Positions 1 through 64,000 of a DNA stretch of 64,000 nt are shown here, one piece after another. This stretch comes from Prochlorococcus sp. AG-679-M10 (lineage in GTDB: Bacteria; Cyanobacteriota; Cyanobacteriia; PCC-6307; Cyanobiaceae). Numbering within the stretch: position 1 is the first letter of the stretch; the number at the start of each line of letters is the position of its first letter. The notes under the pieces were generated by a model. That model was given only the letters and a program-made list of their open reading frames with translations. It was not told the DNA's origin and did not search any database. Location: assembly GCA_003210655.1 (NCBI GenBank), contig QCUQ01000002.1:1-64000 (forward strand), given 5' to 3'. The position numbers and the translations under genes are program-made.

Positions 1-299
1 TACTATGGCTAAAAATCAATCACTTACTGACTTTAACTTTTTCATTAATAACAAATAAAATTGAATATATGGAAAACAAAATATCTGAACTTACATAAAT
101 TAAATACAGGGGGGATTATTTGCACCTCTCAAGTCTTTAAACCATTATCATAAAAGTTATTGTTGATCTTTTGATTCAAATATCACTTATGCGTTTGGAG
201 AATAGATAAATATAGTACTAATAACCACAAAGAAGTTCTAATAGGGTAAAAATACTCTATTAATTTTAAATTTTTTAAAGGAAAATAAAGTACGGGCTT
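1..299. other. Left-edge region, mostly non-coding
   Basis: No substantial gene is visible in this AT-rich stretch. Positions 5-58 hold a short open frame on the plus strand (MAKNQSLTDFNFFINNK, then TAA). The frame stays open to the window edge, so it could be the tail of an upstream gene or a chance ORF. A G-run lies near 109-114. A possible hairpin lies at 240-261 and is listed separately. The rest is probably the 5' region of the small gene that starts at 310. Confidence 0.35.
240..261 (+). other. Hairpin upstream of the CP12-like gene
   Basis: Nine bases (AATAGGGTA) can pair with TACTCTATT across a four-base A loop, with one G-U pair. T-rich sequence follows at 262-277. The shape resembles a weak intrinsic terminator or a 5' leader hairpin. 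It lies about 50 bases before the ATG at 310, so it could end upstream transcription or sit in the leader of that gene. No function is proven. Confidence 0.3.
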
Positions 300-309
300 A
301 GGAGGCTTT

Positions 310-492
310 ATGAAGCTATTCAATCAATTCAATATCCTTCCAAAATACTTAACAGCATTTAACTATGCAGGGTTAAATCTGAATGAAACTCCCAAAGAAC
401 TTGGGCAATGCACTAAAGAGTTTCAAACCTTCTGGGATAGAGAATGTAGAAAAAATCCAACTAATCAGAATTGTTTAATTTATTGTGACTGA
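310..492 (+). CDS. Small CP12-like protein
   Basis: This 60-residue protein is preceded by a strong Shine-Dalgarno sequence (AGGAGG at 300-305, four bases before the ATG), unusual in this AT-rich window and good support for the start. Its C-terminus carries Cys46-RKNPTNQN-Cys55-LIY followed by Cys59 and Asp60. The spacing C-x8-C and the C-x-x-N-P...C-x-(V/I)-Y-x-D pattern match the C-terminal GAPDH-binding loop of CP12, the intrinsically disordered redox linker of GAPDH and phosphoribulokinase in the Calvin cycle. Cys34 is the only cysteine upstream, so the classic N-terminal cysteine pair is absent. The first 30 residues do not resemble standard CP12. It may be a divergent CP12-like regulator or a small protein that kept only this loop. 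The resemblance is seen in the sequence; the role is inferred. Confidence 0.5.
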   Translation: MKLFNQFNILPKYLTAFNYAGLNLNETPKELGQCTKEFQTFWDRECRKNPTNQNCLIYCD

Positions 493-552
493 GTGCTATT
501 TCTTTTTCATATAGGAAGGTTTAATATTCATTAATTTTAAAAGTTAATCTTT

Positions 553-714
553 CTAATAATCATTATCTGAAACACATATCCCTAAACAACGTATCCCATT
601 CGAAGCGGTCCTTTTACAGTGATTACACAGAACCTTATCTTTATCTAAAGAAAATCGCGATTCTTTTTTTGTTTCATCACTTATCAAATTGAGGTTAGGC
701 TCATAAGCTTCCAT
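553..714 (-). CDS. Small protein with four paired cysteines, hypothetical
   Basis: I do not recognise this 53-residue protein. I chose the ATG at 714 (MEAYEPNLN...) because it overlaps the end of the upstream gene by only 14 bases, a usual coupled arrangement; a longer frame begins at 750. Cysteines 30, 33, 43 and 47 form a C-x2-C-x9-C-x3-C pattern, as in a small zinc-binding knuckle. The first half is polar and probably flexible. It follows the 214-residue hypothetical gene and is likely co-transcribed and translationally coupled with it. Metal binding is inference from the cysteine spacing. Confidence 0.55.
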   Translation of the reverse strand: MEAYEPNLNLISDETKKESRFSLDKDKVLCNHCKRTASNGIRCLGICVSDNDY

Positions 715-1345
715 TATTGTTTTTTTTACTTGGATCGATACTAACAACAAAAGAAGGATTAGCGTTAGAAGAGGGTATATCCATAATCTTTACAGACTCT
801 TTGGGTTCGTCAATAACTTCAATTTCCTTAGGGTTCTCATCTACAGCACACGCCTCAAGGGCTTCTCTAAGAAGGGAATCAAAAGTTGCCCCAGGTAACC
901 TATGTCTTGCAACCTCAAGAAAAGTTCTTGGTAATGATTCAGAAGCAGCATCCCTTAACGCAGGATTATTCTTTCTATAATCTTGTTCTTCTTCTATAGA
1001 TTTGATAAATCTCATTGTGACATCTCTTTTAGTAGATGCTTTTATCAAAGTATCATTTTCAGAATTTATAGAATTTGATTCATTCTCAAGGTCACTGAGC
1101 CTTTTCTCAAGACTATTTAAAACCTCATTAGCCTCTTTACTTATATGCGATAGTTGTCCGTCAGATAAATTTGGTAAATCAGCAACAAATACCTTTCCGT
1201 GATCTCTCAAAGTTAAAAAAGTTGGACGGGGACCTTGATTTTGGCGCCCATTAAAATCTGAATTATTACCTATTGGTCTTTTAGGGGGTGTAGGTCCAGC
1301 TGAACTACGTCTACGTGTAATTCTTTGATTATTTTCAAAGGGCAT
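701..1345 (-). CDS. Conserved hypothetical protein with coiled-coil segment
   Basis: This 214-residue soluble protein belongs to no family I can name. Residues 1-40 are rich in Arg, Pro, Asn and Gly and look disordered. Residues about 42-60 (TFLTLRDHGKVFVADLPNL) look like a conserved structured patch. Residues about 62-105 are charged and heptad-like, suggesting a coiled coil. Residues 128-170 form a probable helical domain with an LPRTFLEVARHRLPG core, and the tail is acidic then polar. No signal peptide or membrane segment is seen. It sits downstream of purM on the same strand with a 134-base gap, so it may have its own promoter; an AT-rich TATAATA-like stretch lies near 1405. Confidence 0.7.
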   Translation of the reverse strand: MPFENNQRITRRRSSAGPTPPKRPIGNNSDFNGRQNQGPRPTFLTLRDHGKVFVADLPNLSDGQLSHISKEANEVLNSLEKRLSDLENESNSINSENDTLIKASTKRDVTMRFIKSIEEEQDYRKNNPALRDAASESLPRTFLEVARHRLPGATFDSLLREALEACAVDENPKEIEVIDEPKESVKIMDIPSSNANPSFVVSIDPSKKNNNGSL

Positions 1346-1479
1346 TGTATTAAAGTTAAATCTAATTACTTAAATCTCCGATATAACTCGGTGTTAGTTT
1401 TATTATATTACACCTAACTTTTTCATTTGTGTAGATAAATTTAATTTGTAATTTCTCAATAAAATTTTATTCAAACGAT

Positions 1480-2523
1480 TTAAATTATTATTTCAGGCAA
1501 AAAATTATTCTCTTCTGAATTATCTTTCTTGAGAACCTTCCCTAAGACCCAACTTGATATTTCGCAAGCATCACAAATATTTAAAATCTCATCCTTATAT
1601 TTCTTATCAATTATTAAACAAAACCCAACCCCAAGATTAAAAGTATTCCAAAAATCTTGTTCAGGAATCTGACCGACATCCTTTAAGAATTGAAATAAAG
1701 CAGGAATCTTCCAAGATTTCTTATCTATATAAGGAATAAAATCAGAGGACATACACCTAGGTAAATTCTCAGGAATTCCTCCTCCAGTGATATGCGACAT
1801 TCCCTTTATTTGAATATTCTGAGATAAAATTTGATTTACAATTTTAAAATAAATTTTTGTAGGTTTTAATAATTGATCATAAAAATCTAAGTGGTATTTT
1901 TTTTCAAATTGCTTATCAATTTGATTATTATTTTCAATTATTTTTCTAACTAAACTAAATCCGTTACTATGAATTCCGTTACTTTGTAATGCGATTATCA
2001 AATCATTTTCACATATTTTTTTGCCATTAATTAATTTTTCTTCATCTACGATTCCAACACAAAATCCTGCCAAATCATACTTATTCTTTGAGTAAAATCC
2101 AGGCATCTCGGCAGTTTCTCCTCCAAGTATAGAGCAGTTATTTTCTCGACAACTATGAGCAATGCCTTTAACAACTTCTAATAATTGATTTTTTTCAAGC
2201 TTACCAGTAGCAATATAATCAAGAAAAAATAGCGGTTTTGCCCCAGTTGTAATAATGTCATTCATACACATTGCTACTAAATCAATCCCAACTTCAAAAT
2301 GAAAGTTTTTGATTTGCGCTAATTCCAATTTCGTTCCAACACCATCAGTTCCTGATACTAAGACAGGTTTTTTTAAACCCTCAAGAGGGATTTTAAATAA
2401 ACCACCAAATCCTCCAATCCCTTCCATGACGTTAGTTGAATATGTTGACTCGACAGCCTCCTTTATTTCTGAGACAAATTCTCTTCCAGCTTTTATGTCA
2501 ACTCCCGATGTTTTGTAATCCAT
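1480..2523 (-). CDS. purM: Phosphoribosylformylglycinamidine cyclo-ligase (AIR synthetase)
   Basis: PurM catalyses the ATP-dependent ring closure of formylglycinamidine ribonucleotide to aminoimidazole ribonucleotide, step five of purine synthesis in the cytosol. The 347-residue length is normal. The ATP and substrate signature SGTDGVGTKL lies at residues 57-66. The GGETAEMPG motif, the NGIHSNGFSL motif and the SHITGGGIPENLPR segment are all in the expected order. It is divergent from panC-cmk across about 97 bases that must hold both promoters. No other purine gene is adjacent, which is common in cyanobacteria. No defects are seen. Confidence 0.96.
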   Translation of the reverse strand: MDYKTSGVDIKAGREFVSEIKEAVESTYSTNVMEGIGGFGGLFKIPLEGLKKPVLVSGTDGVGTKLELAQIKNFHFEVGIDLVAMCMNDIITTGAKPLFFLDYIATGKLEKNQLLEVVKGIAHSCRENNCSILGGETAEMPGFYSKNKYDLAGFCVGIVDEEKLINGKKICENDLIIALQSNGIHSNGFSLVRKIIENNNQIDKQFEKKYHLDFYDQLLKPTKIYFKIVNQILSQNIQIKGMSHITGGGIPENLPRCMSSDFIPYIDKKSWKIPALFQFLKDVGQIPEQDFWNTFNLGVGFCLIIDKKYKDEILNICDACEISSWVLGKVLKKDNSEENNFLPEIII

Positions 2524-2620
2524 AAAATAAAAATGATAGACTTCCCTTATATAGATATTCCTCCGTAGATTGCTTTTGTCCAGTAATTATTTATTAAATA
2601 GATTTATTTTTTAAAACAAA

Positions 2621-4150
2621 GTGAGCAAGATAATAAGAAAAACAGAAGAGCTTAAAGAATGGAGACGAAATCTCAAAAGTGATATTAACTTTATCCCAAC
2701 TATGGGTAATCTTCATAATGGTCATCAAAAATTAATATCAACTGCAAAAAGTTCAAATTGCAATACAAACTTATTAAGTATTTTTGTTAATCCACTTCAA
2801 TTTGAAAGCAAAGAAGATCTTAAAAGCTACCCTAAAACTGTTGATAAAGATATTGAAATTGCTTTTTCTAATGGGGCAGATGTAATTTTTATTCCAAATA
2901 TAATTGATATCTATCCCAAAAATAATAAAAGCATAAGTTATTTGAAAGCTTCTAAAGAATTATCTTCAGCTTTATGTGGGCTTACAAGAGTGGGGCATTT
3001 TGATGGGGTTTGCACTGTTGTTTATAGATTACTAAAACTCATACAACCTAAAAATCTTTTTTTAGGAGAAAAAGACTGGCAGCAACTATTAATCATCAAA
3101 AACCTTTTAGAAGAAAAAAAATTCAATATCAATGTTATTTCTGTTCCTACTCAAAGAGATTCTGATGGGGTCCCATTTAGTTCGCGTAATAATCTTTTAT
3201 CCAAAAATGAAAAGGAAATTATCAAATTATTCTCAAATGAACTAAGTCATGCAAAAAAAATTTTTGAAAAGGATAAAAAGATTGACTTAAAACAACTAAC
3301 CAAAAAACTCGAATCAAAAAATATTTCAATTGAATATCTAGAACATTTACATCCCTATAGTTTGAAAAAAGTTCAAACAAAGGATAATATTTCAATTTTA
3401 GCTGGTGCGATAAAATGTGGGAAAACAAGATTAATTGATCACGTTTTTCTTATGAAAAGAAACCCAATTATTGCGATTGATGGGCCAGCAGGTTCAGGGA
3501 AAAGTACCATAACAAAGTTAATTGCCAAGGAGTTAAATCTTTTATATCTAGATACTGGAGCAATGTATAGAGCAATAAGTTGGCTCTTTAAAAAAGAAAA
3601 GATTAATTATGCTAAAGAGTCAGAATTAAAAAAAATTCTTAATGATATTTCTATTATTTTTAAGTCAAATTCTCTTTGTCAGCAAGATGTATTCATAAAT
3701 GATTTTTGTGTAACTGAAGCAATTCGTTCACAAGAAATAAGTTCTATTGTTTCTAAAATTTCATCAATAAAAAAAGTTAGAGAATTTTTGGTTAATGAGC
3801 AAAGAAAAATTGGAAAATCTGGAGGCTTAGTGGCTGAAGGTAGAGATATAGGAACAACAGTTTTTCCAGATGCAGAACTTAAAATATTCCTAACAGCTAG
3901 TATTGATGAAAGAGCTAAAAGAAGAAAGTTAGAATTAGAACTAAGAGGCACTGAAGAAATAGACTTCAATCAATTAAGAGAACTTATAAGTAAAAGAGAT
4001 TTTGAGGATTCAACAAGAGAAATTTCTCCTCTCAAAAAAGCAAAAGATGCAATTGAACTTCTTACCGATGGGTATTCAATTAATCAAATGGTAGAAAAAA
4101 TTATTAACATCTACAATTTAAATATTCCAAAAGAGATTCAACGCGAATAA
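2621..4150 (+). CDS. panC/cmk: Fused pantothenate synthetase / cytidylate kinase
   Basis: This 509-residue bifunctional enzyme has two domains. Residues 1 to about 275 are PanC, which condenses pantoate and beta-alanine with ATP to make pantothenate for coenzyme A. It shows the nucleotide motif PTMGNLHNGH at 26-35, then FVNPLQFE, GHFDGVCTVV and LGEKDWQQ. From Met278 onward it is Cmk, which phosphorylates CMP and dCMP. It shows the P-loop GPAGSGKST at 288-296, the YLDTGAMYRA substrate motif and AEGRDIGTTVFP. The fusion is a known cyanobacterial arrangement. Translation starts at a GTG. The gene is divergent from purM and ends two bases before the convergent phosphatase gene. Confidence 0.95.
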   Translation: MSKIIRKTEELKEWRRNLKSDINFIPTMGNLHNGHQKLISTAKSSNCNTNLLSIFVNPLQFESKEDLKSYPKTVDKDIEIAFSNGADVIFIPNIIDIYPKNNKSISYLKASKELSSALCGLTRVGHFDGVCTVVYRLLKLIQPKNLFLGEKDWQQLLIIKNLLEEKKFNINVISVPTQRDSDGVPFSSRNNLLSKNEKEIIKLFSNELSHAKKIFEKDKKIDLKQLTKKLESKNISIEYLEHLHPYSLKKVQTKDNISILAGAIKCGKTRLIDHVFLMKRNPIIAIDGPAGSGKSTITKLIAKELNLLYLDTGAMYRAISWLFKKEKINYAKESELKKILNDISIIFKSNSLCQQDVFINDFCVTEAIRSQEISSIVSKISSIKKVREFLVNEQRKIGKSGGLVAEGRDIGTTVFPDAELKIFLTASIDERAKRRKLELELRGTEEIDFNQLRELISKRDFEDSTREISPLKKAKDAIELLTDGYSINQMVEKIINIYNLNIPKEIQRE

Positions 4151-4151
4151 T

Positions 4152-4643
4152 TTAACAAATAGTATCTAAAAAACCACTTACAGAGTCTTCTAAAATATCA
4201 AGAACATTATCAAATCCCTCATCCCCTCCAAAGTAAGGATCGGGGACTTCTACTTCTTGAAAAATTGCTCTGAAATTTTGTATCTTTTTTATTGATGCAA
4301 AATTAGACAATGATTTTCGAGCTTTCAAATCAATAATATTTTCATAATTTGAGTCATCCATAGCAACTATATAGTTAAATTTTTCAAAATCATTAGAATT
4401 TATTTGTCTAGCTCTACTTGCGATTTCTATACCCCTTTTTTGTGAAGCTATTCTCATTCTAGTATCAGAATTCTTCCCTATATGCCAACTGCCAGTCCCC
4501 GCAGAATCAACAATAAAACAATCATTTAATCCTTTCTTATTTATTAAATCCAGAAATATAGCTTCTGCAGCAGGAGACCTACAGATATTACCTAAACATA
4601 CAAAAAGAACTGATTGTTTTTTCATCTTATTTAAAATATCCAA
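4152..4643 (-). CDS. Low-molecular-weight protein-tyrosine phosphatase family protein
   Basis: This 163-residue cytosolic enzyme has the LMW-PTP signature VCLGNICRS, with the nucleophile Cys16 and phosphate-binding Arg22 in the C-x5-R loop. The distal general-acid motif DPYFGG is present near residue 134. The family hydrolyses phosphotyrosine, and some members act on phosphoarginine or on bacterial tyrosine kinases; the substrate here is unknown. A start at the internal Met7 (MKKQSVLFVC) is also possible. It follows pebB with a gap of only two bases, so it may be the last gene of the bilin operon, although a functional link is not known. Confidence 0.88.
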   Translation of the reverse strand: MDILNKMKKQSVLFVCLGNICRSPAAEAIFLDLINKKGLNDCFIVDSAGTGSWHIGKNSDTRMRIASQKRGIEIASRARQINSNDFEKFNYIVAMDDSNYENIIDLKARKSLSNFASIKKIQNFRAIFQEVEVPDPYFGGDEGFDNVLDILEDSVSGFLDTIC

Positions 4644-4645
4644 AA

Positions 4646-5419
4646 TTATAAAACTTTATTAGTAGAAAATAATACTTTATTAATTAAGGATTCTGTAAAA
4701 TCCTTACCAAATAAACTTGATAACATTGGCCTTGCTGGGTCTTTATCCCTTCTATAATTCAAATAATCATTTTGACCATTAATTAACTCTTGTTGTAAAC
4801 CTTGCCCAACTTTATCACTTTCAAAAAGAGTTTTTAGATACAAATTCAAATATTCAGTAAATGAATTATAAAGCTGATTTTTTATCAAATTATCACTTTC
4901 TTGTTTTTTCGGTAATCTAGACCAGATCAATCCTGGGGAAAAAAATCTTGCTACATCTTCAGACATTTTTTCAGCAACAGGGAGAGAAGAATGACAAGAT
5001 TTCTTAAGTTTTATAAGTTGTTCGAGTAATTCAGAATTAAACTGATTTTCGACTTTTAAAGACGGCTGAAAATCTAAAACTAATAAATGACTATTAGGCA
5101 AAGAAACAAAATCCACCCCTAAGAATGGAATGTTATAGGTAGTATTTGGGATAATTAAAAAATTCAAAACAGAATAATTTGGACTATTAATGCATACAGC
5201 TCTTGCGAAGTTAATTCTTTTCTGATGAGTGGCTCCCCATGTGAAAAGATTTATATTATTTTTTGATTTTTTTGAACCATAAGTTGACTCTTTATAAGAA
5301 AAATCAGAAGGTATTTTATGTTCGTCGCAATGATATTTGGCTAACTTAGAAATTAAGAATTTTATAAATTTAGCCCATTGCCATTCTTCTCTATAAAAAA
5401 TAGTATTTTGAATTAGCAT
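4646..5419 (-). CDS. pebB: Phycoerythrobilin:ferredoxin oxidoreductase
   Basis: PebB is a ferredoxin-dependent bilin reductase that converts 15,16-dihydrobiliverdin to phycoerythrobilin. The 257-residue protein has the family segments [41 protein letters not shown] and a C-terminal [13 protein letters not shown] block, matching the R(D/E)KDPA...LFG ending shared by these reductases. Its start codon directly follows the pebA stop, implying translational coupling. The substrate comes from PebA in the same operon and the two family members are thought to channel it. I assign PebB rather than PebA by sequence character, its longer length and its position after the shorter PebA-like gene. Confidence 0.9.
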
Positions 5420-6846
<1,427 letters not shown>

Positions 6847-6903
6847 TTATGTATTTTCAGAATTGTACATATATTTAATCTACAAGGAAAATATATAAAA
6901 CAG

Positions 6904-7368
6904 CTAATTTTTGTTACCAGTAGATGTTGTAGAGAATAAATTGTAAAGTTCTTTACAAACTAAAAAAAGATTATCTTTTTGTTCCTTCTGAGGTAAATGA
7001 GTCCCCGTCATCTCCCAATCACCAATAGTAGCTACTCTCCATCTTTCAGCAGGAATTATCATTCCGCGCATTACTATTCCTAACAACTTAGGTACTCTAT
7101 TGTCGCAATTATTTTCAATTCTTAATTGCAGTAAAACTGCTCTACATTCTATACTTGGACTCCAACCAGGAAAATGAAAAGAAAAATCAAGAGTATCAAA
7201 CCAATCTCTATCATTTGCGTTATCCCAAGGACTAAAATTAACACTCGCATCTGGGAAATATTTACGAAATAATGCAGCGGTAGTAGCTACCTTATTAGCT
7301 ATTTCAAGATTACTAACATTTGAACTTGCATTCATAAGCGGTAATAAACCTTTGATTGAAGTTGACAT
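6904..7368 (-). CDS. Conserved hypothetical protein
   Basis: I do not recognise the family of this 154-residue protein. It has no signal peptide or membrane span. A Trp- and Phe-rich central part (FSPWDNANDRDWFDTLDFSFHF, residues about 45-67) is followed by an IECRAVLLQLRI strand and a GDWEMTGTHLPQ motif. The composition suggests a compact alpha/beta fold, and the order of conserved-looking aromatic residues suggests selection. It is divergent from icd across 185 bases and lies 57 bases upstream of ho1 on the same strand, so co-transcription with the bilin genes is possible. Confidence 0.75.
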   Translation of the reverse strand: MSTSIKGLLPLMNASSNVSNLEIANKVATTAALFRKYFPDASVNFSPWDNANDRDWFDTLDFSFHFPGWSPSIECRAVLLQLRIENNCDNRVPKLLGIVMRGMIIPAERWRVATIGDWEMTGTHLPQKEQKDNLFLVCKELYNLFSTTSTGNKN

Positions 7369-7553
7369 AATTTCTTCAGCCTTGCTTATTAAATTCTTTT
7401 TCTTTTAACAAAGATGTGGAAATGCTGATTAATAAACTGTTATCTATTCACATTTGAATAATTAATTTCTAGTTTTTAAAGGATATCCTTAATTACAATT
7501 TAAGATACCAGAATACTATACTAGTTAACTTTTTAACTATTTAATCAAGCGCT

Positions 7554-8978
7554 ATGCCTAAATTTGAAAAATTAGATTTACCCGCAGAAGGAGAGTTAAT
7601 TACTTTTAATCAAGGGAAGCCTAATGTTCCCAATAATCCCATTGTCCCTTACATAAGAGGTGACGGTACTGGGGTAGATATTTGGCCAGCTACCCAGCTT
7701 GTTCTTGATGAAGCAATAAAAAAAAGTTATGGAGATGAAAGAAAAATAAATTGGTTCAAGGTATATGCTGGCGATGAAGCTTGTGAAATATACGGTACTT
7801 ACAACTATTTACCACAGGATACTATTGAAGCCATAAGACACTTTGGCGTTGCGATTAAAGGTCCATTAACAACTCCTATAGGAGGGGGGATTAGATCTTT
7901 AAATGTCGCATTAAGGCAAATTTTTGACTTATATAGCTGTGTTAGACCTTGTAAATACTATTCAGGGACACCTAGTCCTCATAAAAATCCACAAAATTTA
8001 GACGTAATTGTTTATAGAGAAAATACAGAAGACATTTATATGGGTATTGAATGGGAAGCAGATGATCAAACTTGCATTGATTTAATTAATCATTTAAATA
8101 ATGTGGTGATTCCAAATAGTAAAAATTTAAAGAATAGATCCATACCGGAAGGTTCAGGCATTGGGATAAAACCCGTAAGTAAATTAGGAAGTCAGAGACA
8201 TATCAGAAAGGCCATAGAACATGCAAAAAGATTATCAGGAAATAAAAAACATGTAACTTTAGTTCACAAAGGCAATATCATGAAATATACAGAAGGTGCC
8301 TTTAGAGATTGGGGCTATGATTTAGCAGTAAATGAATTCAGAGCAGACTGCATTACGGAAAGAGAAAGCTGGATTTTAGATAATATTCACAAAAATCCAG
8401 AAATTACTATCGAAAATAATGCCAGAAAAATAGAGCCAGGCTTTGACAAGCTAACAAGTAATAAAAAAGCATTTATTTGCGAAGAAATAAAAGAAGTAAT
8501 AGCCTCAATATCAAATTCTCATGGGGATAACAAATGGAAAAATCTCATTATGGTTGATGATCGAATAGCAGACAGTATTTTCCAACAAATTCAAACAAGG
8601 CCTCAAGAATATTCTATTCTTGCGACCTTGAACTTAAACGGAGATTATGTTTCTGATGCCGCTGCTGCAATTGTGGGAGGTTTAGGTATGGCCCCAGGAG
8701 CTAATATTGGAGATAATTCCGCAATTTTTGAAGCAACACATGGAACAGCCCCAAAGCATGCAGGATTAAATAAAATTAATCCGGGTTCGGTAATTCTTAG
8801 TGGCGTAATGATGCTTGAATATTTTGGTTGGAATGAAGCAGCGAACTTGGTAACTTCTGGAATAAGCAAAGCTATTGAAGAAAAAAAAGTCACCTATGAT
8901 CTAGCACGCTTAATGGAACCAAATGTAGCACCACTATCATGTAGTGGTTTTGCTGAAGCAATTATCTCAAATTTTTAA
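7554..8978 (+). CDS. icd: NADP-dependent isocitrate dehydrogenase
   Basis: Icd oxidatively decarboxylates isocitrate to 2-oxoglutarate, giving NADPH and the carbon skeleton for ammonia assimilation. In cyanobacteria this links carbon to nitrogen sensing. The 474-residue length fits the cyanobacterial type. Visible features are the TTPIGGGIRSLNVALRQ substrate segment (Ser115, Asn117, Arg121), YRENTEDIYMG near 154-164, LVHKGNIMKYTEG, the metal-binding NLNGDYVSDAAAA and the cofactor segment FEATHGTAPKHAG. It is transcribed alone. Its 3' end overlaps the convergent DUF1537 gene by 17 bases. Confidence 0.97.
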   Translation: MPKFEKLDLPAEGELITFNQGKPNVPNNPIVPYIRGDGTGVDIWPATQLVLDEAIKKSYGDERKINWFKVYAGDEACEIYGTYNYLPQDTIEAIRHFGVAIKGPLTTPIGGGIRSLNVALRQIFDLYSCVRPCKYYSGTPSPHKNPQNLDVIVYRENTEDIYMGIEWEADDQTCIDLINHLNNVVIPNSKNLKNRSIPEGSGIGIKPVSKLGSQRHIRKAIEHAKRLSGNKKHVTLVHKGNIMKYTEGAFRDWGYDLAVNEFRADCITERESWILDNIHKNPEITIENNARKIEPGFDKLTSNKKAFICEEIKEVIASISNSHGDNKWKNLIMVDDRIADSIFQQIQTRPQEYSILATLNLNGDYVSDAAAAIVGGLGMAPGANIGDNSAIFEATHGTAPKHAGLNKINPGSVILSGVMMLEYFGWNEAANLVTSGISKAIEEKKVTYDLARLMEPNVAPLSCSGFAEAIISNF

Positions 8979-10332
8979 TTGGAAGAATTTTTTTATTTTC
9001 TAAAATACTCCATACTTTTACCAATGCATCATGGTTACCTATATTTCCGGGAAATGTCACGATTGGAAGATTCTCATCATTTTCAAGCTTGAAAGTAACT
9101 AGAGAAACCCCAGTAATTATTTGTCCTTGCAAATAAACATAATTTGCTTTTAATCCATTACTAAGAATTACATTTGAAGTTATTCCCCCTTTAGATACTA
9201 AATACCCTATTTCATTTTTCAAATCTGAAACTAATTCAGAAATAAAATGAGCAAGAGAATTATAAAAATTTACTTGCTCATCGTTGTTACCTAGTGAAAC
9301 TTCCTCTCTTGAGGTAAATAAAACAGGAGTATTTTCTTGCTTCAATATAGATCTGATTTGCTCTAAAAATTTGTTTTTAAATAAAACCAATTGATGGTCA
9401 TTATTTTTTAATTTAGAAATTCTGAGAAATTCAAACACATCCAATTCTATTGGTATACAACTACTTATTTCTAGGAATTCCTTTAGTTGTATTGTTGAAA
9501 GTTTTACATAAGATCCAATTACTAAAAATCCTGGAAGAAATTTTTTTTCACCATTTTTTCTTCTAATATCCGAATAAAAAAATGGTTCTTGAGGATTATC
9601 TGTTACATCAGAAATTGAACTTATAAAACTTGCAGCCGTCCTAAAAAGAAATTTCTTTTCGTTACATAATTTTTTTATTGATAAAGAAAACTTTTTAAGT
9701 TGTGAATAATTCTCAACATCAACAATTACATGAGAGTTTTCTTTTAAATTCCTGATCTTATTAAAAACAATATTTTTTTCTTTACATTCAAGAACTTTCA
9801 TTTCGGATAATTTTAAACTTTGAATATCATTAAATTTAATTTGAGATTTACTTTTCTGAAATAATAATTTTTTGATATTACTTGTTTTGTATCCAAAAAT
9901 TTTATCTTCGGCAAAAATCGTTTGACTTACAGGAATATTATCAACAAAATGGCTTCCATCAATTGTAATTCTTTTACCCTCAATAAATGCTGGAATATGG
10001 AAAGTAGCATCAAAAGGTCCCAAGCAATCATTTATAATTTGAGGCTCTAAAAAATTATGACCACGAAGAGTAGAATCACCTCTACTTACAAAAATAAATT
10101 CTTCTTCATATGATTCTTGTGAGATAACTTTTTTAAGGGCATTACAAATTTCTACTAATCTTAATTTTGCGCCATTTTCTGATAAAGACCTAGTATTAGC
10201 CAAAATAAAAAATAAATTAGATTTACTTTTAAAACCTTTGATTAAAGTGGAATAGTCCCATTTCAAGAGCAATAAACAATTATTTACTGTTTGAGAACCT
10301 GTTGGATCATCATCTATCACTATAACTTTCAT
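8962..10332 (-). CDS. Four-carbon acid sugar kinase family protein (DUF1537)
   Basis: This 456-residue protein has the two-domain layout of the OtnK/DtnK (DUF1537) kinases, which phosphorylate threonate, erythronate and related sugar acids. The N-terminal DDDPTGSQT motif lies at residues 7-15, and FVSRGDSTLRGH near 101-112 is the other N-domain hallmark. The C-terminal half has the YLVSKGGITSN nucleotide-binding segment and a late VTFPGNIGNHDAL block where the usual family has a PGN(F/V)G motif. Substrate cannot be deduced. It runs in the same direction as the mutarotase gene just upstream (12-base gap to the stop), suggesting a small sugar-metabolism operon. The 3' end overlaps icd. Confidence 0.85.
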   Translation of the reverse strand: MKVIVIDDDPTGSQTVNNCLLLLKWDYSTLIKGFKSKSNLFFILANTRSLSENGAKLRLVEICNALKKVISQESYEEEFIFVSRGDSTLRGHNFLEPQIINDCLGPFDATFHIPAFIEGKRITIDGSHFVDNIPVSQTIFAEDKIFGYKTSNIKKLLFQKSKSQIKFNDIQSLKLSEMKVLECKEKNIVFNKIRNLKENSHVIVDVENYSQLKKFSLSIKKLCNEKKFLFRTAASFISSISDVTDNPQEPFFYSDIRRKNGEKKFLPGFLVIGSYVKLSTIQLKEFLEISSCIPIELDVFEFLRISKLKNNDHQLVLFKNKFLEQIRSILKQENTPVLFTSREEVSLGNNDEQVNFYNSLAHFISELVSDLKNEIGYLVSKGGITSNVILSNGLKANYVYLQGQIITGVSLVTFKLENDENLPIVTFPGNIGNHDALVKVWSILENKKILPIKNLR

Positions 10333-10344
10333 AATTATAAGTAA

Positions 10345-11199
10345 TTACTTAAAAGTATTTATAAGTATTGAGGCATCTAATATTTGGGAGGAATTTGGAG
10401 GAATCAAAATTTTTTTTAATCCATTAACTAAAGAATTACGTGGGCTAGTCCATGGTTCAAGACATACCATTTTTCTGGGAGGATCACTCCAAATCACACC
10501 TAAATCAAAAGGAGAAGGATGAATTAAAGTAACTTGTCTTTTCAAAAAATTATCTCGAAAAGAACTTTTTCCTGCGGCATACATAAGTAAATCAATTCCA
10601 TTATTAATATTTTTTAACTCATCAAAAGTATTTCTTAAGAAATTATTTTTTTGGTCCTGGCAAGTTAGCGGGTGATCTATAAAATCTAAGTTTTTAAAAT
10701 CTGAAATATTAAAATAAGGATGCAATCCAAAATTTACTGGCATCTCAATATTAGTTTTGTTCTGAATATTTATTTTAAATTTTAAGCAATTAATTTTTAG
10801 AGAAACTTCAATTTTGAGCTCAAAATTATATGGATAATAAATTTTAGTTTTTTCATTATCCTTTAAAATTAAAAAAAGAGAATTTTTTTTATCATTTAGG
10901 AAGTGTTGCCATTGCAAATCCCTTGCAAAACCATGTTGCTTCAATTGCACATAATTTTTCCCAAATAAAGAATTAGGGATATCAAGATTTCCGCAAATCG
11001 GAAATAGGATTGGAATTCCTCCTCTAATACTTTTTGTTGTATCGATAAATCTTTTTTCATCAAAATATATTATTTCTTTTCCATCAGAAACCCAGTTAGT
11101 TATAAGCCCACCCCTGTTAGGACAAAAATTAATATAATTTTTTTCGTCTAATTGAAATACATAAATACCTTTTTTATTATCAACAGAATTAATTTTCAC
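10345..11199 (-). CDS. Aldose 1-epimerase (galactose mutarotase) family protein
   Basis: A member of the mutarotase-like sandwich fold that interconverts anomers of free or phosphorylated hexoses. I chose the GTG at 11199 (VKINSVDNKKG...), giving 284 residues. The longer frame starts at a TTG at 11232 inside the upstream hydrolase gene. Visible features are NFCPNRGGLITNW, GGIPILFPICGNL and QHGFARDLQW (the conserved His-Gly-Phe-Ala-Arg of the hexose-6-phosphate type), NFGLHPYFN with the catalytic-type His, and VCLEPWTSPRNSL with the catalytic-type Glu. The motifs point to the D-hexose-6-phosphate mutarotase-like branch. It lies between the alpha/beta hydrolase and the DUF1537 kinase in one tight run. 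Confidence 0.85.
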   Translation of the reverse strand: MKINSVDNKKGIYVFQLDEKNYINFCPNRGGLITNWVSDGKEIIYFDEKRFIDTTKSIRGGIPILFPICGNLDIPNSLFGKNYVQLKQHGFARDLQWQHFLNDKKNSLFLILKDNEKTKIYYPYNFELKIEVSLKINCLKFKINIQNKTNIEMPVNFGLHPYFNISDFKNLDFIDHPLTCQDQKNNFLRNTFDELKNINNGIDLLMYAAGKSSFRDNFLKRQVTLIHPSPFDLGVIWSDPPRKMVCLEPWTSPRNSLVNGLKKILIPPNSSQILDASILINTFK

Positions 11200-11209
11200 A
11201 AAAATCTCA

Positions 11210-12115
11210 CTACAAGGAATCAATCCAATCAAGTATATGTTGATTAACTAATTCAGGGACTTCATCATGAGGACAATGTCCAGCATCAAGAATCACTTCT
11301 TTAGTATTTTCAGGACCATATTTTTTATAAAGAAGTCTTTTGCTAGCTGTATTCATCCAAGGATCTTTACCTCCCCACAGGAGCAAAAGTGGAGATTTCA
11401 GCTTTTTGAACAATTCATCAAATGGTTCTCCTTGAACACCTGCAGGATTAAAAACACTTTTAAAAACGTTAAAGGCACCTGGATCCAGTGATGCTTTTCT
11501 TATTGAATCAATAAGATAGTCATCAACATTAGTTTGATTTTTATAGACATTTTTTAATGCTTTTTTAATATTTACTCTTCGTCTCATACTTTCAAATATG
11601 GTCCTTTGAAGAAAAATATTACCTCGCAAAAATGTTTCAAAGAAAGTTTTTAAAGATCTTTGTAAAAGGCTTTTGTTTGATACTTTTTCTTCACTAAACA
11701 TTCCAGCAGCATTAAGTAACACTACTCCTGCAGATAATTCTTTTAGTTCTGCACTTGCAGCTAGAGACGCATACCCACCTAAAGAATTACCAACAATAAA
11801 TGTTGGTTTTTTAATTACTTCTTTCACATATGTTGCAACTTGATCTTTCCAAAGATGACTTGAATACTGCACATCAGTTGGCTTGGGACTTTTTCCAAAA
11901 CCCAAAAGATCTATTGCATGAACTTCATATTTCTGACTCAAAACAGGGATATTAAAACGCCAATGATCAGTGGAAGCTCCAAAACCATGTATCAACAAAA
12001 TCGCACATGAATTTAGACTTTCTCCTTTAGGTTTTGCAGTAATAGTATGTACTGGATAATTCAAAAAATTCCAAGCATAATTAACCTCATCACTTATAAG
12101 CCCTGTTTTTTCCAT
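11210..12115 (-). CDS. Alpha/beta hydrolase fold protein
   Basis: This 301-residue enzyme has the classic hydrolase fold. The oxyanion-loop motif LIHGFGASTDHWR lies at residues 41-53, the nucleophile elbow GNSLGG has Ser111, the acid is in LWGGKDPW, and the catalytic His is in DAGHCPHDE near the C-terminus. The substrate is unknown; cyanobacterial relatives are annotated as hydrolases, haloperoxidases or lipases without proof. It is the first gene of a three-gene minus-strand run with the mutarotase and DUF1537 kinase. A second gene in the window (39666-40580) shares the HGFGAS and GHCPHDE motifs and is a paralogue. Confidence 0.9.
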   Translation of the reverse strand: MEKTGLISDEVNYAWNFLNYPVHTITAKPKGESLNSCAILLIHGFGASTDHWRFNIPVLSQKYEVHAIDLLGFGKSPKPTDVQYSSHLWKDQVATYVKEVIKKPTFIVGNSLGGYASLAASAELKELSAGVVLLNAAGMFSEEKVSNKSLLQRSLKTFFETFLRGNIFLQRTIFESMRRRVNIKKALKNVYKNQTNVDDYLIDSIRKASLDPGAFNVFKSVFNPAGVQGEPFDELFKKLKSPLLLLWGGKDPWMNTASKRLLYKKYGPENTKEVILDAGHCPHDEVPELVNQHILDWIDSL

Positions 12116-12157
12116 TTAATAAACTATTAAGTGTTTTAATTCTAATAAAATTATTCT

Positions 12158-13525
12158 TTAAAGAAGACCTACTGGATCAGCCGCAACATCATCTGAAATT
12201 TTATTATCACCACCAGGAGGCTTATCTTTCAAAACAATTCTTAAAAGAACAGGAGCGAGGAATGTCGTTCCAATGACCATTAATAAAATTGCTGCCTCAA
12301 GGGATGGTGTTAAAAGCTTAGCGCTTGTTCCTAATCCAAGAAAAATTAATCCCACTTCTCCTCTAGGCATCATTCCTAGACCTACAACTAATCTATTTGT
12401 AGGTTTATCACTTGAAAAAACCCATCCAGCAGCAATTTTTCCAATAATTGCCACAACTAATAAAAATCCTGCGACTACTAGAGCAGACCTGCTTGCTGGA
12501 TCAAGTGGATTAATAACTGATAAATCCATACCAGCACCTACCAGTACAAAAAAGATAGTCGCGAATAATGAAACCAAAGGCAAAACCGATTGCTGGATAG
12601 CATGGTTATTTTTAGAACTACTAAGAATTAAACCTGCTGCAAAAGCTCCTAAAGCTGCTTCAAGACCTATCGCAGTTGCGACAAAACAACATAAAACAAG
12701 TATCACAAAAGACGCTACAACCACTGCTCCAGGAGCTTTCAACCTATCAAGAAGCCAATCAAATCCAGGAGCTGCTGTACGACTTAATGCAATAGCAGCA
12801 ATTACAAATACAACAGCTGCTGCAACTAATTTGACTATTGGAGCTATTTCCAAGGATCCTCCAGCAGCAAGAGCTACAACTACCGCAAGAATAACAATGC
12901 CTAAAATATCGTCTAAAACTGCTGCTCCAATAACTATTTGACCTTCCCTAGTCTTCAAATATCCTAATTCACCAAAAACACTTGCTGTAATACCTATACT
13001 TGTGGCAGTCATTGATGCTCCTGCAAATACTGCTGGAATAAGATCCACTTGGAAAATAAACATTAATCCAAAAGTACCGAAAGCAAAAGGCAAAACCACA
13101 CCTGCCATAGCAACTGTAAAAGCTTGCGCACCAACTGCAACTAATTCCTCTAATTCACTTTCTAGTCCTGTTAAGAAAAGAAGTGCATATAATCCAAGTG
13201 TTGCTACAGCTTGAAGAGAAGGAAAACTCTCAAAATAGACATCAGGAACAACTTCTGGAGGTATTGATGCTAAGGAACTTATTACGTTTACCAATCCTTG
13301 ATTTAATTCTGTATGAGCAGAGGGTGGTATTAATAAATGAAAACCAGATGCTCCTATCACAACCCCTGCCAAAAGCTCTCCAACAATTGTAGGTAAACTT
13401 AGTCTTACTAATACTTCTGCTAATGCTCTAGCAGCTAAAAATATCAATAGAAATCTAATTACTCCGATGAGCGTCTCAGCAACTTCTAAATCATGTGCAC
13501 TTAATTCAGCAAGTAAATGATACAT
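12158..13525 (-). CDS. Na+/H+ antiporter, CPA2 family (NapA-type)
   Basis: An integral inner-membrane cation/proton antiporter of 455 residues with about 12 hydrophobic segments. Recognisable parts are the early LSLPTIVGELLAGVVIG segment and LFLTGLESELEEL, then ASMTATSIGITASVFGELG and GAAVLDDILGIVILAV. The paired aspartates in VLDDILG match the ion-binding site of the Kef/NapA group, and LEAALGAFAAGLIL is conserved downstream. No C-terminal nucleotide-binding domain is present, so it is not a full KefC-type channel. GC content is higher than in its neighbours, mainly from Ala and Gly codons in membrane helices. It likely exports Na+ at alkaline pH; the exact ion is inferred. Confidence 0.88.
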   Translation of the reverse strand: MYHLLAELSAHDLEVAETLIGVIRFLLIFLAARALAEVLVRLSLPTIVGELLAGVVIGASGFHLLIPPSAHTELNQGLVNVISSLASIPPEVVPDVYFESFPSLQAVATLGLYALLFLTGLESELEELVAVGAQAFTVAMAGVVLPFAFGTFGLMFIFQVDLIPAVFAGASMTATSIGITASVFGELGYLKTREGQIVIGAAVLDDILGIVILAVVVALAAGGSLEIAPIVKLVAAAVVFVIAAIALSRTAAPGFDWLLDRLKAPGAVVVASFVILVLCCFVATAIGLEAALGAFAAGLILSSSKNNHAIQQSVLPLVSLFATIFFVLVGAGMDLSVINPLDPASRSALVVAGFLLVVAIIGKIAAGWVFSSDKPTNRLVVGLGMMPRGEVGLIFLGLGTSAKLLTPSLEAAILLMVIGTTFLAPVLLRIVLKDKPPGGDNKISDDVAADPVGLL

Positions 13526-13678
13526 TTTAAATGCGAGAAAAATTAAACGGTCTAATTGGAAGATAGTTTATGGAGGGCCCACTTTACTAAGTATGTAAAA
13601 AAAAGCAAAAATACTCAACAAGTGTGGATCTGAAGTTACAACAAAGAATTTATAAAATAAATAGCTAATGTCTGGTAT

Positions 13679-16225
13679 ATGTCAAATCTAATGAACTCCA
13701 ACGAACCCTTTGATCTACGCTTGCCTACACCAGGCTGCTATCTAGATCCTGAGAAGGCTGGCATGGATTCTGATGCGCTCTTCAAGGGAATGACAGAGCA
13801 CTTATTCTTTACCCTCGGCAAATTAGCAACATCCGCTAGTCCTCATGACTTATACATGGCTCTAAGTTATGCAGTTAAGGATAGATTAATGACAAGATAT
13901 TTGGCCAGTCAAGAAGTAATAAGAAAAAAACCTCAAAAAACAGTTGCCTACTTATCAGCAGAGTTTTTAATTGGTCCACAATTAAGCAACAATTTATTGA
14001 ATCTTGGAATAACACAAGAAGCAGAAGACGCCTTAAAAAGGTTTGGAATAGAATCACTTTCAACAATTCTTGAAGTCGAAGAGGAGCCAGGTTTAGGTAA
14101 TGGTGGTCTTGGGAGACTTGCGGCTTGTTATATGGAGTCTTTAGCTTCTTTACAAGTTCCTGCGGTTGGTTATGGTATTAGATACGAATTCGGAATATTT
14201 AACCAGTTAATACGAGATGGTTGGCAAGTTGAAGTCACTGATAAATGGCTTAAAGGTGGTTGGCCATGGGAATTACCCCAGCCTGATGAATCATGTTTTG
14301 TTGGCTTTGGGGGGCGAACTGAAAGTTACAGAGACGATAAAGGGAATTATCGATCAAGATGGGTTCCCTCAGAACATGCAATTGGTGTTCCTCATGACGT
14401 TCCAGTATTAGGCTACAGAGTAAATACATGCGACAGATTAAGATTATGGAGAGCTGATGCAACAGAGAGTTTTGATTTTTATGCTTTCAATATTGGTGAT
14501 TATTATGGTGCGGTAGAAGAAAAAGTTGCTTCTGAAACTCTATCTAAAGTTCTCTATCCAAATGATGGAACTGATGAAGGGAGAAGATTAAGGCTCAAAC
14601 AACAACATTTTTTTGTCAGTTGTTCTCTCCAAGATATGTTGAGAAGTCTTGAAAAAAGATCTATCCCAGTAACAGAATTTGCCAAACATTGGACTGTTCA
14701 ATTAAATGATACACATCCCGCAATTGCAGTTGCTGAATTAATGCGACTATTAATAGATCAGTATCAATTGGGTTGGGACAATGCATGGAATATAACTATT
14801 TCATCAGTAGCCTATACAAACCATACATTGCTTCCTGAAGCTTTGGAAAAATGGGATTTAAGTCTATTTAATGATTTACTTCCTCGTCATTTAGAAATTA
14901 TTTACGAAATAAATTGGAGATTTTTACAACAATTAAGACTTCGTTACCCAGGTAATGACAAGATTTTACAAAAACTTTCTATTATTGACGAAGAAGGATC
15001 TAAGTCAGTAAGAATGGCTCATTTAGCTACTATAGGAGCTCATCATATTAATGGTGTTGCTGCTCTTCACTCTGACCTAATCAAAAGGCAACTTCTTCCA
15101 GAGTTTGCAGAATTATGGCCTGAAAAATTTACCAATGTAACTAATGGAGTAACTCCTAGAAGATGGGTTGCCTTAGCAAATCCATCTTTATCCAATTTAT
15201 TAGAAAAAGAAGTTGGTCCAGATTGGATTACAAATATGGAACTACTAAAAAAATTAGAAAAGAAACAAGATGATGCAAATTTCCTTCAAGAATTTGAGGA
15301 AACTAAATTACTTGGGAAACGAAAGCTCGCCAGTTTTATTCATACAAAAACAGGAATACTTGTTGATCCATCAAGTCTTTTTGATGTCCAAGTTAAAAGG
15401 ATCCATCAATATAAAAGACAACATTTAAATGCTCTACAAATTATTGCTCAGTATTTAAGAATCAAAAATGGTACGAGTAATTATAAAGCTCCAAGGACAG
15501 TTATTTTTGGAGGGAAAGCTGCTCCTGGTTACTTTATGGCTAAATTAATTATCAGATTTATTAATGGCATCGCAGATGTCGTCAATTCGGATCCTGATAT
15601 GGAAGGACTTTTAAGAGTCGTTTTCTTACCTGATTATAATGTCAAACTTGGTGAAATAGTTTATCCAGCAACAGATCTGTCTGAGCAAATTTCAACAGCT
15701 GGTAAAGAAGCATCAGGCACAGGAAATATGAAATTTGCCATGAATGGAGCCTTAACTATAGGAACTCTTGACGGAGCAAATGTAGAGTTGAGAGATCTTG
15801 TTAAAAAAGAAAATTTCTTCCTTTTCGGAAAGACCGAAAGTGAAATAATGCACTTAAAAAATAATGCTTATTCTCCTAAGACTTTCATTGATAAATGTCC
15901 TGAGTTAAAAGAAGTAATTCGTTTAATAGAAATTGGCCATTTTAGTAATGGAGACAAAGAATTATTCAAACCTTTATTAAATAGTTTGACTGGAAATGAT
16001 CCATTTTTTGTTATGGCTGATTTCGAAGACTATTTAAACAAACAAGATGAAGTTAGTAACTTCTGGAATGATAAAAAATCGTGGAATAAAATGGCTCTAT
16101 TAAATACAGCGAGATCAGGATATTTTTCTTCAGATAGATCTATCAGAGAATATTGCGAATCTATTTGGAAAGTTTCCCCAATGCCAGTTGAAATTACATG
16201 TGATATTGAAGAAGTAACTAATTAA
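13679..16225 (+). CDS. glgP: Glycogen phosphorylase
   Basis: GlgP phosphorolytically removes glucose-1-phosphate from the ends of glycogen, the store that cyanobacteria burn at night. The 848-residue length is normal for the alpha-glucan phosphorylase family. Near the N-terminus AYLSAEFLIG and EEEPGLGNGGLGRLAAC are intact. In the C-terminal domain the PLP-binding motif EASGTGNMKFAMNGAL carries the Schiff-base Lys685, followed by TIGTLDGANVE. A second in-frame Met (residue 5) could also start the protein. It is divergent from the antiporter gene, with about 150 bases between them. Its last eight bases overlap the 3' end of the broken gene on the other strand. Confidence 0.97.
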   Translation: MSNLMNSNEPFDLRLPTPGCYLDPEKAGMDSDALFKGMTEHLFFTLGKLATSASPHDLYMALSYAVKDRLMTRYLASQEVIRKKPQKTVAYLSAEFLIGPQLSNNLLNLGITQEAEDALKRFGIESLSTILEVEEEPGLGNGGLGRLAACYMESLASLQVPAVGYGIRYEFGIFNQLIRDGWQVEVTDKWLKGGWPWELPQPDESCFVGFGGRTESYRDDKGNYRSRWVPSEHAIGVPHDVPVLGYRVNTCDRLRLWRADATESFDFYAFNIGDYYGAVEEKVASETLSKVLYPNDGTDEGRRLRLKQQHFFVSCSLQDMLRSLEKRSIPVTEFAKHWTVQLNDTHPAIAVAELMRLLIDQYQLGWDNAWNITISSVAYTNHTLLPEALEKWDLSLFNDLLPRHLEIIYEINWRFLQQLRLRYPGNDKILQKLSIIDEEGSKSVRMAHLATIGAHHINGVAALHSDLIKRQLLPEFAELWPEKFTNVTNGVTPRRWVALANPSLSNLLEKEVGPDWITNMELLKKLEKKQDDANFLQEFEETKLLGKRKLASFIHTKTGILVDPSSLFDVQVKRIHQYKRQHLNALQIIAQYLRIKNGTSNYKAPRTVIFGGKAAPGYFMAKLIIRFINGIADVVNSDPDMEGLLRVVFLPDYNVKLGEIVYPATDLSEQISTAGKEASGTGNMKFAMNGALTIGTLDGANVELRDLVKKENFFLFGKTESEIMHLKNNAYSPKTFIDKCPELKEVIRLIEIGHFSNGDKELFKPLLNSLTGNDPFFVMADFEDYLNKQDEVSNFWNDKKSWNKMALLNTARSGYFSSDRSIREYCESIWKVSPMPVEITCDIEEVTN

Positions 16226-16685
16226 AGTTACTATTAGATGAATCAGATGTTTGATGAAATATTCTATTAAATATTAATCTATCAATTTTTAGTGGATCAG
16301 GAGATAACTTTTTAAAAATTTCTTGAAATTTAATTTCCACCTTTTTAGAAACTTTTATATCAAAAATCCTCTCTATCAAAGCTTCAATAGAGTATATATT
16401 AGCATTTACATCTTCAAGTCCTTCTATTGCATCTGTAATTTCTACATCAGAAATATGTTTATTATTTTCAAAAAATTTATGTTTATTATCTTTATCAGAT
16501 AATTGATTTTGTAATTCTTCAGTAACTTTGCTACAAAAAGTTCTAAAAGATTGGGTAGAAGCTCAGTTTAATTCCTGTTGTTGTTTAAAAGTAGGAAATT
16601 CTCGAATTAAACGATCATGTTCCTGATAAAATTTCTGACAATTAGGGCATTGGAATGATTCCTCTTTCAAAAGAATAAATAACAC
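16218..16685 (-). pseudogene. Gene interrupted by an in-frame TGA, hypothetical
   Basis: Read on the minus strand from a GTG at 16685, a 40-codon frame (MLFILLKEESFQCPNCQKFY...) ends at a TGA at 16565-16563. The same frame then stays open for 114 more codons to a TAG at 16220-16218. The downstream part contains no Met, so it cannot easily be an independent gene. It reads like real protein: FRTFCSKVTEEL, then DVEITDAIEGLEDVNANIYSIEALIERIF, then VEIKFQEIFKKLSPDPLKI. The N-terminal CPNC could bind zinc. The simplest view is a single TGG to TGA change, or a sequencing error, in a gene of about 155 residues. It follows the 110-residue hypothetical gene. The family is not recognised. Confidence 0.6.
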
Positions 16686-16702
16686 TAAACAATATCATTG
16701 CA

Positions 16703-17035
16703 TTATTTAGGTAAGATGGTAGGCCCATCACATAATTCATCATTTTCATCGAGAGAGTCTGGACTATCAGGCAAAGGAATTTCAATACTTGTGACTAAAG
16801 TAATAACATCTCTCAATCTCATTGAGTCTGCAAACCATCCCATTGCTTGTTCAGCATCTCCTCTCTTTTCTGCATCATTTGCTTGATCTTCATGAGCTTC
16901 TGCTAATAAAGAAAGCCAACAAAGGCATCTTGCCTGAACTATAGACAAATCTAGATCATTTGGTTGAGATTTAGAAATACGTTCATGCTCTTGCTGAATT
17001 AAGAGCTTCAAACGCATATCGTGCAGCTTAGCCAT
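16703..17035 (-). CDS. Conserved hypothetical protein
   Basis: This 110-residue protein is not a family I can name. Residues about 1-70 are predicted helical (MRLKLLIQQEHERISKSQ, then VQARCLCWLSLLAEAHEDQA), with charged and Ala-rich turns. The C-terminal 30 residues are Pro- and Asp-rich and look disordered. No signal peptide or membrane segment is seen. It lies immediately upstream of the interrupted gene on the same strand, and its stop codon is 18 bases from that gene's GTG. The two were probably one operon. Confidence 0.7.
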   Translation of the reverse strand: MAKLHDMRLKLLIQQEHERISKSQPNDLDLSIVQARCLCWLSLLAEAHEDQANDAEKRGDAEQAMGWFADSMRLRDVITLVTSIEIPLPDSPDSLDENDELCDGPTILPK

Positions 17036-17114
17036 AAAAGCTTTATTACTAATTACACGCTAGCTAGAGAGTTGCAAATATGCACGCCTACTACATATAG
17101 TTTATTAACTTAAA

Positions 17115-17188
<74 letters not shown>

Positions 17189-17226
17189 AAGAGATGTTTT
17201 TTGGGTTAATAAGCATTATGCTAAAT

Positions 17227-17599
17227 GAAAGCAGGAGAGGCAATCGCAAAAATGTTTTATTTTGTTTTGAAAATAAACTTTTTTGAGGAAAGTCCGGGCT
17301 CCCATATGGTCAGGCTTGCTGGGTAATTCCCAGTGCGGGTAACCGTGAGGATAGTGCCACAGAAACATACCGCCTAATACTTATGTATGGCAAGGGTGCA
17401 AGGGTGCGGTAAGAGCGCACCAGCAACATTGAGAAGTGTTGGCTAGGTAAACCCCAGCTGGGTGCAAGGCTAAGTAGATTCATGACCATTAAAAAATCTA
17501 TTTTTAAGCGCCGCTTGAGGCTGTGAAGTAATTCCAGTCCTAGATAGATGATTGCCCATCTTATTAAGATGAACAGAACCCGGCTTATGACCTGCTTTC
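17227..17599 (+). ncRNA. rnpB: RNase P RNA
   Basis: This is the catalytic RNA that trims 5' leaders from tRNA precursors. The bounding helix P1 is formed by GAAAGCAGG at 17227 and CCTGCTTTC ending at 17599. The universally conserved 5' core GAGGAAAGTCCGGGCTCC is at about 17284-17301. The 3' core follows in ACAGAACCCGGCTTATGACC near 17573-17592. The central GGTAAACCCC segment is also present. Its length of about 373 bases fits the cyanobacterial type A RNA. It lies 25 bases before rnc and reads in the same direction. Exact ends are estimated from the P1 pairing. Confidence 0.96.
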
Positions 17600-17624
17600 T
17601 ATTTAATGAAAAAACTTAATCTAT

Positions 17625-18374
17625 ATGGACACCTTACTTGATGACAAAAGACTTGAACAAATTATTAAGTTCTTAAATTCTCTTGATATCAACTCAAAAA
17701 GATTTAATGAAATTATCAACCAAAAAGATAAATTAATACTTCATACTTTCAATGAAGCATTAACACACTCCTCCGCAAACAAGATGGTTAATTATGAAAA
17801 ATTAGAATTCTTTGGGGACGCTGTTCTTAGATTATCAGCATCAGATTTTATAGAAAGAACATATACTAAGATGAGTGTTGGTAATAGATCGGAATTAAGA
17901 TCTCAAATAGTAAGTGATGAATGGTTAACTGAATTAGGTAAAAAAATATTAATAGAAACAGTAATAATAAAAGGACCCAAAGCAATGGGTGATAAGAATT
18001 CAAAAAATACTATAATTGCTGAAACAAGTGAAGCATTAATTGGCGCAATTTATAAGTGTTTTAACTCAATATATGAAGTCAATATATGGTTAGATAATTT
18101 TTGGAAAAAAGATGCCGAATTATATTTACAAGCACCCCATAAGTATAATGCCAAATCTGCATTACAAGAATGGTGCCAAAGTCAAGGATTTGATTTACCT
18201 ATTTATAAAATATATGAAGTATCAAAAAATCACGGAGACTCAAAAAGATTCTCTTGTGAAATATACATAAATGGATCTAAAAAAGCTTTTAGCTTTGGGC
18301 ATTCTCATAAAAAAGCCGAGAAAAATGCTGCAAGTATTTTAATACAAAAGATTTTTCAGAGAAAGAAAAATTAA
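17625..18374 (+). CDS. rnc: Ribonuclease III
   Basis: RNase III cleaves double-stranded RNA, including rRNA precursors and structured mRNAs. Length is 249 residues. The nuclease signature NYEKLEFFGDAVLRL is at residues 56-70, with the expected acidic residues Glu58, Glu61 and Asp65. The second metal motif reads AETSEALIGAIY, where most family members have Asp at the first acidic position, so Asp is replaced by Glu. The C-terminal double-stranded RNA-binding domain runs from about 172 (NAKSALQEWCQSQG) to 246, with GHSHKKAEKNAAS near the end. It follows rnpB and may share its promoter. Confidence 0.93.
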   Translation: MDTLLDDKRLEQIIKFLNSLDINSKRFNEIINQKDKLILHTFNEALTHSSANKMVNYEKLEFFGDAVLRLSASDFIERTYTKMSVGNRSELRSQIVSDEWLTELGKKILIETVIIKGPKAMGDKNSKNTIIAETSEALIGAIYKCFNSIYEVNIWLDNFWKKDAELYLQAPHKYNAKSALQEWCQSQGFDLPIYKIYEVSKNHGDSKRFSCEIYINGSKKAFSFGHSHKKAEKNAASILIQKIFQRKKN

Positions 18375-18378
18375 TTCT

Positions 18379-18564
18379 TCAAACAAGTTCCAAATTATTT
18401 AATCGAAATGTTACTAATTTATCCCAATTACCTCCCTCAAAAAGAACAGCTGCACTTTTATTAGTTACTCTTTGTACAAATCCTTTATAACCTCTATAGA
18501 TAGAATTAACATCTTTAACTACTACTATAGAACCGGGTAGTATTGGTTTATTTGAAATTTCCAT
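18379..18564 (-). CDS. ndhS: NAD(P)H-quinone oxidoreductase subunit S
   Basis: NdhS is a small SH3-like peripheral subunit of the thylakoid NDH-1 complex that helps bind ferredoxin for cyclic electron flow. At 61 residues the protein is nearly all conserved core: [20 protein letters not shown], then [20 protein letters not shown] and [11 protein letters not shown]. The [14 protein letters not shown] block is typical of the DUF3252/NdhS family. It is convergent with rnc (four-base gap) and divergent from rimM. The assignment rests on my memory of this motif. Confidence 0.82.
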
Positions 18565-18586
18565 AGAAATAATTTACATATACACT

Positions 18587-19126
18587 ATGATAAATGATGA
18601 TGAATGGTTGATTGTTGGATTAATAACATCTCCTCAAGGCATTAATGGAAAAATCAAGGTTAAGTCTCTTAGTGATTTTGAAGAAAGATTTACAGAACCT
18701 GGTAAAAGATGGATACAAAAAGAAAAGGAGAATCCTAAAGAATTAGAGCTTACGCATGGTTTTAAAAAACCAGGTAAAGAATTATTCATAATTACATTTA
18801 AAGAGATAAATAATAGAAATCAAGCAGAAAACTTAAAGGGACATAAAATCCTCGTAAAAGTTGATGCAATTCCAAAATTGAATAAGGGAGAATTTCACTT
18901 AACCGAACTAGTGAATTTAAAAGTCAAAATTTTAGAAAATAACCAATTACACATAATCGGAAAAGTTATTAACTTAGCCAACGAGAAAAATAATTTACTT
19001 GTGATTCAACTTTTGAAAAATAATAAAGAGGTTCTAATACCTTTTGTTAAGGAGATTGTTCCAGTAGTGGATATTAAAAAAAAATTTATATTATTGACTC
19101 CCCCTTCAGGGCTATTGGAGCTTTAA
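18587..19126 (+). CDS. rimM: Ribosome maturation factor RimM
   Basis: RimM assists assembly of the head of the 30S subunit and binds ribosomal protein S19. The 179-residue protein has an N-terminal RimM domain starting with [21 protein letters not shown], where most relatives have G-x-(I/V)-x-x-x-x-G-(I/L)-x-G. It is followed by a PRC-barrel domain from about residue 100 ([13 protein letters not shown]), ending in [20 protein letters not shown] and a PPSGLLEL tail. It is not linked to trmD or rpsP as in many bacteria. It is convergent with glmS across 19 bases. Confidence 0.93.
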
Positions 19127-19145
19127 ATTCTCTTTTTTAAACTTT

Positions 19146-21041
19146 TTACTCTACTGTTACGCTTTTTGCTAAGTTCCTTGGTTGATCAACATCAAGTCCT
19201 CTATGAGCAGCAATATGATAACTCAATAATTGAAGGGGGATAATAGCAAGCATAGGTGAAATCCATTCATTGGTTGAAGGTATGATCATCAAATAATCAA
19301 ATATTTCAGTGCCATGACATTGAGGGGCAACACCAATTAAATAGGCATCTCTAGCTTTTGCTTCTTGAGCATTACTGATAACCTTATCAAATACTTCCCC
19401 TGGAGTAGCTATTGAAATTACAGGTACTTTTTTATCTAATAAAGCTATTGGTCCATGCTTCATTTCCCCAGCAGGATAACCTGCAGCATGAATATAACTA
19501 ATTTCCTTCAATTTCAGAGCTCCCTCAAGAGCTATGGGATAATTTATACCTCTACCCAAAAAAATAACATCTTTGATATTAAAAAAATCATGTGCAAGTT
19601 TTTCAGATGATTTATTATGTTTTTCTAAAAGGTCTTCAACTAATACCGGTAATTTAGTTAATTCTGAAATTAATTTATTAATATTTTCATTACTTTGGCT
19701 TCCTCTAATTTGAGAAAATTTTATAGCTAATCCATAAAAAGAAAGGAGTTGAGCAAAGAAAGTTTTTGTAGCAGCAACACCAATTTCAATTCCAGCACTA
19801 ATATTGATAACATTTGGAATTAGTCTACCAATTGAGCTTTCAATTCTGTTAGTTATAGCAATTAAATTTGGTTTAAAGTTTCTATCCTCAATTGAAGATC
19901 TCCTTTTAATTTCCATATTTATAGCTGCAATAGTATCGGCAGTTTCTCCAGACTGAGTCACTCCAATTGTTAAAGTATTAGGAAGTAATGGCGGTGGGGA
20001 GTATCTAAATTCACTAGCATAAAAAACATTTGTTGGTATACCTGAGAATTGTTCTAATAAAAATTTACCCACCATTGCAGCATTCTTGCTTGTACCACAA
20101 GCAACTATTTCTATTCTTTCAATAGAGTTAAAAAACTCCGTATCAAAAGAGTAATTAATTTGAAATTGATCAGTCTTTAAATCTTTAATTAAATATTTTT
20201 CTAACCAATGTTTAGCAATATCAGGCTGATCATAGATTTCCTTTAACATATAGTGTTTAAAATTTTTTTTATCGCTTACTTGGTCTGCAGTTTGTAAAGA
20301 AATTGGATTTCGATATTGTCTCTCATTATTGGAATCGTAAATTTCTATTCCTAAAGGAGTTAAAAGAGCTATCTCCTCATCCTCCAAAGGTAAAATAATT
20401 TTTGTAAAGTTTGCTATTGCTGGCGTATCACTTGCACATATAAATTCTCCTTCCCCTAGACCAATTATTAAAGGTGCTTGATTTCTAGCAACAACTAATG
20501 CGTCAGGAGCACCAGACCATAGTACTGCTAATGCGTATGATCCTTCTAAATCGGAGATTACGTTTCTTACTGCTACCAATAAAGTTGAACCATTATTTTC
20601 AAGATTTAGTTGACTTAAAGCAAATAATTCTTTTTTTATTAAGTGTGGTATGACTTCTGTATCAGTATCAGAGTCAAAAACAATTCCTTCTTTTTGTAAT
20701 TTAATTTTTAATTCCTGATAATTTTCAATAATCCCATTTTGGACAACAGCAACTTCTCCTGAAGTATCAATATGAGGATGTGCATTTTTAACCTCTGGTT
20801 TTCCATGAGTAGCCCAACGTGTATGACCTATTCCCACAGTTCCAGGTATTTCGGTATTTTTTAAATTATTTTTTAAATTATTAAGTTTTCCTTCTGCTTT
20901 ATTACAAACTATGTTCTTTGTTTCAGCGTTTATTATGGCAATACCAGCAGAATCATATCCTCTATATTCAAGTTTTTCCAAACCATTAATAAGCAAGGGT
21001 AATGCCTTTTTATAACCGGTAACAGCAACAATTCCGCACAT
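19146..21041 (-). CDS. glmS: Glutamine-fructose-6-phosphate aminotransferase (isomerising)
   Basis: GlmS makes glucosamine-6-phosphate from fructose-6-phosphate and glutamine, the entry to peptidoglycan and lipopolysaccharide amino sugars. I chose the ATG at 21041, giving MCGIVAVTG: after Met removal the catalytic Cys becomes the N-terminal residue, which the chemistry requires. The longer frame from 21059 would bury it. The protein has 631 residues, with an N-terminal glutaminase domain (GIGHTRWATHG, then NGIIENYQEL) and two SIS sugar-isomerase domains (CGTSKNAAM, TQSGETADTIAA, GRGINYPIALEGALKLKE). It ends with the usual LAKSVTVE. No glmS ribozyme is seen upstream. Confidence 0.96.
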   Translation of the reverse strand: MCGIVAVTGYKKALPLLINGLEKLEYRGYDSAGIAIINAETKNIVCNKAEGKLNNLKNNLKNTEIPGTVGIGHTRWATHGKPEVKNAHPHIDTSGEVAVVQNGIIENYQELKIKLQKEGIVFDSDTDTEVIPHLIKKELFALSQLNLENNGSTLLVAVRNVISDLEGSYALAVLWSGAPDALVVARNQAPLIIGLGEGEFICASDTPAIANFTKIILPLEDEEIALLTPLGIEIYDSNNERQYRNPISLQTADQVSDKKNFKHYMLKEIYDQPDIAKHWLEKYLIKDLKTDQFQINYSFDTEFFNSIERIEIVACGTSKNAAMVGKFLLEQFSGIPTNVFYASEFRYSPPPLLPNTLTIGVTQSGETADTIAAINMEIKRRSSIEDRNFKPNLIAITNRIESSIGRLIPNVINISAGIEIGVAATKTFFAQLLSFYGLAIKFSQIRGSQSNENINKLISELTKLPVLVEDLLEKHNKSSEKLAHDFFNIKDVIFLGRGINYPIALEGALKLKEISYIHAAGYPAGEMKHGPIALLDKKVPVISIATPGEVFDKVISNAQEAKARDAYLIGVAPQCHGTEIFDYLMIIPSTNEWISPMLAIIPLQLLSYHIAAHRGLDVDQPRNLAKSVTVE

Positions 21042-21122
21042 ATAAAAAATTTTCTTCAATTATATTGAACAAAATTAAGTATTTAATAAAATATGGACTC
21101 TCTTTAAACTGCACTATAAAAA

Positions 21123-21422
<300 letters not shown>

Positions 21423-21502
21423 TTAAAAAAATTAAGATATGCTTCACTCTTGTTAACTCTAGGGCATAAAATCATATAGATAATTAGTAAATTCCATAAA
21501 CT

Positions 21503-21745
21503 ATGTCACAAGAAGAAATCCTTCAAAAAGTTTGCTCTATTGTTTCTGAGCAACTAAGTGTTGAATCAGCCGAAGTAAAATCTGATTCAAACTTTCAAAA
21601 TGATTTAGGTGCAGACTCGCTTGACACAGTAGAGCTAGTAATGGCACTTGAAGAAGCGTTTGATATCGAGATACCTGATGAAGCAGCTGAAGGTATCGCA
21701 ACAGTAGGAGATGCTGTTAAATTCATCGAAGAAAAAAAAGGTTAA
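21503..21745 (+). CDS. acpP: Acyl carrier protein
   Basis: ACP carries growing fatty acyl chains on a phosphopantetheine arm. The 80-residue acidic protein has the invariant attachment site [10 protein letters not shown] with Ser39, followed by helix II ([19 protein letters not shown]). The ATG at 21503 gives the standard N-terminus [10 protein letters not shown]. The stop lies six bases before the fabF start, so the pair is an operon and is functionally linked: FabF uses ACP-bound substrates. tktA follows in the same direction. Confidence 0.98.
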
Positions 21746-21751
21746 TTTAGG

Positions 21752-22996
21752 ATGCCAAATTTCCATCGAGTAGTTATTACCGGTATAGGGGCAGTAACTC
21801 CAATTGGTAACAACATTGATGAATATTTACTCGGCCTACAAACGGGGGCAAATGGAGTTTCAGATATAACTCTCTTTAATCCTGAACAACATCCCTGCAA
21901 GTTTGCAGCAGAAGTTAAAAATCTTCAATCCGAAAATTTTATTGAAGCAAAAGAGTCTAAAAGATGGGATAGATTTTCTCAATTTGGAGTAATTGCTGCA
22001 AAGCAAGCTTTCAATGATTCTGGACTTGAAATAACAGAAGCCAATGAATCAAGAATTGGAGTAATTATTGGCTCTGGTGTTGGAGGCTTACTTACGATGG
22101 AAAGTCAAGCTCAAATATTGAGTCATAAAGGTCCAAAAAGAGTAAGCCCATTCACAGTTCCAATGATGATCCCAAATATGGCGACAGGACTTGCTGCTAT
22201 TGCGTTAGGAGCAAAAGGTCCTAGTTCCGCTGTATCCACCGCCTGCGCTGCTGGATCAAATGCTATTGGAGACTCTTTTAGATTGTTACAGCTGGGGAAA
22301 GCAGATGCGATGATTTGCGGAGGAGCAGAAGCAAGTATAACTCCTCTTGGAGTAGCAGGTTTTGCAAGCGCCAAAGCACTCTCTTTTAGAAATGACAGTC
22401 CTCAAACCGCGAGTAGACCTTTTGATGCTGAGAGGGATGGATTTGTTATTGGAGAAGGATCTGGGATTCTTGTTCTAGAAACTCTTGAAAGTGCAAAAAA
22501 AAGAGGCGCAAAAATTTATGCTGAAATTATTGGTTATGGGTCAACTTGTGATGCACATCACATTACTTCGCCTTCTCCAGGGGGGACTGGAGGGGCAGCA
22601 GCAATCAAGCTAGCAATTGATGATAGTTCAATTAACACTGCTCAGGTTGATTACATAAATGCTCATGGAACTAGCACTGCAGCAAATGACAAAAATGAAA
22701 CTTCTGCAATTAAATCCATATTTAAAGACAGATCTTACCTCATTCCTGTAAGCTCTACTAAGTCGATGACTGGTCATCTCTTAGGGGGTTCAGGAGGTAT
22801 AGAAGCTGTAGCTTGTATTCTTTCTTTGACACATAATTTTGTCCCTCCTACAATAAACTACGTCAATCCTGATCCAGATTGTGATCTTGATTATGTACCA
22901 AATAATGCTAGAGATGCTCAAATAAGAGTTGCTCTTTCCAATTCATTCGGCTTTGGTGGTCACAACGTTTGTCTAGCATTTAGCAAACTTGATTGA
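21752..22996 (+). CDS. fabF: 3-oxoacyl-[acyl-carrier-protein] synthase II
   Basis: FabF (KAS II) condenses malonyl-ACP with acyl-ACP in chain elongation and helps control unsaturation with temperature. The 414-residue enzyme has the catalytic Cys165 in STACAAGSNAIG, the first catalytic His in NAHGTSTAANDKNE, and the second in KSMTGHLLGGSGG. The C-terminal NSFGFGGHN segment is also present. It follows acpP closely, and tktA starts 42 bases downstream. There are no irregularities. Confidence 0.97.
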   Translation: MPNFHRVVITGIGAVTPIGNNIDEYLLGLQTGANGVSDITLFNPEQHPCKFAAEVKNLQSENFIEAKESKRWDRFSQFGVIAAKQAFNDSGLEITEANESRIGVIIGSGVGGLLTMESQAQILSHKGPKRVSPFTVPMMIPNMATGLAAIALGAKGPSSAVSTACAAGSNAIGDSFRLLQLGKADAMICGGAEASITPLGVAGFASAKALSFRNDSPQTASRPFDAERDGFVIGEGSGILVLETLESAKKRGAKIYAEIIGYGSTCDAHHITSPSPGGTGGAAAIKLAIDDSSINTAQVDYINAHGTSTAANDKNETSAIKSIFKDRSYLIPVSSTKSMTGHLLGGSGGIEAVACILSLTHNFVPPTINYVNPDPDCDLDYVPNNARDAQIRVALSNSFGFGGHNVCLAFSKLD

Positions 22997-23038
22997 TGAA
23001 AACCAACTCTGTATTCCAAAATTACCTTACTTAAAACA

Positions 23039-25045
23039 ATGGTCGCTGCATCTGTTTCATTAGAATCACTATGTGTAAATAGTATAAGAATGCTGGCTGT
23101 AGATGCAGTAAATAAATCTAATAGCGGGCATCCTGGCTTACCTATGGGTTGCGCTCCTATGGGTTATGCATTATGGCACAATATTCTCAATCACAATCCC
23201 AATAATCCAAAGTGGTTTAATAGAGATCGCTTCGTATTATCAGCGGGCCATGGGTGTATGTTGTTATATTCTCTTCTGCATCTGACTGGATATAAGTCAG
23301 TTTCTATTGAAGATATTAAAGAATTTAGACAATGGGGATCTAAGACACCTGGGCATCCAGAAACCTTTGAGACTGAGGGTGTTGAGGTAACTGCAGGGCC
23401 ATTAGGGGCAGGGATTTCTAACGCCGTAGGCTTAGCAATTGCAGAAGCACACTTAGCAGCTAAATTCAATAAAAAAGATTGCGAAATTGTTGATCATTAT
23501 ACCTATGTAATAATGGGAGACGGTTGTAATCAAGAAGGGATTGCCTCTGAAGCATGTTCACTTGCGGGTCATCTTAAGCTTGGAAAATTAATAGCTCTAT
23601 ATGATGATAATCAAATCACAATTGATGGACGTACAGATGTTTCGTTTACAGAAGATGTTTTAAAAAGATATGAAGCTTATGGATGGCATGTGCAACATGT
23701 TGAAGATGGCAATCATGATGTGAAAGGAATTACCAAAGCAATTGAAAATGCTAAATCTGTAAAAGATAAACCTTCTTTAATCAAAATTTCTACAGTCATA
23801 GGTTATGGGTCACCAAACAAGTCAGATACGGCAGGAATTCATGGAGCTGCAGTAGGAGAAGAAGAAGCTTCCTTAACAAGAGAGTTTTTAAATTGGGAAT
23901 ATCCTCCCTTTGAAATACCTGAGGATGTATATTCTCAATTTAGACAAGCTATTACTAAAGGTGAAGACTCTGAAAAAAAATGGAATTTAAAATTTCAAGA
24001 ATATCAAAACACATATCCCTCTGAAGGAGCAGAATTCAAAAGAATGATCCAAGGTGAATTACCAAAGAACTGGGATTTAGATCTGCCTTCATATACGACA
24101 GATGATAAGGGTCTCGCAACAAGAAAACATTCTCAAATATGCCTAGGAGCTCTTGGGCCTAATCTTCCTGAATTAATTGGAGGATCTGCGGATTTAACTC
24201 ACTCTAATTACACAGATATAAAAGGAGAAACAGGCTCATTTCAGGCACATTCCCCAGAAAAGAGATACTTACATTTTGGTGTGAGAGAGCATGCCATGGC
24301 AGCAATATTAAATGGAATTGCTTATCACGACAGTGGATTAATACCTTATGGAGGGACTTTTCTTGTTTTTGCAGACTATATGAGAGGTTCAATGAGACTA
24401 TCTGCTCTCAGTGAGCTGGGAGTTATTTATGTACTTACTCATGATTCAATTGGAGTAGGAGAAGATGGCCCAACACATCAACCTGTTGAAACAATCCCCT
24501 CACTAAGAGCAATGCCAAATATGCTTGTATTTAGACCTGGAGATGGTAATGAAACAAGTGGTGCTTATAAGCTTGCAATTAAAAACAGAAAAAGACCTTC
24601 TGCTCTTTGCCTAAGTAGGCAAGCCATGCCAAATCAAGAGAATACCTCTATTGAAAAAGTTGCATTAGGTGGATATATAGTTTTGGATTGTGAGGGAACT
24701 CCTGATGTAATATTTATCGGTACTGGCAGTGAACTAAACCTCTGCATTGAAGCAAGTAAAGAAATCTCAAAATTAGGCAAAAAGACTAGAGTTATTTCCA
24801 TGCCTTGCGTAGAACTATTTGAAGAGCAAGAAGCTTCTTATAAAGAAAGTGTTTTGCCAAGTAGTATCAAAAAAAGAGTTGTAGTTGAAGCTGCCCATTC
24901 ATTCGGATGGCACAAATACACTGGGCTTGATGGTATTTGTATTACAATGGACAGGTTTGGTGCATCAGCTCCTGGTGGGAAATGTATGACTAGTTTTGGA
25001 TTTACAGTTGAAAATGTTGTAAATAAGACTAAAGAAATTTTATAA
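23039..25045 (+). CDS. tktA: Transketolase
   Basis: Transketolase transfers two-carbon units between sugar phosphates with thiamine diphosphate, in the Calvin cycle and the pentose phosphate pathway. The 668-residue protein shows [13 protein letters not shown] near the start and [17 protein letters not shown]. The TPP-binding [14 protein letters not shown] follows, and the pyrimidine-domain motif [17 protein letters not shown] carries the catalytic-type Glu. The C-terminal domain has [13 protein letters not shown]. It is third in a run with acpP and fabF but has a 42-base gap. The neighbouring convergent gene thiC makes a precursor of its cofactor. Confidence 0.97.
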
Positions 25046-25052
25046 ACTTAAA

Positions 25053-26435
<1,383 letters not shown>

Positions 26436-26472
26436 TTAAATTGTTTATTACTAGAGTTCGATCAAATTGAAA

Positions 26473-26550
26473 CTTTCCTTCGTCAGTTTTAACTGTTTCA
26501 GGTTCGAAGGGTATGATCTCAGCTAAGTAATTTACTTAACACCCCTAGCT
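26473..26550 (-). promoter_or_regulatory. TPP riboswitch upstream of thiC
   Basis: The minus strand between 26550 and 26473 carries the THI-element core in order: AGGGGTG, a palindromic AAGTAAATTACTT stem, then CTGAGATCATACCC, TTCGAACCTGA, CAGTTAAAACTG and CGAAGG. These match the CUGAGA, ACCUGA and GAAGG landmarks of the thiamine diphosphate aptamer. The position just before thiC matches the usual target. A TATAAG-like -10 lies near 26586-26591, about 35 bases ahead. About 50 bases separate the aptamer from the ATG. I see no clear terminator there, so the switch may act on translation. Confidence 0.93.
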
Positions 26551-26616
26551 ACATTTAAAAATAGCTCTTTTTAATAAAAAGTCATCTTATATTCTCAAAA
26601 AATATAGAAAATATTT

Positions 26617-26832
26617 TTATTTAGGTTGTTTATAAGATTTTATTTTATTTAAGATTTTTTTTCTCTTAATTCCTCTACTAAATTCTTTTTCAGAAATTAT
26701 AAAAATTCCCATCAAACCAATTGGTATATAAAATATCCTCTTACTTTCTTTCCTTGAGAAGAATCCTATTGTTGATAAAAGAATCATTAAAGGTGCAACA
26801 AGTGAAAAGATATAAACTTTTTCAAATTTCAT
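26617..26832 (-). CDS. Small membrane protein, hypothetical
   Basis: This 71-residue protein has two hydrophobic segments, at about residues 5-23 (FEKVYIFSLVAPLMILLST) and 34-49 (FYIPIGLMGIFIISE). They are joined by a short basic loop, and the tail is Lys-rich and cytosolic. I cannot assign a family. It lies 18 bases after the M20 peptidase gene on the same strand, at the end of the ruvB-TPR-M20 run, so it is probably the last gene of that operon. Confidence 0.7.
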   Translation of the reverse strand: MKFEKVYIFSLVAPLMILLSTIGFFSRKESKRIFYIPIGLMGIFIISEKEFSRGIKRKKILNKIKSYKQPK

Positions 26833-26850
26833 TTATATATCTTTATCCCA

Positions 26851-28011
26851 TTAATTATTTAATTTTACTATAGATTCAGTTATTACTTTAACCCCTACAT
26901 TAATTGCTCTTTCATCTGGATCAAATTTTGAGCTATGTAGTGGAGCGCAACCTTTCTCACCTGAGACACCAAGCCTAAACATTGCTCCAGGAACTTCATT
27001 TAGAAACTCAGCAAAATCTTCAGCACCTAAGGATGGTTTTTGTAATTCAATAACATTTTCATGACCTAAAATGCTAATTGAGGAGTCTCTTAAAACCTTA
27101 TTTATTTCATAATCATTATTTACAGGTGGGACTATCTCTCTAAATTTTACTTTAGCTTCAGCCCCACAACTCCTTGCGATAGAGGAAATATTAAAGTTAA
27201 GCCAATCACCCATATCCCTAAATAATTGCAAATTTGTACATCTTATTGTTCCAGTTAAATTAACCTTTTCAGACAAAATATTATATGCATTCCCCCCATT
27301 TATTTTCCCAAAGGTAATGACGACAGGATCTAGAGGATCTAATTTTCTAGTTATTGCCTCTTGAATACCAGAAATCACTTTAGATGCTGCCCATATAGCA
27401 TCTACACCTTCATGAGGTCTCGCACCATGTGCTGATTTTCCTAATATTTCAACTGTAAGTTCCCCAGCCGCTGCTGTTAGACTTCCTTCTTTAATCCCAA
27501 TAGTCCCTACCAATAAGTCAGGGAAAACATGCACTCCTAAAATTTGTTTTAACCCAATAGTCACGCCATCATCAATCATCCACCTAGCACCGCTAGCAAT
27601 TTCTTCAGCAGGTTGAAAAATTATTCTTGTCCCAAATTTAAGGTTTAAATCCTTAATAATTTTCGCCACACCCAAACCAATACATGTATGTAAATCATGT
27701 CCACAAGCATGCATGATGCCATCAATTTTTGAAGAAAAACTTAAATTAGTATTCTCGTATATTGGAAGGGCATCCATATCAACTCTCAAACCAATAAAAC
27801 CTTTATCTTTTGGTCCGAAATCAGCTACAACACCAGTTCTTCCAACTGATTCTGTAACTCTCCCACCAATTTTTTTCAGATAACCACTTATTAAAATTGC
27901 CGTTTGATTTTCTAAGCCACTTAATTCTGGATGAGCATGAATGTGCCTCCTCATATTAATAAGTTCATCCTTGAATGAATCAATTTTTTTTAACAATTTA
28001 TCTCTTTCCAT
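26851..28011 (-). CDS. M20 family amidohydrolase / peptidase
   Basis: A cytosolic metal-dependent hydrolase of the M20D family (N-acyl amino acid or hippurate amidohydrolase type), 386 residues. The metal-binding motif HACGHDLHT places Cys103 and His105 at the binuclear centre. LRVDMDALPIYE upstream and the catalytic-type QPAEEIASGARWM downstream fit the family. A dimerisation domain interrupts the catalytic domain around residues 180-300 (SAHGARPHEGVDAI). The C-terminus has LGAEDFAEFL. Likely substrates are N-acyl or conjugated amino acids; the exact one is unknown. It lies three bases downstream of the TPR gene. Confidence 0.9.
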   Translation of the reverse strand: MERDKLLKKIDSFKDELINMRRHIHAHPELSGLENQTAILISGYLKKIGGRVTESVGRTGVVADFGPKDKGFIGLRVDMDALPIYENTNLSFSSKIDGIMHACGHDLHTCIGLGVAKIIKDLNLKFGTRIIFQPAEEIASGARWMIDDGVTIGLKQILGVHVFPDLLVGTIGIKEGSLTAAAGELTVEILGKSAHGARPHEGVDAIWAASKVISGIQEAITRKLDPLDPVVITFGKINGGNAYNILSEKVNLTGTIRCTNLQLFRDMGDWLNFNISSIARSCGAEAKVKFREIVPPVNNDYEINKVLRDSSISILGHENVIELQKPSLGAEDFAEFLNEVPGAMFRLGVSGEKGCAPLHSSKFDPDERAINVGVKVITESIVKLNN

Positions 28012-28014
28012 TTA

Positions 28015-28803
28015 TTATTTCAGAGCTATAAATTTCATCAAATCTTTCGTTGGTTTTTGAGGCCATCTGCGAACGTTTATTAACCATTCCTCATCAGCAT
28101 ATCTTGAATCTAATTCCGTAACTGCAATCCAATTACTTTCAGCTTCACCAGACATCCCTTTTGACCAGTCCAAGGCTGTTAATGCTGCTCTCGCATCAGC
28201 AAAAGTTGGATAACGTCTGATCAAATTTTTTAATTCTTTTTCACTCTCTTCCATATTTCCTAATTGGTAGTCCGCCAAAGCCATACTTGATCTTGCCATA
28301 GCGAAACCAGGATTTGATTCTGAAGCTTTAGAAAACAAATTCCTTGCACTCTGCCAATTTGACAAAGACCCTTCAACATTAGCGAAATTATATAAAGCAG
28401 AAAAATTATCTTTATCTTTTGAGATTACATATAAATAATCATTTTTTGCCTTTAACCAAAGCCCTAAAGATTCTTCTGCTATCCCTCTATTAATATAAGG
28501 ATCAACCTCACCTGGATCTAACTCAATGGCTTTATCTTGATCCTCTATTGCACCTTCAGGATCACCATTAACAAGTTTTATATTTCCTCTATTACTTAAA
28601 GCTGCTGCATCATCAGGAAATAATTCCAAATACTTATTCCATTGCTTTAACGCGAGATTAAATTCTCCACTGGAGCTTAAATTTAAAGCATTTTTAAATA
28701 AATCTTCCTGTGGGCTTAGTGAATAACTAGGAGTGTCATATACAATATTGATTAAAAAGCAAATCAATAAAAGATAAAGCTTAATCTTTCTAATACTTTT
28801 CAT
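28015..28803 (-). CDS. Tetratricopeptide repeat protein
   Basis: A 262-residue protein with an N-terminal hydrophobic signal or anchor (residues about 8-28, [21 protein letters not shown]), so probably exported or thylakoid-associated. TPR units follow from about residue 45 to 210; a clear one runs [31 protein letters not shown] near 73-103. Such helical repeats bind other proteins, and similar cyanobacterial TPR proteins help assemble photosynthetic complexes, but this role is inferred. Its first 14 bases overlap the end of ruvB, implying coupled translation. Confidence 0.85.
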
Positions 28804-29848
28804 TTCTGGAACTAATGTATTTTTTTCCTAAAGATGTAAGTTTTCTTCCTCGGGGAGTTCTCATAATAAATCCAATTTGAATTAAATATGGCTCAACTAC
28901 AAACTCTAACATTGATGATTCCTCTCCCAAACCTGCAGCAATTGAATCTAAGCCAATCGGATTATTATTATTAAGGTTTAAAAAAGACAAAAATTTCCTA
29001 TCTACGTTATCCAAACCTTTATTATCTATTTTTTGAGAATTTAAAGCTTTTTCGATTATCTCCAAAGAAATTTTATTTGTATTTTTTATAACCTGAGCAT
29101 AGTCTCTTACTCTTTTTAATAATCTCAAGGCAATTCTTGGAGTACCTCTAGAAATCTTTGCTAACGCGCTACAAGCATCATTTTCTAATTGAAGATTTAT
29201 CAAAGTAGCAAAATTAAAAATTATTTGGTGCAATTCATCATTTGAATAAAATTCAATTTTATGACATAGTCCAAATCTATCTCTAAGAGGAGCACTAATT
29301 GATGCAAGTTTAGTTGTAGCACCGATCAAAGTAAATTTCGGAAGATTAATTGTTCTGCAACGAGCCCCTCTATTCGCTCCCATCGTTAAATCCAACCTAA
29401 AATCCTCCATTGCAGAATATAAAAGCTCTTCAGTTAATTTATTTAAACGATGTATTTCATCAATAAATAAAATCTCTCCCTCTTTTAATCCAAGAAGTAA
29501 TCCCACAATATCCCTTGGCCTTTCAATTGAAGGTGCGCTTGCCACTCTACATTTTGTATTCATTTCATAAGAGATCAATAACGCTAAGGTAGTTTTTCCT
29601 AAACCAGGTTGGCCGTATAAAAGAGTATGATCTAATACTTCTTTCCTATATTTAGAAGCATCTATTGCTATTTTTAATGAAGATTTAATTTGCTCTTGTC
29701 CAATAAATTCTTTAAAGGAATTTGGCCGAGCTAAATTTAAATTTTTATTTAGTTTTTCCTCAGGAATAATCTTTGAATCAACTAACCTCAACTCTTTTCT
29801 TGAGCGAGGAATATTAGTTTCATCTAAACTTGAAGAAATTATTGCCAT
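28790..29848 (-). CDS. ruvB: Holliday junction branch migration helicase RuvB
   Basis: RuvB is the AAA+ motor that drives Holliday junction branch migration with RuvA. The 352-residue protein has Walker [10 protein letters not shown] at residues 79-87, Walker [10 protein letters not shown] and sensor 1 IGATT. The family segments [18 protein letters not shown] and [11 protein letters not shown] lie near the end. A non-conserved N-terminus of about 40 residues precedes [12 protein letters not shown]. It is divergent from smpB. The TPR gene downstream overlaps its end. Confidence 0.96.
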
Positions 29849-29900
29849 AATTAAAGATTAATGGCAATTGTTCTATGGGGAAAGATTTTTTACAACTGCA

Positions 29901-30395
29901 ATGGCAAAAATTTCAAAAAAAGCAAATAAAAGTATAAAAAAAGAAGCCGTTTTTAAACGTCTTTCAGAAAATCGATATGCAAAATATCAGTATGAAATAC
30001 TTGAAACAATCGAAGCTGGAATTGAACTTTTGGGTACTGAAGTAAAATCTATAAGAAACGGCAATATAAATTTAAGAGATGGGTATTGTTCTTTCAGAGA
30101 TGGTGAAATACTTTTATTAAATGTTCACATATCACCACATAAAAATGTAGGCTCTTTTTTTAATCACGACCCTTTACGAAATAGAAAATTGTTATTACAT
30201 AAAAAAGAAATAATAAGGCTTAAATACAATACTGAAAAAAAGGGTTTAACTATTATTCCCTTATCTATTTATTTAAAAGGGTCATGGATAAAATTAACCA
30301 TTGGTATTGGTAAAGGGAAAAAATTACATGATAAAAGACAAGCCGATAAACAAAAAGATATTAAAAGAGAAATAAAAACTGCTCTTAAGAGATAA
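29901..30395 (+). CDS. smpB: SsrA-binding protein SmpB
   Basis: SmpB binds tmRNA and brings it to stalled ribosomes. I chose the ATG at 29901 ([11 protein letters not shown]), giving 164 residues. A frame opening at 29868 adds [11 protein letters not shown], which does not look like the family. Visible motifs are [50 protein letters not shown] and the basic C-terminal [20 protein letters not shown] tail that inserts into the decoding centre. The first base of the longer frame lies 20 bases from the divergent ruvB start. Confidence 0.94.
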
Positions 30396-30421
30396 TTAAG
30401 AAGATATTTCTTTAAGATAAT

Positions 30422-30673
30422 TTAATCAGGGTCTAATCTTATTGAATTGGGAGGGGGAGAAGGATCTGGATCAGCAATTAACATATGCTGCAAAACAGTT
30501 TCAGGCCTTTCGCTATCTCTCCAGCGAATTCTATAAGCAGGCATCTTGGTACCTCTACTTGTAGTTTGTTCAACTGGTTCCATAACCCAGCCTCTTCTTG
30601 ATCGGCCTTGAGGATTTCTTTTCACTACTGCATCTGCGTGCTTGAAGCGGAAACCAACACGTTCACCACTCAT
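30422..30673 (-). CDS. Conserved hypothetical protein, basic
   Basis: An 83-residue Arg-rich protein without signal or membrane segment. It begins MSGERVGFRFKHADAVVKRN and has a strand-like core RSRRGWVMEPVEQTTSRGTK and MPAYRIRWRDSERPETVLQH. The C-terminus is Pro- and Asp-rich. The pattern suggests a small beta-barrel or SH3-like domain, possibly nucleic-acid binding given the charge, but I do not recognise a family. It lies 27 bases after lysS on the same strand. Codon use has slightly more GC than its neighbours. Confidence 0.75.
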   Translation of the reverse strand: MSGERVGFRFKHADAVVKRNPQGRSRRGWVMEPVEQTTSRGTKMPAYRIRWRDSERPETVLQHMLIADPDPSPPPNSIRLDPD

Positions 30674-30700
30674 TTAAAAATTTTCGTATTGGATCAAATT

Positions 30701-32236
30701 CTATTTTACTTCATTCGAGGTTGATTTTTCAGATTTAGTAGAAGTTATTTCTGGTTTTAACAATGGGAAGGGTATGACATCTCTAATTGAAGGGCTATTT
30801 GTAAGTAACATAATAAGTCTGTCAATTCCAATTCCTAAACCTCCTGTGGGTGGCATACCTATTTCCAAAGCTTGTAAAAAATCTTCATCTATACAATGTG
30901 CCTCAAGATCACCTGCATCTCGTAAAGATTGCTGTAATTGCATTCTTTGCCTTTGATCAACTGGATCTATTAATTCACTGAAGGCATTAGCTAATTCGCG
31001 TCCTGCAATAAATAACTCAAATCTCTGAACCATTTCTTTATTTTCATTATGGGGTCTTGCAAGGGGAGAAATTTCAATTGGATAATCAATTACAAAAGTT
31101 GGTTCAACGAGTTGAGATTCCACCTTTTGCTCAAAAACTTCATTTAAAAGTCTGCCTAAGGTATTTATTTTAGGAGAAATCTCAATATTAATTTCCTCTA
31201 AATCCTTCATAGCTTTATTCAAATCACCATCAAAAGAGTCAAAATCAATCCCTGTGTATTCCATAACAACATTTTTCATTGATATTCTTTTCCAAGGTTT
31301 GGAAAAATCAATTACCTTTTCTTGATAATTTATAACTAAAGAGTCACAACAACTTGATACAATTTCTCTGATCAAATTTTCAGTTAAGTCCATCATATCA
31401 ATGTAATTAGAGAAGGCCTGATATATTTCAACTGAGGTAAATTCAGGATTATGCTTAGTACTTATCCCTTCATTACGAAAAATTCGTCCTAACTCATATA
31501 CTTTTTCAAACCCTCCTACCACCATTCTTTTTAGATGTAATTCCGTAGCTATTCTTAAATACAATGGTATATCTAAGGTATTATGATGCGTAATAAATGG
31601 CCTAGCTTCAGCCCCTCCGGCCTCAGATTGCAGTATTGGTGTTTCTATCTCTAGAAAATTTTTTTCATCCAGCCATCTTCTTATTAGACTGATACACTTT
31701 GCTCTTGTTTTAAATACGTTTTTTGATGAAGGATTAACTATTAAATCCAGATATCTTTGCCTATACCTTTTTTCTATATCTGTTAAACCATGCCATTTGT
31801 CAGGCAATGGCTGCAATGATTTAGACAGCATTTCCCACTTGGATACTTTTATTGAAAGTTCTCCTTTATTAGTTTTCTTTATAGTTCCATAAACACCAAT
31901 CCAGTCGCCAATATCTACAATTTCTTTGAGATCTTCAAAAGAAAGTAGTTTTGCATGAATTTCAAAATCAATAATTTTTTTTTCTAAATAAAGTTGAATT
32001 TTCCCTTCTTGGTCAGTAATAGTGAAAAAAGCAATTTTTCCCATCACTCTTTTTGCTAAAACTCTTCCCGCGAGAGAAACATCTAAGTTAAAATCTTGAC
32101 CATTATCTAAATAGCCGAATTTCTCAGTGAGAAATTTAGTGGAATGAGATATTTTAAAAGTTTCTGCGTAGGGTTCAAATCCTTTATTTACTAATGAATT
32201 AGCTTTTAATAGGCGAGCTTCTCTTATTTCAGACAA
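30701..32236 (-). CDS. lysS: Lysyl-tRNA synthetase, class II
   Basis: LysS charges tRNA-Lys. I chose a TTG start at 32236, giving [14 protein letters not shown], the usual beginning of marine picocyanobacterial LysS, 511 residues. An alternative TTG lies 12 bases upstream. The N-terminal OB-fold anticodon domain spans about 50-150 ([21 protein letters not shown]). The class II catalytic motifs are intact: motif 2 region [13 protein letters not shown] with [11 protein letters not shown] ahead, and motif 3 [12 protein letters not shown] at the end. It lies 50 bases after rpaB and may be co-transcribed with it. Confidence 0.95.
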
Positions 32237-32286
32237 AATTAAAATCAATATTTATGTTTTATTTAATCAAGCTATCAGAATAAGGA

Positions 32287-33033
32287 TCAACTTGCCAAAG
32301 ATGTTGCTGTTTCTCCAACTCTTTGGGAAGCATAACCTATTCCTCTAACAGTAAGTATTAACTCTGGATTTCTTGGATCTGGCTCCAACTTACCTCTTAG
32401 CCTTGCCACATAAACATCTACAACTCTCAAATCAGCTGCTCGTCTTGGAGGATATCCCCAAAGTTGCTCTAGTATTTCAGCTCTTGGCACTACCTTACCT
32501 GGCTCATCAAACAATAGTTCAAGAAGACTAAATTCTGTGTAAGTTAAACTAATTCTTTCTCCAGCTCTAGAGACTTGTCTTCTATTAGTATCAACTACTA
32601 GATTTCCAAATTTCATTACTCCTTTACCTGAAGGAACCTCTTTAGTTTCAGCAACTGTAATACTAGGACCCATACGCCTTAAGATTGTGGCTATTCTCGC
32701 TTCTAATTCCTTAGGACTAAATGGTTTTGACAGATAGTCATCAGCTCCTAAATCTAGACCTGCCACCCTTTCTGAGATAGCCTCTAAGGCAGTTAAAAAT
32801 ATTATAGGAACAACTGATTCGGCTCTGATTCTTCTACAAACTGCAAATCCATCCATTTTTGGAAGCATCACATCAAGAACTATTAAATCTGGAGATTCTC
32901 TATGAAAAGCCTCAATAGCCTCTTCTCCATTAGTAGCTTGATGTACTTGATATCCTGCTAATTGAAGCCTAGTAACTAATACTTTCAAAACAGCTGGCTC
33001 ATCATCAACAACTAAAATACTTGCTTTTGACAT
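32287..33033 (-). CDS. rpaB: OmpR-family response regulator RpaB
   Basis: RpaB is an essential cyanobacterial response regulator that controls high-light genes and photosystem I genes and interacts with sensor NblS/Hik33. The 248-residue protein has a receiver domain (residues 1-120) with the acidic pocket at Asp10/Asp11, phosphoacceptor Asp54 in LIVLDVMLPKMDG and Lys103 in LSKPFSPKELEARI. The latter segment separates RpaB from RpaA, which has a KPFEVEE-type sequence. The C-terminal winged helix is at about 145-240 (LTYTEFSLLELLF, then VDVYVARLRGKLE). The gene lies upstream of lysS and 170 bases downstream of mreD. Confidence 0.92.
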   Translation of the reverse strand: MSKASILVVDDEPAVLKVLVTRLQLAGYQVHQATNGEEAIEAFHRESPDLIVLDVMLPKMDGFAVCRRIRAESVVPIIFLTALEAISERVAGLDLGADDYLSKPFSPKELEARIATILRRMGPSITVAETKEVPSGKGVMKFGNLVVDTNRRQVSRAGERISLTYTEFSLLELLFDEPGKVVPRAEILEQLWGYPPRRAADLRVVDVYVARLRGKLEPDPRNPELILTVRGIGYASQRVGETATSLAS

Positions 33034-33203
33034 CGGGAAATTTTTTTTTCAGATATTTCAAAGCAAATATAATTTTGCAAAGAATATCTTGTAAATATAA
33101 TCTAACAATTAAAAATATAACATTATGTACTCTAAAAGATAAATTCCTTAAATTTACAAAATTATTTTATTATTGAAAAACCCATTAAATTTTTTAAAAT
33201 CTT

Positions 33204-33743
33204 TTATTTATCTATAAAGCTAATTAATTTGTCCCTTCCTTTTGATGCTTTGAAGAGTCTAAAGAGTAATGAACAAATTAATGGAGCTAATAAACCGGTA
33301 ACAAAAACTTGAGCAAAAATATTTTTAATACTAGGTAAATACAAAAAGATTGTGTGATCAAACGAATATTTGACCAAGATTTGCAAAAAATATAGCGATC
33401 CACAAAAAAAACTTGCAATAGAGCTGATTAAACCAAATCTAAAATGCCATACAAAAACATTATTTGAAATACTTAACTTTCCAAACCAAATTCCACATAA
33501 AACCAAACCAGGAATTTGCGTGAAACTACTTTCAAGATTCAATGAATCTAAAATAAGTCCTAAAAATAAACCAATTATTAAACCATCAAAAGATCCATAA
33601 ATCATAGACCAAGGCAATAACCAGAATAACGGCCAATAAGGCTGAACTCCTAAGAATTCCAACCAATTAGGATCCCAAAAATAAATTATTGGTACTAACA
33701 AAAAGGAAATTAAAGATATTTTTTTTTTTAAGTTGTTTCCCAT
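33204..33743 (-). CDS. mreD: Rod shape-determining protein MreD
   Basis: MreD is a small membrane component of the elongasome. This 179-residue protein has about five hydrophobic segments, starting near 11-26, with a LFWLLPWSMIYGSFDGLIIGLFLGLILDSL segment at about 37-66 that fits the family. Sequence conservation in MreD is low; position after mreC is the stronger evidence. Its start codon directly follows the mreC stop. A 170-base AT-rich gap with no gene seen separates it from rpaB. Confidence 0.85.
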   Translation of the reverse strand: MGNNLKKKISLISFLLVPIIYFWDPNWLEFLGVQPYWPLFWLLPWSMIYGSFDGLIIGLFLGLILDSLNLESSFTQIPGLVLCGIWFGKLSISNNVFVWHFRFGLISSIASFFCGSLYFLQILVKYSFDHTIFLYLPSIKNIFAQVFVTGLLAPLICSLLFRLFKASKGRDKLISFIDK

Positions 33744-34493
33744 TCAAATTTCAACTTTTAAGATTTGTACCCAATCAATTGCTTGAGGTTTTCCTAAAAG
33801 TAAAATATTCGCTGTTTTCTTTGCTTTAAATTCTTCATCAACAGATTGAATAATACCTATAGGAATATTGGGAGGTAATAAAGTGCTTGCTGGGGAAGAT
33901 AAAACAAAATCACCCACCTTAACATCAACATCCTTATTATAAAAAATCACTTTTGGATAATCATTTCCTGAGCCCACTAATAATCCATGGATCTGAATCC
34001 TTTCAATCCAAACCCCAACTTGACTTTCAGGAGAAGTTAATAATTTTACTGACGAAGTAAATAAAGAAGTATTATCTACTCTTCCTAATAAGCCTCCTGG
34101 ACCCACAACAAAACTCCCAATTTCTACTCCGTCTTTTGCACCTTTATTTAAGATAATTTGCCTCCAAAAACTCCCGTTTTTTCTTGAAATTACACTCGCA
34201 GCAATACTTTCAGAGTCAGACAATCTTTGTAGTGACAAAATTTCACGTAATCTTCTATTATCTTTTTCTAACTGTTTTAAACTGATCAAGAACTCTTGTT
34301 CAACACTTTTAGTTAAAACTTCCCTTTGAAATTGTCCTGGCCAAAAAGGTTTTGAAATTAAAAAATAAAAATCTTTATATAAAGATCCTTTTGATATTCT
34401 CACAAAAAATAAGAACGATAAAAATACAAATAAACCCCAATTATTCTTTTTATTCCACCAACGGTTAGTTGATATTCGTCGAATATCTACCAT
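33744..34493 (-). CDS. mreC: Rod shape-determining protein MreC
   Basis: MreC links cytosolic MreB to the periplasmic cell-wall enzymes. The 249-residue protein has one N-terminal membrane segment (residues about 20-33, LFVFLSFLFFVRIS) and a coiled coil near 65-90 (FLISLKQLEKDNRRLREILSL). A periplasmic beta-rich domain follows (AASVISRKNGSFWRQIILNK and VGPGGLLGRVDNTS). It starts four bases after mreB and abuts mreD, forming the classic mreBCD operon. Confidence 0.92.
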   Translation of the reverse strand: MVDIRRISTNRWWNKKNNWGLFVFLSFLFFVRISKGSLYKDFYFLISKPFWPGQFQREVLTKSVEQEFLISLKQLEKDNRRLREILSLQRLSDSESIAASVISRKNGSFWRQIILNKGAKDGVEIGSFVVGPGGLLGRVDNTSLFTSSVKLLTSPESQVGVWIERIQIHGLLVGSGNDYPKVIFYNKDVDVKVGDFVLSSPASTLLPPNIPIGIIQSVDEEFKAKKTANILLLGKPQAIDWVQILKVEI

Positions 34494-34497
34494 TCAA

Positions 34498-35550
34498 TTA
34501 ATCTCTAATCGCATTCCTTATAAAATCAGGAGTATCAACAACTCTCCTGAGTTTTTTGAAATCATCTAATACCACTCCACAACCATTGACTACGCATAGT
34601 AATGGATTCTCTGCAATGTGCGTAAAAATTCCAGTTTCATGGCTAAGTAAATCACTTATACCTCTTACAAGCGCTCCACCTCCAGCGAGCATAATGCCTC
34701 TATCAACTATATCTGCCGCTAATTCAGGAGGAGTACGCTCCAAGGTTCTTTTTACAGCCTCAACAATTTTGCTAAGAGGATCGGCCATAGCCTCTCTAAT
34801 TTCTCCAGCGGTTAAAGCAATAGATCTTGGTAAGCCAGATGAAAGGTGTAAGCCTCTAACTTCAATAGACGTAGTATCAAATTCATCATCTGGAAATGCT
34901 GATCCAATTTTTATCTTAATATCTTCTGCAGTTCTCTCACCGACAACAAGATTATGTACTTTTTTAAGATAAATTACTATCGATTCATTAAGTTCATCAC
35001 CCGCTATTCTTACAGATTCACTTAAGACTGTCCCCCCCAGACTTAGAACTGCTACTTCAGTAGTTCCGCCCCCAATATCAACGATCATAGTTCCGATTGG
35101 TTCAGTTACTGGCAATGAAGCTCCTATTGCTGCAGCTACAGGTTCATCAATCAAATGAACCTCTCTAGCTCCAGCCAATCCAGCTTCTCTAACGGCTCTT
35201 CGTTCAACACTAGTAACCCCACTCGGAATGCCTATAACTATTCTTGGAGCTAAAATCCCCCTTCCTTCATTACATTTTTGAATAAAAGTTTTTATCATTT
35301 GTTCTGCAGCATCAAAATCTGCAATAACCCCATCTCTTAAAGGTCTAACAGCTCTTATATTTCCTGGGGTTCTTCCAAGCATTAATTTTGCTTCTTCACC
35401 TACTGCTAAAGGAACTCCCTCTTCAAGATCCATTGCTACTACAGAAGGTTCTTGTAAAACGACACCTTTACCTGATACATGAATAAGAGTATTAGCAGTA
35501 CCCAAATCAATACCAATATCCCTAGAAAATTTAAATCTGTTAAAAATCAC
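34498..35550 (-). CDS. mreB: Rod shape-determining protein MreB (bacterial actin)
   Basis: MreB is the actin-like filament that guides lateral wall growth. The 350-residue protein has the phosphate-1 motif [10 protein letters not shown] at residues 13-22, phosphate-2 [16 protein letters not shown], the connecting region [14 protein letters not shown], and the adenosine motif [10 protein letters not shown] near the C-terminus. It is the first gene of mreBCD. The upstream 134 bases, shared with the divergent ssb, should hold its promoter. Codon use is a little more GC-rich than its neighbours, as expected for a conserved, well-expressed gene. Confidence 0.97.
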
Positions 35551-35684
35551 GATAAGAAATCTATTAAATAAATAATATATCTATTTTCTCAATACCTCTC
35601 AAAAATCTTTTATTTAGTTATGAATAGCTTGCAAAACTTTAAGCAGAAACAAAAAAAATGAGTAATATAAAAAAAAACTAATTT

Positions 35685-36056
35685 ATGGAAATTAACACTA
35701 TTAATTTGGTTGGTAGAGCTGGAAGAGAACCTGATGTGAGATACTTCGAATCTGGAAGTACAGTTGCCAACTTCACTCTTGCAGTAAACAGAATAAGTAG
35801 AAGTGATGAACCTGATTGGTTTAATTTAGAAATATGGGGCAAACAAGCACAAATAGCTGCTGACTATGTCAAAAAAGGTTCTTTAGTTGGTATCACAGGA
35901 AGCTTAAAAATTGATAGTTGGAAAGATAAGAATACAGGTGAAGATAGATTTAAACCAGTCGTTAGAGTAGATCGATTAAATTTATTAAGCTCTAAAAAAG
36001 AAACAGATAATAGTAATTTTTCAAATAATAATAACTCTGGAGATATTCCTTTTTAA
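35685..36056 (+). CDS. ssb: Single-stranded DNA-binding protein
   Basis: SSB coats single-stranded DNA in replication and repair. The 123-residue protein starts MEINTINLVGRAGREPDVRY and continues with FTLAVNRISRSDEPDWFNLE and GSLVGITGSLKIDSW, all typical of the OB fold. The acidic tail reads NNNNSGDIPF, ending Asp-Ile-Pro-Phe as in the usual protein-interaction tip. It is divergent from mreB. Its 3' end overlaps the convergent DedA gene by four bases. Confidence 0.94.
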   Translation: MEINTINLVGRAGREPDVRYFESGSTVANFTLAVNRISRSDEPDWFNLEIWGKQAQIAADYVKKGSLVGITGSLKIDSWKDKNTGEDRFKPVVRVDRLNLLSSKKETDNSNFSNNNNSGDIPF

Positions 36057-36712
36057 GAAATATATTTTTTATAAAGTCTTAAAAAAAACTTTATTAAAAA
36101 ATAAACGAATATTAGAATTAGTATAGGTTTTACAATATATTTAATTTGGTCTAGATATGTTTCAATAATTCGATAATTTTCACCAAATACAAAACCTGCA
36201 TAAGTCAATAATGTAACCCATATTAAACTTCCTAAACTAGTCCAAATTAAAAATTTTCTAAGTGACATAAGTTCCATTCCAGCAGGGACTGAAATTAATG
36301 TTCTTATGCCAGGCACTAATCTACCCCAAAAAACTAATGAAACCCCATATTTATCAAACCATCTCTTGCTTTTAATAAGATCATTAGAGGTTATTCCTAT
36401 ATATTTGCCCCTTTTGTCTAAAAAGTTTGAAAGTCTCTTTTCATTTACTAATTTCCCTAAATAATACCAAGGCATAGAGCCAGCTATCGTTCCAAATAAG
36501 CCCCAAAAAACCAAAATATAAAAATTTAATTTCTGTTGGTAAACAAAAAAGCCACCTAAAGGCATTATTATTTCTGAAGGAATTGGTGGGATGATATTCT
36601 CGAGGAACATCGCCAAACATATTGTTAGGTAAGCAATTGTTGAGTTTGTTTCAACAGCTTTGCTTATATATTCAGGAATAGAAGTGAGTAAATTAATAAA
36701 AATTAAACTCAA
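36053..36712 (-). CDS. DedA family membrane protein
   Basis: A 219-residue polytopic protein of the DedA/SNARE-associated family; recent work links members to flipping of lipid carriers. It has FLENIIPPIPSEIIMPLGGFF near 37-57, where the family has ENxxPxxPxE. WGLFGTIAGSMPWYYLGKLV and the signature VFWGRLVPGIRTLISVPAGM follow. Four to five membrane spans are apparent. It begins two bases after ahcY, so they are likely co-transcribed; a functional link is not evident. Confidence 0.9.
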   Translation of the reverse strand: MSLIFINLLTSIPEYISKAVETNSTIAYLTICLAMFLENIIPPIPSEIIMPLGGFFVYQQKLNFYILVFWGLFGTIAGSMPWYYLGKLVNEKRLSNFLDKRGKYIGITSNDLIKSKRWFDKYGVSLVFWGRLVPGIRTLISVPAGMELMSLRKFLIWTSLGSLIWVTLLTYAGFVFGENYRIIETYLDQIKYIVKPILILIFVYFLIKFFLRLYKKYIS

Positions 36713-36714
36713 AT

Positions 36715-38133
36715 TTAATATCTATATAGTTCTGGTTTATAAGGTCCTTCAACAGAGACATTAATATAGTCAGCTTGATCCTTAGTTAGTTTTGTTAACT
36801 TAGCCCCAATTTTATCCAAGTGTAATCTGGCCACCATTTCATCTAAATGTTTTGGTAAAACATAGACCTCTTTAGAGTATTCATCTGACTTATTGAAAAG
36901 TTCAATTTGAGCTAATACTTGATTAGTAAAAGAATTACTCATAACGAAACTTGGATGACCTGTTGCACAACCCAAATTAACAAGTCTCCCTTCTGCTAAA
37001 AGAATAATTTTATTCCCACTTGGCAAAGTAATATGATCGACTTGAGGCTTAATATTTTCCCATGGGTAGTCTTTCAATGAAGCAACATCAATCTCATTAT
37101 CAAAATGTCCAATGTTACAAACTATCGCCTCGTCCTTCATTTTGATAAGGTTATCATTTGTTATAACTTGATAATTACCAGTTGCAGTAACAAATATATC
37201 TATATCTTCAACTACATCATTTAGTGTGACAACACTAAATCCCTCCATAGCTGCTTGAAGAGCGCATATGGGATCAACTTCAGCAACTTTAACTATTGCT
37301 CCAAGTCCTCTTAATGATTGAGCAGACCCTTTACCAACATCCCCAAATCCTATAACTAATGCAACCTTTCCTGCAATCATTACATCAGTCGCGCGCTTGA
37401 TGCTATCAACTAGAGATTCTCTACAACCGTATAGATTATCAAATTTACTCTTAGTAACTGAATCATTTACGTTGATAGCAGGAAATGGTAGTGCGTTTTG
37501 TTTTTGCAATTGATAAAGTCGTGCAACACCTGTAGTAGTTTCCTCAGTAACGCCAATAATATTTCCTTTAATACGAGAGTAGAAACTGCTATCTTCTTGC
37601 AATTTAGACTTAATTGATTTAAATAAAGCTATTTCCTCTTCGTTACTAGGATTATTTAAAACTGACAAATCTTTTTCTGCCTTACTACCAAGTATCAATA
37701 AACCTGTGGCATCTCCCCCATCATCAAGGATCATATTTGGAGAGTCTGAACCCCAATCTAAAATGTAGTGAGTATATTGCCAATACTCATCCAGAGTCTC
37801 ACCTTTTTTTGCATAGACAGAAATCTCTTGTTCTGCAATAGCAGCCGCCGCATGATCCTGGGTTGAAAAAATATTGCATGAGGCCCATTTAACTTGCGCA
37901 CCAAGATCAACAAGAGTTTCAATTAAAACAGCTGTTTGAATAGTCATATGCAAACTGCCTGCTATTTTTGCACCTTTAAGAGGCTTATCGGAATTATGCT
38001 TCTTTCTTAATGCCATTAATCCAGGCATTTCAGTTTCAGCAATTTTAATTTCTTTACGCCCGAAATCTGATAAAGAGATATCTGTAATTACATAATTTGG
38101 TATTGATGTTTTAATCGAGTTTGCAATAACCAT
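36715..38133 (-). CDS. ahcY: S-adenosylhomocysteine hydrolase
   Basis: AhcY splits S-adenosylhomocysteine to homocysteine and adenosine, relieving product inhibition of methyltransferases. The 472-residue length includes the extra insertion found in many bacterial and plant forms. Visible are [20 protein letters not shown], the NAD-binding [17 protein letters not shown] and [27 protein letters not shown] and the C-terminal KPELYRY ending are also intact. It is divergent from tsaE across 50 bases. Confidence 0.97.
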
Positions 38134-38183
38134 TTCTAAAAAAAAACTTATAATTTAACTATAAATGATTTCTATATAATTTT

Positions 38184-38621
38184 GTGTTTGTTGAGAATTT
38201 AAAAGAGACAATTCAATTAGGAAGGAAATTTGCTGAAGGGTTAAATCCAAAATCAATTATCTTACTACAAGGCCCTATTGGAGCGGGGAAAACTTCATTC
38301 GTTCAAGGAATTGCAATAGGTCTTTCTATATCAGAGGATATTACAAGCCCAACATTTGCTTTATCGCATCATTACAATTCCGGAACAATTCCACTTATTC
38401 ACATGGATTTATACAGGCTAGAAAATAGTTTAATGGCAAAAGAATTTTTTATTTCTGAAGAAGAAGAGGCTTTACAAAATGAAGCTATAATGATTATTGA
38501 ATGGCCGGAATTAATAAAGCCAGTTTTGAATAATTTCTGGAAAATAGAAATAAGTTACGCTACAAATTTTGGTAGGAATTACAAAATCTGGGACCCAACA
38601 AACTCATTAACCTTTGAATAA
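38184..38621 (+). CDS. tsaE: tRNA threonylcarbamoyladenosine biosynthesis ATPase TsaE
   Basis: TsaE is the small ATPase that works with TsaB and TsaD to make t6A at position 37 of tRNAs reading ANN codons. The 145-residue protein has P-loop GPIGAGKT at residues 30-37, TSPTFALSHHY and a Walker B-like IEWPELI. Translation most likely starts at the GTG at 38184 (MFVENLKET). Its last 43 bases overlap the 3' end of the convergent sugar kinase gene, a longer overlap than elsewhere in the window. Confidence 0.9.
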   Translation: MFVENLKETIQLGRKFAEGLNPKSIILLQGPIGAGKTSFVQGIAIGLSISEDITSPTFALSHHYNSGTIPLIHMDLYRLENSLMAKEFFISEEEEALQNEAIMIIEWPELIKPVLNNFWKIEISYATNFGRNYKIWDPTNSLTFE

Positions 38622-39583
38622 TCTGGTTGTTGTTCGATCGCTCCTTCACCAAGACAAGTCAGTAACCCACAAACACTTGCGAACCTTACACAATTTTGTA
38701 TTTCTGATTCATTCGAAGGATAATCAAACGAAAGTAATTGTGAAATTAATCCAGCTAAAAAAGCATCACCTGCACCAGTTGTATCAATAATTTTTGGCGA
38801 ATTTAATACTTCAGTAATGCCCTGTACTCCATTTATAAACCACAAAATGGCATTTGCTCCATCTGTAATTATTACATCAGGATGGTTTAACAATTTTTCA
38901 GATATTTCCAAAGGATTTTCATTCTCAAAAAATAAAATTGCTTCCTCTTTGGCCAACTTTAAAATATGTGCTTTATTCAATAAATTCCTAATTAAATCAA
39001 ATCTCTCCTTTTTACTAGTTTCTAATGAAGAAGTAGCAAAATCCCAAAAAACCTCTCTCCAGTTCAAGTCAATTATTATTTTTACATCAAATTTATTAGC
39101 TAAACTCAATAGAAAGTAAATAGAATCTAATGACATTCCAGACGATAATATAATCGTTCCACAAACAAAATATTTTGTTTTTGAAAAGAGTTTTTCTAAA
39201 CTTTTCATATCTTTTTTAATTTCATGCCTATCAAGAGCTTCATCAGCGAAAACTGTATTTGAGCTTGTATCAAAACCTGAAAAATAACGATCTCCAGAAT
39301 TATTTCTATTTACTTTAACGATTCGAGTAGGAAGACAATCATCCAATTGCAAAAAATCTATATTTACCTCTAATTCTTTAAATTGTTTAATAAATTTCTT
39401 ACCAAATTCATCACTTCCCAAACGTCCAATAAATACTGAATCTATTTGCAATTTTCTTAATGCACAAGCTACATTAGCAGGAGCTCCTCCCAAGAAATCG
39501 GTAAATTCTTGATTTGATTTATTCTTGATTCTATCTATTAAAGCCTCTCCAATACAAACAACTTTTGTTTTTTTCATATTCAA
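38579..39583 (-). CDS. PfkB family carbohydrate kinase
   Basis: A ribokinase-like sugar kinase of 334 residues. The N-terminal FLGGAPANVACALRKL and the second PfkB signature DTTGAGDAFLAGLI (catalytic Asp in GAGD) are both intact. An internal GRLGSDEFGKKFI also fits. The nearest functional group by motif is fructokinase-like, but ribose or other sugars cannot be excluded. It is convergent with tsaE and divergent from the alpha/beta hydrolase across about 80 bases, including a 13-T run at 39622-39634. Confidence 0.9.
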   Translation of the reverse strand: MNMKKTKVVCIGEALIDRIKNKSNQEFTDFLGGAPANVACALRKLQIDSVFIGRLGSDEFGKKFIKQFKELEVNIDFLQLDDCLPTRIVKVNRNNSGDRYFSGFDTSSNTVFADEALDRHEIKKDMKSLEKLFSKTKYFVCGTIILSSGMSLDSIYFLLSLANKFDVKIIIDLNWREVFWDFATSSLETSKKERFDLIRNLLNKAHILKLAKEEAILFFENENPLEISEKLLNHPDVIITDGANAILWFINGVQGITEVLNSPKIIDTTGAGDAFLAGLISQLLSFDYPSNESEIQNCVRFASVCGLLTCLGEGAIEQQPDYSKVNEFVGSQIL

Positions 39584-39665
39584 ATAATCTATTTAAATAA
39601 AGAATAATTAATCAAAAACGGTTTTTTTTTTTTTGAATTAAAGTTTAATTAATATTTTTCTTTTA

Positions 39666-40580
39666 ATGCATTTTATAAATTCAAAAAATTGGAAATGGAG
39701 AGACTGGGATATATCGTGGTCTTCATCAAAACAATCTTCTAAAAATATAGATTTAAATATTTTATTAATTCATGGTTTTGGAGCATCAAAACGACATTGG
39801 AGACATAATCAAGATTTTCTCGGAAATAGTTATAATTGCTATTCAATCGATCTACTAGGCTTTGGAGAAAGTAGTCAGCCTAGGGCTTTATTAGATTATG
39901 AATCTTATAAAGAAAATCACGTTAAATATTCCTTTGACTTATGGGGGAGTCAGATCGCTAGTTTTTGTAATGAGGTAATTAATGCCCCTGTTTATCTAGT
40001 AGGCAATTCAATCGGTGGTGTTGTGTCTTTAAAAGCTGCTGAAATTCTCAAAGAAAATTGTAATGGCCTTGTTTTAATTGATTGCGCCCAAAGAACAATG
40101 GATGATAAGAGACTTAAAAGAAGCAATGTAATAATGAACTTATTGCGTCCAGTAATAAAAACATTAGTAAGTAAAAGAATTATTAGCAACACCCTTTTTG
40201 AGAGAGCTGCCAATCCAACAGTTATTAAACAAATCCTTAAAAAGGCATATCCCTCAGGTAAAAATATTGATGAAGAATTAATAGAAATTTTATATCATCC
40301 TTCTCAAAGAAAAAATTCAAAAGAGGCTTTTCGTGGTTTTATTAATCTATTTGATGATTATCTTGCAACAGACCTTTTTGATAAGGTTAATGCTCCAATT
40401 CAGTTGATCTGGGGAGAAAAAGATCCCTGGGAATCTGTGGTCGAAGCAAAATTTTGGAAAGATAACTATAAAAATATAAAAAGACTTGATATTATCAAAG
40501 AAGCTGGACATTGTCCTCATGATGAAAATCCTGAGGAGACTAATAATTTAATTTATCAATTTATTCAAGATACGAAATAA
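39666..40580 (+). CDS. Alpha/beta hydrolase fold protein
   Basis: A 304-residue cytosolic hydrolase, related to the gene at 11210-12115. Both share HGFGAS...HWR, GNS(L/I)GG with the nucleophile Ser, and a GHCPHDE C-terminal His motif. Here they read LIHGFGASKRHWRHN, VGNSIGG, LIWGEKDPWE and EAGHCPHDENPEE. The substrate is unknown. It is transcribed alone, and its last 16 bases overlap the 3' end of the convergent sigma-factor gene. Confidence 0.9.
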   Translation: MHFINSKNWKWRDWDISWSSSKQSSKNIDLNILLIHGFGASKRHWRHNQDFLGNSYNCYSIDLLGFGESSQPRALLDYESYKENHVKYSFDLWGSQIASFCNEVINAPVYLVGNSIGGVVSLKAAEILKENCNGLVLIDCAQRTMDDKRLKRSNVIMNLLRPVIKTLVSKRIISNTLFERAANPTVIKQILKKAYPSGKNIDEELIEILYHPSQRKNSKEAFRGFINLFDDYLATDLFDKVNAPIQLIWGEKDPWESVVEAKFWKDNYKNIKRLDIIKEAGHCPHDENPEETNNLIYQFIQDTK

Positions 40581-41566
40581 GCCTCTACGCTTTCGCTTAA
40601 TCGTCTTAAACCTCTAAGACCATCTCTTTCTAAATTTCTTACTCTATCTCTACTAATACCCAAAACACGTCCAATTCCTGTAAGAGACATTGGTTCATCT
40701 CCATCCATACCATATCTCATTCTTAAAACTCTACATTGTAAATCAGGTAACTGATGAAGAAGTGAATGTAAATCACCTCTCATACAGTCCATTTCAATTT
40801 GCTCATCCGGTAAATCTTCTCCTCCAGCTAACAAATCTAGTAAAACCGTATCTTCACCATCACCAACTTTTGTTTCAAGACTGACTGGCTGACCAGCTTT
40901 GCACATTAAATCTTTTACGTCATCTTCTGGTAACTCAACATACTTAGCAAGTTCACTTATTGTAGGTGTTCTTGACATTTCTTGACTCAATTCTCTTTGA
41001 CCTTTTTTTAGCTTATTAAGCATTTCTGTTATGTGAATTGGCAATCTAATAGCTCTGCTTTTTTCCGCAATTGCTCTTGTAATACCCTGTCTAATCCACC
41101 AATATGCATATGTTGAAAACTTATATCCTCTAGCAGGATCAAATTTTTCTACACCTCTTACTAATCCAATTGTTCCTTCTTGGATCAAATCAAGAAGTTC
41201 CATGTTTCTTTTTGTATATTTTTTTGCAACGCTAACAACTAGTCTTAAATTTGCAGCAACCATTCTCTCTTTCGCTCGTTGACCAGCTCTGAGCCTTTTT
41301 TTGATTTGGGAAGTAGATAAATTTAGCTTTTCAGCTAATTGTTCGGCAGAGGGTTTATTGTCAGTTAATTCTATTATTTCAGTTTCAGCTCTTTCAACTT
41401 GCATATATTCTTGTACTTGCCTACCTAAAGTTATTTCTTGCTCATGAGATAACAATGGAACTCGTCCTATATCTCTCAAATAAGACCTGACTAAATCTAC
41501 ATCGTTACTAGATTTTAAAGATGAAATAGTAGCTAATTTATTCTCAACCAATGTTTCGGGTGACAT
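40565..41566 (-). CDS. Group 2 sigma-70 factor
   Basis: A primary-like but probably non-essential RNA polymerase sigma factor. I chose the ATG at 41566 (MSPETLVENK), giving 333 residues; the longer frame from 41632 adds an implausible hydrophobic leader. Region 1.2 reads LVRSYLRDIGRVPLLSHEQE. Region 2 has AKERMVAANLRLVVSVAKKY, LLDLIQEGTIGLVRGVEKFD and the -10 reading helix YKFSTYAYWWIRQGITRAI. Region 4 has LTGIGRVLGISRDRVRNLER. The absence of the long N-terminal region 1.1 argues against the housekeeping SigA. Confidence 0.9.
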   Translation of the reverse strand: MSPETLVENKLATISSLKSSNDVDLVRSYLRDIGRVPLLSHEQEITLGRQVQEYMQVERAETEIIELTDNKPSAEQLAEKLNLSTSQIKKRLRAGQRAKERMVAANLRLVVSVAKKYTKRNMELLDLIQEGTIGLVRGVEKFDPARGYKFSTYAYWWIRQGITRAIAEKSRAIRLPIHITEMLNKLKKGQRELSQEMSRTPTISELAKYVELPEDDVKDLMCKAGQPVSLETKVGDGEDTVLLDLLAGGEDLPDEQIEMDCMRGDLHSLLHQLPDLQCRVLRMRYGMDGDEPMSLTGIGRVLGISRDRVRNLERDGLRGLRRLSESVEAYFVS

Positions 41567-41666
41567 AAAAGTTAATGTTGTTTTGTAAACAATACCATTA
41601 AGAAATGTAAAGTTAAACAAAAAAATCCACAATTTTACAAAAATGAGAATAAATACCTATTGGAAT

Positions 41667-43076
41667 TTATAAAATAGAAGAATTAAGTAGCCAATTTGCA
41701 GTACTAAGATAAATAAACACCCCAGCTATATCTGTAACAGTTGTTATGAAGGGGGAAGACATCAAAGCAGGATCTAAACCCATCCTGTCGAAAAGTAAGG
41801 GAAGAATAGCTCCGGCTGTTGCAGCCAGCGTTGTTATCGAAATCAAGCTAATTCCAACTGCGGATGCAATTAATGGTCCCTCACCTTGCCACCAAGCAAA
41901 GGGGAAAACCACTAATATCATTAAAATTCCCAATAAAGCACCAGTAATTGCCTCTTTAAACACAACTTTGAATGCTCCCAATGATTTTAATTTTTGAGTA
42001 CTCAAACCCCTTATAACGACTGTTGAGCTTTGAGCTCCAACATTTCCTCCGGTACCTATAAGCAATGGGATAAAAGCAGCGAGTAATACTATTTCTTTTA
42101 ATATCTGGTCATTCATTGCAATAACTTTTGTAGTTAAGCCGTTAGCTAAAACTAAAATTAATAGCCATAGAATTCTCCGTCGAGCAATAGTAAATAAACC
42201 ACTTTGAAAATAATCATCCTCATCACCAAGTTGAACAGCACCCGCAGCATAAATATCCCGAGTTGCTTCTTGTTCAATGACATCAATCAAATCATCAACA
42301 GTTACAATTCCAACTAATCTTTTTTCTTTATCTACAACTGGGAGAGCTAAAAAATCATATCTTTGAATTGCTCTAGCCACATCTTCTTGATTAGTATTAG
42401 TAGAAATATTAACGACATCCTTTGTCATGACCTCACCAATAGGCCTACCAGGATCTGCTGTAACAAGATCTCTTAAGGATAAAATTCCTGTTAGATGCCT
42501 CTCTTTATCAGTGACATATAAACTGTAAATTGTCTCTGTAAATGCAGCCCTTTTTCTTACTATAGACAATGCTTCCTCAGCCGTTTGCATTTCTTTTAAA
42601 TCTATAAATTCAGTAGTCATTAATCTACCCGCTGTCTCTGGCTCATAACCTAATAATTCTGCTGTTACTTTTCTTTCACCAGGACTTAGTGCTGATAGAA
42701 ATTTTCGTACAACTTTTGCAGGTAATTCATCGAAAAGTTGAACCCTGTCATCAGGAGACATTTTTTCAACTATTTCCAAAACCTCCCCGGAACGAAGTCT
42801 ATCTAGTAATGTTTGCTGCACTATTGGATCTAAATACTCATAAACCTCAATTGCCTCATTTTTTTTTAATAACCTAAATGCGAGAGCCTGCAGTATTAAA
42901 GGAAGACTTCCAATTGCATCGGCAATATCAACGGGCTGGGAGGGTTCTAATAATAATTTGGCTTCATCATAATTTCCTGCAACTAGTAATTCCTCAAGCT
43001 GAATTGTAATCTTTCCACGAGTAGTTAGATCCGAAGATAAAGAGGTTGTTACCTCGATATTATTATTTTCTTCCAT
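41667..43076 (-). CDS. mgtE: Magnesium transporter MgtE
   Basis: MgtE is a Mg2+-gated channel. The 469-residue protein has a cytosolic N domain (residues about 20-150, with SPDDRVQLFDELP), two CBS domains at about 150-280 (TGILSLRDLVTADPGRPIGE and DFLALPVVDKEKRLVGIVTV). About five membrane spans follow, with GTGGNVGAQSSTVVIRGL, the conserved pore-region segment. The C-terminal FITTVTDIAGVFIYLS also fits the family. It lies 100 bases from the sigma-factor start in the same direction. Confidence 0.93.
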   Translation of the reverse strand: MEENNNIEVTTSLSSDLTTRGKITIQLEELLVAGNYDEAKLLLEPSQPVDIADAIGSLPLILQALAFRLLKKNEAIEVYEYLDPIVQQTLLDRLRSGEVLEIVEKMSPDDRVQLFDELPAKVVRKFLSALSPGERKVTAELLGYEPETAGRLMTTEFIDLKEMQTAEEALSIVRKRAAFTETIYSLYVTDKERHLTGILSLRDLVTADPGRPIGEVMTKDVVNISTNTNQEDVARAIQRYDFLALPVVDKEKRLVGIVTVDDLIDVIEQEATRDIYAAGAVQLGDEDDYFQSGLFTIARRRILWLLILVLANGLTTKVIAMNDQILKEIVLLAAFIPLLIGTGGNVGAQSSTVVIRGLSTQKLKSLGAFKVVFKEAITGALLGILMILVVFPFAWWQGEGPLIASAVGISLISITTLAATAGAILPLLFDRMGLDPALMSSPFITTVTDIAGVFIYLSTANWLLNSSIL

Positions 43077-43118
43077 GATATTGCTCTTAATCGTAGTAAC
43101 AGTAATATTATATAAAAA

Positions 43119-43448
43119 TTAAGTCAATTTTCTACTTAATTGAAAACCAATATACATTATTATTAAATTCAAAATAACAATTACATTGAAATAAAGAAAT
43201 AATTTTAAATAGTAACCTTGGATAATAAATTGATATAAAAAATGAATAAAACCACTAAAAGATGTAAAGCAAGAACAGAAACCAGTTAATAAAATTTCTC
43301 TTTTTGACTTACTAATCGTCCTTGAAATAACAAAGCCATATAAAAAAGAACCTATGATAGAAATAACAAAATTATTGTTCAAATAAAATCTTAAAAATGT
43401 TGCAAAATATGCTGTTAATAATAAGCTTAATAAATATTTTTTATTCAT
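43119..43448 (-). CDS. crcB: CrcB-like fluoride channel subunit, second copy
   Basis: CrcB/Fluc proteins form dual-topology fluoride channels, and bacteria with two copies usually make a heterodimer. I chose the ATG at 43448 (MNKKYLLSLL), which starts just after the stop of the upstream copy and gives 109 residues. A longer frame from 43484 would overlap it. Four hydrophobic spans are visible, with IGSFLYGFVISR and LTGFCSCFTSFSGF, where the family has GFxGxxTTFSTF. The core motif is degenerate compared with the first copy. Confidence 0.75.
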   Translation of the reverse strand: MNKKYLLSLLLTAYFATFLRFYLNNNFVISIIGSFLYGFVISRTISKSKREILLTGFCSCFTSFSGFIHFLYQFIIQGYYLKLFLYFNVIVILNLIIMYIGFQLSRKLT

Positions 43449-43453
43449 TATAT

Positions 43454-43816
43454 TCAGATAGAAGTAATAAAATATCCAAAACAAAAAAACAAAAAAGCTA
43501 ATACTAAAACCTCAGCGTAGTAAAGGACAAATCTTAAGTATTTTCTTTCTTGAATCAAATTAAATAGCTGATATATAAAAGATGAGAATGTACTTAAACA
43601 ACCTAAAAAACCAACAGAAAAAAATAATACTAAATTCTTATTAGTTATATTTAAACCTACAAAGATACCTAAAAAAAGCGAGGATAAAACATTTACTATT
43701 AAAATATTATTAAAAGAAAATACCTTCTTTCTTAAAGAAATATGTTTTACAAAAATTCTCACAATCAAGCCAAAAGTACTTCCTGCTAAAATATAAATAA
43801 TATCATCTAATTTCAA
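43454..43816 (-). CDS. crcB: CrcB-like fluoride channel subunit, first copy
   Basis: A 120-residue four-span membrane protein of the CrcB/Fluc family, which exports toxic fluoride ion. The motif VNVLSSLFLGIFVGL (N and G at the pore) and the family hallmark GFLGCLSTFSSF are clear. It sits four bases from the preceding SH3-like gene and just before a second, more degenerate crcB-like gene, so together they could form a heterodimeric channel. No fluoride riboswitch is evident in this operon. Confidence 0.82.
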   Translation of the reverse strand: MKLDDIIYILAGSTFGLIVRIFVKHISLRKKVFSFNNILIVNVLSSLFLGIFVGLNITNKNLVLFFSVGFLGCLSTFSSFIYQLFNLIQERKYLRFVLYYAEVLVLAFLFFCFGYFITSI

Positions 43817-43819
43817 ACT

Positions 43820-44149
43820 CTATATTTTAATCCAACCCCTTTTAGTTCTATTAGGGTGATCAATAAATTGATTTGTTAGCAATTCTACTCGTGCCCAAGT
43901 ATCGTTTTCATTAACTACCCATTCTTGTAAAACTGATAATGACGAACCAGTGTCTAGAACCAATAATTTTGTAGCGTTTACTTTAGGAAAAGTATAAAGT
44001 GAACAATTTGCAAGTAATATGATTTCCTTTGAATTATTAAGAATATTATATTCATTTAAATTTCTTTGTATTCCTCCTGCAGGTAAGGTAATAGGACCAA
44101 TTAGAGCAAATCCAATTAAACAAATATTTTTTATCAAATTTTTCATCAT
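43820..44149 (-). CDS. Exported SH3-like small protein, hypothetical
   Basis: This 109-residue protein has an N-terminal hydrophobic leader ([20 protein letters not shown], residues 6-25), so it is probably exported. The rest has the strand pattern of a bacterial SH3 domain: [20 protein letters not shown], then [20 protein letters not shown] and a C-terminal GWIKI that matches the usual G-W-(I/V) ending. It may bind peptidoglycan or another envelope partner; this is inference. Its ATG overlaps the gyrB stop by four bases, indicating coupled translation. Confidence 0.75.
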
Positions 44150-46113
44150 ATATCTAATGTCGCCATATCTAAATTCGCACTATGAGTTTCAATAAACTCT
44201 CTTCTTGGTGCAACTTTATCTCCCATCAAAATATTGAATATTCTATCTGCTTCTAAAGCATCTTCAATTTCTACTCTTTTCATCATTCTGGTCTGAGGAT
44301 TCATTGTTGTATCCCATAATTGTTTAGGCATCATTTCACCTAAACCTTTAAATCTTTGGATATTGTAATTAGCTTTTTCTCCAAAATCTTCTATAGTTTT
44401 CTTCAATTGATTTTCGTTATAGCAATATTTATGATTTTTTCCTCTTTCAACTTTATATAGAGGGGGACAGGCAATGTATATGAAACCTTTTTCAACAAGA
44501 TCTCTTTGATACCTATAAAAAAACGTTAATAGTAATGTTCTAATATGTGCCCCATCTACATCTGCATCAGTCATAATTACAACGCGATGATACCTTAGAG
44601 AATTAATATTAAACTCTTCACCTTTTATACCCAATCCCAAGGCTGTGATAAGTGATTGAATTTCTGTATTTTTATATATTTTTGCATCATCTGTTTTTTC
44701 AATATTTAGTATTTTTCCTCTCAAAGGTAAAATCGCCTGAAATCTCCTGTCTCTTCCTTGTTTAGCTGAACCTCCAGCCGAATCACCCTCAACTATATAA
44801 ATCTCAGCGCCAGAGGGATCTCTTGAACTACAGTCTGCCAATTTCCCAGGTAAAGTTGAACTCTCAAGAACACTTTTTCTCCTTACTAAATCCCTAGCTC
44901 TTTTAGCTGCTTCTGCCGCATTGAAAGATTGAACTGCTTTTTCTAGGATTAAATCAAAAACATTAGGATTAAATTCCATATACTTTATTAATGATTCTCC
45001 TATGAGCGAATCAACAATGCCCCTTACTTCAGTATTTCCTAATTTTGTCTTTGTTTGACCTTCAAATTCTGGATCTGGAACTTTTACAGATAACACGACC
45101 GTCAACCCTTCTCTAATATTTTCTCCTGACAAATTTTTATCAACTTCTTTTCTTTTACCTCTTTTTTTCGCTATAGCATTAAAAGTTCTAGTCAATACTG
45201 TTTTTAAGCCATCTATATGTGTGCCTCCATCTATTGTTCGAATATTATTTGCAAATCCTAATATATTATCTGTATAAACATCTGAGCACCATTGTAAAGC
45301 TGCCTCTACGTAAACATTATCTTTTTGTGAATCGACATAAATAACCTCAGAATGAATAGATTCCTTTTCTTTATTTATGTACTCAACATATTCTTTAATG
45401 CCACCATCATACAAGTAAATTTCTTCTTTAAAAACACCATCCGATAATTTTTGCCTCTCATCTCTAAAAAGAATTTTGACACCGCCGTTAAGATAGGCCA
45501 ATTCTCTTAATCTTGAGGATAAAAGAGCATAATCAAATTCAATACCATCAGTAAATATCGTTGTATCCGGCTTAAAACAAATTGTTGTACCTTTTTTTAA
45601 TGATTTATTTTGCTGTTTTTGGGATTTTAATTCACCTTTTGCAATTCCTTTCTCAAATCTTTGGTTAAACTCGCTACCATCTCTTAAAACGGTAACGTTA
45701 ACCCACTCACTTAGAGCATTAACAACAGAAATTCCGACACCATGCAATCCACCAGAAACCTTATATCCACCACTCCCAAATTTTCCCCCTGCGTGAAGAA
45801 CAGTAAGAACAGTTTCCAGAGCGCTTTTGCCTGTTCTTGGATGTATATCTGTAGGAATACCCCTCCCATTATCTGAAATCAAAGCTGATCCATCATCTTT
45901 AAGAACTATCTCAATATGATCGCAATGACCAGCTAATGCTTCATCTACAGAATTATCTACGACTTCATATACTAAATGGTGCAAACCTCTTGGACCAGTT
46001 GAGCCAATATACATGCCTGGTCTTTTACGAACAGGTTCTAAACCCTCTAAAACCTGTATCTGTTCGGCACCATAGTCATTGGAGATTTTACTAGATCTTT
46101 TTTCCTCACTCAT
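44146..46113 (-). CDS. gyrB: DNA gyrase subunit B
   Basis: GyrB powers negative supercoiling by ATP hydrolysis. The 655-residue protein has the GHKL ATPase domain ([49 protein letters not shown]), the transducer domain, and the TOPRIM domain with the [19 protein letters not shown] motif and [16 protein letters not shown]. The C-terminal [17 protein letters not shown] is family-typical. It heads a run with the SH3-like and crcB genes and is divergent from miaA across about 150 bases. Confidence 0.97.
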
Positions 46114-46265
46114 TTAATATAAAAAATAAAATAAAACTTTTAAAATGTTATTTTTAAAAGACGTTTCATTAAATTTACCATCGGTATTAGAGAAAGGCTT
46201 GAAGTAAATGCAAAATTTAATCACTTTAATAATATAAATCGAATATTTCTTCCAAAAAATCACAT

Positions 46266-47165
46266 ATGTCCCCACCAAAACCTCTAGTAATAGTTTTAAT
46301 CGGGCCTACGGCGAGTGGTAAAACTGAGCTAGGAATCAACATTGCTAAATATTTTAATATCAATATACATAATGTCGACTCAAGGCAACTTTATCGATTT
46401 ATGGACGTAGGTACAGCAAAGCCAACTAAGGAACAACAAAAAACAATAAAGCATTTTTTAATAGATATTGAAGAACCCTCTAACCAAGTAAATGCAAAAC
46501 AATTTCAAGAAATTGCTACAAAATCAATAAATCGAGAAATAAATCAAAAAAGAATTCCCTTTCTAGTAGGCGGAAGCGGACTATATATGAACTCAATAAT
46601 AAAGGGATTCTTTGCACCTGATGTCCCCCCTCAAAAAGCTTTAAGATCACAATTCGAAAGATTAGGTCAAGAAAAATGTTGGGAACTTTTAAAAATTTGT
46701 GATCCTATCTTAAGAAAAAAAATTAATTATTCTGATCAAGTCAGAACAATAAGAGCTTTGGAAGTCTTTTATGTAACAGGTAAACCAATGTCATCTCAAA
46801 AATTACAGAACCCTCCTCCATGGAAAATATTAGAATTAGGTCTAGATAGAGAAGATTTAAAAGAACGGATTTTCAAAAGAACAAAAAATATGTTTGAATT
46901 TGGAATCATTGATGAGACTGAGAATATTATGACTCAATATGGAACAAATCTACCTTTGTTAGAAACGATTGGATATAAGGAAGCCAAAGATGTAATAAAT
47001 GAAAATTTAAAAATTGAAGAAGCTATTGAACTAACAACAACAAAAACAATCCAATTTGCTAAGAGACAGAAAACATGGTTTCGTAATAAGAACAATCCAA
47101 TTTGGCTTAATAACAAAAACCTACTAAAAGATGCAATAATCAATATAAAGTATGCTTTACGCTAA
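46266..47165 (+). CDS. miaA: tRNA dimethylallyltransferase
   Basis: MiaA transfers a dimethylallyl group to A37 of tRNAs that read UNN codons. The 299-residue protein has P-loop GPTASGKT at residues 13-20 and the substrate motif [36 protein letters not shown] and [18 protein letters not shown] follow, with KRQKTWFRN near the end. All expected motifs are present. It precedes infC in the same direction with a 55-base gap. Confidence 0.96.
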
Positions 47166-47220
47166 CTTTATAAAGTAAGTAGATCTTTTTATCATCAAAA
47201 CAATCATTTAAAGAAACTGA

Positions 47221-47793
47221 ATGCCACCACGTCCACGCTTTGATCGCCGGGCTCCTGTCAGAGAGCTCCCAAATATTAACGAAAGAATAAAATACCCTCA
47301 ATTAAGAGTTGTTGATTCGGATGGGCAGCAACTAGGAGTTATTGATAGAATAAAAGCTCTAGAAATTGCTGATCAAAGGGATCTTGACCTAGTTTTAGTA
47401 AGCGAGAAGGCTAATCCACCTGTTTGTAGGATTATGGATTATGGAAAATATAAATTTGAGCAAGAAAAAAAAGCAAAAGAAACAAAGAAAAAATCTCACC
47501 AAACTGAAGTTAAAGAAGTAAAAATGAGATATAAGATTGATAAGCATGATTATGACGTAAGGATAGGTCAAGCTGTTAGATTTTTAAAATCAGGCGATAA
47601 AGTTAAATGCACAGTTTTTTTTAGAGGTAGAGAAATTCAGCACTCAAATTTAGCAGAAACACTCCTTTTAAAAATGGCCAATGATTTAGAAGAACAGTCA
47701 GAAGTTCAACAAAGGCCGAAAAGGGAAGGTAGAAATATGATTATGTTTTTAAGTCCCAGAAAAACACCTTTAATAAAAAAAGAAGAAGGGTAA
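47221..47793 (+). CDS. infC: Translation initiation factor IF-3
   Basis: IF-3 keeps ribosomal subunits apart and checks the start codon and initiator tRNA. The 190-residue protein has the N domain with [20 protein letters not shown] and [25 protein letters not shown], and a C domain with [34 protein letters not shown] and a basic tail. The start is ATG, whereas many bacteria use a rare codon such as AUU for autoregulation, so that control is not obvious here. No rpmI-rplT follows; a regulator gene does instead. Confidence 0.95.
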
Positions 47794-47892
47794 ACTAAGG
47801 CAATTTAATAATATGAAATTCATTCAAAATTTTTGACTGATGTTAAAGTACCACTAATGCACATACAAGAAATTAATTAGGTTTTTTCTAAA

Positions 47893-48879
47893 GTGAAATT
47901 TCATATTCAACAAGAAATTGATATTCCGGCTTCTACACAGTTATATAATCAAATTTGTTTTGCGATTGCAGCTAGATATTATCCTCCAGGTCATCGCTTA
48001 CCAAGCACAAGACAATTAGCGATGCGAACAGGATTGCATCGCAATACTATAAGTAAAGTTTATAGACAACTCGAGACGGACGGAGTTGTAGAAGCGATAG
48101 CAGGATCAGGGATTTATGTGAGAGATAATCTTAAAAAAGAAGATTTTAAAAAATCTTTTAGTTCAAAAAAAAATATCAATACAACTCCTGATATAGAGAC
48201 AAAAAAAGCAATAGATCAATTAATCAAACTTGGATGCACTCTTCAAGAAACTAGAAATCTTTTGACTAATGAAATTGATTGGCGTATTAAATGTGGATCA
48301 AGAATAATAGTTAGTACTCCTCGGGAAGATATAGGTGCTTCTATGTTAATTGCAGAAGACCTCTCTCCTAAAATAAACGTCCCAGTAGAGGTTGTCCCTA
48401 TGGAAGAATTGGAAAAAGTTCTTTGCAACTCCAATAATGGAACAATTGTCACAAGTAGATATTTTTTACAACCATTAGAAAAATTAGCAAAAAAATATAG
48501 AGTTAGAGCTGTTGCAGTTGATTTGAGCGACTTTCAGACAGAATTAAATATTATAAAAGAATTTAAACCTGGGAGTTGTTTAGGTATTGTAAGCATCAGT
48601 CCTGGTCTGTTAAGAGCCGCAGAAATTATTATACATAGCATGATAGGAAGTGATATTATCTTAATGACTACCATCTCTGATAACAGTAGTAGATTACTAG
48701 CCCTTTTAAAAGCTTCCAATCATATAATATGCGATGGACCGAGTTTGTCCGTTATTGAAAATACCTTATCAAAAAACCGTTCTCAGTTGTTGAGAATACC
48801 ACAAATTATATGTGCAAAAAATTATTTAAGCATCAAAACTATTAATCATTTAAAAACAGAGATAGGAGTTATCAGTTAA
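47893..48879 (+). CDS. GntR-family transcriptional regulator
   Basis: A 328-residue DNA-binding protein starting from a GTG. The N-terminal winged helix (residues about 10-80) is typical: STQLYNQICFAIAARYYPPG, then LPSTRQLAMRTGLHRNTISK and EAIAGSGIYVRD. The C-terminal part, about residues 95-328, has no aminotransferase motif as in MocR regulators. It reads like an alpha/beta ligand-binding domain (SMLIAEDLSPKINVPVEVVP and LGIVSISPGLLRAAEIIIHS) that I cannot place. The gene sits seven bases before cysE, so it may be co-transcribed and could control sulfur or serine metabolism; that is inference only. Confidence 0.85.
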   Translation: MKFHIQQEIDIPASTQLYNQICFAIAARYYPPGHRLPSTRQLAMRTGLHRNTISKVYRQLETDGVVEAIAGSGIYVRDNLKKEDFKKSFSSKKNINTTPDIETKKAIDQLIKLGCTLQETRNLLTNEIDWRIKCGSRIIVSTPREDIGASMLIAEDLSPKINVPVEVVPMEELEKVLCNSNNGTIVTSRYFLQPLEKLAKKYRVRAVAVDLSDFQTELNIIKEFKPGSCLGIVSISPGLLRAAEIIIHSMIGSDIILMTTISDNSSRLLALLKASNHIICDGPSLSVIENTLSKNRSQLLRIPQIICAKNYLSIKTINHLKTEIGVIS

Positions 48880-48885
48880 GTCATC

Positions 48886-49620
48886 ATGCTAAAAACTTTC
48901 AAGTCAGATATTGAGATAATAAGAGAGAGAGATCCTGCAGCAAGAGGAATTTTTGAAATTTTTCTTTGCTATCCTGGTTTTCAATCAATTATAATTCATA
49001 GGTTTACCCATAAATTATGGCTAATAAAATTACCTTTAATCCCGAGATTATTAAGTCATTTAAATAGATTATTCACAGGAATAGAAATACATCCAGGTGC
49101 CAAAATCGGGAAAAAGGTATTTATAGATCATGGTATGGGTGTTGTAATCGGCGAAACAGCTGAAATTGGTAATAACTGCTTACTTTATCAAGGAGTAACA
49201 TTAGGAGGTACCGGTAAAAGTCATGGCAAAAGACATCCAACATTAATGGAGAATGTTGTTGTAGGAGCAGGGGCAAAAGTTCTAGGTTCGATCATAATTG
49301 GGCCAAATACTAGAATTGGCGCAGGATCAGTCGTTGTACGTAATGTAGAAGAAAATAGTACTGTTGTTGGTATACCAGGTAGAGTGGTACATCAAAGTGG
49401 TGTTAAAGTTAATCCTCTTGCACACTCTGCGTTGCCAGATGCTGAAGCTAATGTAATTAAAAATTTAATGGACAGAATAGATCAGCTTGAAAACCAAATT
49501 CTTAAATTACAAAAAACCCTTCAAAATTTGGTTAATTCAGAATCTATTGATATTTCTAAAGTTGGCAATGCACAAAATCTAAAAGACAAGGAAATAATAG
49601 AATTCTTAGGAGATGATTAA
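48886..49620 (+). CDS. cysE: Serine O-acetyltransferase
   Basis: CysE makes O-acetylserine, the direct precursor of cysteine. The 244-residue protein has the N-terminal helical part (SDIEIIRERDPAARGIFEIF) and the left-handed beta-helix of hexapeptide repeats, with GIEIHPGAKIGKKVFIDHGM, VIGETAEIGNNCLLYQGVTL and GGTGKSHGKRHPTL, the catalytic and acetyl-CoA region. The C-terminal tail from about 190 looks like a coiled coil (NLMDRIDQLENQILKLQKTL), longer than in the E. coli enzyme. It may trimerise or bind cysteine synthase. Confidence 0.95.
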   Translation: MLKTFKSDIEIIRERDPAARGIFEIFLCYPGFQSIIIHRFTHKLWLIKLPLIPRLLSHLNRLFTGIEIHPGAKIGKKVFIDHGMGVVIGETAEIGNNCLLYQGVTLGGTGKSHGKRHPTLMENVVVGAGAKVLGSIIIGPNTRIGAGSVVVRNVEENSTVVGIPGRVVHQSGVKVNPLAHSALPDAEANVIKNLMDRIDQLENQILKLQKTLQNLVNSESIDISKVGNAQNLKDKEIIEFLGDD

Positions 49621-49627
49621 ATTCGTA

Positions 49628-52459
49628 TTAATTATTTGTTTTTTTCTCACTTTTAGGTTGAAACATAAACATTGAATAAATAACATTTCTTCTCATATTA
49701 GTCATCATTTCAAGAAACATATCATAACCTTCATTTTTATATTCAATCAAGGGGTCCTTTTGACCATAACCTCTCAATCCTACTGATTCTCTTAAAGAAT
49801 CCATGGATTGAAGATGTTCTCTCCATAAATTATCAATTTGTTGAAGAATAAAAAACCTTTCAGCTTCCCTCATTAAACCTGGACGAAATTGCTCTATTTG
49901 AGTCTCCTTCAAATCATATGCAATACGTAATTGCTCTTGAAGATAATTTTTTAATTCTTCAAGAGATAACACACTAACATCTGTTGATTTAAGATCATTT
50001 AATAAGTAAATAAATTCTTTTACTTTAGAAATCAATTGATCAATATCCCATTCTTCTGGAGGTAAATCAGGATTGATATAAGCGTCTACAATCTCTTCCA
50101 TAGTTCTTTCTCCATACCCTATGACTTGTTTCTTCAAATCATTCCCTTTCAGAACTCTTAATCTCTCATTATAAACTGCTTTTCTTTGATTATTCATTAC
50201 CTCATCATATTCAAAAACTTGTTTTCTGATGTCGTAATAATAAGTCTCAACTTTCTTCTGAGCACTTTCTAAGGATCTAGTAAGCATTCCTGACTCAATA
50301 GGCATATCTTCATCTACCCTAAAAGCGTTCATTAAGTTTGCTACTCTATCTCCTCCAAATATCCTCAATAAATTATCTTCCAGAGATAAAAAGAATCTGG
50401 TACTTCCAAGATCTCCTTGTCTACCTGCTCTTCCTCTAAGTTGATTATCAACTCTTCTTGACTCATGCCTTTCAGTTCCAATGACATGAAGACCTCCAGC
50501 ATTTCTAACATTTTCTTCTTCATGAGTTAATACCTTCTCATATTCATTTTTTACCTCTGATAAAGATTTTCTCAAAGATTGTATTAGTTTATCTTCAGTT
50601 GGAGCTTTTTCAGCAGCATTAGCAATTTTATCTTCTAATTCAAGAATAGATAAGCTTCTTTCTCCCCAATTCTTTACAAGTTCATTAGATAATAAAGATA
50701 GTTTTCTTGTAATATCTTCGCTTAACTGACATGGGAAAAGACTATCTACACTACTTTTGGTATTCTTATTTGAAACTGAGACAACCTTTGAAGAAAAACC
50801 ACCACCAGCTTTTGTATTTCTTTGTTGAGGTATTGGCGGCTTGTGCTCATTATCTGGCTTAACCAATAAGGGCATTAAAGTCTCTTTTAATTTTAACCTT
50901 GCCATATAGTCGCTATTACCACCAAGAATAATATCAGTACCTCTTCCGGCCATATTTGTTGCAATAGTGACAGCACCTGATCTTCCAGCCTGAGCTACTA
51001 TTTCCGCCTCTCGTTCTACATTCTCTGGTTTTGCATTTAGTAAATTATGTGGAATTTGCTGCTCGAAAAGAAGCGTACTTAATAACTCACTTTTTTCGAC
51101 ACTTGTTGTACCTACTAAAACAGGTCTGCCATTCCTATGTATTTCTGCTGTCTCATTAGCGACAGCTTTCCATTTTCCGAGTTCTGTCTTAAAAACTTGA
51201 TCAGCCAAATCTTGTCTCTTTCGTATCTGGTTAGTTGGAACAACTGTTGACTGTAATTTATAAGTTTTTTCAAATTCCACCTCTTCCGTCTTAGCAGTTC
51301 CTGTCATACCAGCCAATCCCGGATATAAAAGGAAAAAATTCTGATACGTTATGGATGCTAATGTTTGGGTCTCAGGCTGAACTTTAAGACCTTCTTTTGC
51401 TTCGATTGCTTGATGTTGTCCATCACTCCATCTTCTTCCAGGCATAACCCTTCCTGTAAATTCATCAACTATTACTGCTTCATCTTTTTTAATAATGTAA
51501 TTTACATCTTTGACGAATAATTCTTTAGCTTTTAAAGCATTAGTGATGTAATGGGCCCACGGGTCTTTTGGATCATATAAATCATTTACTTTCAAGTACT
51601 CTTCACATTTGGCAAATCCTTGATCAGTTAATATGCAACTACGTTGTTTTTCGTCAACTTCATAATCACCCTCTGGATCAATACCATCCTTACTTAACTC
51701 CTTTGCTTTAATAAGAGACAATGATAATTCTGCGGCTTTTTGATATTTTTCTTGTGGCCTTTCAATTTGACCAGAAATTATTAGAGGAGTTCTTGCTTCA
51801 TCAATTAAAATTGAATCTACTTCATCTATAACACAATAATTGAATTTTCTTTGTACTACTTCTTCGATTTCAGTAGCCATATTATCTCTCAAATAATCAA
51901 AGCCTAATTCAGAATTAGTGGCATAAGTAATATCACATGCATAGTTTTTTTTCCTTTCAGAGGGACTCATATCTTGCTGAATTAGACCAACTGATAAGCC
52001 CAAAAAACGATGAACTTGTCCCATCCATTCAGCATCTCTACGAGCTAAGTAATCATTTACAGTAACAACGTGTACACCTTTGCCAGTTAAAGCATTTAGA
52101 TAGCAAGGCAGCGTTGCAACGAGAGTTTTACCTTCTCCAGTTTTCATCTCCGCAATTTGACCTTCATGGAGAACCATTCCACCAATTAACTGGACATCAA
52201 AATGACGCATTTCTAAAACTCTTTTACTTGCTTCTCTTACAATTGCAAAAGCTTTTGGTAATATTTCTTCTAAAAGTTCCTTTTGTTTTTTAATATTTGA
52301 CTCTAAGGAAATTTTTGATTTAAGTTTATCAGTCTCATTACGTAATTCATCATCAGCTAATATAGATACTTCTTCTTCTAATAAGTTTATTTCTTCAACT
52401 ATTGGTTGATATCGCTTTAACTTTCGTGTATTCGGGTCTCCCAACAAAAGTTTGAGCAT
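49628..52459 (-). CDS. secA: Preprotein translocase ATPase SecA
   Basis: SecA drives proteins through SecYEG at the plasma or thylakoid membrane. The 943-residue protein has Walker A GEGKT at residues 108-112 in [20 protein letters not shown] and [15 protein letters not shown] as Walker [29 protein letters not shown] and [20 protein letters not shown] follow. An insert with low complexity ([20 protein letters not shown], about residues 545-565) is a cyanobacterial feature. The C-terminal zinc motif of E. coli SecA is absent; the protein ends in a short basic tail. Confidence 0.97.
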
Positions 52460-52635
52460 AATTGTTTTTCCTCTAAAAATTTATCCTATTACAATCATTA
52501 TAAATTAGTGCGATACAACTAAATGGGTAAATTGTATATCTCTTTATTTTTTTAAAAGTTATCGATTAAGGTATTAAATCTAAGTTAACAAAGAAGTTAT
52601 TACATTTCTGTCAAAATCCTAAGATTTCCAAACTT

Positions 52636-53091
52636 ATGAAACCAGTATTTTTAATTAAACATTCACAAGGTGCTCTTGGATTAAGATTATTTGGATTAGG
52701 TCCTAATCTCAAACCCACGAAAGGATTATTTAAACTTCAGAAATTTCTACATCGTAATGCCTTTTGGGCTAAGAATAGAAAAATTAAAGACCTGAAAAAA
52801 TGTCTTGCTAATAGTGATGTTATTGTAAGTATTTGGTCTAATAATGAACCAGTTGGTTTTGGGAGAGCCTTATCAGATGGTATTTATAGAAGCGTTTTGT
52901 GGGATATAGTAATTGATCAAGATCATCAAGGGAAGGGTTACGGCAAAATGATTGTGAAAAATCTTTTAGAATCAAAGAGAATAAAACATACTAAGAAAAT
53001 ATATTTGATGACTACGAACAAAAAAATGTTTTATTCGCAAGTTGATTTCAAAGAAGTTACTTCACAAAATCTGTTAGTACACGAAATATAA
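52636..53091 (+). CDS. GNAT family N-acetyltransferase
   Basis: A 151-residue GNAT-fold protein. The acetyl-CoA motif A is clear: VLWDIVIDQDHQGKGYGKMI, with Q-x-x-G-x-(G/A) read as QGKGYG, followed by VKNLLESKRIKHTKKIYLMT. The N-terminal GALGLRLFGLGPNLKP and KLQKFLHRNAFWAK segments are not part of the minimal domain. Substrate is unknown. Its stop directly abuts the stop of the convergent GtrA-like gene. The 176 bases upstream hold no other gene I can see. Confidence 0.85.
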   Translation: MKPVFLIKHSQGALGLRLFGLGPNLKPTKGLFKLQKFLHRNAFWAKNRKIKDLKKCLANSDVIVSIWSNNEPVGFGRALSDGIYRSVLWDIVIDQDHQGKGYGKMIVKNLLESKRIKHTKKIYLMTTNKKMFYSQVDFKEVTSQNLLVHEI

Positions 53092-53484
53092 TTATTTCTT
53101 AAATAAAAAATATTTCGAACCTAAATAGTTATTTAAGGCTCCAATAAATGCTCCTATCAACCAAGCAATCTTATAATTATCAATAAATCGACTTAAAAAA
53201 ATAATCACTAAAGACATTTCTAAACCTCCTAAAAAATAAATTAAACAAAAAATAAAAAAAGATTTAATTATTTTTTTTTGTGAAATATCTCTAAAAACCC
53301 AAATCTTTGCAAAAACAAATGATGATAAAAGTCCCGTCGAGTAGCCAAATAAGGAAGCAAATATTATGTTTCTAAAAATTAAATAAAATGAATTAAATAC
53401 TATAAAATTTATAAATGTTGCAATTGAACCTGAGATAAAAAATCTTAATATTTGATATTTATTTGCTTGAAAATTATTATTCAA
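53092..53484 (-). CDS. GtrA-like membrane protein
   Basis: A 130-residue protein with four hydrophobic spans and basic ends, fitting the GtrA (polyprenyl-linked sugar flippase-like) family. The N-terminal QILRFFISGSIATFINFIVF and the C-terminal GAFIGALNNYLGSKYFLFKK agree with the F-x-x-(S/V)-G-x-x-x-(T/A)-x-x-(N/D)...N-(Y/F)-x-x-x-(K/R)-x-(W/F)-F pattern. Members help move lipid-linked sugars during surface polysaccharide synthesis; here the partner is unknown. It is convergent with the GNAT gene and 32 bases downstream of the NTF2-like gene. Confidence 0.82.
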   Translation of the reverse strand: MNNNFQANKYQILRFFISGSIATFINFIVFNSFYLIFRNIIFASLFGYSTGLLSSFVFAKIWVFRDISQKKIIKSFFIFCLIYFLGGLEMSLVIIFLSRFIDNYKIAWLIGAFIGALNNYLGSKYFLFKK

Positions 53485-53516
53485 AATTTTAAATATTATA
53501 CTAATGTCTTATATCT

Positions 53517-53948
53517 CTAAGATATAAATCTTGCATAAATCCACCTTATCAAGGGACCCAAAATAGGAACAGGCCCAAAGGTAGGACCACAAAAATCAAA
53601 ATAATCTCTGTGTTCTTGAATTAAGCCATTCTCAGAAAATATCAAACGTGTCGTGCCGGGATATATAAATTCTTTACCCATAATTTTTAAACCCAAAGTC
53701 CATTCTACAAATCCAAAGTTGTCACTGATTGAGATTGCATGAGTTTCCAAATAGACATCATCGCATCTTTTAACCAGCTTTTTTTGGGCCTCTACGTAAG
53801 AATCTAATCCTTTCGTTTCCTGTGTTGGATCAATAAAGGTAACATTCTCATTGTAAAACTCTGCCCACTTTGCTTTTGTTGGTGCATCTTCCCCATAGGA
53901 TTTAGTAAATAATCCTTTTAAATCCTCAATAGAAATAGTAAGTGGCAT
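53517..53948 (-). CDS. NTF2-like (SnoaL-type) protein
   Basis: A 143-residue protein with the cone-shaped NTF2-like fold expected from its motifs: AKWAEFYNENVTFIDPTQET near 26-45, GFVEWTLGLKIMGKE, and GLIQEHRDYFDFCGP, typical of SnoaL-like proteins. Cyanobacterial members are often annotated only as nuclear transport factor 2-like. No catalytic residues can be assigned by eye. It ends 32 bases before the GtrA-like gene and starts about 115 bases from tRNA-Gly. Confidence 0.75.
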   Translation of the reverse strand: MPLTISIEDLKGLFTKSYGEDAPTKAKWAEFYNENVTFIDPTQETKGLDSYVEAQKKLVKRCDDVYLETHAISISDNFGFVEWTLGLKIMGKEFIYPGTTRLIFSENGLIQEHRDYFDFCGPTFGPVPILGPLIRWIYARFIS

Positions 53949-54063
53949 TTAAAAATTTATATTTATCTATTAATTATATTTCAAATTTTGTATTTAAAAA
54001 AAAGAAATAATTCAGATAATCTGATTTAGCAAAATAATAGCTAACCAATTAAACAGTTTAATA

Positions 54064-54135
54064 AGCGGATGAAGAGATTCGAACTCTCGACATTCTCCTT
54101 GGCAAGGAGATGCTCTACCACTGAGCTACATCCGC
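54064..54135 (-). tRNA. tRNA-Gly (anticodon GCC)
   Basis: On the minus strand a 72-base cloverleaf is complete. The acceptor GCGGATG pairs with CATCCGC, the D arm reads GCTCAGTGGTAGAGC, and the anticodon stem TCTCC/GGAGA encloses the loop TTGGCAA with anticodon GCC. The T arm contains GAGAGTTCGAATCTCT. CCA is not encoded. It lies between the NTF2-like gene and ribH. Confidence 0.96.
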
Positions 54136-54197
54136 ATCACTAATTTATTTTATCTTAAAAAAGGAATGAAATGAACAAAACCTTACTTTTTTTGAAA

Positions 54198-54674
54198 CTA
54201 ATTTAAATTTTTGATTAAAGAACCCATCTCAATTGCTTGTAAAGCATAGTTCCAACCAAGGTTGTTTTTTATCCCAGCTCTTTCTAAAGCCTGTTGCATA
54301 CTATCAGTAGTTAAAACACCAAAAATAATTGGCACATTATTTTCATATGAAGCTTGTGAAATTCCCTTACTAGCCTCAGAGATAACCACATCATAATGTG
54401 ATGTTTCTCCACGAATAACAGCCCCAAGAGCAATTACAACGTCATAATTAGATTTTTTCAAGAGTGTTTTAGCTGCTATTGGCAGTTCAAATGATCCAGG
54501 GACCCAAACGATATCAAGTTCTTTACTTGTTTCTGAAGTATCTAAACCATGCCTCTTAAGACAATCAAGACACCCAGATAATATTTTATTAGTAATTAAA
54601 TCATTAAATCTTGCTACAACTATTCCTACTTTTAAAGTAGAAGCATTGGTAAAAGATCCCTCAAAAATAGTCAT
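54198..54674 (-). CDS. ribH: 6,7-dimethyl-8-ribityllumazine synthase
   Basis: RibH condenses the ribityl-aminouracil with dihydroxybutanone phosphate to lumazine, the last-but-one step of riboflavin synthesis. The 158-residue protein shows [20 protein letters not shown], the [15 protein letters not shown] motif, and [17 protein letters not shown] with the conserved [26 protein letters not shown] is also typical. It follows psbZ (47-base gap) on the same strand, so the two are likely co-transcribed. Confidence 0.95.
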
Positions 54675-54721
54675 TAAATTTTTTTCTTATATATCTACAC
54701 TCTCATGAAAAGGTACTAAGT

Positions 54722-54919
54722 TCAAACTAAGGATGAAACAATCCCAGTAGCAAAAACTAAAACAAGCCAAACTGCAGCTATAGAATATATTTTTCTTTTA
54801 CTTTCTTTCTGTCCTTCTTCAGTAGAGGGTTGAGTTACATATAAAACGGGAACTCCTACTACTGCGATAAGAGAAGCAAATAAAAGAGCATTTACGAAGA
54901 AAAAATTAACTGCCTGCAT
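54722..54919 (-). CDS. psbZ: Photosystem II protein Z
   Basis: PsbZ (Ycf9) is a two-span thylakoid protein that stabilises photosystem II and its supercomplexes. The 65-residue protein has spans at residues about 5-27 (NFFFVNALLFASLIAVVGVP) and 44-64 (IYSIAAVWLVLVFATGIVSS). The VGVPVLYVTQP and GQKESKRKIYS loop agrees with the PsbZ pattern. It is upstream of ribH and divergent from mutS, with about 140 bases between them. Confidence 0.88.
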   Translation of the reverse strand: MQAVNFFFVNALLFASLIAVVGVPVLYVTQPSTEEGQKESKRKIYSIAAVWLVLVFATGIVSSLV

Positions 54920-55062
54920 GATTCAAACTAATTTTTAAATTATTATAGATACTATGATCTCATGAAAATGAATATTTTTGGAGAAAATTTACATACGTTT
55001 AGTCAGTTTTAAAATGCAAAACTAAAATTAGTTCCTAATATCTATTTAGAAATAATAAAAAG

Positions 55063-57810
55063 ATGCAAGAAGATACAATAATTCAGAAAGATTTATTTGT
55101 AATTAGTCATGAACTCAAACACCCAAACAACTCAAGTCAAATTCCTGAAGATTTATCTACTGAAGAATTAAAAAAAGAGTCAAAAAAAAGGCCGAGGCAA
55201 AGAAAAAATTCTACAAATTTTATAAACAATTTCAAGAATCATTCAAATACAGAAAGAAAGCATGATTGCATTAATGAAAAATCTTACAGTTATAAAACAG
55301 TTGAAAAACTTAAATTAACTCCAGTTCTCAAACATTATGTGAAATTAAAAGAAGAAAACAGCAATAGATTGTTGTTATATAGGTTAGGTGACTTTTTTGA
55401 ATGTTTTTTTGAAGATGCTGTATTTATATCAAATTTATTAGAAATAACGTTAACCAGCAAAGATGCTGGCAAAGAAATTGGCAAAATCCCTATGGCAGGA
55501 GTCCCTCATCATGCAATGGAGAGATACTGCGCCGAGTTAATTAAAAAGAATCATTCAGTTGTTATATGTGATCAGTTAGAAAAAAGTACTGGTAATTATG
55601 GAACACCACTAAAAAGAGGAATAACAAGAATTATCACTCCAGGAACTGTCATTGAAGAAGGTATGTTGGTTGCGAAAAAAAATAATTGGATAACAGCAAT
55701 CCACTTATCAGAAAACATTTCAGAAGATTTATATGAATGGGGTATTTCAAGAGCAGATGTGAGTACAGGAGAATTATTTACAATGGAGGGGAGATCACTC
55801 TCGAAATTATTCGATGAAATTATTAAATTAGATACATCAGAAATCATCATAGGAAGCAATAAAGAGAAAAAGTTATTAGAAAACCAAAATCAACAAATTA
55901 CATATACTGTCACCCAAGAAACTTTTTTCAGTATTAATGAAGCATGTTCAACTATAAAAAACTATTTCCAAATTCTTAGTTTAGAGGGCCTAGGACTCAA
56001 GAATTTAAATAATGCGACTAAAGCACTTGGTGGGTTACTAAATTATTTAGAAAAAATCAATCCTTCAAATTTAGAGAACGATTCTTCATTAAAAATTTCT
56101 TTAGATTTCCCACAAATACAATTTCCAAAAGATCATTTAATTATTGATTATCAAACTCAAAAAAATTTAGAAATAAAAAATACACAAAGAGATAATAATT
56201 ATGCTGGTTCACTTCTGTGGAGTATTGATAGAACATATACCTGTATGGGTGCAAGATGTTTAAGAAGATGGATAGACTCTCCATTATTAAATTTTGATGA
56301 AATTTATAAAAGACAAAATATTATTTCAAACTTTTTTGAGTCTAAAAATTTACGGACAGATACCCAAAATATACTTAGAGCAATGGGCGATTTAGAGAGG
56401 CTTTCAGGGAGAGCGTGTGCGGGGCATGCCAGTCCAAGAGATTTAATTGCAATCTCAGAGGGGTTAAAAAAATTACCCAGATTAAAGTCAATTGTTGAAT
56501 TATTTAAGTATGAAATTCCATCCTGGACGGATCAATTAAAAAATATTGATAATGAGCTTTTAGAGTTAGCAGATCTAATAAGCTTCAAGCTAGTAGAAAA
56601 TCCACCTTTAAATACTAGTGAAGGAGGCATTATCCATGATGGGGTTGATAATGTGTTAGATGGCTTACGTAACTTAATAGACGACTACTCAGATTGGTTG
56701 AATCAAGAAGAATTAAAAGAAAGAAAAATTAGTAAAATATCAAATTTAAAAATTCAATTCCATAAAAACTTTGGTTATTACATATCAATTAATAAATCTA
56801 AAGTTAATTTAGCACCTGCACATTGGATTAAAAGGCAAACTCTTACTAATGAGGAAAGATATGTAACCACAGAAATCAAGAATAGAGAAAGTAAAATATT
56901 TCAAGTCAAAAATCGCGCGGCTGCTAAAGAATATGAATTATTTTGCGAGGTAAGAAATCTTGTATCTTCCAAAACAAAAAGAATTAGATCCATAGCAAAA
57001 GCGATTGCCTGTTTAGATGCTTTACTCGGTTTAGCAATTACATCATTAGAAAATAATTTTATAAAACCTACTATTTCACCCATTACTAATTCAACAGACC
57101 AACAAAGCACAAAGATTATTGGAGGAAGGAATCCTATCGTTGAACAACTATTAACTAATAGACAATTTATATCTAATGATATTTTGTTTAATAATAAGCA
57201 AAAATTAATAATATTAACGGGTCCAAATGCAAGTGGAAAGAGTTGCTTTATTAGACAAATAGGATTAATACAAATTCTAGCTCAGATTGGAAGCTTCGTC
57301 CCTGCAAGCAAAGCCGATATTCAAATTGTAGATCGAATATTTACAAGAATTGGAGCGGTAGATGATCAATCAACTGGACAATCGACATTCATGGTAGAAA
57401 TGTCAGAGACAGCATCAATACTAAATCAAGCGACATCAAACTCTCTTGTCTTACTTGATGAGATAGGAAGAGGGACATCTACTTTTGATGGGCTATCCAT
57501 AGCATGGTCAGTGAGTGAATATCTTGCAAAAAAAATTGTATGTAACACAATCTTTGCTACTCATTATCATGAACTAAATTATCTTAAAAATACAAATACA
57601 AACGTAGAAAATTTTCAAGTATTAGTAAAACAGAAAAAAGATCAACTATTTTTTTGTCATAAAATTGAAAAAGGTGGTGCGAACAAAAGTTATGGTATTG
57701 AAGCCGCTAAGTTAGCCGGGGTTCCTAAAGAAGTCATTAATAAGGCTAGATTAGTTTTAGATTATTTAGAAAAAAATAATCAGTTGAATTCTCAAATAAA
57801 AATTAAATAA
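55063..57810 (+). CDS. mutS: DNA mismatch repair protein MutS
   Basis: MutS recognises mismatches. The 915-residue protein has a charged extension of about 85 residues ahead of the core, rich in Lys, Asn and Ser. The mismatch-binding motif reads GDFFECF with Phe111 and Glu113 in place of the usual GDFYE, so the key Phe and Glu are kept. Next are [11 protein letters not shown]-like and VIEEG segments, then the ATPase domain with P-loop GPNASGKS at 720-727, [20 protein letters not shown] and [10 protein letters not shown]. It is therefore MutS1, not MutS2. The 3' end contains three 11-base repeats. Confidence 0.95.
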
Positions 57811-57826
57811 AAATTAAATAAAAATT
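57794..57826 (+). repeat. Three tandem copies of an 11-base unit
   Basis: The unit AAATAAAAATT is repeated three times without mismatch (57794-57804, 57805-57815, 57816-57826), covering the last codons of mutS and its TAA stop. Eleven-base steps change frame, so gain or loss of a unit would change the end of the protein. AT-rich tandem units can arise by slippage; a functional role is not shown. Confidence 0.85.
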
Positions 57827-57852
57827 TTCAAACAAATTATAAAAAAATTATT

Positions 57853-58476
57853 TTAAATAGTTTCTCTTAACAAGGCATTAACAGCTGCTGCGGCCATTGC
57901 AGCCCCTCCTCTCGTAGAGTTCATAACAATTCTAGGATAATTAGTGTTGAGTAATTTATTTTTACTTTGCTTAACACCAATAAAACCTACAGGCATCCCA
58001 ATAATTAAACTAGGAATCTGTTGTGAATTTTTTATAATCTCTAATAAATTGATTAATGCGGTTGGAGAACTTCCAATAACAATAATTGGCGATTGACTTC
58101 CTGAATTTTTAGCAGATAATTCAATCCAACCTTTTTCTATCCCATAAGCAGTTTTAGTCAACCCTGATAAATCTCTATCATTAAACCATTGTTTCGCCGA
58201 AACAACTGAGTTTCCGTTTGTATTTTTTGCCATTGATTTAATAGCTGCTGCTGCCATATCAGTATCAGTCAATATTGGTGCTCCAGCTTTAAGAGATTTA
58301 ACAGCTTTTTCACACGCTCCTTCACTAAATTCCAAAAGTTTCTGAATATTAAAATCACCTGAAGTATGCACTAATCTTTCTAAAACTTTATTTTCCAAGT
58401 AATTAAAATTATTTTCAATCAAATTAGATTTAATAAACCTAATACTTTCTAAAAAAATAGGATGATCTTTTATCAT
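57853..58476 (-). CDS. cobH: Precorrin-8X methylmutase
   Basis: CobH/CbiC moves a methyl group in the conversion of precorrin-8 (cobalt form in cyanobacteria) to hydrogenobyrinic or cobyrinic acid in cobalamin synthesis. The 207-residue protein has the catalytic His37 in LERLVHTSGDF, then ILTDTDMAAAAI, LIIGMPVGFIGVKQSKNKL and the ending RGGAAMAAAAVNALLRE. All match the family. It is divergent from holA (about 60 bases), and no other cobalamin gene is adjacent. Confidence 0.95.
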   Translation of the reverse strand: MIKDHPIFLESIRFIKSNLIENNFNYLENKVLERLVHTSGDFNIQKLLEFSEGACEKAVKSLKAGAPILTDTDMAAAAIKSMAKNTNGNSVVSAKQWFNDRDLSGLTKTAYGIEKGWIELSAKNSGSQSPIIVIGSSPTALINLLEIIKNSQQIPSLIIGMPVGFIGVKQSKNKLLNTNYPRIVMNSTRGGAAMAAAAVNALLRETI

Positions 58477-58538
58477 TAAAATTTAATTTCTTTTATCTTA
58501 AAGAAAGCATAATTATAATAAGCCTCTTTTTTGCAAAT

Positions 58539-59540
58539 ATGCCAATACAAATAATATGGGGAAATGATTTAAATGCAAGTAATAAGTTTATAAAAAAAAT
58601 AATTGATGAAAAAGTATCTAAAACATGGGGAGAGATAAATATTAGTTACTTAAATGGTGATGATGATAATCAAATAAAACAAGCATTTGATGAAATACTA
58701 ACTCCTCCTTTGGGAGATGGATCACGAGTAATTGTATTAAAAAATAACCCAATATTCACCAATAAAAATGAGGAAATAAGAATCAAATTTGAAAAAATTT
58801 ATCAGAATATTCCAAGTAATACTTACTTTCTATTACAAAATACAAAAAAACCAGATTCAAGACTTAAGAGTACGAAATTTATTCAAAATTTAATAAAAAA
58901 AGATTTAGTAATTGAAACGTCATTTTCTTTGCCCGATATCTGGGATTTTGAAGGCCAGAAAAGATACTTAGAATGCACAGCAAATTCGATGAATATACAC
59001 CTAGGTAAAGGGACCGCTGATTTAATCATTAATTCAGTGGGAAATGATAGTTTTAACTTAGTTAGCGAATTATCTAAGGCAAAGATATATCTATCTGCAA
59101 TAAATAATAATGAAAACAAAGAACTTATTCTAGAAAGTGATGATGTAAAAAAAATATTCAATGATCAACAGTCAAATATCTTTAAAATAATCGATCATCT
59201 ATTACACAATAGTATTAGTGAGGGTCTTATAGAAATCCATTATTTATTAAAAAAAGGAGAACCTGCTTTAAGGCTCAATGCGGGATTAATAAGTCAAATC
59301 AGAATGCATACCATAGTAAAATTACTTTATAAATCTGGTGAGCAAGATTTATCAAAAATATGCAAACTTGCAAATATATCTAACCCAAAAAGAATTTTTT
59401 TTATCCGTAAAAAAGTAAACAATATATCCTCAGATTTCTTAATTAAATTGATGAGTAATTTACTAGATATTGAATCTTCACTAAAAAAAGGCAATAATCC
59501 TATTAATGTATTTACGGAAAATCTCGTTAACTTAAGTTAA
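58539..59540 (+). CDS. holA: DNA polymerase III subunit delta
   Basis: The delta subunit opens the sliding clamp ring during loading. The 333-residue protein has the expected layout: N-terminal ATPase-like domain starting MPIQIIWGNDLNASNKFIKK, with PPLGDGSRVIVLKN and PDSRLKSTKF, a helical middle, and a C-terminal collar (EGLIEIHYLLKKGEPALRLN and LISQIRMHTIVKLLY). There is no working P-loop, as usual for delta. Sequence identity is low in this family, so the call rests on overall motif order. It precedes lysC by 40 bases. Confidence 0.85.
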   Translation: MPIQIIWGNDLNASNKFIKKIIDEKVSKTWGEINISYLNGDDDNQIKQAFDEILTPPLGDGSRVIVLKNNPIFTNKNEEIRIKFEKIYQNIPSNTYFLLQNTKKPDSRLKSTKFIQNLIKKDLVIETSFSLPDIWDFEGQKRYLECTANSMNIHLGKGTADLIINSVGNDSFNLVSELSKAKIYLSAINNNENKELILESDDVKKIFNDQQSNIFKIIDHLLHNSISEGLIEIHYLLKKGEPALRLNAGLISQIRMHTIVKLLYKSGEQDLSKICKLANISNPKRIFFIRKKVNNISSDFLIKLMSNLLDIESSLKKGNNPINVFTENLVNLS

Positions 59541-59579
59541 TCAAATATTAAGTTTAATAATTTATATTATGATTTAATT

Positions 59580-61340
59580 ATGGCTTTATTAATCAAAAAA
59601 TTTGGCGGCACATCGGTTGAAGATATCACAAAAATTAAGGCGATTGCCCAAAGTATTATTCAAAGTAAAGAAGCTGGAAATGATATCGTCGTAGTTGTAT
59701 CTGCAATGGGTCATTCTACAGATCATTTAAATAAGTTAGCAGAATCAATCAGCAAAAATCCCAATAGCCGAGAATTAGATATGCTCCTCTCTACAGGGGA
59801 GCAAGTAACTATGGCACTTCTATCAATGTCATTAAATGAATATGGGATTCCTGCAATATCTTTGACAGGTAGCCAAGTAGGAATTGTTACTGAATCAATT
59901 CATGGAAAAGCAAGAATTTTAGATATCAAAACAGAACGAATACAAAACTATATTAATCAAGGTTATGTAGTAGTAGTTGCAGGGTTTCAAGGCTCAACGC
60001 TTAGTCATACTGGATCAATGGAAATCACAACTTTGGGAAGAGGGGGTTCGGATACTTCAGCAGTAGCACTATCCACAGCATTAGGTGCAGAAACATGCGA
60101 GATCTATACAGATGTTCCTGGAGTTCTTACCACTGATCCAAGAATTGTACCTAGCGCAAAATTGTTAGATATCATTAGTTGTGAAGAGATGCTAGAACTT
60201 GCGAGTGTTGGGGCTTCAGTACTTCATCCAAGAGCTGTAGAAATTGCTCGCAATTATGGAATTAAATTATATGTGAAATCGAGTCAAACCCTCTCAAATG
60301 GCACTCTTCTTCATAGCAAAATCAAACCATTAGCTTTAAAAAGAGGAGGGTTAGAATTAACAAAGACTGTTAATAATCTTGAAGTATTAGAAAAGCAAAC
60401 CGTATTTAGTATTTCCAAACTACCTGACAGACCTGGAATTGCAGCTCAAATATTTGAAACCTTGTCTGAAGCGAGCATTAATGTTGATTTAATAATCCAA
60501 GCTACACATGATGGGAAGAGTAATGATATTGCATTTACAGTTAATGATTTTGAATTAACCAAAACAATTGATCAATGTAAATTAATAACAAATCAATTAG
60601 GTGGCGAATATGATTTCAAAACAAATATGACTAAATTAAGTATTCAAGGAGCTGGAATAATGGGGAGACCAAGTGTATCTGCTGATTTATTTGATACTTT
60701 ATCCCAAGCAAACATAAATGTAAGATTAATAGCTACCAGCGAAATCAAAGTCAGCTGCGTAATTAATATTGACAATATTCCAAAAGCTATTAGATTTGTC
60801 AGTGAAAAATTTAAATTATCTGATAAACAAATATTTATTAATCCAATAATTGAGAGAGAAGATCAGCCTGAGGTAAGAGGAATTGCATTAGATAAAAATC
60901 AAGTTCAAGTAAGCATTCGTAACCTACCAGATAAACCTGGGGTGGCAGCTTCAATATGTTTAGCTCTCGCAGAGAGTAATTTAATTTTTGATACTATTGT
61001 GCAATCTGAAAGATTAACATCTTTTAAAACCAAAGACATTAGTTTCACCATGAGCAAGCAAGATAGAGAAAGAGCTAATACAATTTTCCAATCTTTAACA
61101 AAAAAATTGGCAGGATCATTCATCGAAGATGGACCAGCGATAGCTAAGGTAAGCACAGTTGGAGCTGGAATGGCATTTAAGGTTGGAACAGCTGGGAAAA
61201 TTTTTAGAGCACTTGCTAATAAAAATATTAATATTGAAATGATTGCTACAAGTGAAATAAGAACTTCTTGTATCGTCTTAGAAAAAGACTGCAACCAGGC
61301 AGTAAATGCCATTCACTCTTATTTCGAATTAGATAAATAA
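59580..61340 (+). CDS. lysC: Aspartate kinase with four ACT domains
   Basis: Aspartokinase phosphorylates aspartate, the first step to lysine, threonine and methionine. The 586-residue protein has the kinase domain (KKFGGTSVEDITK at the start, VVSAMGHSTDHLN, TGEQVTMALLS, TLGRGGSDTSAVALST) to about residue 250. Four ACT domains follow as two similar pairs: SISKLPDRPGIAAQIFETLS and KLSIQGAGIMGRPSVSADLF, then SIRNLPDKPGVAASICLALA and KVSTVGAGMAFKVGTAGKIF. The duplicated regulatory part is typical of cyanobacterial aspartokinases and probably binds lysine or threonine. Confidence 0.96.
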   Translation: MALLIKKFGGTSVEDITKIKAIAQSIIQSKEAGNDIVVVVSAMGHSTDHLNKLAESISKNPNSRELDMLLSTGEQVTMALLSMSLNEYGIPAISLTGSQVGIVTESIHGKARILDIKTERIQNYINQGYVVVVAGFQGSTLSHTGSMEITTLGRGGSDTSAVALSTALGAETCEIYTDVPGVLTTDPRIVPSAKLLDIISCEEMLELASVGASVLHPRAVEIARNYGIKLYVKSSQTLSNGTLLHSKIKPLALKRGGLELTKTVNNLEVLEKQTVFSISKLPDRPGIAAQIFETLSEASINVDLIIQATHDGKSNDIAFTVNDFELTKTIDQCKLITNQLGGEYDFKTNMTKLSIQGAGIMGRPSVSADLFDTLSQANINVRLIATSEIKVSCVINIDNIPKAIRFVSEKFKLSDKQIFINPIIEREDQPEVRGIALDKNQVQVSIRNLPDKPGVAASICLALAESNLIFDTIVQSERLTSFKTKDISFTMSKQDRERANTIFQSLTKKLAGSFIEDGPAIAKVSTVGAGMAFKVGTAGKIFRALANKNINIEMIATSEIRTSCIVLEKDCNQAVNAIHSYFELDK

Positions 61341-61353
61341 TTAATTAATTTAA

Positions 61354-63393
61354 TTAACTATTTCTAGATAATTTTTGCCTGAGTTTCTTAATTCTATCTC
61401 TAAGATTTGCTGCCTCTTCAAAATCTAATTCTTTTGCTGCCTCTTTCATTTTATTTTCTAATTTGTCAATTAAGCTCGGCATTTCATCCAGTAGACATTG
61501 ATTATCTTTAGCATTTAAAATTTCGTCTGTTTTATTACTAACAATTTTTATCATATCTTTAGAGAATCCTCCAGTATCTAATTTTCTTGAAAGCTCTAAA
61601 AAAGATAATATAGAATTTTCTATTTTCTTACCTGCAGGTTTTGGAGTAATACCATTAATCTGATTATATTTTTTTTGGATAGTCCTTCTTCTATCAGTTT
61701 CAGATATCGCTCTTTTCATTGATTGGGTAAAGTTATCTGCATACAGCAAAGCAACTCCCTCAACATGTCTTGCAGCTCTTCCAATAGTTTGAATTAGGGA
61801 GCGCTCTGCTCTCAAAAAGCCCTCTTTATCTGCATCTAAGATAGCCACTAAAGAAACTTCAGGCAGATCAAGTCCTTCCCTTAGCAAATTCACTCCTACT
61901 AGTACATCATATTCACCCAATCTAAGATCTTGAATTATCTCTATCCTTTCAATTGAATGAATTTCAGAATGCAAATATCTTACTCTGACTTTATTATCCG
62001 ACAAAAAATCTGTAAGATCTTCTGCCATCCTTTTAGTGAGAGTAGTTACAAGTACTCTTTGCTTCTTTTTAGCTCTTACTCTTATTTCTGACAAAAGATC
62101 ATCTATTTGTCCATCACTAGGCCTTACATCAATGATGGGGTCTAAAACACCCGTCGGTCTAATAACTTGTTCAATAAACTTACCCTCGCATTGATCCAAT
62201 TCCCATTGACCAGGCGTGGCACTAATAAACAATGTCTGTCTGGATTTTTCCCAAAATTCTTCACACTTTAAAGGTCTATTATCTGCAGCACTCGGCAACC
62301 TAAAACCATGATCTATTAATACCTTTTTTCTGGCTTGATCTCCGTTATACATTGCATGTAATTGCGGGCATGTTACGTGACTTTCATCAACTACTAATAA
62401 CCAATCTTTAGGGAAATAATCTATTAAACATTCGGGAGGAGTTCCCTCCTCTCTACCAGCCAAATGGCGGGCATAATTTTCAACGCCATTACAGTATCCA
62501 ACTTCTCTAAGCATTTCCAAATCATATTTTGTGCGTTGTTCTAAACGCTGCGCCTCCAGCAACTTTCCTTCATACGCAAATTTATCGAGTTGTTCTTTTA
62601 ATTCACATCTAATAGCCCTAATTGCAGCTTCTAGTCTCTCTTTTGGAGTGACAAAATGCTTGGCTGGATAAACACTCACTTGATCAAGACTCTCAAGAAT
62701 CTCTCCAGTTAATGGATCAACAAATCTAATAGCCTCAATCTCATCTCCAAATAATTCAATTCTTATCAATCTATCCTCATAAGCTGGCCCAATTTCTAAT
62801 ACATCTCCCTTAATTCTAAATCTGCCTCTAGTAATATCTACGTCGTTCCTTGTATATTGATTATCCACAAGTGCTCTTAGAGAAGAACGTAAATTTATAG
62901 ATTCACCAACAGCAAATTTAACAGCAGCTTTTAAATATTCACTTGGTATTCCTAGACCATAAATGCAACTAATTGATGCAACCACAATTACATCTTTCCT
63001 CTCAAATAATGATCTTGTAGCCGAATGCCGAAGCATATCAATTTCTTCATTAATTGAAGCAGTTTTTGCTATGTATGTATCACTTACTGGAACATAAGCT
63101 TCAGGTTGATAATAATCATAGTAAGAAATGAAATATTCAACGGCATTTTTAGGGAAAAATTGCCTTAATTCATTACATAATTGAGCTGCTAAAGTTTTAT
63201 TATGAGCGAGAATAAGTGCTGGTCTTCCAGTCTGCTCGATTACATTTGCAATAGTGAAAGTTTTCCCGGTTCCAGTTGCCCCCAAAAGAGTTTGAAACTC
63301 TTTACCACTATTAACACCTTGCACTAACTTTTTAATAGCTTTAGGTTGATCACCATTTGGTTCATATGGTGCTTGAAGCTTATAGTTATTCAT
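61354..63393 (-). CDS. uvrB: Excinuclease ABC subunit B
   Basis: UvrB verifies DNA damage and recruits UvrC in nucleotide excision repair. The 679-residue protein has Walker A GATGTGKT at 38-45, the beta-hairpin region [20 protein letters not shown], the helicase motifs [12 protein letters not shown] and [30 protein letters not shown], and [12 protein letters not shown]. The C-terminal UVR domain is at about 640-675 ([20 protein letters not shown]). It is convergent with lysC, which ends 13 bases away. Upstream lies ycf23 (28-base gap). Confidence 0.97.
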
Positions 63394-63421
63394 TCAGCTA
63401 ATAGCTTGATATTTCTCTATA

Positions 63422-64000
63422 TTAGGAAATTTTTTCTTTAATCATTGAATTTGTCAAGGATTCTTTTAGGCCTCTAACAACAGCTATCATAGATAATAAA
63501 TCCTCTAATTTATTAACTACAGAACCAACTCCAACAGCAGAAGCTCCGCATGATACTGCCAAAGGACATGTTACCTCGCTTAAGCCTGAAGCACTCATAA
63601 TTGGAATATTAATAGACTGTTTCTCAAATTCATTAAATATTGCATAAGTAGCGGCCAATGTAGGAACTGACTTTTCTAACAATCCTTGAATTCCTGAACT
63701 ATGTGGATTAGCATTTTTCCCTCCTTCAGTTTGAATAATATCAGCACCTTCAAAAACTAATTTTATTGCAAGATCAACTTGCTTATCAATAGGCAAAGTA
63801 TGAGGAACTGTAACTGATAGAGGAATATTAGGTAAAAAATCTTTAGTTTCTTTTGTAAGATTTAAAATTTTCTCCTCCGAAAAAGTAATACCCTGATCAT
63901 AAAAAGTATCGTAATTACCTATTTCTATTAAGGAAGCTCCTGCATTTACTGAATTTATAAATAATTTAGGCTCTACTGAACTTACGCAAATTGGTAATGA
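63422..64000 (-). CDS. ycf23: Ycf23 / DUF561 protein, N-terminus cut by the window edge
   Basis: The minus-strand frame is open from the edge at 64000 to the stop at 63422, 192 residues, and lacks its start. It reads like the Ycf23 (DUF561) family of TIM-barrel-like proteins found in cyanobacteria and red algal plastids: ICVSSVEPKLFINSVNAGAS, LIEIGNYDTFYDQGITFSEE, LSVTVPHTLPIDKQVDLAIK, ADIIQTEGGKNANPHSSGIQ and CPLAVSCGASAVGVGSVVNK. No biochemical function is established. A start at the TTG at 63796 would discard conserved sequence and is unlikely. It is upstream of uvrB in the same direction. Confidence 0.85.
   Translation of the reverse strand, partial: SLPICVSSVEPKLFINSVNAGASLIEIGNYDTFYDQGITFSEEKILNLTKETKDFLPNIPLSVTVPHTLPIDKQVDLAIKLVFEGADIIQTEGGKNANPHSSGIQGLLEKSVPTLAATYAIFNEFEKQSINIPIMSASGLSEVTCPLAVSCGASAVGVGSVVNKLEDLLSMIAVVRGLKESLTNSMIKEKIS

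Follow-up and report, generated by a model that had tools for sequence, protein, structure and literature searches.

What would a protein of only 60 residues do with a C-terminal end that reads like the end of CP12? The question is raised at the start of the window, that is, the whole stretch of 64,000 nucleotides analysed here, which forms the initial 64 kb of contig C2 in a genome of 1.0 Mb that is 62% complete. A preliminary description of this DNA had noticed a small protein there with the CP12 signature and its cysteine spacing in the last 15 residues, a single cysteine further upstream, and an ideal Shine-Dalgarno sequence, and all of this stands: the protein ends in CRKNPTNQNCLIYCD (residues 46–60, pattern C-x2-N-P-x4-C-x-I-Y), the one cysteine upstream of the tail is C34, and a GGAGG precedes the gene. 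What that description lacked is a third tail cysteine, C59, placed between the tyrosine and the last aspartate, the complete order being C46-RK-N-P50-TNQN-C55-L-I-Y58-C59-D60. The elements of the locus are as follows:

310–492, + strand: open reading frame of 60 codons with an ATG start, encoding a member of a picocyanobacterial family with a CP12-like tail (ORF list, profile search, alignment)
310–432, + strand: N-terminal part, codons 1–41, conserved among orthologues and with the MKL-x3-F opening common to many family members
433–489, + strand: CP12-like tail, codons 42–60, WDRECRKNPTNQNCLIYCD, with Cys46, Pro50, Cys55, Tyr58, Cys59 and Asp60
301–305, + strand: GGAGG Shine-Dalgarno sequence, 4 nt upstream of the ATG
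192–309, + strand: putative leader/promoter block, akin to that of other genes of the family

The gene is adjoined on the opposite strand (window 553–750, −) by a 65-aa ORF with CNHC...CLGIC cysteines, whose zf-BED match is weak and below the cut-off.

The protein is a member of a conserved, multi-copy family of small proteins present in Prochlorococcus and its relatives. A six-member profile has matches in 182 of the 400 sampled genomes and in 34 of the 59 genera of the taxonomic family, with one to ten per matching genome among the matches listed and five at E ≤ 0.01 in the window's own genome, copy numbers that are the profile's own counts, because not every match was read. In the loci inspected, these proteins are mostly of 50–80 residues and share the tail [YF]W-x2-E-C-x2-[HN]-P-[TS]-x3-C-x-[VIL]-[YF]-x-x, which remains constant as the N-terminal parts vary: one type is that of the window protein (LFNQFNILP...FNYAG), a second reads LxTPFxxIxNAxSDIxxMHDFNYxLP, a third has a long N-terminus, and a fourth occurs in a genus taken for marine Synechococcus. 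The chromosomal positions of the genes differ between loci, two or three copies being clustered at some of them, and high-light-inducible genes, recognised by motif search, lie beside some members and were not seen beside most, in flanks of differing length. None of 14 family members has a Pfam or NCBIfam model above the cut-off, and Pfam, NCBIfam and PHROGs assign no family to the window protein, so that the family unites many scattered small proteins that lie, as far as these 14 members go, outside the coverage of both Pfam and NCBIfam. A Hydro_N_hd match (E 0.067) and similar weak matches were regarded as chance. Two further small ORFs of the same genome, at L113:1792-1932(+) and in L288 (49 aa, contig C8), read RKCLDYSTQENCLVC and YWKLKCEENPSYRGCEI, respectively, and by appearance they are relatives of the tail family that have decayed or diverged.

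Strong purifying selection acts on the gene. Of 107 relatives found, 80 had their orthologue loci fetched (79 named Prochlorococcus, one Synechococcaceae), and each of these loci keeps the frame intact; the set is skewed to conserved copies because it was fetched via short patterns derived from the query. Calculated from 73 distinct DNA sequences, dN/dS is 0.08, with 0.09 for residues 1–41 and 0.06 for residues 42–60. When the residues are counted in 80 rows, formed by the 79 fetched loci of 60 aa and the window, W42, E45, C46, P50, Y58 and C59 are invariant, with Cys55 kept in 79 and Asp60 in 78; that is, both the C-terminal CxxxPxxxxC pair and the tyrosine with an acidic end are maintained, and the two cysteines on whose conservation the preliminary description had staked its case have held. 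A match occurs in 231 of the 266 genomes of the genus, and in 83 of the 87 good ones, with paralogues counted in. Five of the 80 loci have the same purM/panC-cmk neighbourhood as the window, as judged from at most 5 kb on each side and in many cases less.

Is the resemblance to CP12 real? For the tail, the sequence comparisons show that it is, with scores that are modest to weak and a ranking that is specific. The claim of the preliminary description is supported here by HMM, profile-profile, PDB and phylum-wide comparisons, which are only partly independent because sequences are shared between them. A profile of 14 diverse members, run against the 177,635 sequences of the PDB, placed CP12 in all of the best four positions, with three CP12 peptides (3b1j, E 0.011; 6gfo, 0.029; 3zdf, 0.048) and a CBS-CP12 protein (5nmu, 1.2), the alignments being at the C-terminus; the fifth and final match was an acetyl-CoA synthetase (E 1.5). 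The window protein alone reached CP12 at E 0.97, as the second of two matches. Across the phylum, the family profile had a match in 32 of 292 genomes, 23 of them from its own taxonomic family, and the matches in the nine others all proved on reading to be CP12s that have the AWD-x-[VL]EEL core, the remaining CP12s of these genomes falling under the threshold. CP12 was thus the sole outside family with consistent alignments in both searches. A single profile-to-profile comparison between the family and CP12 gave a probability of 67.9 and an E of 4.9e-5 over the last 18 columns, too few to tell common descent from convergence.

The same conclusion is reached with two HMMs, one built on 101 tails and the other on 15 CP12 ends, that were run against the 13,964 ORFs in the fetched loci (the sets for the HMMs and for the residue counts were chosen by patterns devised for this analysis, which miss atypical members), since each ranks the other family next. 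At the top of the CP12 HMM ranking stand a relative without a label, at 8.7e-5, and 24 family ORFs, the best at 6e-4, ahead of a first unrelated ORF at E 1.9, beyond which family and unrelated ORFs are intermixed; five of the 136 family ORFs among the matches listed have E < 0.05. With the other HMM, that of the tail, CP12 first appears at E 0.047, below all 145 ORFs of the family and twelve unlabelled ORFs which, by reading, are family relatives, and of 31 CP12 ORFs 25 lie at E < 1 and one at E < 0.05. The CP12 score of 13.2 bits with this HMM falls to 4.9 or less in 100 column permutations and to 0.3 on reversal. The pattern C...P....C.[IVL][YF].{0,2}$ occurs in three of 13,788 background ORFs, and these three look like family relatives that the labelling pattern left out; shuffled tails predict 0.02; chance is a poor explanation of it. 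Of the 86 distinct tails having two residues after the tyrosine, 85 have an acid at the last or the penultimate position and 55 have a penultimate cysteine, and four of 90 tails end at the tyrosine without an acid. An AlphaFold model of the window protein is weak (mean pLDDT 59.9) and has a helix at 36–46 that ends at Cys46 and is followed by a turn, an arrangement that would agree with a hairpin in a model too weak to carry weight; with this weak model Foldseek returned one PDB match, at E 9.7.

The likeness consists, therefore, of Cys-x3-Pro-x4-Cys, a hydrophobic residue followed by tyrosine, a terminal acid, and the position at the extreme C-terminus. By these tests, however, the window protein is not a CP12, nor does it look like a truncated one. 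The profile search that the preliminary description had proposed was negative, Pfam CP12 (PF02672) having no match to the protein at E ≤ 10 and weakly matching two of the 14 family members (best E 0.075); the CP12 matches listed in 101 genomes were all above the cut-off, and most spanned positions 1–70 of 70. The idea of a CP12 with the rest missing is unsupported for the additional reason that the N-terminal 41 residues are themselves conserved (dN/dS 0.09). Unlike CP12, the protein has no CP12 body, its N-terminal part is different, and it belongs to a multi-copy family. The tail itself also departs: the glutamate before the second cysteine is found in 31 of 31 CP12 ORFs versus none of 90 distinct tails (asparagine in the window protein, histidine or asparagine in 62 of the 90), the Asp/Glu that follows the first cysteine in all 31 is here an arginine, Cys59 is an addition, and the family has its own W-x2-E before the first cysteine, with the glutamate in 79 of the 90 tails. 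On reading, the protein also lacks the AWD_VEE core and the N-terminal cysteine pair, a test that is indecisive in this lineage because both are also missing from the genome's own CP12.

That CP12, for which the preliminary description had suggested a search, is a protein of 72 aa on contig C4, and of 101 genomes sampled from the taxonomic family 97 have a CP12. In the incomplete genome no Gap2 was found, and the Gp_dh_C profile gives one match. This match is a GAPDH-like protein of 351 aa (L292 72–1127, contig C25) which, by reading, looks like a paralogue divergent from the Gap2 of the Calvin cycle; downstream of its gene lies what reads as a 2-hydroxyacid dehydrogenase.

There are precedents for a tail of this type acting on its own. 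Excerpts of two papers (PMC4436894; PMC3728087) report that oxidised CP12-like tails enter the cleft of GAPDH, where the last or last-but-one acid contacts Arg77/Arg82, which otherwise serve NADPH, and that in GapB the CP12-like tail alone inhibits GAPDH through its terminal glutamate and Arg77. CP12-like tails are also reported for ADK3 (PMC9406205) and for argininosuccinate lyase (PMC9406205; PMC4436894). The situation in the window is comparable, in that a protein which is otherwise unrelated ends, at its extreme C-terminus, in a hairpin sequence of the CP12 type, for which the scores are modest and the ranking is specific; in contrast to GapB and the other carriers, the family consists of small proteins, mostly of 50–80 residues, in which no enzyme domain was recognised, and GapB is absent from the matches of the family profile in the 177,635 sequences of the PDB. 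Another likeness, of description rather than of sequence, is that to the IF17-like inhibitors of cyanobacteria, which are likewise very small and bind and control a central metabolic enzyme, although IF17 acts in a different pathway.

The reading that we prefer, with a probability of about 0.4, is that the tail would be a redox-closed hairpin docking on GAPDH or on a similar cleft without phosphoribulokinase, a degree of commitment that is set by the retention of the cysteine pair, the proline, the tyrosine and the terminal aspartate together with the loss of the inner loop acids. The window protein would then be a small redox-responsive regulator: under oxidising conditions, such as darkness or stress, a Cys46–Cys55 disulfide would form and the tail would fold; by its last residue, Asp60, and perhaps by Tyr58, the folded tail would dock into a nucleotide-binding cleft, the likeliest being the one in the Calvin-cycle GAPDH (Gap2), whose NADPH-dependent activity would be lowered; and thioredoxin would reopen the tail in the light. 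Phosphoribulokinase would not be recruited, the CP12 body being absent, and the variable N-terminal part could direct each paralogue to a separate partner or place. A regulator of GAPDH only, as the preliminary description had already proposed, would be our best guess from the residues retained, despite the missing CP12 glutamate before the second cysteine.

Almost as likely is that the CP12-like disulfide hairpin, whether obtained by descent or by convergence, would serve some other enzyme, or a partner in a membrane or complex, with paralogues that have diversified. The absence of the CP12 inner loop acids from the tails would favor this, as would the conserved W-x2-E that the family has for itself and the several paralogues per genome with differing N-terminal parts; what would speak for GAPDH is the retained terminal acid, reported as a GAPDH contact in CP12 and GapB.

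A third possibility, which we consider improbable, is that of a small metal-binding protein, with C46, H/N49, H/N54, C55 and C59 in the high-light type looking like a thiol/imidazole site. Many high-light tails do read C-x2-H-P-[TS]-x2-H-C-x3-C, but many other members are without the third cysteine and the second histidine (STCKVYDD, PGCKIYDD), and the window protein has asparagine at both histidine positions.

Even less probable would be that the protein is a decoy or titrator of true CP12, which the preliminary description had raised by analogy with phage versions. Cyanophages that infect the same hosts do have CP12 proteins (e.g. P-HM2, P-TIM68) whose tail is of the CP12 type, as in the family, and the myovirus P-TIM68 carries a family member of 51 aa directly after hsp20. 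The same phage, however, separately encodes a CP12 of 75 aa, the 360 phage records retrieved with the CP12 of this genome, 60 of them listed, match over at least 80% of it, and the members of the family are found mainly on chromosomes and in multiple copies. A stripped-down decoy is thus little supported by the phage evidence, with the exception of P-SSM2, which has a protein of 88 aa (L291:1312-1578, annotated as hypothetical) that matches CP12 over the last 24 profile positions only; it reads CDNHPDADECKVYDD, with His-Pro as in the tail family and a different N-terminal part, and it stands between CP12 and the tail family. Proteins with a CP12 tail do exist, therefore, in phages. When viral contigs were scanned with the window protein, no relative came up. 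In Prochlorococcus myoviruses, a small MKLT[TS]PFS peptide follows hsp20 (L114:3473-4069; L225 and L227, from ~1500), with a CP12-like tail in P-TIM68 and without it in P-SSM2, where the peptide is the N-terminal module alone, and in the marine virus AG-345-F15.

Last, that the ORF is spurious or the remnant of a decaying CP12, as the internal stops in some copies of relatives might suggest, is highly improbable in view of the intact frame and purifying selection reported above, the conserved leader and Shine-Dalgarno sequence, and an N-terminal part that is conserved in its own right.

If the tail is indeed a docking hairpin, as in the preferred reading, the family could add a layer of redox control to the central metabolism of a very abundant phototroph. 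The genome of Prochlorococcus is known for its few regulators. A broader extension, which we regard as doubtful, is that Prochlorococcus and marine Synechococcus would possess a battery of micro-regulators, several tiny proteins to a genome, each joining a CP12-type redox hairpin to a different N-terminal part; GAPDH, or several nucleotide-dependent enzymes, could then be switched separately under different conditions, and the CP12 docking tail would be a reusable module in a streamlined phototroph, one copy of which was acquired by a phage. The day/night switching of carbon flow in Prochlorococcus is discussed in terms of CP12 and OpcA (PMC2663038). The tail as a module is already known from GapB and ADK3, and a multi-copy family of small proteins based on it would appear to be new, insofar as the excerpts of open-licence literature returned no description of such a family in picocyanobacteria.

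The family resemblance is not confined to the coding sequence. Paralogues whose coding sequences differ have a recognisable leader block in common, which occupies some 105 bp upstream of the ATG and closes with GGAGG. Of 60 non-redundant leaders, 11 were removed (shared leader absent, or unlike genes), leaving 49, of which 29 were aligned, three high-light ones being excluded and 17 others remaining unaligned; GGAGG is kept in 26 of the 29. The consensus leader matches in 35 of 41 genomes; in the genome of the window, where the leader has diverged further, it has no match at E ≤ 0.001. A structured RNA was considered and set aside on the RNAalifold result, which consists of four pairs at −1.15 kcal/mol with double changes in none, and the leader fits no curated RNA, as Rfam gave no match at E ≤ 1 in positions 1–3000 of the window. 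Because the fold is unconvincing, the block would be better read as a conserved promoter and 5′ end than as a riboswitch.

Other RNA elements lie near some members. Among 20 chosen loci, Glutamine-II aptamers occur within ~0.4 kb of three family members (L145:1878-1940(-), L155:1378-1440(-), L165:1100-1157(+)); none was found before the window gene. Genes of the small RNAs Yfr10 and Cyano-1 lie ~0.3–0.5 kb upstream of members having the conserved leader (L041:1323-1559(+), L012:2139-2376(-)).
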